A stretch of DNA of 32,000 bases, taken from the NCBI GenBank assembly GCA_001512545.1, contig LFSI01000049.1:1-32000 (forward strand). Direction: 5' to 3'. The notes under the pieces are model-generated. The model was not told the DNA's origin. It searched no databases and worked only from the letters and a program-made list of their open reading frames with translations. Source of the DNA: Clostridia bacterium DTU065. Lineage in GTDB: Bacteria; Bacillota; DTU065. The translations under genes and the position numbers were made by a program. Below, piece by piece: positions 1 through 32,000 of this stretch. The first letter of the stretch is position 1; each line of letters starts with the position of its first letter.

Positions 1-186
1 GCCCTTTTTGCCAAACCAGAAAAGGGCAACATCGTACACATCGCAACATTCGACATGGGTCCAACTTATGCTGCACCGAGAGCTACTTTCCCGGTGATGC
101 TGAAGCAGAACTCAACGCTTTTTGCTGTGGAGTACTGCAACATCCACGGCCTTTGGGAAAGCAGCATAAAGATCACAGTAGAGTAA
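1..186 (+). CDS. Desulfoferrodoxin / superoxide reductase-like protein, C-terminal part (5' truncated by window)
   Basis: Frame 1 is open from base 1 to TAA at 184-186; translation ends ...EYCNIHGLWESSIKITVE*, with the CNxHGLW motif typical of the SOR iron-site Cys/His ligands. Confidence 0.7.
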   Translation, partial: ALFAKPEKGNIVHIATFDMGPTYAAPRATFPVMLKQNSTLFAVEYCNIHGLWESSIKITVE

Positions 187-195
187 CCCGCTTTA

Positions 196-229
196 GCACT
201 GGGGGTTTTACCTCCCGGTGCTTTTTTTT
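196..229 (+). terminator. Rho-independent terminator
   Basis: GCACTGGGGG-TTTTA-CCTCCCGGTGC followed by TTTTTTTT, directly after the SOR stop codon. Confidence 0.85.
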
Positions 230-372
230 GAGCAATTATACGCGGAGGTAGGCGTTTCTCCTTTTGGCTAAAGAGCTAAGCGGACATTAGAGATTCGGCA
301 GGACCTTTGGCGTTTTTCCAGAAAGTACAAAGAGAAATCTTGAAAAGTGCAAAGGAGGAGGGGAAGTTGCAG

Positions 373-1458
373 ATGTCTTTGCTTAAGTTCGGTAGGAGAA
401 CTCTTTGGGTGCTTGCGGTGTTGGTTTTAGCAGGCTTCTTTGCCTCCGGTGAAGCGGTAGATCTTATGGCTCTTGACGAAGCTATATTCGGTGTGGATAG
501 ACCGCGCATCACCGGTACATTTTTTGACATCCAGCACCACTCAAGTACGGAAGCGATCTATTGGAATTACCAAGCTGCGGCTTTTACCGATGAGATGTGG
601 GAGCAAAAGGTTGAGGAAATCGCCGATCTGGGTATGGAGTACATCGTGGTGATGTCCGTGGCCCTGCACTACCATGCTTTTTATCCATCTGAGATCCTGC
701 CCATGTTCCCTCTAGCTGCAGAAGATCCCATCAAAGCGGTACTGGAAGCTGCACAGCGTAGGGGAGTTAAGGTCTTTTTGGGTGCAGGGTTTTTCGGAGA
801 CTGGACTAATCCTTGGGAATCATTTACCGATAGAACCGTTCGCGAAAGGACCAGGCTTTTTATAAAGGAGATGAGCGAAAGGTACGGCCACTACGAAAGC
901 TTCTACGGCTTCTACTGGCCTAATGAGCTAGGTATCGACGGGTACTTCCCTCAGCAGTTTATTAACCACGTCAAAGAATGCAATGCTTGGGCGAAGGAGT
1001 ACCTACCAAGAGCCAAAACTCTTATCGCGCCCTACGGAACTAACAAGGTAAAGGCCGACGACAGATACGTGGCCCAACTCAAAGAACTCGGAGTTGATAT
1101 CATCGCCTATCAGGACGAAGTGGGCGTCATGAAGACCGACCCCGACCAGCTCTACGGCATCTTTAAAAAGCTGAAGGAAGCACACGACAAGACCGACGTA
1201 GCGTTGTGGGCAGATATGGAGATCTTCACTTTTTCATCGGGCAGCGCATATAGCGGAGCACTGCTTCCTGCAGATATCAACAGAATCAGGCTGCAGCTGA
1301 AGGAACTTGCACCGTTTGTGGAGGAGATCATCTGCTACCAGTACATCGGACTTATGGATAAACCCGGTTCGTTGGCACCTCTAGGTCCTGTAAGCGCTCA
1401 GCAGCTCTATGTAGACTATGTGAATTATTTGGAGGGATTGCCCACAATAAAGATGTAA
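373..1458 (+). CDS. Secreted DUF4434-like (TIM-barrel, glycosidase-like) protein
   Basis: ORF with signal-peptide-like start MSLLKFGRRTLWVLAVLVLAGFFASGEA, RBS AAAGGAGGAGGGG upstream (TTG 367 is an alternative start); motif ITGTFFDIQHH...W...MWEQKVEEIADLGMEYIVVMS resembles DUF4434; paralogous to 22659..23957. Confidence 0.65.
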   Translation: MSLLKFGRRTLWVLAVLVLAGFFASGEAVDLMALDEAIFGVDRPRITGTFFDIQHHSSTEAIYWNYQAAAFTDEMWEQKVEEIADLGMEYIVVMSVALHYHAFYPSEILPMFPLAAEDPIKAVLEAAQRRGVKVFLGAGFFGDWTNPWESFTDRTVRERTRLFIKEMSERYGHYESFYGFYWPNELGIDGYFPQQFINHVKECNAWAKEYLPRAKTLIAPYGTNKVKADDRYVAQLKELGVDIIAYQDEVGVMKTDPDQLYGIFKKLKEAHDKTDVALWADMEIFTFSSGSAYSGALLPADINRIRLQLKELAPFVEEIICYQYIGLMDKPGSLAPLGPVSAQQLYVDYVNYLEGLPTIKM

Positions 1459-1516
1459 TTTGGGCAAGAAAGTTGTATAATTATAGGAAGAGCTGAAAAA
1501 TGTGGTGGTGAGTTTC

Positions 1517-1729
1517 ATGTTTAAACTGCTATTCTTACCGTTCCGCCTGCTGTTTGAGCTAATTCTGCTGCCGTTTAGACTGGTGTTTGCCATCTTTGGC
1601 GGTATCATGGCTTTTACCGCTTTGATTGTTGGTGCCGCAGTAGTCGTACCTATAGTCCTCGTTTTCGGGATCGTACCGCTGTTGGTACTTGCGCTACTCT
1701 TCGCTTTTGCAGGCCGAGCCGTATTCTAG
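1517..1729 (+). CDS. Small hydrophobic membrane protein (about 70 aa) with an internal LPFRLLF/LPFRLVF duplication
   Basis: GGTGGTGAG RBS 4 nt before ATG 1517; MFKLLFLPFRLLFELILLPFRLVFAIFGG...; TATAAT-like box at 1476-1481; terminator follows. Confidence 0.6.
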   Translation: MFKLLFLPFRLLFELILLPFRLVFAIFGGIMAFTALIVGAAVVVPIVLVFGIVPLLVLALLFAFAGRAVF

Positions 1730-1739
1730 CACTTCAAGG

Positions 1740-1769
1740 ATGCCCTCGCTTCTAGAGGGCATTTGCTTT
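1740..1769 (+). terminator. Rho-independent terminator
   Basis: ATGCCCTC-GCTTCTA-GAGGGCAT followed by TTGCTTT; lies inside the over-extended 1689 ORF, arguing for the later start at 1863. Confidence 0.7.
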
Positions 1770-1862
1770 GAACGCAGGACTCTGCGGAGATACTGCGTCC
1801 CCAAACGTACACGACGAAACCAACCGACCTGGCTAAGCGTAGAACTAAAGGGGAGATTCCAC

Positions 1863-2369
1863 TTGAGATTTGCCTACAGCGAAGTAGACTTGGAGAGCTT
1901 AGAGCTTTCAGAAAGGGAGCGAGGGATCTTTCGCGCAGTTGAACGGGGAAGGAAAAAAGGAGCGGATCTTGTGATTCTTCCCGCAATGGACGGCGCAGAC
2001 CTCAGAGAGACATTAAGCAGTGAAAGCTTTCTCAAAGGCACGTGCGACTATCCGGACATGACAATTCTCTTTTTGGGAAAGGATCACCATGGAGGCATCC
2101 TCTACCTCGTTTCAGAAGGCAGAGTCCTGGAAAGTAAAAGCAGCAACGAAGGCAAGTTGGTCGTTGACCTTTCCAGATACTTTTCGCTCGAAAGACCAGC
2201 AGAACTTGCGATTGCACCAACGGCGCAAACCGAAGGTGAAGTGACCAACTCTTCCTTCAGGGTCTTCCTAGCTGCAGATGCAACAGGGCGCATCAGGCGC
2301 ATTTACTCAAGAGGACGAACCGTTAACCTAGACGAACAGAGTGCCCTTGTGATATTCGATCTGGATTAG
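1863..2369 (+). CDS. Hypothetical protein, possibly an atrophied carbon-nitrogen-hydrolase (nitrilase) fold
   Basis: TTG start with AAAGGGGAG RBS; LRFAYSEVDL...RGRKKGADLVILPAMDG...GILYLVSEGRVLESKSSNEGKLVVDLSRYF; nitrilase-like strand pattern, catalytic triad not evident. Confidence 0.45.
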   Translation: MRFAYSEVDLESLELSERERGIFRAVERGRKKGADLVILPAMDGADLRETLSSESFLKGTCDYPDMTILFLGKDHHGGILYLVSEGRVLESKSSNEGKLVVDLSRYFSLERPAELAIAPTAQTEGEVTNSSFRVFLAADATGRIRRIYSRGRTVNLDEQSALVIFDLD

Positions 2370-2465
2370 GGCCTCTACCGCAGTTTTGGTGCCAACTTGA
2401 AAGAAGCTGCATGTTGGCTGTTTGTGACAGATTTATGTACACGTATTTGGGGAAGTGAGGCGGGA

Positions 2466-3890
2466 ATGATGAAGAAGACGTTGGTTATTGTCGGGCTGCT
2501 CGTTTTGGTTTCGACTTTGGCGCTCGCTGTTTTCAAGTACGAAATCCCGTGGCAAAAAGAGCACTTAACAGCAGATCCCAGCGGCAGGATCACTCTTTCC
2601 AAATCCTTTGTTTTCAAAGTCCTGCCCGAGTCCACGGAAAATGGAACGGAAATTTGGGTGGGCCTACCTACAGAGAACACGAAGGTGCAGAGTGCAAGCT
2701 ACTTAAAAGACGGTCGGTTGATACCGCTCACGTTCAAGCAGAGGAGTTCCGGTGGAGAGTATCAGGTTATTTTTGACGAGATTCCCCCGATTTTGCCAGG
2801 TGAAAGCTTGGAGATCCACTTCACTGCTTCAATTCCCGACCTCATCTACTGGCTGAACAAAAAGGAACTGGACAAAAGTGCCGGGGAGCAGAGGGTTTCA
2901 CTGTCCTACATTCCCGCTTGGTGGGAAGAAGCTGTAGTGGGCGATCTGACAGTGGAGTTCAGCTTCGGTCCAAGTCTGGAACTTGAAAGCGTACAGTATG
3001 CGAAAAAAGAGCCCACCTGGATAGATAGAACGCCTGAAGGCGTAGCGATCGGGTACAGGTACCAGAACGTTCCCAAAGATACCAAGCTCAACCATGCTCT
3101 GGTGCTGCCAAAAAGCTACTTTTCAGCGGGCTTTGAACCGCAAAAAGACTGGCTCAGCGCCGGGCAGATCACCCTTATTGTGGGTATAGTGGGAGCCTTT
3201 GTGGTTTTCCTGGGATTGCTCGCTGCAGCTTTGACAAAAGTCGAGCGCTACAGCACCCCAGCTGCCTACATCCAGGGCAAAGAAGCTTTTACCAGCTTTG
3301 ATCCGGTGGAAACTGCGCTGTTTTTCAACGTCCCCGGAGACGTGTTGGTGAAGCTGATCATCATGGGGCTCATGGATAAAAATGTGATCAAGATGACTTC
3401 CTCCGGTGAACTCAAGAAAGAGACCACTTTGGAAAGCTTGTCCTGGTACGAGAAGCTGTTCCTGGAGTCGGTGGATGATGAGGTCAACATCCTTCCCGAC
3501 AAGTGGGAGGAGTTCTGCAATAAAACGTTTGACCAGCTCAAGAAGATGCTCGGCGGCTACTGCGGAATGCAGACCAAAACGTACTACCAGAAAAAGCTCA
3601 CAGAGCTCTACGATGATCCCAAGGCAGATCCAAGGTGGAAGGTTCTTAAAGACTACTTGGATAAAAAAATCCCTGAGAAAAAGCAGGAAGCCAGAGGCTA
3701 TCAACCTGCGTACTTGGAACCGTACTTTCCCTTCTTCTACTTCAGCTTTATCAACTCGGACATGGAAGCAAAGCGGAGAGCGGCTTTCACCGGCGCTTTC
3801 ATAGGCAAAAGCGGCACGGGACACGGAGGCGGAAGCAGCTGTGCCTGCGCATGTGCCTGCGCCTGTGCGAGCAGTGGAGGGTGCACATAA
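2466..3890 (+). CDS. DUF2207-like predicted membrane protein with C-terminal Cys-Ala repeat tail
   Basis: Start MMKKTLVIVGLLVLVSTLALA after GAGGCGGG RBS; extracytoplasmic beta-rich region; TM segment ITLIVGIVGAFVVFLGLLAAAL; cytoplasmic region with VETALFFNVPGDVLVKLIIMGLMDKNVIKM; C-terminus GKSGTGHGGGSSCACACACACASSGGCT. Confidence 0.75.
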   Translation: MMKKTLVIVGLLVLVSTLALAVFKYEIPWQKEHLTADPSGRITLSKSFVFKVLPESTENGTEIWVGLPTENTKVQSASYLKDGRLIPLTFKQRSSGGEYQVIFDEIPPILPGESLEIHFTASIPDLIYWLNKKELDKSAGEQRVSLSYIPAWWEEAVVGDLTVEFSFGPSLELESVQYAKKEPTWIDRTPEGVAIGYRYQNVPKDTKLNHALVLPKSYFSAGFEPQKDWLSAGQITLIVGIVGAFVVFLGLLAAALTKVERYSTPAAYIQGKEAFTSFDPVETALFFNVPGDVLVKLIIMGLMDKNVIKMTSSGELKKETTLESLSWYEKLFLESVDDEVNILPDKWEEFCNKTFDQLKKMLGGYCGMQTKTYYQKKLTELYDDPKADPRWKVLKDYLDKKIPEKKQEARGYQPAYLEPYFPFFYFSFINSDMEAKRRAAFTGAFIGKSGTGHGGGSSCACACACACASSGGCT

Positions 3891-3891
3891 A

Positions 3892-5163
3892 ATGAAAGCC
3901 GCAAGAAGGATGCTCTTTGCAAAGGTAGATGGCAATAACTGGCACCTCCGCCGTGAAAACGGCGGAGGAGCGCTTATTATTAACGGAAGTAAAGTAATCA
4001 AGCTGAACCGTACGGCCTTTGATTACGTGTGGTCCTACCTCAGGTGGAAAAACCGGGACAATCTGGCTGCCCTTTTCGTTGCAGCAAAATACCGACTGAG
4101 ATTCAACAAGGCCAAAAGCGACTGGCAGGATCTAAAGCGAAGTCTCTTTCTCGGTGCGGAAAACTGCTGCGAAGCATCAGGTCTTCGAGCAGAATCTGAG
4201 GAAAAGGAACCTGTTGCTCCCATCCGCGTTGACCTAGCCCTCACCTATCTCTGCAACAACGATTGCTTCCACTGCTATGCAGGAGGCAGCCGGAAAACCC
4301 AGGAGCTCACCACAAGCCAGTGGAAAACCGCACTGAACAAGCTCTGGGACTTTGGCGTTCCCCAAGTAGCCTTCACCGGAGGGGAATCGCTGTTGCGGCA
4401 GGATCTCCCGGTTTTGGTAGCTCATGCCAAAAAACTGGGGATGATCGTCGGGCTGATCACTAACGGCAGGCTCCTCACCAAAGACAAGGTCACAGAGCTC
4501 GAGAATGCCGGTTTGGACTTCGTCCAGATCACTATAGAGTCCCACGAGGAAGCTGTACACAACCGGATGGTGGGGAGAGATGCCTTTTCGGAGACCATTT
4601 CGGGGATCAAAAACTCCCTAGACTCTTCTCTGAAGGTGACCACCAACACCACCATGACTGTCTTGAATGCAAACACAGTTTTAGATACAGTAAAAATTTT
4701 GTTGGAAATGGGAGTAACACATATCGGACTTAATGGTCTTATTAGGGCACAGAGAGGCATCGGGAAAGAAGGATTGTCCCCGATGGAGCTAGAAAGTATC
4801 TTGGATCGTGCAAAAACCCTGTGTGCTGAGTTTGGCGCAGAACTAATCTGGTTTACGCCAACTTGCTACAAGGACTTCAATCCTCTGAAGGAGAGTCTGG
4901 GGACAAAACGCTGTTCTGCAGCGTCTACAGTCTTGGCCATTGAACCTGACGGTCGAGTTATCCCCTGCCAATCGTACTTTCAGGGCATCGGCAGTATCCT
5001 CTCTGATCCGCTGCACAAAATTTGGCAGCATCCACTAGCACAGTCTCTACGAAGGCGGGAGTGGTTGGATGACGACTGCAAAAACTGCAGCCACCTACCG
5101 GCCTGCGGAGGAAGCTGCCCGCTAGAAAGTGCAGCACAAACACTACAATCAAAAACGATGTAA
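3892..5163 (+). CDS. Radical SAM/SPASM-domain protein with N-terminal PqqD-like region (candidate peptide maturase)
   Basis: CNNDCFHC (CxxxCxxC) cluster motif, FTGGESLLR, C-terminal SPASM-type Cys pattern CQSYFQ...CKNCSHLPACGGSCPLES; N-terminus GGALIINGSKVIKLNRTAFDYVW is PqqD-like; ATG 3892 with RBS GGAGGG (3876-3881), 1 nt after the preceding stop. Confidence 0.85.
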   Translation: MKAARRMLFAKVDGNNWHLRRENGGGALIINGSKVIKLNRTAFDYVWSYLRWKNRDNLAALFVAAKYRLRFNKAKSDWQDLKRSLFLGAENCCEASGLRAESEEKEPVAPIRVDLALTYLCNNDCFHCYAGGSRKTQELTTSQWKTALNKLWDFGVPQVAFTGGESLLRQDLPVLVAHAKKLGMIVGLITNGRLLTKDKVTELENAGLDFVQITIESHEEAVHNRMVGRDAFSETISGIKNSLDSSLKVTTNTTMTVLNANTVLDTVKILLEMGVTHIGLNGLIRAQRGIGKEGLSPMELESILDRAKTLCAEFGAELIWFTPTCYKDFNPLKESLGTKRCSAASTVLAIEPDGRVIPCQSYFQGIGSILSDPLHKIWQHPLAQSLRRREWLDDDCKNCSHLPACGGSCPLESAAQTLQSKTM

Positions 5164-5193
5164 CGAGAATTTGGTTTTGGAGGGTCTGAGGCG

Positions 5194-6060
5194 ATGAATA
5201 GAACTTATCTATTAATCCTACTTTTTACAGCCTTAATACTATCCACAACTGCATATGGCGACGGCTCAAACCCAACAGCCAGTGACGCGGCACAAACAAT
5301 GCATCTACTGGATGAGGTTGTTGTCAAAGGTTCGGAAAATCTCCGAAGCATGAGAATTATGGAGATCGACACTCCAGTTTTCATCAGGGGAACCGACGAT
5401 GACCAGGTGACGGTCAAGCTGTGGTCGGTAAAGACAGGCACAGCTGAGATGAACCTTCGCTATGAGATTGTCGGTGGCGAAGTGTGGCTGTCGCTCAGAA
5501 AGCCCGTCGGGGAATTAGGAGCAGCGAAAAATACCGCGCTTTTGGTCACTGACGATGCCTCTAGTAGTTTAGAAGAACTCCTTTTGGATTGGGACCTCGA
5601 AGATTTGGAAGTCGAGTTTGTAGCCGAAATCACCATGCCAAAATCCATGAATGTGGTTTTAGGCGATGCGGTGATGAGGGCTGCGATCACGGGAGTTGCC
5701 GGCGTCGATATGAAGGCCGGACAAGGAGACTTCACCCTTGCAGACATCACCGGTTTTGTGAGGGTGCGCAACAACGCGGGGAGTTTGAAACTGAAAAACA
5801 TCACCGGCGACGTGTGGATCAGCGATAAAGGCGGTGCCATCTCCGTAGAAAACGTCACAGGTCTGGTTACCATCGACAGCGACTTCGATGTCGCTCTAAG
5901 GATTCAGGATGTAACCGGCGACGTCACAATAGCTTCTAAGCTAGGCGGTTCTGCAGAGGTGGCAAATGTCAGAGGCAACGTCTCGGTGTTTTCAAGAGAG
6001 CCCATAAAGACGGCTTGCATCGGAATAACCGGAAAACTCATCGTTCCCGAGAATTTTTAG
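5194..6060 (+). CDS. Secreted beta-strand-repeat protein (DUF4097-like)
   Basis: Signal peptide MNRTYLLILLFTALILSTTAYG; repeated ITGxVxVxNxxGxxxVxNVTGxVTI pattern; RBS TTGGAGGG; 30 nt after the radical SAM gene. Confidence 0.6.
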   Translation: MNRTYLLILLFTALILSTTAYGDGSNPTASDAAQTMHLLDEVVVKGSENLRSMRIMEIDTPVFIRGTDDDQVTVKLWSVKTGTAEMNLRYEIVGGEVWLSLRKPVGELGAAKNTALLVTDDASSSLEELLLDWDLEDLEVEFVAEITMPKSMNVVLGDAVMRAAITGVAGVDMKAGQGDFTLADITGFVRVRNNAGSLKLKNITGDVWISDKGGAISVENVTGLVTIDSDFDVALRIQDVTGDVTIASKLGGSAEVANVRGNVSVFSREPIKTACIGITGKLIVPENF

Positions 6061-6063
6061 ATA

Positions 6064-6095
6064 AATATCCTGCCAAGTGGCAGGATATTGTTTTT
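6064..6095 (+). terminator. Rho-independent terminator closing the radical SAM cassette
   Basis: AATATCCTGCCA-AG-TGGCAGGATATT followed by GTTTTT. Confidence 0.85.
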
Positions 6096-6151
6096 GTGCG
6101 CTAAATATACATAAGTGAGAAAACCATTCAAAGAGGGGTGGAAGCGATAAA

Positions 6152-6961
6152 ATGAAAAACAGATTTTGGTTCTGCACTGTGTTGGTTTTCGCACTACTCG
6201 CAGTAGCAATCAGCGCAGAAACTTTGCAGGCTGTAGTCCGCCTGCCTGACAACAACCCTGCTCCGTTTGCAACGGTAACAGTTGGGGACAAGGTTTTTGA
6301 AGCCGATGCAGAAGGCAGAGTAACCCTAGAGGTACCTGCAGACGTCAAGACCGTAAAGATCACCTGGTTGGAGCTGACCGCTGAACTCCCAGTTTCCGCC
6401 AACCTGAAGTTCAAAAACAGACTGCTCTACGGTCCTCCATACATTAAAGAAGATTTCGTCGTCACCGGTCCTGATGTGTGGGAGTTCACCGATGATCAGA
6501 TTTCGGCACCGCTTGGTTCGGAGACCATGCTCTTTTACGAAGACGCTTTCGACAACATGGTTCTCAGAGCAAAGTACTCCATTACCAATCCGGAAAAAGC
6601 ACAGTGGTACTACCTCAGGTTCTTCATCCGTCTGTATGATCCGGGCTTCTGGGGCTACAGCGTGAACATGTCCGTTGTGAACGATCCCTACTTCGTTCGC
6701 TACGACGGCAACTGGGATCAGTACGTAGCAGCAAATATGACATTTTTCGGACCAAAACCTGCGGAAGGCAAAGAGTATGAACTGGTTATGTTTGCCAAAG
6801 ACGAGACCATCACCGTCTACCACCGCGATGTGGCAGGCAAGTATACCAAGGTTCATCAGTTTGTGGACAACTCTCCTGAAGCCTACTTTGACGGCGGTTT
6901 CGCCATCATGAAGAGCTACAGCGGTGCTACCATCAGAGAACTGGGCATCTTTGCCTACTAA
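6152..6961 (+). CDS. Secreted protein of unknown family, copy 1
   Basis: Signal peptide MKNRFWFCTVLVFALLAVAISA; shares RLPDxxxAPFATVTxGDKVFxA, NRLLYGPPY, GPDVWExT, DDF/AFDNMVLRAKxS and WYYLRFxIR with 20428..21249. Confidence 0.6.
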   Translation: MKNRFWFCTVLVFALLAVAISAETLQAVVRLPDNNPAPFATVTVGDKVFEADAEGRVTLEVPADVKTVKITWLELTAELPVSANLKFKNRLLYGPPYIKEDFVVTGPDVWEFTDDQISAPLGSETMLFYEDAFDNMVLRAKYSITNPEKAQWYYLRFFIRLYDPGFWGYSVNMSVVNDPYFVRYDGNWDQYVAANMTFFGPKPAEGKEYELVMFAKDETITVYHRDVAGKYTKVHQFVDNSPEAYFDGGFAIMKSYSGATIRELGIFAY

Positions 6962-6986
6962 TCAACAACTGACTCTATGAGCTTAC

Positions 6987-7018
6987 AAGCACAGTCCTGT
7001 CGGGGCTGTGCTTTTTTT
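6987..7018 (+). terminator. Rho-independent terminator
   Basis: AAGCACAG-TCCTGTCGGGG-CTGTGCTT followed by TTTTT. Confidence 0.85.
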
Positions 7019-7096
7019 AGAGAGAAGTTCAAAGAAAGGACGCTGCAGCGCTCCCGGACGCAGAAGAGAAGGGGATTACACCGGCTTTGTCTAAGT

Positions 7097-7126
7097 TTGT
7101 TAAATAAAGGATATGTAATATTATAA
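7097..7126 (+). promoter_or_regulatory. Candidate housekeeping promoter upstream of 7177 gene
   Basis: TTGTTA (7097-7102), 16-nt spacer, TATTAT (7119-7124); perfect palindrome TAAGTACTTA at 7132-7141 overlaps the expected transcription start. Confidence 0.45.
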
Positions 7127-7176
7127 GAGAATAAGTACTTACAAAAATTCCTTAATCTTCCAGGGTGGTGAGTGAA

Positions 7177-8907
7177 GTGGCTGATGCATTCGGCAGGTTT
7201 AAGGTTCAGTACGTCTACCAAGAGCTGGACAGGACTTTCAAAAGAAACATACTTGATGCGCCGAGGGAAAACTCCGAACCTCTTACCGAAGAGGACCTTT
7301 ATTGGCTGGACAAAGATGCTATCGGTCTTGGGGAAGCCAGGGAGTTTTTGCTTACGGCGTCCACCTGGATACGAAGGTTTGAAGGTGACTTTACGGTAGT
7401 TGCCGATGTAGAGGCTGCTCTTTCTGTAAAGCTCTTAGAAGCTCATCCCGAGGCTCCACAAACCGATCCGGTGCTTCTTGTTGATGTCAGGTGGTATTTT
7501 TTGCCGGACACCATTGAGGAACTCTATTCTCCACTGGGGTTGGTGATCTGCAGAGGAGAGTTACTCCGGGGCGTTTTCCCGAAACTTCTTGGAGAGGACC
7601 TCAGCCTGTCGGGGAAAAAGAAATTCGACAGGGAGAGGACCAGGAAGTTTCTCAGAGACGAATGGCACCTTCTCCGTCCCTTTACCACAGCGGAAAGTCC
7701 AGCGCTGAAGCCGCTTTTTGTGCCGCCTGAGATGTGCATTGTGCAGGAAAAACCCGAAGTTCGTGTGCAGATCGGAGGCTTTGACATAGAGATAGACAGC
7801 GTTCCTGAGGTCTTCGACCGCTACGAGCTCCTGTCAAGAGACGGGTCGGTGTTTTACGGAGAGCAGCTGTATGCTGCAGGAGTGCGGCCTTACCGCACCC
7901 ATTACACCGGAGTAAAGCTTTCCGAGCTCAACTCCAGAGCCAAAAAGAAACCCGCAAGCGGTGTGTTTCCCATCGCCGATCCATATTCTTGGTACAGCAG
8001 CATACCTTTTAAACAGGGAGCAGGCCTCAGCGACGTGTTCCTGGCAGGAGACAGCGACTTCACCTTTCTCGCAGGTCAGATGCAGTTTCAGCCCACAACC
8101 CACGAAAACGCCCTGTTTGTAATCAAGCAGCTTAAGGAAGCCATCGTTCTCACCGGAGGAGAAGGATCCTTCGAGGACTACAGAAAGTGGCAGGAAAACT
8201 TCGTAGCCACGGAAGACACTGCAGGCAACTCATTCTACTGCCTGATCTTCATGCAGGAACTTCTGAACGATCTCTTTGATGCAGAGAAAAAAGACAAAGT
8301 ACGGCTGTTTCTTTCGATGTGGCAGACTGTAAGCCGCAACGCAAGCAGAGAACTCAAGGGTAGGTTCATCGAAGCGGGAATAGACTGGTCTTTGATCGAG
8401 CAGGAGTTCGGCATCTACGGATATCTCTCCACTCTGAAAAACGGTTACATTCACAACGCCGTGCTCTGGCAAGCGCTCCTGCCGGAGAACCGCAACCACC
8501 TGGATCCGGACCTCTTGTTTGAACTGGCAAGTGAAAATGTGAAATCCGGCATTTTTGCAGAAAACCCCCAGTACAAGGATGTAGTAGCCAAGGTCTTCGG
8601 GTTGATCGACGATTATTACCGCAAGCAAACTGGGGCAACGTTTCTGGCTAGTTTCCATCCCGATCACTTCTTGGTTAAAGCTTATGCCCCATACAAAGAC
8701 CAGATCTACTATGGATATGTAGGGAGGTTGATGCTTGCAGAGCTTACGCCCCTTGTTTTCCACAAACCGCTGGTGAACTTCGCCTCACTGGTGTTTTCGC
8801 GGATAAAATGGTACCTTAAAAGGGGGCAGGAGCACGACTCGAAACGCTTACCGCAACCTATTGAAGAGATCGTAGAGTCTGCGGTAGAGGAGTTTCTTGC
8901 AGGTTAA
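7177..8907 (+). CDS. Large hypothetical cytoplasmic protein (about 577 aa)
   Basis: Long ORF; GTG 7177 preceded by GGTGGTGAG (7165/7168 are alternative starts); no signal peptide or motif recognised. Confidence 0.6.
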   Translation: MADAFGRFKVQYVYQELDRTFKRNILDAPRENSEPLTEEDLYWLDKDAIGLGEAREFLLTASTWIRRFEGDFTVVADVEAALSVKLLEAHPEAPQTDPVLLVDVRWYFLPDTIEELYSPLGLVICRGELLRGVFPKLLGEDLSLSGKKKFDRERTRKFLRDEWHLLRPFTTAESPALKPLFVPPEMCIVQEKPEVRVQIGGFDIEIDSVPEVFDRYELLSRDGSVFYGEQLYAAGVRPYRTHYTGVKLSELNSRAKKKPASGVFPIADPYSWYSSIPFKQGAGLSDVFLAGDSDFTFLAGQMQFQPTTHENALFVIKQLKEAIVLTGGEGSFEDYRKWQENFVATEDTAGNSFYCLIFMQELLNDLFDAEKKDKVRLFLSMWQTVSRNASRELKGRFIEAGIDWSLIEQEFGIYGYLSTLKNGYIHNAVLWQALLPENRNHLDPDLLFELASENVKSGIFAENPQYKDVVAKVFGLIDDYYRKQTGATFLASFHPDHFLVKAYAPYKDQIYYGYVGRLMLAELTPLVFHKPLVNFASLVFSRIKWYLKRGQEHDSKRLPQPIEEIVESAVEEFLAG

Positions 8908-9013
8908 GCTGACTGCTGCAGGGTTTTTCCTGTTCAGCCAGATTATCGCATCTTTAACCAGAGCTTTTACCGGCTGGTTTTTACGGGTATCTTAAAAGGG
9001 GAGGTGTGCGCAG

Positions 9014-9181
9014 ATGGATAAGCGCAAAGACGACGATCTGGAAAGACGCCTTCTCGAACTAGGTACACTTGAAGAACTAGAAGAGCTCGTAGACAGGATT
9101 CACCCTGAAGACAAAAAAGGAAAATCTCAACTGCGAAACAAAATATCCAAGCAGTATATAAAATACAAATACAGCAATTAG
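9014..9181 (+). CDS. Small charged protein, 55 aa (not in supplied ORF track)
   Basis: ATG with RBS AAGGGGAGGTG; MDKRKDDDLERRLLELGTLEELEELVDRIHPEDKKGKSQLRNKISKQYIKYKYSN*, followed immediately by a terminator. Confidence 0.7.
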   Translation: MDKRKDDDLERRLLELGTLEELEELVDRIHPEDKKGKSQLRNKISKQYIKYKYSN

Positions 9182-9208
9182 AAAATGCCGCCGAAAAGGC
9201 GGCATTTT
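9182..9208 (+). terminator. Rho-independent terminator (symmetrical, may serve both strands)
   Basis: AAAATGCCGCC-GAAAA-GGCGGCATTTT perfect 11-bp stem. Confidence 0.85.
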
Positions 9209-9252
9209 ACTGCTCTGTTAAGGAGAATCGGTGGATAATTACCGTTCTCCAT

Positions 9253-10548
9253 TTACTCCTGGATTAGACCCTTGATAAACCGGGCATACTCTTTCTGCTT
9301 TCTTGCCAGCTCGTCATTGGAGATCTCAGCGGCCTTGAGAAGTTCCGCTTTCGGATCTGCACCGGTTAGGACAACGGCCCGTGCAGCGTTGGTGAGGTTC
9401 CTCCTGCTGACAACCAGTCCCAAAGCAAACAGCGGAGCTCTGGATTGCTCTGCTTGGATGTTGAGAATTCTGCGGTGAGATTCCGGCAGGAAAGTAACGG
9501 AGTTGTAAGCTTCCATGTTGGCGGGCTGGTAGATGATCTGCAGCTTGTTCCAGACCATATCGGCAAACTCCCTTTGGACCTCTGCACTGAGCCACCACTT
9601 AAGGAACTCGAAAGCTTCCTCTTTGTGCTTTGAGTTCTTGAACATTACGTACGGATTTCCACCGATGTAGGCCGCGTGGTTGATAGTGCCGTCTGGCTGC
9701 TTCTTTCCGGGAATCAGGCAGATATCCCATTTGCCTTTCAGCTGCGGTGCGCCTAAGGTAATATCCGAATAGCCCCAGCTGATGCCCACTATGAAGGGGT
9801 AATCCCCTCTGCTTATGGCTTCGATGAACGGCACGCTCTCAAGAGGTATTCCGTGAACGGTAAACAACTCCATAAACTCTGTAAATGCGGCGATGGCTTC
9901 AGGTGTGTCCCAAGTCGTTCTGGTGCGCTCTTCGTTCACTTCACGGATGCCGTGCTGCCACATGAAGATGTATGCACCAAACCAATCGGGAGTCAGGTAC
10001 CAGGAACCCGAACCGATGTTCATGTCCCTAGCCTGCATCTTCGGCAGAAGCGCCCTGGCCTCGTCCCAAGTTGCAGGTACCTCCCAGCCGTTTTCTGCAA
10101 AGATATCAGTGCGGTAGTAGGTTAGGGTTTGGCCAAAACTAGAGTTCAGTCCAAAGCCGGTATTGTAATAGGTCAGGGACTCGTTGAGACCGGGAAAGGC
10201 CGTGGCAAAGAGCTTGTCGTACTCCTCTCCGAACATCTCCCGCATGTCTACCAGTCCGCCGCGAATGCCGAACTCAAGAGGCCACTCCGAGCCAATGACA
10301 GCAAGATCCGGGGTATCGTTGCTGGCCATAGCTAAGAGCACCTTGTTCCACTGGTCATCGCCTCCGGGGATGACGCTGAGGTTCACCGAGATCCCGGTCT
10401 TTGGCGTAAACCGCTCTTCAATAAAGCTCTTCATAATCGCCAGCTGTTCGTTGCTAGATGCCTGCCAGATCTCCAGGGTGACAGCACCGGCTAGGCTTGA
10501 AGTTATAAGCACTACCACGATGAGAACCAATAATTGCTTTTTTGACAT
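9253..10548 (-). CDS. Extracellular solute-binding protein (ABC sugar-binding type), paralog 1
   Basis: MSKKQLLVLIVVVLITSSLAGAVTLEIWQASS...; FxxKTGISVNLSVIPGGDDQWNKVLLAMASNDTPDLAVIGSEWPLEFGIRGGL; GKWDICLIPGKKQPDGTINHAAYIGG; RBS GGGAGGAAGAG before ATG at 10548. Confidence 0.88.
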   Translation of the reverse strand: MSKKQLLVLIVVVLITSSLAGAVTLEIWQASSNEQLAIMKSFIEERFTPKTGISVNLSVIPGGDDQWNKVLLAMASNDTPDLAVIGSEWPLEFGIRGGLVDMREMFGEEYDKLFATAFPGLNESLTYYNTGFGLNSSFGQTLTYYRTDIFAENGWEVPATWDEARALLPKMQARDMNIGSGSWYLTPDWFGAYIFMWQHGIREVNEERTRTTWDTPEAIAAFTEFMELFTVHGIPLESVPFIEAISRGDYPFIVGISWGYSDITLGAPQLKGKWDICLIPGKKQPDGTINHAAYIGGNPYVMFKNSKHKEEAFEFLKWWLSAEVQREFADMVWNKLQIIYQPANMEAYNSVTFLPESHRRILNIQAEQSRAPLFALGLVVSRRNLTNAARAVVLTGADPKAELLKAAEISNDELARKQKEYARFIKGLIQE

Positions 10549-10754
10549 ACTCTCTTCCTCCCAAGCATTGATCTGCAAAATCAGTATAGCACAACTGCCA
10601 GTACCAAAAGCAGGAAAAACGCAGAAAAAAGAAGCGATTTGCAGCAGGGTAACTCTAGAAAAAAGGGAACTTTTGCAGTAAAGTTATGTGCCTTTTCAGG
10701 CAACTCGGCAGAAAACGGCTGCAAAAAACAGCAAGAACTGGGGGAGAGACAAAG

Positions 10755-12464
10755 GTGATACCAAGACCAGAACATCCAAGGCCAGATTTGCTGCGCAAAG
10801 ACTGGCAGAACCTTAACGGCATTTGGGATTTTCGGTTTGACTTCGGCGAAAGCGGCTACGAGGAAGAAGCCCATTTGGGCAAGGGATTCGATAAGAAGAT
10901 CAACGTTCCGTTTGCACCGGAGAGCACTCTGTCCGGTATCGGATATACCGGATTTATGAACAGCGTCTGGTACAAGCGAACCGTTACCGTGCCCGAGCAG
11001 TTTAGAGACTACAGGGTTATTCTGCACTTCGGTGCTGTGGACTACTTGGCCTCCGTCTACGTAAACGGAATGCTTGCCGGCGAACACAGAGGAGGCTATA
11101 CGCCGTTTAAAATTGACATTACCGATCTTTTGCAGGATGGAGAGAACCTGCTTGTTGTCTGCGCTAAGGACAACAACCGTCTGGGCCTACAGCCCAGAGG
11201 GAAGCAGGCATCAAAGCTCTATTCATCGGGTTGCGACTACACCCGTACCACCGGCATCTGGCAGACTGTATACTTGGAGTACGTTAAAGGCGGTTTCATC
11301 GATGATCTCCACATCATCCCCGATGCTCTGAACTGTAGCGTAAAGGTTTCCGGAGTGATCAATAAAAAAACGCCAGTTTCAAGGAGCAGAGGCACCGTCT
11401 CTGCTCAAGTGAGCTTTGGCGGCGAGACCGTTGGCGAAGCAGCTTGTGAGGTTTCCTGGGGAAGGTTTGATCTTGCCATTCCCATTGGAAGAAAAGTCCT
11501 TTGGGATATGGGACAAGGAAATCTCTACGACCTGACCCTCCACTACAGAGATGATGGTAGATCCAGCGATACCGTTCAGACCTATTTCGGCCTCAGAGAC
11601 ATTGAAATTGGCGACGGAAGGGTTTTCCTAAACGGCAGGCCCATCTTCCAGAGGCTCGTCCTCGACCAGGGCTACTACAAAGATGGAATCTACACGGCAC
11701 AAGATGAAGCGCTTCTCAGACGCGACATTGAGCTGTCCATGCAGCTGGGGTTCAACGGGGCTAGAATGCACCAGAAGGTCTTCGAACCCAGGTACCTCTA
11801 CTACGCCGATAAGCTGGGATACCTCACTTGGGCCGAGTTTGGTAGTTGGGGTCTGAATCTGTCAGACACCGGTTGGAAGAATATCGTTCCTCAGTGGGCG
11901 GAAGCGGTAAAAAGGGACAGAAACCACCCGTCGATCATCACCTGGTGTCCATTGAACGAGACCTATGACGGTCAGGATAGGGAGCTCCTGGTGGCACTGT
12001 ACCGCCTGACACACGACCTAGACGGAACCAGGCCAGTAATCGACACCAGCGGCTACATTCATGTTGTTACAGACATCTACGACACTCACGACTACGTACA
12101 AGATGTGGACGAGTACGTCGAACGCTACAGTAGGGATGAACTGCCGATCAACTTCCCGGGCCTCGAAAAATACGAAGGTCAGCCGTTTGTGGTCAGCGAG
12201 TACGGCGGCATGTGGTGGAGCGGCTCTGAGGTAGAGAGCTGGGGCTACGGCCAGCGGCCCAAATCTGTAGATGAGTTTATGGCAAGGTTCAAAGGTCTTA
12301 CGGAAACCCTCCTGAACTGTGAAAAGGTTTGCGGTTTTTGCTATACTCAGCTCTACGATGTAGAGCAGGAGACAAACGGCCTGCTAGACTACGATAGAAA
12401 CCCCAAGTTTTCCTTTGAGACCATTTCTGCAATCCTGACTCAAAAGGCCAAGATAGAAGAGTAA
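10755..12464 (+). CDS. Glycoside hydrolase family 2 protein (beta-galactosidase/beta-glucuronidase-like)
   Basis: RPDLLRKDWQNLNGIWDFRFD N-terminus, WYKRTVTVP, acid/base site WCPLNETYD, nucleophile region VVSEYGGMWW; GTG 10755 after GGGGGAGA. Confidence 0.88.
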   Translation: MIPRPEHPRPDLLRKDWQNLNGIWDFRFDFGESGYEEEAHLGKGFDKKINVPFAPESTLSGIGYTGFMNSVWYKRTVTVPEQFRDYRVILHFGAVDYLASVYVNGMLAGEHRGGYTPFKIDITDLLQDGENLLVVCAKDNNRLGLQPRGKQASKLYSSGCDYTRTTGIWQTVYLEYVKGGFIDDLHIIPDALNCSVKVSGVINKKTPVSRSRGTVSAQVSFGGETVGEAACEVSWGRFDLAIPIGRKVLWDMGQGNLYDLTLHYRDDGRSSDTVQTYFGLRDIEIGDGRVFLNGRPIFQRLVLDQGYYKDGIYTAQDEALLRRDIELSMQLGFNGARMHQKVFEPRYLYYADKLGYLTWAEFGSWGLNLSDTGWKNIVPQWAEAVKRDRNHPSIITWCPLNETYDGQDRELLVALYRLTHDLDGTRPVIDTSGYIHVVTDIYDTHDYVQDVDEYVERYSRDELPINFPGLEKYEGQPFVVSEYGGMWWSGSEVESWGYGQRPKSVDEFMARFKGLTETLLNCEKVCGFCYTQLYDVEQETNGLLDYDRNPKFSFETISAILTQKAKIEE

Positions 12465-12465
12465 A

Positions 12466-12494
12466 AAAGAGATCTCCGCTTGGAGGTCTCTTTG
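12466..12494 (+). terminator. Rho-independent terminator
   Basis: AGAGATCTCC-GCTT-GGAGGTCTCT followed by TTG. Confidence 0.7.
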
Positions 12495-12514
12495 TCGTGG
12501 ACATATAAATGATT

Positions 12515-13168
12515 TTATACCAAAGCCCCAAGGAGGGCCATCACCAAACTGTCGATTGCCGATTTGATCTTTTCCAGCTTTTCCTCAGCTGAAAGTCTCC
12601 TGTCCAGGACAAAATCCAGGTACAGCCTGTCCGCCTTGACCTCGAAGTACTGGCAGATCATCTTGTCGAAGCTCTCCAAAAGGAAACTAGCGAAGGAGAT
12701 GTCGATGTCCTGGCGGATAAAGCGGCGTTTTGCTGCACCTTGGGCAAACTCTGCGTAGAAACTTGCGGTCAACTTCCTGAACTCCTGGAGAAAGCCGTTC
12801 AGCTCTTCGTTTTCCACTTCCAGGGCGGTGTTCAGGAGCAGCTTACCTAAGGCGGGGTTTTGGAAGTCGAAAAGCCTGCTGAGAGTGAAAAGGTCAAAGA
12901 GGAAAGCCTTCAAAGTGGGTGGATTTTCTCGGAGGTTAAGTGCCATAAAGCGGAACTTCTCTCTTGCAGCATAGGTTACCAAGTACTGGTAGAGGTCCTT
13001 CTTGTTCTCGAAATACTGGTAGATGCTACCCTTGGCAATATCCGCACCAGCCACGATGCGGTTGAGAGAGGCTGCTCGATACTCATACTCTGCAAACTCT
13101 TTGAGCGCTACATCGACAAACCGTCTGCGTTTTTCCTCACTGAGGTTCAGAAACGTTGGTTTGGGCAC
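12515..13168 (-). CDS. TetR/AcrR-family transcriptional regulator
   Basis: N-terminal HTH: EEKRRRFVDVALKEFAEYEYRAASLNRIVAGADIAKGSIYQYFENKKDLYQYLV; GTG at 13168 with AGAGGTG RBS (13177 possible). Confidence 0.88.
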   Translation of the reverse strand: MPKPTFLNLSEEKRRRFVDVALKEFAEYEYRAASLNRIVAGADIAKGSIYQYFENKKDLYQYLVTYAAREKFRFMALNLRENPPTLKAFLFDLFTLSRLFDFQNPALGKLLLNTALEVENEELNGFLQEFRKLTASFYAEFAQGAAKRRFIRQDIDISFASFLLESFDKMICQYFEVKADRLYLDFVLDRRLSAEEKLEKIKSAIDSLVMALLGALV

Positions 13169-13328
13169 AGAAGTCACCTCTCTGCAGATCTTTTACTTAA
13201 GTATACCAAATAATGGAACTCTTAGCATAGTAGTTTAGTTTGGGCAGCTTTTTCCAACGAGAAGTGAAAAAAGGAAATTGCCGACCAATACTGTAAAAAA
13301 TAAGTAGAACTTATGGGAGGGGTGTAAA

Positions 13329-14603
13329 GTGAAGAGGATTGCTGTAATCATTTTGGTTATTTTGGTATTAAGCTTTATCGTTTCTGCGGAGAAAGTGGTT
13401 CTCTGGACGTGGTACGAAGGGGCCCTTGGTGCAATCCTCCGAGATCTGATTAACAACGATTTCACACCTACTACAGGGATCGAAGTGGAAGTCTTGACAG
13501 TGCCGATTCAGGATATTGTGACCAAGCTGATCATGGCCCACATCGGCGGCGACGCTCCTGATGTGGTGGAGCTCTACTCCAGCCAGGTTGTAGAGTTAGG
13601 AGTAAGAGGTGCTCTCCTAAACCTTAGGGAGTACCCCGACATCCAGAGCGTGATCGATCAGGTTTATCCCCAGTACCTCATCGGGCTTTCTTACAGAAGC
13701 GCATTGTTTGGCCTGCCAGGAGAAAACAACTGGCTCCTTACCTACTACAGAGAGGATCTTTTTAACGAGTTCGGTCTGGAAGCGCCTGTAACATGGGGTG
13801 ATGTCAGAACCCTGTCCACGAAGCTCTTAGCCCGGGATCTGGGGATGTACTACAGCTTCGTAGGCGATGCCATCACCGTAAACACCAACCGGCTTTTGCC
13901 GTTTCTGTTCCAGAGGGGAACAGATCTCTATACTCCGGACGGCAGCGGTTCAAACCTCGACTCACCTGAGGCAATTGCAGCCTGGATCGACTACTGCAAC
14001 CTGTATACCGAAGGGAAAATGCTTCTAGAAGACCCCATCGAAACCACTTTCGTGTCCGGCGACACACCACTTTTCTTCGGACAGAGCTACCGCTACTCAC
14101 AGATTGAAAGGATCGCGCCGCATCTTATCGGCAAGTGGTCTATTAGAGAGCTTCCGGGAACAGTCAAAAGCACTGGAGAGATCGACAACACCAACTCCAC
14201 AACCTCGCTGTGCTGGGCGATTCCCGCATCCACAAAGCAAAAGGACGCTGCGTTTGAGCTGCTTAAGTGGCTGACTTCCAGCGACTTTACCGGCAAGTTC
14301 ATGCTCCTTGCCAACCAATCCTCGGAGAAGTGGCGCTTGTTTTTCGCCACCAAAGACACCTTGGATAACGCGCTCTTTCCCGAAGGGCATTTGGAGATTG
14401 TCCAGAGGGGACTTGTCAACAGCCGCGTACCTAGAGCTGTTATCGGAGGCTACGTTGCCGATCGCTACGTAGATTTTGCCTTTAACAAGGTTGTGGTGCA
14501 GGGTGCAGATCCAGAAGAGGCGATCAGAGAAGCTGCCTCCGAATCGACTAAGGAGATTCAAAAGAAGCTTAAGGAATTTGCCAGGTTCATTGAAAAACTC
14601 TAG
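13329..14603 (+). CDS. Extracellular solute-binding protein, paralog 2
   Basis: MKRIAVIILVILVLSFIVSAEKVVLWTWYEG...; IGGDAPDVVELYSSQVVELGVRGALLNL; RBS GGGAGGGG; closest in-window relative is 24174..25457. Confidence 0.88.
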   Translation: MKRIAVIILVILVLSFIVSAEKVVLWTWYEGALGAILRDLINNDFTPTTGIEVEVLTVPIQDIVTKLIMAHIGGDAPDVVELYSSQVVELGVRGALLNLREYPDIQSVIDQVYPQYLIGLSYRSALFGLPGENNWLLTYYREDLFNEFGLEAPVTWGDVRTLSTKLLARDLGMYYSFVGDAITVNTNRLLPFLFQRGTDLYTPDGSGSNLDSPEAIAAWIDYCNLYTEGKMLLEDPIETTFVSGDTPLFFGQSYRYSQIERIAPHLIGKWSIRELPGTVKSTGEIDNTNSTTSLCWAIPASTKQKDAAFELLKWLTSSDFTGKFMLLANQSSEKWRLFFATKDTLDNALFPEGHLEIVQRGLVNSRVPRAVIGGYVADRYVDFAFNKVVVQGADPEEAIREAASESTKEIQKKLKEFARFIEKL

Positions 14604-14616
14604 ACATTGGATTTCG

Positions 14617-14653
14617 ATGGCTGCGCACCTGCCGCAGCCATTTGCATTTTTCG
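14617..14653 (+). terminator. Rho-independent terminator
   Basis: ATGGCTGCG-CACCTGC-CGCAGCCAT followed by TTGCATTTTT. Confidence 0.8.
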
Positions 14654-14732
14654 TTGAAGGAAGAAATGCCTGATGTGGGGAATTATCTTGAGGAATGAAA
14701 AGGGCTTCGTGCCTGTGGAAAGTGGCGATTTA

Positions 14733-15383
14733 ATGAAAGTTGTGGTCTTTGGAGACAGCATCACTAAAGGAGTATTCGTAGAAGAGGAACAGGCATTTCC
14801 CAAACTGGTGGAAGCAAAAACCGGCTTAACTGTTATAGGTCGGGGTGTTCCCGGAAACACCACCGCCCAGGCTCTGATGCGGTTTGAGAGCGATGTTTTA
14901 GCTTTAGATCCCGATGCTGTGATTATCGAGTTCGGGATGAACGATCATTTCCTCGTCGCTGAAGATCAGCATAAAGTAGCGCCTAAAGAGTTTAGGGCTA
15001 ATCTCCGCACTATGGTAGCCGGGGCGAAGGCTGCAGGGATAAGGCCGTTTTTAATGACCATCCACCCGGTTATCGAAGGCGATGATGCCCACTGCTATTA
15101 CAGCAGACACAAGCAGGAGTTCTACCTGCCTTTTGGTGGGGCAAACAGCCTGATTGAACTCTACAACACGATCATCCGGGATTGTGCAGAGGAGACCTCT
15201 GCAGATCTGATCGATGTAGCGTCTTGCTTTGCAGAAGCACTCTGCAAGGGAGTGCTTTTGGAGGAGCTGCTTTTCAATTTGAAGAACTCGGATCTAAACG
15301 ACGGTGTCCACCCGACGGCACTTGGACACGAGCTGTACGCACAAGCGGTTGTGGATGTGTTTAAGGCAGCGTCTTTGTATTAA
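14733..15383 (+). CDS. SGNH/GDSL-family hydrolase (lipase/esterase)
   Basis: VVVFGDSITKG (block I), GRGVPGNTTAQ (block II), EFGMNDHF (block III), DGVHPTALGH (block V). Confidence 0.88.
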   Translation: MKVVVFGDSITKGVFVEEEQAFPKLVEAKTGLTVIGRGVPGNTTAQALMRFESDVLALDPDAVIIEFGMNDHFLVAEDQHKVAPKEFRANLRTMVAGAKAAGIRPFLMTIHPVIEGDDAHCYYSRHKQEFYLPFGGANSLIELYNTIIRDCAEETSADLIDVASCFAEALCKGVLLEELLFNLKNSDLNDGVHPTALGHELYAQAVVDVFKAASLY

Positions 15384-15403
15384 TCAAAACAGGGGGGAGA
15401 AGG

Positions 15404-17464
15404 GTGTACTATCGAAGAAGGAGAGAGACTTACCTGCCGTTCAACTTGGACCTGCAGGTGCACGTACTCTATGCTGCAGCAGCACTTTTTGGAAGTTTCC
15501 TTGTTATAACACTGGTCTTCGGCCTCCTTGCCCACGACTACTTAGGTTGGCCGTTTATAAGGAGTGCAGTCTTCGGTTTTCTCTGCATCTGGCTTGCTGC
15601 GTCTGTGCTGCTGGCCGTTTTCCGTAGAAGCCCCCTAGTACTGACTTCGGGGTTTTTGGCACTGGCGATTACAGCCTATTTAGGGCTGGCATACTTCCCC
15701 GAAGCGTTTTACGTGGAAGACATTCTTGCCACGCTCCCCATCCTGGTTTTGTGGACCTTGATGTACTACTTCTACGAGCTGTTCAGGAAAGGTGGATCTT
15801 GGAGATTTCTTCCCCTTGCACTTTCACTGTTGTCTTTAGCCGGACTGATCTTGTTTATCGTCTTTTTGATCCACCCAGTTGGAGAAGAGGGGGCCCTCAC
15901 CATATCCATTTCGGACAGCATCGAGCGCAGGTACAGGGACCTGGTTGCCAAAGGTTCTCATGCCTTCGAGGTCTATGGGGTCGGCCGCGGGAGGAGGTTT
16001 CAAGGGAAACTTTTGGAGGTGCCCGATCTCCTTCCCCAAGGGCTAGAGGGTCTTTCCGATCCCGTCAAACCTGCAGGGAGCATCTACCTACCTCAAGAAG
16101 GAGACGTGCCGTATCCGGTGGTCTTCATCTCCCTGAACACCTACTCGTACAACTACAGGGACTTCACCTATCTTGCCGAACATCTTGCTGCTAAAGGGTT
16201 CTTAGTGGTGATCTCGCCCTTATACGTTAGAGAAGGCTTTTCGCGCTCAGAAGATGCCCGCTGGCAGCGGGGTCTCTTAATCTTGGACTACCTGCAGAAG
16301 TTGGCAGAAACTCCAATGCCCAAAACCGGCGAAGATGGCGAAGACGAGTTTAGTGGCACCCTGCCGATAGATCTCCAAAACGTAGTGCTGATTAGCTTTG
16401 GCGATGCGGCAGATGCTGCGGCCTCTGCTTGCTACATTCTCCAGGAAGGGATTTATCCGCCGAACAGAAACGTTTCTGTTCCTGAAGGCGTCTCTATAAA
16501 GGGGTTTCTTGCAATTGCCCCTTACAATCAGAACTTTGAGCTGAGACTGAGAAACGTAAACTACGTTGCAGTGGCAGGAGGAAATGATTCTTACGCGAAC
16601 TTAAGTATGGATCCTCTTTACAACAATCTGGCTCTTGATGAAAAAACTAGCCATATTAAGTCCCATATTTATCTTCAAGATGCCAATCACAGCCACTTTA
16701 TCAAAAGCGTTCCCGGAATGAACTTTCCAGGGTTCCTCCTTTTCAGAAGGGACGAAGTGCTGAAGCCTTCTGCACAAAAGGAGGCCCTAGTGGCAGTTGC
16801 GACGGCAGCTGTACGCTACTCTCTTGGGGAAACAAATCTCGGACCGTTTTTCACCAACGGTGATCTGCGTAAGATCTATCCCGACTTACGCTTCCAGGCT
16901 CGCACCCAGGTGGCAGGAGAGGTGCTGATCACCGATTTTGAGTCGGGCTTGGGACTCAACAGCTTCATCTCGAATGGCGCAGGACTCACTCTGGAAGGTT
17001 ACAAGGACTATGCCATTGAAAAAACCGGAAGGAATCAAACTCTACGAGTTGAAGCGGAAGAAGAGACCTATCTACTCTTGGATCTTCCCGCTGCGTTCAG
17101 CAAGAACGCCAACTTGCACTCCCAGAGCACCTTCACGTTCTCCCTGGCTGTGCAAGATGAAAACCTTGAGGATGTCTTCGTTGAAATTGAGAACCGCCGG
17201 GGACAAAGCCAGAGAATCAGCTTGAAAGATCTAAAAGATCTGCCGCGAAGCAGAGAAAGCAGACCGTATAAGCTGGAGTTAATGAACCAGCAGGTTGAAG
17301 ACAAAGTCTATTTTGAGACCTTCAGCGTGCCGCTGTATCTGTTCTTTTCCGAAAGGGACTACTATCCATGGCAGGAGCTTACGAGGGTCAAACTCACCTT
17401 TGTGCCCAAAGAGGGCACAGCTGCAGTGTTTCTTGTGGACGATATTGTGTTTCGCAGTTTGTAA
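15404..17464 (+). CDS. Multi-pass membrane protein with alpha/beta-hydrolase-like domain
   Basis: Several N-terminal hydrophobic segments, then YPVVFISLNTYSYNYRDFTYLAEHLAAKGFLVVISPLYVREGFSR... and VLISFGDAADAAASACYIL; beta-rich C-terminus; RBS AGGGGGGAGAAGG. Confidence 0.65.
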   Translation: MYYRRRRETYLPFNLDLQVHVLYAAAALFGSFLVITLVFGLLAHDYLGWPFIRSAVFGFLCIWLAASVLLAVFRRSPLVLTSGFLALAITAYLGLAYFPEAFYVEDILATLPILVLWTLMYYFYELFRKGGSWRFLPLALSLLSLAGLILFIVFLIHPVGEEGALTISISDSIERRYRDLVAKGSHAFEVYGVGRGRRFQGKLLEVPDLLPQGLEGLSDPVKPAGSIYLPQEGDVPYPVVFISLNTYSYNYRDFTYLAEHLAAKGFLVVISPLYVREGFSRSEDARWQRGLLILDYLQKLAETPMPKTGEDGEDEFSGTLPIDLQNVVLISFGDAADAAASACYILQEGIYPPNRNVSVPEGVSIKGFLAIAPYNQNFELRLRNVNYVAVAGGNDSYANLSMDPLYNNLALDEKTSHIKSHIYLQDANHSHFIKSVPGMNFPGFLLFRRDEVLKPSAQKEALVAVATAAVRYSLGETNLGPFFTNGDLRKIYPDLRFQARTQVAGEVLITDFESGLGLNSFISNGAGLTLEGYKDYAIEKTGRNQTLRVEAEEETYLLLDLPAAFSKNANLHSQSTFTFSLAVQDENLEDVFVEIENRRGQSQRISLKDLKDLPRSRESRPYKLELMNQQVEDKVYFETFSVPLYLFFSERDYYPWQELTRVKLTFVPKEGTAAVFLVDDIVFRSL

Positions 17465-17504
17465 GGCAAAAGTTGTGAGCACCGGTGTTTCCGCCGGCTG
17501 AGGC

Positions 17505-17577
17505 TTCCAGTTGTAAGGGCGGGAAAGCTCCAGCGGAAAAGGAGTCTCTGTGAATTTTTCCCGCGGGCCAGCTGGAA
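17505..17577. other. Nested inverted repeats (candidate structured RNA/leader element)
   Basis: TTCCAGTTG (17505-17513) with CAGCTGGAA (17569-17577); GCGGGAAA (17519-17526) with TTTCCCGC (17557-17564); CTCC (17528-17531) with GGAG (17541-17544); no T-tract follows. Confidence 0.6.
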
Positions 17578-17653
17578 TGGTCGGAGATTTGGGGGTTAAT
17601 GGGATTTCAACTCTAAATAATTGGCAAACTTTAGGGGGAGGGAATGTCAAAAA

Positions 17654-18940
17654 ATGAGACTGAAAAAGGTTTTACTTGCAGGACTTGTGGTTTTAGTTTT
17701 ATGCTCGGCTTTTACCTCTGCCGCAACCAAGATTACTGTGTGGATGACTTACGGCGGCACCATGGGCGAAGTGGTTGCCAGGTTAATTGAAGAAGACTTT
17801 ACTCCTAAAACCGGTATCGAGGTGGAGTACGTTCCGATGCTGGCAACTCCAGATTTAATGACCAAGCTAATTCTGGAGATTCTCGGCGGTACTGCTCCTG
17901 ATGTCTGCTCCCTTGAGGGCTGGCAGGTTATCGAGCTGGGAATGCGCGGCGCCCTTGAGACCATGAATCAGTTCTCCGATTACCAGCAGATAGTGGATAG
18001 ATTTTTCCCTGGTTTTAGCGGCCAGTTTATCTACAACAACAAGGTCTATGCACTGCCGGGCGAATCCAGCTGGACGCAAACCTATGTGCGGACCGATATC
18101 TTCCAGGAGCTAGGTCTGGCTCCTGCAGCAACCTGGGATGAGATTCCTGCAATCATTACCAAACTGAAGGCCCGCGACATGGAGTTTTACTATTTCACCG
18201 GCGGTGGTCAGCCCCGTACTTTGATGAACTTCACTTTCCAAAGGGGACACGACATCTTCACTCCAGACGGTCTGGCTTCCAATCTGAACCATCCAGAAGT
18301 CATCAAGGCATTTACCACCTACACCGACCTCTACACCAAGTACGGTGTACCTCTCGAAATGCCCGACTACCAGACGTTTACAACTGGTGAAGTACCATAC
18401 ATGGTCCACCTCCACTATATTTACGGTTTGATCGACAATGCCGCACCCCACATCAAGGGCAAGTGGGAGCCTGTGCATACTCCCGGTACACTGCAGGCTG
18501 ACGGTACGATCAACCACGCCGTGCCAACATCGTCATTTGGCTACGTAATTCCTAAGTACAATCAGAACCAGGCAAAGAAGGACGCTGCTTGGGAGTTCCT
18601 TAAATGGTATACCTCCGACGAGACCCTAGCGAAAATGCAGAAGGGCTTCTTCGAAGGACCGGACCGCTGGGTACTGGCGTTCGGTACTAGAGACAGCTTC
18701 CAGAGCGCACCGTTCTACGAAGAGCACCGCGAACTCATTAACGAGGTCGTTGCAGCAGGACGAAGCATGACCTCTATTCCCGGCGGCTATTCCACCTACC
18801 GCTATATCGACTTTGCCTACAACCAGGTGGTTCTGCAGGGTATTGATCCTAAGGAAGCAATGGAGCAGGCTGCAAAAGACTCCACCGCTGAACTGGAAAG
18901 AAAGAGGAAGGAGTTTGCCCGCTTCCTAGTAGATATGTAA
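17654..18940 (+). CDS. Extracellular solute-binding protein, paralog 3
   Basis: MRLKKVLLAGLVVLVLCSAFTSAATKITVWMTYGG...; EDFTPKTGIEVEYVP; ILGGTAPDVCSLEGWQVIELGMRGAL; GGGGGAGGG upstream. Confidence 0.88.
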   Translation: MRLKKVLLAGLVVLVLCSAFTSAATKITVWMTYGGTMGEVVARLIEEDFTPKTGIEVEYVPMLATPDLMTKLILEILGGTAPDVCSLEGWQVIELGMRGALETMNQFSDYQQIVDRFFPGFSGQFIYNNKVYALPGESSWTQTYVRTDIFQELGLAPAATWDEIPAIITKLKARDMEFYYFTGGGQPRTLMNFTFQRGHDIFTPDGLASNLNHPEVIKAFTTYTDLYTKYGVPLEMPDYQTFTTGEVPYMVHLHYIYGLIDNAAPHIKGKWEPVHTPGTLQADGTINHAVPTSSFGYVIPKYNQNQAKKDAAWEFLKWYTSDETLAKMQKGFFEGPDRWVLAFGTRDSFQSAPFYEEHRELINEVVAAGRSMTSIPGGYSTYRYIDFAYNQVVLQGIDPKEAMEQAAKDSTAELERKRKEFARFLVDM

Positions 18941-18944
18941 CAGT

Positions 18945-18983
18945 AAGCAAGGCTGCGTAACACTTGGTTATGCGGCCTTGCTT
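18945..18983 (+). terminator. Terminator-like hairpin
   Basis: AAGCAAGGCTGCGTAAC-ACTTG-GTTATGCGGCCTTGCTT long imperfect stem, short T-rich tail. Confidence 0.7.
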
Positions 18984-19054
18984 TCATTGCTCTTTGCAGC
19001 GGTACATAACCCGTCTCCAACCAGGAGACCTAATACAGTAAAGGGGGTTTTATC

Positions 19055-20329
19055 ATGAAAAAAGTTTTAGCAGTTTGGGTGTTAATACTGCTTGTCGGTG
19101 TCGTCTGCTCAGCTGTAAAGATCGAGTTTTGGATGGTTGGCTGGAGCAACGAAATGGCCAATGTGGCCAAGTCCATTATCGACACCGAGTTCACGCCACA
19201 GACGGGGATCGAAGTAACCATCGTGCCCCTTGCTTGGGGCGACTACTATCAGAAGAGCCTTTTGGCTATAGCAAGCCGCGACACTCCCGACATCTTCAGT
19301 TTGGGGTCGGAGATCGCGGACTTCGCACTGAGGGGCGGCCTCATCGACCTTGCAGCTTTTAAGCCTGAGGAGTACGCCGAACTGGAAAAAGGGATTTTCA
19401 CCTCGGTTATGGGACCATTCTCGTTTAAGACAGCACGCTTTGCACTTCCTATTGACGTCAGCGGCTACATTGCAGTCTACAGAACGGACCTTCTGGCAGA
19501 TCTGGGAATGGGCATCCCTGAGACCTGGGATGACATAAGAAGTTGGCAGCCGAAGGTCCTGGCAAACGGCATGACCCTTGCCTACACCAACTTTGAAGAT
19601 ATGTGGGGTGCCTATACCCACATCACCCAGAACGGAGGCCAGTTCTTCGGTTCCGACGGTTTCTCCAGCGCTTTGGATCGGGAAGAGTCCGTTGAAGGGT
19701 TCGTCAATTACATCGAGCTGTTCACCGTCCACCAGCTTCCCAAAGTCCTTGTTGGTCCGGAGCCGTTTATCAGGGGAGAGCAGCTGAGCTATGCCGACGG
19801 CTTGTGGGTTTACGGTACGCTGAGCCAGTCTGCTCCGACCATTCAGGGTAAGTGGCAGGTAGGGCTGATCCCTGGAACCCGCAAAGACGGTAAGGTGAAC
19901 CACGGCTCCTTTGCAGGGAGCACCCTTCTTGGCATCTCGGCGTTTTCCAACAAGAAGGAAGAAGCTTGGGAGTTTCTCAAGTGGTTCCTCTCGGCAGACG
20001 TTCTCCAGCGCATCGCCAACGGCATCATGGCCTCATCCAACGGGTGGATCTGGCTTCCGGCAAACAAAGAGGCTATGTCTAACGTGAATCTGCCGGTGGA
20101 TGTCAGAGATATCTACTACAGGCAGATCGATGAGAGCTATCCGGTTCCCTACGCGGTAAATGCGTTGGTTCAGTACCGCTTCGTTACGCTGGCCATTCAA
20201 AAATGCGTCACCCAAGGAGCCGATCCTCGGGAAGAAATCCTGAAAGCCGCGGAGGACATGAACGAAGAGATGGCCAGACGCAAGAGAGAGTACAGCAGGT
20301 TCCTCGAGTCTCTACAGATCGGCGGTTAA
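19055..20329 (+). CDS. Extracellular solute-binding protein, paralog 4
   Basis: MKKVLAVWVLILLVGVVCSAVKIEFWMVGWSNE...; TEFTPQTGIEVTIVPLAWGDYYQKSLLAIASRDTPDIFSLGSEIADFALRGGL; AAAGGGGG RBS. Confidence 0.88.
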   Translation: MKKVLAVWVLILLVGVVCSAVKIEFWMVGWSNEMANVAKSIIDTEFTPQTGIEVTIVPLAWGDYYQKSLLAIASRDTPDIFSLGSEIADFALRGGLIDLAAFKPEEYAELEKGIFTSVMGPFSFKTARFALPIDVSGYIAVYRTDLLADLGMGIPETWDDIRSWQPKVLANGMTLAYTNFEDMWGAYTHITQNGGQFFGSDGFSSALDREESVEGFVNYIELFTVHQLPKVLVGPEPFIRGEQLSYADGLWVYGTLSQSAPTIQGKWQVGLIPGTRKDGKVNHGSFAGSTLLGISAFSNKKEEAWEFLKWFLSADVLQRIANGIMASSNGWIWLPANKEAMSNVNLPVDVRDIYYRQIDESYPVPYAVNALVQYRFVTLAIQKCVTQGADPREEILKAAEDMNEEMARRKREYSRFLESLQIGG

Positions 20330-20338
20330 CATCTGTAG
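20312..20338 (+). other. Hairpin overlapping stop codon of 19055 gene (not a canonical terminator)
   Basis: CTACAGAT (20312-20319) and ATCTGTAG (20331-20338), perfect 8-bp stem, no T-tract. Confidence 0.5.
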
Positions 20339-20427
20339 AAGAACACCCCCAGACAGAAGGAAAACCCAGAAAAACGCGGAACTAGTAATGTGACGCACTA
20401 TTATATAACAGTCAGAGGGGTGTAGAA

Positions 20428-21249
20428 ATGAAAAGAAGCAGTTACTTGTTGGTTTTGATGTTGGTTTGGGTCGTTGCAGCATTTAGCGCCAGTGCAGCTA
20501 CACTGTCGGCACGAGTTGTTCTTCCCGACGGTAGCGGTGCTCCATTTGCCACGGTGACCATCGGCGACAAGGTCTTTACCGCATCAGAGACAGGTAAGGT
20601 GGAGATCACTTACGATGGCGAGAAGACCGCTTTAGTCAAGTGGTTAGAACTTGAAGAGGAGATCGCCATTGGTGCAACTATGAAGTTCTCCAACAGGCTC
20701 TACTACGGTGCTCCATACGATGCAAACGACTTCGTTACTTGGGGTCCTGACATCTGGGAGATCACCGAATCGGCAATGTACTGCCCAGGTGGACTGGGCA
20801 ACGAAGCACAGATTTTCCTGGACGACTTCTACGACAACTTCGTGATGAGAGCGAAGTTTTCTGCTGAAGCAGAGAGCCAATGGTTCTACCTCCGCTTTAT
20901 GATTAGAGGTGTTGAACCAGGCTTCAACGGCTACGGTGTAACCGTTGCCATGCATCCTGCCGACCAGTCTTCGTTCGCCCGCTTCAACGGTAGCTGGGAC
21001 AACTACGATGTGATAACCGAGGATATCTTTATCGGTCCTGCTATGGATCCAGGCGTAGAGGATGAGATTGTAGTGTTTGCAAAAGACGAGCACATTGTGG
21101 TTTATCTCAGAAACGCAGGGCAGAAGGACTACATGAAGGTAGTGGACCACATCGACGATGATCCCGGAGCCTTCTTCGATGGCGGAGTCGGTATTCTCAA
21201 CAGCTTCACCGTTGTGGAGATCACCGAGTTTTCCGTGTTCAGATACTAG
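20428..21249 (+). CDS. Secreted protein of unknown family, copy 2 (paralog of 6152..6961)
   Basis: Signal peptide MKRSSYLLVLMLVWVVAAFSASA; VVLPDGSGAPFATVTIGDKVFTA, NRLYYGAPY, GPDIWEITE, LDDFYDNFVMRAKFS; RBS AGAGGGGTG. Confidence 0.6.
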   Translation: MKRSSYLLVLMLVWVVAAFSASAATLSARVVLPDGSGAPFATVTIGDKVFTASETGKVEITYDGEKTALVKWLELEEEIAIGATMKFSNRLYYGAPYDANDFVTWGPDIWEITESAMYCPGGLGNEAQIFLDDFYDNFVMRAKFSAEAESQWFYLRFMIRGVEPGFNGYGVTVAMHPADQSSFARFNGSWDNYDVITEDIFIGPAMDPGVEDEIVVFAKDEHIVVYLRNAGQKDYMKVVDHIDDDPGAFFDGGVGILNSFTVVEITEFSVFRY

Positions 21250-21256
21250 GATAGAG

Positions 21257-21284
21257 AAAGGGAGAGCGCTATTGCTCTCCCTTT
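21257..21284. terminator. Bidirectional terminator between convergent genes
   Basis: AAAGGGAGAGC-GCTATT-GCTCTCCCTTT perfect 11-bp stem. Confidence 0.8.
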
Positions 21285-21768
21285 AATTTCTGAACTCCAA
21301 AATTTCGCCGCACGCTAGCCGACGTCCTGAGTTGCCGCTAGGCTGAGTGGTTCCATCGTCCGGGCTTTCGTGAATGATCACCGTTTTGCCGACAACATCC
21401 GCCGGTTTAAACCTGTTGGTGAAAAAGATCATGACTGCCGTTCCATCCATGCCGAAGAGGTTGGGTAGGTCCCCAGCATGATTGCCGTGAGGCTGACCAT
21501 CGGGATTGTAGTGGGGTCCTGCGGACAAGAAAGGGTTGTTGACGTCGCCTACAACGCAGCAGGATCCTTCATGAATGTGGAACCCGAAAGGTCCGATAGG
21601 CGGCCGCGATGGCGATGCCGGGCTATAGGGGGGCAGACCTTTAATCTCTGCGGCAACGTAGGTGCCGCCTTCAGGAGCGGTCAGAAACCAAACGGTTCCG
21701 GTGATCTCCGGCCGCAGAGGACCACCTCTCACGTGGGCAAACGCTCTCGGTTTGATGTCTGAAAACAA
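21283..21768 (-). CDS. sodC: Cu/Zn superoxide dismutase family protein without signal peptide
   Basis: FHIHEGSC, GPHYNPDGQPHGNHAGDLPN, VIIHESPDD, GNSGRRLACGEI: the expected six His and one Asp metal ligands, two Cys and the active-site Arg can be assigned. Confidence 0.82.
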   Translation of the reverse strand: MFSDIKPRAFAHVRGGPLRPEITGTVWFLTAPEGGTYVAAEIKGLPPYSPASPSRPPIGPFGFHIHEGSCCVVGDVNNPFLSAGPHYNPDGQPHGNHAGDLPNLFGMDGTAVMIFFTNRFKPADVVGKTVIIHESPDDGTTQPSGNSGRRLACGEILEFRN

Positions 21769-21859
21769 CTAAAGCATCTCCCTCGTTTTTTAATGCGCAG
21801 TACACATTATGCAACGGCAGGAGAAAAAGGTATAAGAGCTTGAGAAAAGCCTCGTGAGT

Positions 21860-22471
21860 CTATACGTCCATATACGCTTCGGAGCGGTTTGGAAACAGGA
21901 CGTCTTTGTGTTTGTACAGCACGATTAGTGAAATGCACAGTACCGTAAGGCGCAGATACCAAGAGGTCACTGCAAAGTACGTGTGGACGTTAGCAGTGCA
22001 GAGGGTAATCAGAACGCTGCCTCCGGGAGAAACGCCTAAAAACCGGAGTGCACCGAGGACGCATGCCCAAAACAGAGGCATGTATTTGTCTAGAAGCGTC
22101 AGAAGCACACCAGCAGACACCGCCAGGCACTTTCCCCCATGGAAGTGTAAATACCACGACCATGCGTGGCCGCTCACACTGGACACCGCTGTAAAAAACA
22201 GCATCAGTTCCGACTGAGGCCAGAGTTTTTTAACGATAACTATGGGGAGGCTCCCTTTCAAGAAATCCAAAGTGAAACCGATGTATCCCGCCGGCTTGCT
22301 GGCGTAACGCCAAGCGTTGTAGGCACCCGGATTACCGTCGCCAAACTCCCTGATGTCCGTGTTGGTTAGAGCTTTGGCGACAAGAAAGCTGAAGGGAATC
22401 GAAGCCACAAAGTAGACCAAAGCCACGTAAACGATCTGGGAAAAACGCATAATCATTTCACCGGCCTCCAT
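21860..22471 (-). CDS. plsY: Glycerol-3-phosphate acyltransferase PlsY family
   Basis: VASIPFSFL, REFGDGNPGAYNAWR, FLKGSLPI, HAWSWYLHFHGGKCLAVSAGVLL motifs and multi-pass topology. Confidence 0.85.
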   Translation of the reverse strand: MEAGEMIMRFSQIVYVALVYFVASIPFSFLVAKALTNTDIREFGDGNPGAYNAWRYASKPAGYIGFTLDFLKGSLPIVIVKKLWPQSELMLFFTAVSSVSGHAWSWYLHFHGGKCLAVSAGVLLTLLDKYMPLFWACVLGALRFLGVSPGGSVLITLCTANVHTYFAVTSWYLRLTVLCISLIVLYKHKDVLFPNRSEAYMDV

Positions 22472-22658
22472 TTTCTCTTAGAGGTTTCACTACCTACATT
22501 AGTTAGCAGTAGGAAAATTCCTTGTCCGATTGTGGGTTTTTGTACAAAGGCATGTTCCTCTCTTAGTGTGGAGCTTGACCGGTATGTTTTACGGCTTTCG
22601 AAGGCCAAAGCAGAGCGAAAAATCGATACAGACCGCGTTTTCCGAGGAGGGGTTTTCT

Positions 22659-23957
22659 TTGCGCAGAGTTTCTTTAGTTTTTGTCGTGTTTGTTTTGCTG
22701 TGCACCATTACATACGGAAGCACTTCTCACCCCATCGTCAAGGGGACGTTTATCCAAGAGTGGTTAACGGTCCACTGGACCGATGAGATGTGGGATAGCG
22801 AACTGGAATACCTCAAGGAAGTGGGCATCGAGTTTCTGATCGTTGCTCCCACAGGTTTTGGGATCGGCGACGGGAACCTGCGGACCATCTACCCTAGCAA
22901 GAAGCCCAACTGGACCGACTACTACCCAGGAGTGGATCTCTTGGGAAACACCCTGAGAGCGGCCGAAAGGCACGGAATGCAGGTTGTTATTGGTCTGAAT
23001 ATGGACGACCGTTGGTGGCAGATTGGCGTCAAGGATCCTCAGTGGTTGGAGGGGCAGGTGGAGCTTGGCAACCAGCTTGCTGAGGAAATCTACAACCTAT
23101 ACTATGCAGACTATCGGGATACGATCTGTGGTTGGTACTTCGTTTTTGAGATCGACAACCTGATGGTGCAGCAGAAAAATGCAGTGGAGGTGCTGGCTAA
23201 AGCCTTCAACACCCATCTGGATTTTCTCACCGAACTGGATCCCGGCCTGTTCTTCATGTGGAGTCCCTACATGAACTCGGCACTGGCAACGGCGGAAAGC
23301 TACGGCAGATTCTGGACCGAGCTCTTCAGAGAAGTGCGCTTCAGAGAGGGAGACATCTTCGCTCCTATGGACTGCGTAGGAGGAGGGGGGACAACCTTGG
23401 AGAACGTTGCCCGCTGGTTTGCAGAGTTCCGCAAAGCGGTGGACACCAAGCCGGGGCTTTTGCTGTATTCCAATGCCGAAAACTTCGATCACACGGACTG
23501 GACTTCGGCAACTGTGGGGCGGTTCATTAGCCAGCTGCAGCTGGTAGATGAGTACGTTGACGGTTTCATTAACTTCGCCTATCCCCACTACTACAGCCCG
23601 AACATCATCGATCACGGTTTTCACAAGACCTACCTGACCTACGTCCAGACCGGCGAAGTGGAGTCCCAACCGCCAACTCCGCCGCGCTCCATCCAAGCTG
23701 TGGAGATGCCTGACGGATCTGTCTTTCTCATCTGGGAAGGTGGAGAGGACGACGTTGGCATCGCTGGATATCTGGTTTACAGAGACGGCAGGTTCGTGGG
23801 CAAGACCCAAACTCCCAGGAAAAACGCAGAAGGATATCTCAATGCTTTTGCCGAGAAGAACCTCAGGGAGGGACGAACCTACACCTACGTCCTCTACGCA
23901 TACGACTTTGCCGGAAACCTGTCGGAGCCCAGCGAAGAGTTCGTCTTTACACGCTAG
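22659..23957 (+). CDS. Secreted DUF4434-like protein with C-terminal fibronectin-III-like domain
   Basis: TTG start after GGAGGGG; LRRVSLVFVVFVLLCTITYGSTSHPIVKGTFIQEWLTVHWTDEMWDSELEYLKEVGIEFLIVAPTG; C-terminal PPRSIQAVEMPDGSVFLIWEGGEDDVGIAGYLVYRDG...YTYVLYAYDFAGNLSEPSE. Confidence 0.68.
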   Translation: MRRVSLVFVVFVLLCTITYGSTSHPIVKGTFIQEWLTVHWTDEMWDSELEYLKEVGIEFLIVAPTGFGIGDGNLRTIYPSKKPNWTDYYPGVDLLGNTLRAAERHGMQVVIGLNMDDRWWQIGVKDPQWLEGQVELGNQLAEEIYNLYYADYRDTICGWYFVFEIDNLMVQQKNAVEVLAKAFNTHLDFLTELDPGLFFMWSPYMNSALATAESYGRFWTELFREVRFREGDIFAPMDCVGGGGTTLENVARWFAEFRKAVDTKPGLLLYSNAENFDHTDWTSATVGRFISQLQLVDEYVDGFINFAYPHYYSPNIIDHGFHKTYLTYVQTGEVESQPPTPPRSIQAVEMPDGSVFLIWEGGEDDVGIAGYLVYRDGRFVGKTQTPRKNAEGYLNAFAEKNLREGRTYTYVLYAYDFAGNLSEPSEEFVFTR

Positions 23958-24070
23958 AGTTCATCTAGGGATACTGATCTTTTGACAGCCAGTGGATTTG
24001 GAAATGAGTAGATTGTAGGGTGTGGTTTTTGGAGTTCTGCGGGGAGTTATGAAACACTTCTAAATTTCTC

Positions 24071-24099
24071 TTGGAGCAACCAAATAAAAAAATTATAAC
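24071..24099 (+). promoter_or_regulatory. Candidate promoter for 24174 gene
   Basis: TTGGAG, 17-nt spacer, TATAAC; about 75 nt upstream of ATG; -35 weak. Confidence 0.35.
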
Positions 24100-24173
24100 C
24101 CTTCTGGAGGAGCCGCTTTTTGCTTCGCGAACGCTCTTGATAGAAACTCACAGTACCTAAAGGGGGAACAACT

Positions 24174-25457
24174 ATGATCCGTAAGCTGTCTTTTTCGGTT
24201 CTGGTTTGTGTGCTCATGCTAGCCTTTAGTGTCGGTGTAATTGCTGAGAAGATTACCGTTTGGACCTGGTACGACGGAACTTTAGGCGCTTCATTCAAAC
24301 AGCTTCTCCAGGAGGACTTTGTAGCCAAGACCGGTATAGAAGTAGAACTTTACACGGCACCTGTGGCAGACATAACAACTAAGCTCCTTTTGGCTGTTAT
24401 TGGCGGAGACGCCCCCGATGTAGTTATGCTCTACTCCAACCAAGTGGTAGAGCTGGGCGTTCGCGGTGCTCTCCACAACATCGTAGGGATGCCCGAACTT
24501 GAGTCTACCTTTGAAATCATGCTTCCTGGTCTTATGAGACAGCTTTCCTACAAGAGTGCGGTTTTCGCCCTCCCAGGTGAAGTCAACTGGACATGGACTT
24601 ACTACCGTACAGATATCCTGCAAGAAGTCGGTGCTGAAGTACCGAACACTTGGGACGAGATGAAGTCCCTGTCCACTAAGCTGAAAGCCAGAGACATGGA
24701 TGTTTACTACGACTATCAAGGGGATGTTGCAGCCCGCTCAACTGGAAGACTTCTGCCGTTTGTCTTCCAGAGGGGAACCGACATCTACACCGAAGATGGT
24801 ACGGCTTCCAACCTAACCGACCCAAGGGTAGTCGAAGGCTTCAAAGAACTGGTAAGCCTTTTCAAAGACTACAAATGGCCCCTTGAGAACCCCGGTAGTA
24901 CTACGTTTGTGGACGGTGCAACGCCTATCCAGATCTATCAAAACTGGTACTACTCAGTTTATTTAAGATACCCACAGATAAGCGGGAAGTGGGATATTGC
25001 AGAGATTCCCGGCACCGTTCAAAGCGATGGCACCATCGATAGAACTAACACCGGTAAGATGCTGACCTGGTCGATCACCTCGTCTTCGAAAAATAAAGAA
25101 GCTGCTGCTAAGTTCTTAGCTTGGGCAGTTTCTCCGGAGTTCACGTCCAAGTTCTCGCAACTTGGTTACGACTCGCCGGAAAAATGGCGCCTCTTCTTCT
25201 CAACCAGAGACGGTCTGGACCGCTCCGGTTTCCCGGAAGAACATATGCCAATGGCTCAAGCAGCTCTGGAAAAAGTGAAGATGCAGAGGTCTGTTGTTGG
25301 AGGGTTAGTAGCCGACCGCTATATCGACTTCGCGTTTACCACCGTAGTGCTGCAAAACACAAGCCCTGAAGAAGCCCTCAAGACAGCAGCCAAGGACTCT
25401 ACCGATGAGATACAAAGGAAGATTAAAGAGTTCAGCAGGTTCATTGCAAGTCTATAG
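24174..25457 (+). CDS. Extracellular solute-binding protein, paralog 5
   Basis: MIRKLSFSVLVCVLMLAFSVGVIAEKITVWTWYDG...; IGGDAPDVVMLYSNQVVELGVRGALHNI; RBS AAAGGGGG. Confidence 0.88.
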   Translation: MIRKLSFSVLVCVLMLAFSVGVIAEKITVWTWYDGTLGASFKQLLQEDFVAKTGIEVELYTAPVADITTKLLLAVIGGDAPDVVMLYSNQVVELGVRGALHNIVGMPELESTFEIMLPGLMRQLSYKSAVFALPGEVNWTWTYYRTDILQEVGAEVPNTWDEMKSLSTKLKARDMDVYYDYQGDVAARSTGRLLPFVFQRGTDIYTEDGTASNLTDPRVVEGFKELVSLFKDYKWPLENPGSTTFVDGATPIQIYQNWYYSVYLRYPQISGKWDIAEIPGTVQSDGTIDRTNTGKMLTWSITSSSKNKEAAAKFLAWAVSPEFTSKFSQLGYDSPEKWRLFFSTRDGLDRSGFPEEHMPMAQAALEKVKMQRSVVGGLVADRYIDFAFTTVVLQNTSPEEALKTAAKDSTDEIQRKIKEFSRFIASL

Positions 25458-25526
25458 GGTCGCGTTCCAAGGAGACTCTCCGTTAGGAGATTTTCCTTAA
25501 CCGAAAAACAGAACTAACTATGCAAT

Positions 25527-25557
25527 AAAAAAGACGGGGAGACTTCCCGTCTTTTTT
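25527..25557. terminator. Bidirectional Rho-independent terminator
   Basis: AAAAAAGACGGG-GAGACTT-CCCGTCTTTTTT between convergent genes. Confidence 0.9.
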
Positions 25558-25569
25558 GCAGGTGATAGC

Positions 25570-26709
25570 TTACTCTAAGCTACCGTAGATTGCCACATCA
25601 CCGAGGATCATGCCGGTGGATTTCAATTTGCTTTTCACATTGATGGCTATGGGCACCGTCTTAAGCAGGTCGTGCCAGTGATCCCGGACTTGGTACCAGA
25701 CCTTAGGGTGATATGCTCTGAGGAGCTTGCCGAAGCCAACCGGATCTGTACCCAGGTTCCTGATGGCACGAAGCGCTTTTTCCGCTTCATCCTTTACGTG
25801 TTGTGCTTGTTTTTCGGCAAGTTCCTTCCACTGGTCAGGGTGGGCCGGATTGAGGTTTGCCGTCTGCTCGGCAAGATTGCTGACAACTTCAATTGTCACC
25901 TCAAAGCCAATCTTGTCTCCGTCGACCTTGGTCTTGATTTTGGTCTTTGAAGATAGGATCTCCAGAGCGAGTTTTTCATCCTGAGGAGCTTTCAGGACGA
26001 TGATGCCGCTTTTTATGCGGTCCATCAGCCAGAGGAGCCCTCTGGACTCGAGAGTATCGATGCTGCCAACATACTGTTCGCCGCGAAACAGAGCCGTACC
26101 CTTGATTTCCATGAACTCTTCGTCTTCCATTTTAGTGGTTCCAAAGAGAGCGCAGGCAAAGTCCCGTCCTTCATTACCCAGGCAGATCAGAGCTTGTGTC
26201 AGCATGGAGTGAACGCACTTGCTAAGACCCTTTTGGCTCTCGATCATAGCGTTGATGCCCTCTCCAGAAGGAACGTCCTGGGAGACTTTGGCTTTTAGAA
26301 GTTCTTCTGGGTCTTTTTCCGTGACGGCAATCCAGATGATAGGCCTAATCTCAAAGTTTCTTGACAGAAAGTCGATGAGGCAGGCAAGCCCCTTTTCCAA
26401 TGCTCGCTCGCTGAAGATCATAGTCTGGAGGTATCCCCAGTAGAGTCGTTTGGGACTGTATGATAGGGCGTTTCTGATGGCATCAAACATAGTTGCACCT
26501 GAGGAATAGATGGTAGTTACCGGGTCGGTTCCGGTTTTTTCGGCGACGATCTCCGGTTTAATGATCTGGATGGTTAGATTATACTTAGTGCCGTCATAGT
26601 CGACACCTACAGCTGAGGCTAAGGCTAGTTCTTCAATCTCGTATGAACTCCAGCAGCCAGACGTAAAAGTAAGTATAAGGCAAAAGAGAGCGATCAACAG
26701 CTTTTTCAA
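25570..26709 (-). CDS. gerC: Ger(x)C family germination lipoprotein
   Basis: Lipobox FTSGC; CWSSYEIEELALASAVGVDYDGTKYNLTIQIIKPE; downstream partner of GerA with 4-nt ATGA overlap. Confidence 0.9.
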   Translation of the reverse strand: MKKLLIALFCLILTFTSGCWSSYEIEELALASAVGVDYDGTKYNLTIQIIKPEIVAEKTGTDPVTTIYSSGATMFDAIRNALSYSPKRLYWGYLQTMIFSERALEKGLACLIDFLSRNFEIRPIIWIAVTEKDPEELLKAKVSQDVPSGEGINAMIESQKGLSKCVHSMLTQALICLGNEGRDFACALFGTTKMEDEEFMEIKGTALFRGEQYVGSIDTLESRGLLWLMDRIKSGIIVLKAPQDEKLALEILSSKTKIKTKVDGDKIGFEVTIEVVSNLAEQTANLNPAHPDQWKELAEKQAQHVKDEAEKALRAIRNLGTDPVGFGKLLRAYHPKVWYQVRDHWHDLLKTVPIAINVKSKLKSTGMILGDVAIYGSLE

Positions 26710-28286
26710 TGGTTCTCATCCTTAGTGTTCTGTTTTTGGTGGGTGAGGCGGAACTCAGCGCGTTTTCTGTCTTTGGCAAACTGCCGGGGACGGAACACCC
26801 TGTTCCAGATGGGAGTTCTAATGACGGTGTCGCCGAGCTGGTCGGGGATAACCGGCGACAGGGGAGAAAGGTAGGGGACGCCGAAGGAGTAGAGTGAGGT
26901 TAGGTAGAGTGTGGTGACGATCACCCCATAAGCGAGTCCGTAGAACCCCATAAAACCTACGAGCAGAAGGAAGACGTATCGAAGGAGAGTTGCCGACTCT
27001 GCCAGCGGAGTTACAACGAAGTTAGCGATAGCAGATAGGGAGATAGCGATAACCATGGGAGCCCCGACAATGCCTGCGTTCACCGCAGCTTCTCCCACAA
27101 CCAGGGCACCTACAATGTTGACCGCACCTCCGGCAACCCCCGGAATCCGCAGAGAAGCTTCCCGCAGGATCTCGAAGAAGAATGCAAGAACCAGTGCTTC
27201 GACAATCGCCGAAAACGGTACGGCCATTCTGGCAGCGGCAATGGTCATGGCCAGCTTGTTGGGCAACAGCTCCTGGTGGAACGACGTGATCCCTACATAA
27301 AACGGGACGGTGAGGATGCTCACCAAAAACGAGAACAGCCGCAGCAACCTCACAGAACTCTGAAAGACCCAGGGGCTGGCGTAGTCCGAAGGTACCTGGA
27401 AGTTCTCGATAAAAAGGTGGGGGACGGTGAGAACAAAAGGCGTACCGTCGACGATAATGGCAACCCGTCCGCAGAGTATTTTGCTTGCAACCTTGTCCGG
27501 TCTTTCGCTGTAGGCCACAACGGGAAAGATGGAGTGGGGAGCATCAGAGATGAGCTCTGTGAGCATGCCGGAGGTGATCAGGGCGTCGATTTTAAACGAG
27601 TTCAGTCGCCTTTTGACCTCTGCCACGATCTCCGGCCGCACAATGTCTTTGAGGTAGGCGATGCAGATCTTAGTTTTGGTTTGGACGCCCACTGTAGTCA
27701 TCTCCAACACCAAGTTGGGACTGGAGATGGTCTGCCTAAGGAGGGCGGTGTTGATTCTGACATCCTCAACAAACCCAGCTCGAGGGCCTTGGGTTGTTCG
27801 CTCGGAATCGGGTTCTTCGATGGCCCTGGTTTGCAGTTTGCGATGCCCGAGGATTAAGGCGTCTTCGCACCCGTCGATAAACAGAGCAGTGTCGCCTTGG
27901 AGGACGCACTCAACAATCTCATGCATCTTTTTTTCGGTCTTAACTTCAACCGAGAGGAGCAGGTGCTTTGCGATGGCCTCCACGTAGCTGAGTGGCGTAT
28001 CTTCGATGTTTTTATATAACTCCTCTTGAACTAAGGGGCGAATCACTCTGATTCCGAGCGCTTCTTTGTCGACCATTCCTTCCACAAAAAAGAGGGCAGC
28101 ACGGGTTTTACCCCCGGGACCTATGCGCAGCTCTCTAGTGGAGACGTCGGGACTCTCCCTAAACTGGCTTTTGATGTAGTTTAGCTTCTGGTCCAGGGAC
28201 TTTGTGGGAGGCGGCAGTTTCGGAGCAGGGTCTTCTTGAGGAAAGAGCAGCAGTGAGTCCAGCTTGTTTTTTATCCAGCGCAGCAC
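26706..28286 (-). CDS. gerA: GerA-family spore germination protein
   Basis: VEGMVDKEALGIRVIRPL, LPNKLAMTIAAARMAVPFSAIVEALVLAFFFEILREASLRIPGVAGGAVNIVGALVVGEAAVNAGIV; GTG at 28286 preceded by AGGAGGTGATCC. Confidence 0.93.
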   Translation of the reverse strand: MLRWIKNKLDSLLLFPQEDPAPKLPPPTKSLDQKLNYIKSQFRESPDVSTRELRIGPGGKTRAALFFVEGMVDKEALGIRVIRPLVQEELYKNIEDTPLSYVEAIAKHLLLSVEVKTEKKMHEIVECVLQGDTALFIDGCEDALILGHRKLQTRAIEEPDSERTTQGPRAGFVEDVRINTALLRQTISSPNLVLEMTTVGVQTKTKICIAYLKDIVRPEIVAEVKRRLNSFKIDALITSGMLTELISDAPHSIFPVVAYSERPDKVASKILCGRVAIIVDGTPFVLTVPHLFIENFQVPSDYASPWVFQSSVRLLRLFSFLVSILTVPFYVGITSFHQELLPNKLAMTIAAARMAVPFSAIVEALVLAFFFEILREASLRIPGVAGGAVNIVGALVVGEAAVNAGIVGAPMVIAISLSAIANFVVTPLAESATLLRYVFLLLVGFMGFYGLAYGVIVTTLYLTSLYSFGVPYLSPLSPVIPDQLGDTVIRTPIWNRVFRPRQFAKDRKRAEFRLTHQKQNTKDENH

Positions 28287-28290
28287 GGGA

Positions 28291-29406
28291 TCACCTCCTG
28301 GCTTTAGTCGATCTGTTTTTTTTGGCAGGCCCTTGCTTCTCCTTGACAAAAAAGGAGCGAATCACGCCGATTACAGGCAGTACAAACCCCATGATAAAGA
28401 GAAAGTACCGGATGAAGTGCCTGTCTGCCCAAGATAGCAGGGCGATGTTCAGTGGGAGCCTACTGGTGATGAGAACCACTACGACAAATAGCGGCAGGAT
28501 CAGCGTCCGGTGGGATCTCAGGTTAAACATTTGGGCGATGCATAGTACACTTGCGTAAAGAAACAGGGTAGTTGACACAAACCCGATGAAGTTGAGGGTT
28601 AGGGAGGTAATGATTTCGACGCGCATGACGTTTGCGCCGATGCTGATGTTCCGGGCAAAGGAAATGGCAGGAAAGAGCTGATTGGTAACACCGTCGCCAA
28701 AGATGCAGATGTTGCGCAAAGATGCAAAAAACACTATGCTAGATCCCAGCAGCACTCCCCGAAGAAGGCCTTTTTTTGCCTCTTTCGGGTTGTTAACCAG
28801 AGGGATAAACCACAGAAACAGCACCAGCTGACTGAAAGGCCAACCGATCACCGTAAACAGGGATTGCCAGAATTCTTGAGGGCGATCCGTTGCTAGGGGA
28901 AGAAGCAGCATAAAGTCCATGTCTTTTAAGGCTAGGACAGTGCTGAGGACGAATGACAGGATGCTGAAGACGATGATGAACACCGTTGTTCTGGCGATGG
29001 ACTCAAGCCCCAAATAGAGTGCAATCATGACCACCACCGCCTGGCAGATGATGATCACAATCTTGGGGGTCTCGGGCATCCCAAGGTTGGTAAAAGCCAG
29101 AAAGTCGTTGAAGCTGACCATGGCAGACAGCATAAAGAGGACAAAGTGGCTGAGGATGACCGCTTTGCCCAGGAAATCTCCGAAGAGGATAACAGCGTAG
29201 TCGGTAGGGCTTATCCCAGGGAACTTGCCTGAGAGGGAGTTGTATATCCAGCAGAGAAATAGCGCGTAGAGACCTCCTGTCAGGGACACAACCCAGCCTA
29301 GATGTCCGGCGTAGCTTGCCGGATCTATCAACAGCACGTTACCCATCAGCTGTGCTCCCACCATAAAGGCCAGCTGTTCACCGCTGATTCTCTGTTTTTC
29401 CACTAG
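28291..29406 (-). CDS. gerB: GerB-family endospore germination permease
   Basis: VEKQRISGEQLAFMVGAQLMGNVLLIDPASYAG, multi-pass; TTG start near 29406 after AAAGGTGGT (ORF open to 29454). Confidence 0.88.
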   Translation of the reverse strand, partial: LVEKQRISGEQLAFMVGAQLMGNVLLIDPASYAGHLGWVVSLTGGLYALFLCWIYNSLSGKFPGISPTDYAVILFGDFLGKAVILSHFVLFMLSAMVSFNDFLAFTNLGMPETPKIVIIICQAVVVMIALYLGLESIARTTVFIIVFSILSFVLSTVLALKDMDFMLLLPLATDRPQEFWQSLFTVIGWPFSQLVLFLWFIPLVNNPKEAKKGLLRGVLLGSSIVFFASLRNICIFGDGVTNQLFPAISFARNISIGANVMRVEIITSLTLNFIGFVSTTLFLYASVLCIAQMFNLRSHRTLILPLFVVVVLITSRLPLNIALLSWADRHFIRYFLFIMGFVLPVIGVIRSFFVKEKQGPAKKNRSTKARR

Positions 29407-29461
29407 CAACTTGATTACACCACCTTTAAGGGTCCTTTTTATCTTTAACAACAAGTGGTGG

Positions 29462-29468
29462 TAGTATG
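29462..29468 (-). promoter_or_regulatory. Possible sigma-G-type -10 element (CATACTA) upstream of gerB
   Basis: Minus strand reads TTTTTACATACTACCACC; no convincing -35 found. Confidence 0.25.
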
Positions 29469-29492
29469 TAAAAAGCGGGCTTTAGTGGAAAG

Positions 29493-29521
29493 AAAAAACC
29501 CCTAGTACCAAGAACTAGGGG
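29493..29521 (-). terminator. Minus-strand intrinsic terminator upstream of gerB
   Basis: Minus strand CCCCTAGT-TCTTGGT-ACTAGGGG-TTTTTT. Confidence 0.75.
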
Positions 29522-29599
29522 ACGAGGACTCCAGGATTTTACATAGAGGGAAATAAAACCTGAAGAAGAAAACTATAGTAGCTTAGAGGAGGTGGCAGC

Positions 29600-30313
29600 G
29601 TGGAAGGCAAAACTAGTTTTGTACTTATTTTAGGGGTAGCCATGCTCTTATCTGCTTTGGTTTTGGGCCTGTTTTTCTACAACGCACAAAAAGACCAAAG
29701 CACTGTTACGGTAGTCGGTCAAGCGGTTCAGGGTTTTGAAGCAGATACGGTCAAGTGGGCAATCACCATTGAGGAAGAAACCGGGCCTAATGATCTTGCA
29801 CTGGGATACAGGCAGCTTGAAGAAGGCGTGCGCAATCTCAAAGAGCAGCTGAGTTCAAGAGGGATTGATGCTTCTGAAATCAGCCTGAAGACTCCTTACG
29901 TTTACAAGGATTACAACTACGACCTAGGTGTTGTCACAAGGCTCCGCTTTCAACAGACGGTGATCGTCGTCACTGACGAGCTGGATGTAGTGGAAGAGCT
30001 AGCTTTCAATCCGGTGCAGCTTCTAGAGGCAAATGTGAACATCATGAACTCCAACGTAGAGTTTTACTACTCAAAGATCGATGAGCTGAAGAAGGAACTG
30101 GTGTCTCTAGCGACTAGGAACGCTAAAGAGAGAGCGGAGAAGATGCTCGAGCAGACCGACGTGAAGCTGGGAAAACTCATTTCAGTGCGCTCCGGCGTGT
30201 TCCAGATTACGGAACCCTACTCAACGGAAGTCTCCAGTCTCGGTATCTACGATACGTCTACCAGGAAGAAGCAGATCAGTGTAACAGCCAGTGCCGTCTT
30301 TGCCATCAAGTAG
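29600..30313 (+). CDS. SIMPL domain-containing (DUF541) protein
   Basis: N-terminal TM anchor, VTVVGQAVQGFEADTVKWAITIEEE..., LKEQLSSRGIDASEISLKTPYVYKDYNYD, NAKERAEKMLEQTDVKLGKLISV; RBS AGAGGAGGTG. Confidence 0.85.
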   Translation: MEGKTSFVLILGVAMLLSALVLGLFFYNAQKDQSTVTVVGQAVQGFEADTVKWAITIEEETGPNDLALGYRQLEEGVRNLKEQLSSRGIDASEISLKTPYVYKDYNYDLGVVTRLRFQQTVIVVTDELDVVEELAFNPVQLLEANVNIMNSNVEFYYSKIDELKKELVSLATRNAKERAEKMLEQTDVKLGKLISVRSGVFQITEPYSTEVSSLGIYDTSTRKKQISVTASAVFAIK

Positions 30314-30344
30314 GGTAGAGGTGCTTTTTGCTTCTTAAAACGGA

Positions 30345-30371
30345 CACAAAAAAACTCGGGGTTTCCCGAGC
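30345..30371 (-). terminator. Minus-strand Rho-independent terminator for the SdrD-B-like gene
   Basis: Minus strand CTCGGG-AAAC-CCCGAG-TTTTTTT. Confidence 0.8.
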
Positions 30372-30408
30372 ACGCGGACAAAAAATGAACTAGAGGGCTG
30401 GCTGCCTT

Positions 30409-32000
30409 CTAGTTCATTTCACTTTCTGTGGTTTTGTGGTTTGTTAAGTAGTTTGTCGCGTTGTTTGAGGAGTTTTCGACGACATAGACCGGGATGTAGA
30501 GATCGTAGACATCGTTTCTGTGCTCATCGAGGACGATCTGGACCTCTTCTGCCTTGGTGTTTGGAGGAAGGCTTTCCGGATCTACAGAAAGGGTTGCGGT
30601 TCCTAAAGGGATGTGGTCGAAGATGAACCGACCTGATCCGTTTGTCAGCGTGTTCTTCGATCCGTTGAGGAGAACCTGCGCGAAATCGAGGGGAATATCG
30701 TCGCGGTCAAAGATACCGTTCTTGTTGAAATCGATAAAGACAAATCCGTCGACGCTGCCGTAAATCATTAGAGGCATATCAACAGATACGGAACTCATCT
30801 CGTCTACGACCAGAAGTCTGGGTTCAAAGACCGGGGTGTAGACGGCAGGAAGGGAGTAGAGGTCGAAGCTTAAGATGAACTCGCCGTGCTCGATGTTTTC
30901 GAAGACAAAGAAGCCGTCTTCATCTGAGGTGACGATTCTGTTATCCAGCTTTACGGAGATATCGGCTACTGTGGGCTCGCCGTCGTCGTAGAGTCCGTTG
31001 CCGTTTAAGTCTAAGAACACCCTGCCCGAAACAAACGCCCGAGGAGTCTCTTTGGTATAGGGCATGAAGGTAGGCTTTCCAGTCGTAAAGCTAATGGCGT
31101 GCGCAAAATCCAAACCGGCGTAAAAGGACAGAGTATCTGTAGGGATGTAGTAGCCGACATTGAAACGGGGTTTTATCGTCAAGCCGTTTTTCAGCTCTGT
31201 TGTTATTTCGCTGGTGGCTGAGATCCGAGAAGATCTGAGATTGGGTAGATTGCCTGCAAGGCTTAAAGTGGCTTTCAGTTCGGTCTTGCCTTCGCTATAG
31301 GATAAACCCAGATTCGACTCGAAGGTGTTTTTAGCATTCACCAAGTTCCGGTCGTTTATAAAGTTGAAAGATAGATGCGCTCCTGGCTGAAGCAGGTAGT
31401 CGTAGATGAACCTCAAGCTGTAGCTTTTGAGGTAGAAAAGACTGCTGCCTTCTCCAGCGCCGGAGCTGCTAGAAAGGGATACGGTGGCATACCCGGTGTG
31501 TTTACCTGAAGTTGCCTTGACGCTTCCGAGAATGGAGAGTCTCTGTTGTGCATTAAGGCCGTTTCTTATCTGGCTAACATAGTTAAACTTATGAGTCACA
31601 ATACCCCAGCTTCCGAGCATTTCCGAACCTGAGGAGAGTGCTTCGATCTTCTGGTCTTGCCCTGTATGGGTACTGCCCTGGTAGAGATCTTCATTGGAGA
31701 AGACAAATGCACTGTTCAGCTGGGCGGTGTTGGTTCTTTCCTTGAGGCTCCAATCTACAGTAATCTTGCTGGAGCTTTTGTTTTCTAACAAGAAGTTCTG
31801 CCGGTCGTTGGCAACTTTCAGCAAGACCTGGGTGCTTGCGGGGTTTTCCAGGATCTTGCTTACAGCTACCTGGTGCTGTTTGTGCGAAACGGCGTCCTTT
31901 TCGTTATCTGCCAGAAGCAGCTCTATCGACCAATTGGTCAGAGGATAGTAGGTGAGGGCGAAGGTGGTGCCGCGTCCGGCTCTTTGCGGGAAGATAGACG
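30409..32000 (-). CDS. Large surface/outer-membrane-like protein with SdrD B-like repeats (5' end beyond window)
   Basis: Frame stays open from 31824 to window end with no stop (…SIELLLADNEKDAVSHKQHQVAVSKILENPASTQVLLKVANDRQ…); two repeats VSGRVFLDLNGNGLYDDGEPTVADISVKLDN and VDGFVFIDFNKNGIFDRDDIPLDFAQVLLNG; preceded by alternating beta-strand region. Confidence 0.7.
   Translation of the reverse strand, partial: SIFPQRAGRGTTFALTYYPLTNWSIELLLADNEKDAVSHKQHQVAVSKILENPASTQVLLKVANDRQNFLLENKSSSKITVDWSLKERTNTAQLNSAFVFSNEDLYQGSTHTGQDQKIEALSSGSEMLGSWGIVTHKFNYVSQIRNGLNAQQRLSILGSVKATSGKHTGYATVSLSSSSGAGEGSSLFYLKSYSLRFIYDYLLQPGAHLSFNFINDRNLVNAKNTFESNLGLSYSEGKTELKATLSLAGNLPNLRSSRISATSEITTELKNGLTIKPRFNVGYYIPTDTLSFYAGLDFAHAISFTTGKPTFMPYTKETPRAFVSGRVFLDLNGNGLYDDGEPTVADISVKLDNRIVTSDEDGFFVFENIEHGEFILSFDLYSLPAVYTPVFEPRLLVVDEMSSVSVDMPLMIYGSVDGFVFIDFNKNGIFDRDDIPLDFAQVLLNGSKNTLTNGSGRFIFDHIPLGTATLSVDPESLPPNTKAEEVQIVLDEHRNDVYDLYIPVYVVENSSNNATNYLTNHKTTESEMN

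Follow-up and report, generated by a model that had tools for sequence, protein, structure and literature searches.

The window, a 32,000-nucleotide stretch of DNA, encodes a membrane protein with a cysteine-repeat C-terminus and, beside it, a radical SAM/SPASM enzyme (Table 1). We propose that the two genes form a dedicated substrate–enzyme pair, in which the enzyme modifies the cysteines of the tail, most likely by introducing thioethers (probability about 0.62). To our knowledge, nearly all described radical SAM/SPASM maturases produce small peptides; the enzyme family described here appears to act on the terminus of a membrane protein of full size and is kept together with its putative substrate across distant bacteria and archaea. 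Since the pair occurs in gut bacteria, Chloroflexota and archaea including the Asgard archaea, it apparently represents a widespread, undescribed protein-tail modification.

Table 1. Positions of the two genes, their domains and the following gene in the window
Feature	Position	Strand	Details
Cys-tailed membrane protein gene, 474 aa	2466..3890	+	ATG at 2466, stop TAA 3888–3890
Extracytoplasmic beta-sandwich domain, approximately residues 25–215	2538..3110	+	AlphaFold secondary structure, Foldseek
Transmembrane helix, residues 232–261	3159..3248	+	Positive charge after it; topology prediction and AlphaFold model
Cys-repeat tail CACACACACASSGGCT, residues 459–474, putative modification site	3840..3887	+	
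Radical SAM/SPASM enzyme gene, 423 aa, putative tail-modifying maturase	3892..5163	+	ATG 3892, stop 5161–5163
PqqD/RRE-like N-terminal domain of the enzyme, residues 7–87	3910..4152	+	Predicted 4 strands and 3 helices
CNNDCFHC (CxxxCxxC, radical SAM [4Fe-4S] cluster), enzyme residues 121–128	4252..4275	+	
SPASM auxiliary cluster domain	4912..5118	+	CX12GX4C (341–359) and CX2CX5CX3C (396–409)
Third gene, secreted DUF4097/toastrack-like protein	5194..6060	+	DUF4097 E = 0.0047, below cut-off

The C-terminus of the membrane protein is SSCACACACACASSGGCT, and its last letters in the window read GHGGGSSCACACACACASSGGCT. As the initial annotation had reported, the tail holds five Cys-Ala pairs and one further cysteine, six cysteines within 15 residues (residues 459, 461, 463, 465, 467 and 473), and a single base separates the stop codon of the membrane protein gene from the start codon of the enzyme gene. 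Among the 125 open reading frames of at least 60 residues in the window, a density of at least five cysteines per 15 residues was found only in this tail. A DNA pattern for (Cys-Ala)5 occurred once in the window and in none of 100 shuffled sequences, and a chance origin was ruled out by these two scans together. The tail codons were mixed (TGT GCC TGC GCA TGT GCC TGC GCC TGT GCG) and differed in every relative while the residues were constant, which indicates selection at the protein level and rules out an origin by microsatellite slippage. Relatives that were 63%, 53% and 38% identical, including one from another family of the same phylum, had the same or nearly the same terminal residues encoded by different codons, with the same enzyme adjoining. 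In an alignment of 22 proteins from Bacillota, Chloroflexota and archaea, the tail was nearly the only invariant part.

The association was quantified in approximately 1,140 genomes from five groups, with the samples drawn by the enzyme and not by the tail. The enzyme was present in 124 of these genomes, and 114 of the 124 also encoded a Cys-repeat-tailed membrane protein, nearly always adjoining. In the phylum of the window, the enzyme was found in 14 of 299 genomes and a tailed neighbour in 13 of the 14, the 14th enzyme lying on a broken 1.7-kb contig. The corresponding numbers were 22 of 249 genomes and 22 of 22 tails for Lachnospiraceae, 13 of 197 and 12 of 13 for Thermoplasmatota (the 13th locus was cut by a contig end), 18 of 251 and 17 of 18 for Chloroflexota (the exception, G997, has only a degenerate second-type homologue, described below), and 57 of 148 with a tail somewhere in the genome in 50 of 57 for Asgard archaea. 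No tail match was obtained for the enzyme-bearing Asgard genomes G789, G808 and G814, nor for G866, and a tail was present in 3 of 91 enzyme-negative Asgard metagenome-assembled genomes. These enzyme-only and tail-only genomes may reflect assembly gaps or tail variants. In enzyme-negative Lachnospiraceae, a tail within a gene was found in 0 of 227 genomes among the matches inspected, which are all but about 15 single short CACACA matches; single matches of this kind were mostly outside genes or internal to them. Fisher tests of tail against enzyme gave 6e-32 for Lachnospiraceae and 6e-28 for Asgard archaea without correction for kinship; the independence of the association rests on its spread over phyla and on free gene order rather than on these values. 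A scan of the whole collection with a tail pattern, used for finding loci and not for rates because out-of-frame matches are common in GC-rich genomes, placed the tail beside CxxxCxxC genes in Lachnospiraceae, other Clostridia, Methanomassiliicoccales, Thermoplasmatota, Heimdallarchaeota and Chloroflexi among the matches listed. Two patterns that the initial annotation had named as speaking against a pairing were thus not seen at large: enzyme-bearing genomes mostly have the tail, and tails without the enzyme are rare. Its mention of similar Cys-tailed proteins elsewhere was also right; the pairing recurs in both bacteria and archaea.

The enzyme and the tail remained associated despite free gene order. 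The tail gene was located 5′ of the enzyme gene in the window, Asgard archaea, Thermoplasmatota and Chloroflexota, and 3′ of it in Lachnospiraceae, family f49 and some Thermoplasmatota. The two genes were divergent at loci L377–L383, and the tail gene was remote in G804 (8.5 kb away) and in G781 and G802 (on another contig). At L042:2001–6120, one radical SAM gene was flanked by two Cys-tailed protein genes on opposite strands, where a single enzyme may serve two substrates. One Asgard lineage encoded a tailed protein SCACACACVSCACACAGGGR away from the enzyme (L384:1310–3076, L386:1–258, L387:3–218); these genes were at or near contig ends with unrelated genes adjoining.

Tails were distinguished by dialect: CACACACACAGGGR at the very C-terminus (CACACA...GGGR), CA/CVS repeats with a conserved AGC segment after them, and CHSACHSA repeats ending in CVSGG(A/F)R. 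These dialects follow the enzyme clades. In the enzyme tree, all 12 CHSA enzymes grouped in one clade (support 1.0); a separate clade (support 0.997) held the enzymes whose tails have the AGC extension. In Asgard archaea, 27 genomes combined a CA-type enzyme with a CA tail and 23 a CHSA-type enzyme with a CHSA tail, with no crossing. The distances between enzymes were correlated with those between membrane protein bodies (r = 0.89, 0 of 999 permutations). The two matched enzyme–tail dialects offer material for studying substrate choice by such enzymes. The co-occurrence and the dialect matching give strong genomic support to the proposal of the initial annotation that a full-length membrane protein is the substrate, at its tail, and we consider it very probable that the tail is modified. 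An improbable alternative is that the tail is an unmodified CxC string binding a metal or an Fe-S cluster, similar to metallothionein, while the enzyme acts elsewhere or uses the tail as a cluster ligand. CxC repeats are classical metal ligands, several Lachnospiraceae members of the family have zinc-ribbon matches, and in CteB a cysteine of the substrate binds the open auxiliary cluster (PMC6231123). The near-universal presence of the enzyme with the tail and the matching of dialects would, however, be unexpected if the substrate of the enzyme lay elsewhere, and no second gene family common to all groups was found at the compared loci.

The enzyme of the window matched the Pfam profiles Radical_SAM (E = 1.6e-24) and SPASM (E = 1.5e-9). 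The three cysteines of its CNNDCFHC site (Cys121, Cys125 and Cys128) were invariant among relatives, and the SPASM part contained cysteines at positions 341, 359, 396, 399, 405 and 409, without the final SPASM cysteine. Both cysteine sets had been correctly recognized from the sequence at the outset. The SPASM profile was matched by 21 of 21 enzymes, and the C-terminal cluster region of the Lachnospiraceae enzymes was reduced and Twitch-like. The PqqD profile was matched by 6 of 21 enzymes (best E = 9.7e-7) and not by the window enzyme itself. An AlphaFold model of the latter (pLDDT 81, pTM 0.84) contained an N-terminal domain of strands and three helices as in PqqD/RRE domains, and together with the matches of the relatives this bears out the PqqD-like N-terminus that had been annotated. 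SkfB was the top match in both a profile search (1.3e-32, followed by PqqE) and a fold search (7.6e-20, followed by SuiB, BlsE, CteB and PqqE) against solved structures. SkfB is a sactipeptide synthase. SkfB, SuiB and CteB are RRE–radical SAM–SPASM/Twitch enzymes acting on ribosomal peptides (PMC6231123). Membership in an existing NCBIfam maturase family was rejected, with scores far below the curated cut-offs for all models (SkfB, AlbA, StsB, PapB and others).

A thioether is the most likely bond, at odds slightly better than even, since the closest relative of known activity forms Cys thioethers and no residue of the tails other than cysteine is constant. Less probable by a clear measure is a modification without thioethers, for example epimerisation between cysteines, carbon–carbon bonds or cysteine oxidation. 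SPASM enzymes catalyse many outcomes, and the sequence similarity of the enzyme extends to PqqE, anSME and weakly to YydG. In 82 distinct tails, 99% of the residues following a cysteine were A, H or V and 97% of those preceding one were A, S or G, which would suit a residue-specific reaction; the spacers between cysteines were A, HSA, AHSS, ASS, AG, VS and few others. A class I methyltransferase gene (Methyltransf_11, 8.6e-26) was a member of a cluster present at 13 of 13 Asgard CA loci, 10 Chloroflexota loci and 5 Thermoplasmatota loci; at 24 of these 28 loci it lay within 500 bases 3′ of the enzyme (examples L367:5311–6087 and L390:3709–4467). It could methylate the tail or a product, so that several modifications would be possible. 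In contrast, the universal feature of the tails is the repetition of cysteine at a spacing that changes from 1 to 5 residues. This points to a reaction at cysteine and is at variance with the strict alternation required for alternate epimerisation, and the enzyme of the nearest solved structure is a sactisynthase. Some points also count against thioethers and the proposed pairing. Classical sactipeptide hairpins have a donor N-terminal half and an acceptor C-terminal half, whereas the alternating Cys-Ala tail has no separate acceptor block. The four enzyme-bearing genomes named above without a tail match, the three enzyme-less Asgard tails and the reduced cluster region in Lachnospiraceae are further points of this kind.

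The membrane protein of the window consists, in order, of an N-terminal signal or transmembrane segment, an extracytoplasmic beta domain, one transmembrane helix, a winged-helix-like cytoplasmic region and the disordered tail (AlphaFold pLDDT 68). The positive charge after the transmembrane helix places the C-terminal side inside, and a similar topology was predicted in nearly all groups examined. The tail should therefore be cytosolic, on the same side as the enzyme, in agreement with the initial annotation. Fold searches gave only low-scoring beta-domain matches that indicated no function (Foldseek: N-terminal beta domains of ribophorin I and M1 peptidases, TMq approximately 0.3). The tailed proteins were about 310–760 residues long. 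After removal of the tail and linker they still matched between groups, with BLAST values down to 1.7e-68 (3e-20 for the window protein against a Chloroflexota protein) and an hhalign probability of 100% (E = 8e-46, 363 columns). Judged by these comparisons, the membrane proteins of all groups are one family, remotely DUF2207-like. The window protein had no Pfam match, and its direct assignment to DUF2207 failed for want of a match above the gathering score; a whole-genome search with PF09972 gave 0 matches. DUF2207 matches in relatives were mostly sub-threshold (the best value was 1.8e-5, in a single relative; Lachnospiraceae reached 0.002), and TIGR04222 was matched weakly by 4 of 21 family members (best 5.9e-5). 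The links to both families appear real but weak. The earlier label of a DUF2207-like protein accordingly stands by way of relatives and topology, but no curated model accepts the window protein alone. We know of no assigned biochemical function for DUF2207-type proteins and of no Cys repeats in ordinary DUF2207 tails; the pairing offers a testable function for such proteins.

A further possibility, to which we give very little weight, is that the tail is the core of a ribosomally synthesized and post-translationally modified peptide (RiPP) on an unusually large membrane leader, and that cleavage of the modified tail sets free a small peptide. The enzyme has the architecture of a RiPP maturase, and one enzyme clade is accompanied by a conserved AGC..KDFY segment after the core that resembles a follower peptide. 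Against this, no protease or exporter common to the compared loci was found, the body of the membrane protein is conserved across phyla and in archaea and co-evolves with the enzyme, and the tail is predicted to be cytosolic.

For the dedicated pair, we envisage that the RRE-like N-terminal domain of the radical SAM/SPASM enzyme probably mediates binding to the membrane protein, whose flexible cytosolic tail would then be modified at its cysteines. The most likely bond would join the cysteine sulfur to a carbon of neighbouring small residues, in the manner of sactipeptide and ranthipeptide synthases acting on small peptides and of QhpD acting on a subunit of a protein. The resulting membrane protein would combine a sensor-like extracytoplasmic domain with an inner Cys tail that is covalently rigidified or competent for metal or redox chemistry. 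More tentatively, at somewhat below even odds for the reading as a whole, the tail would be a polycyclic thioether (or equivalent) structure that stays permanently in place as a protein-derived cofactor or a metal/redox switch, in at least two dialects read by matching enzymes; the system would be common to bacteria and archaea, Asgard archaea included, and would comprise a single-pass sensor-like protein and no secreted peptide. A stress or envelope role of the modified tail is only hinted at, by analogy with the deletion of a DUF2207 gene in Streptococcus mutans (PMC10457818).

The pair shares with the sactipeptide and ranthipeptide synthases SkfB, CteB and AlbA the domain order, the CX3CX2C motif, the auxiliary-cluster domain and an adjoining Cys-containing ribosomal substrate. 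Their substrates are small leader–core peptides, whereas here the putative substrate is the tail of a membrane protein with a folded extracytoplasmic domain; no short leader-bearing Cys precursor peptide was encountered, and the neighbour was a membrane protein in every intact case. QhpD, which introduces several thioethers into QhpC, the gamma subunit of quinohemoprotein amine dehydrogenase (PMC7876137, PMC8172795), is likewise a radical SAM/SPASM enzyme acting on a protein subunit and not on a free peptide product. QhpC differs in being a small leader-bearing subunit with Cys-Asp/Glu pairs, without a Cys-repeat tail or a membrane body. The CXXX-repeat radical SAM targets (NCBIfam TIGR04117) resemble the CHSA dialect in having a cysteine at every fourth residue. 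The CA dialects lack this CXXX spacing, TIGR04117 gave a sub-threshold match in 2 of 21 tailed proteins (E = 0.084), and no CXXX-repeat maturase was among the 25 best NCBIfam models for the enzymes. The DUF2207 protein SMU.243 of S. mutans has a large outside N-terminal domain, a transmembrane segment and an inside C-terminus with a Gly/Ser-rich end (PMC10457818), a layout of the DUF2207 family (PF09972/PF20990) that the window protein shares.

The closest published parallel is the pairing of MNIO (DUF692) enzymes with TIGR04222 membrane proteins, in which C-terminal Gly/Ser/Cys low-complexity tails also occur beside a Cys-modifying enzyme (PMC12452194). That enzyme class is unrelated and the tails are predicted to be periplasmic, in contrast to the radical SAM enzyme and the predicted cytosolic tail of the present pair. 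The association is also looser, with MNIO absent from a third of TIGR04222 genomes (PMC12452194), whereas the association between radical SAM enzyme and tail is near-strict. Taken together, the two kinds of pairs suggest a general use of low-complexity tails in such membrane proteins as platforms for Cys chemistry. Searches of the open-access literature returned no description of the pair itself and nothing relevant on the tail motifs, on Cys-Ala repeats or on DUF2207 together with radical SAM enzymes.

Additional homologues and neighbours were observed at some loci. Most Chloroflexota encoded a second, shorter homologue (approximately 385 residues, PqqD–radical SAM) near the main enzyme (L332–L348, e.g. 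L332:4766–5926). In G997, the homologue of this second type was alone at its locus (L350), with PAQ replacing PCQ and no tail gene. Several Asgard loci contained a gene similar to D-serine dehydratase/alanine racemase close 3′ of the CHSA-type enzyme (L379:291–1442). In the window, the DUF4097-like third gene was kept directly 3′ of the enzyme in three of the four loci of its clade that were compared, and it is uncertain whether it is part of the system.

Further downstream, the window contained five paralogous extracellular solute-binding proteins of the ABC sugar-binder type (9253–10578, 13329–14603, 17621–18940, 19055–20329 and 24174–25457). They span 16 kb, and no open reading frame of at least 150 residues for an ABC permease or ATPase was seen among them. 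A paralogous pair of secreted proteins of approximately 270 residues (6152–6961 and 20428–21249) had a CarboxypepD_reg-like start and belonged to no curated family. By reading, three adjoining minus-strand genes at 25570–29454 were GerC-, GerA- and GerB-like and resembled a gerA-type set for spore germination, a likeness that suggests a spore-forming lineage.
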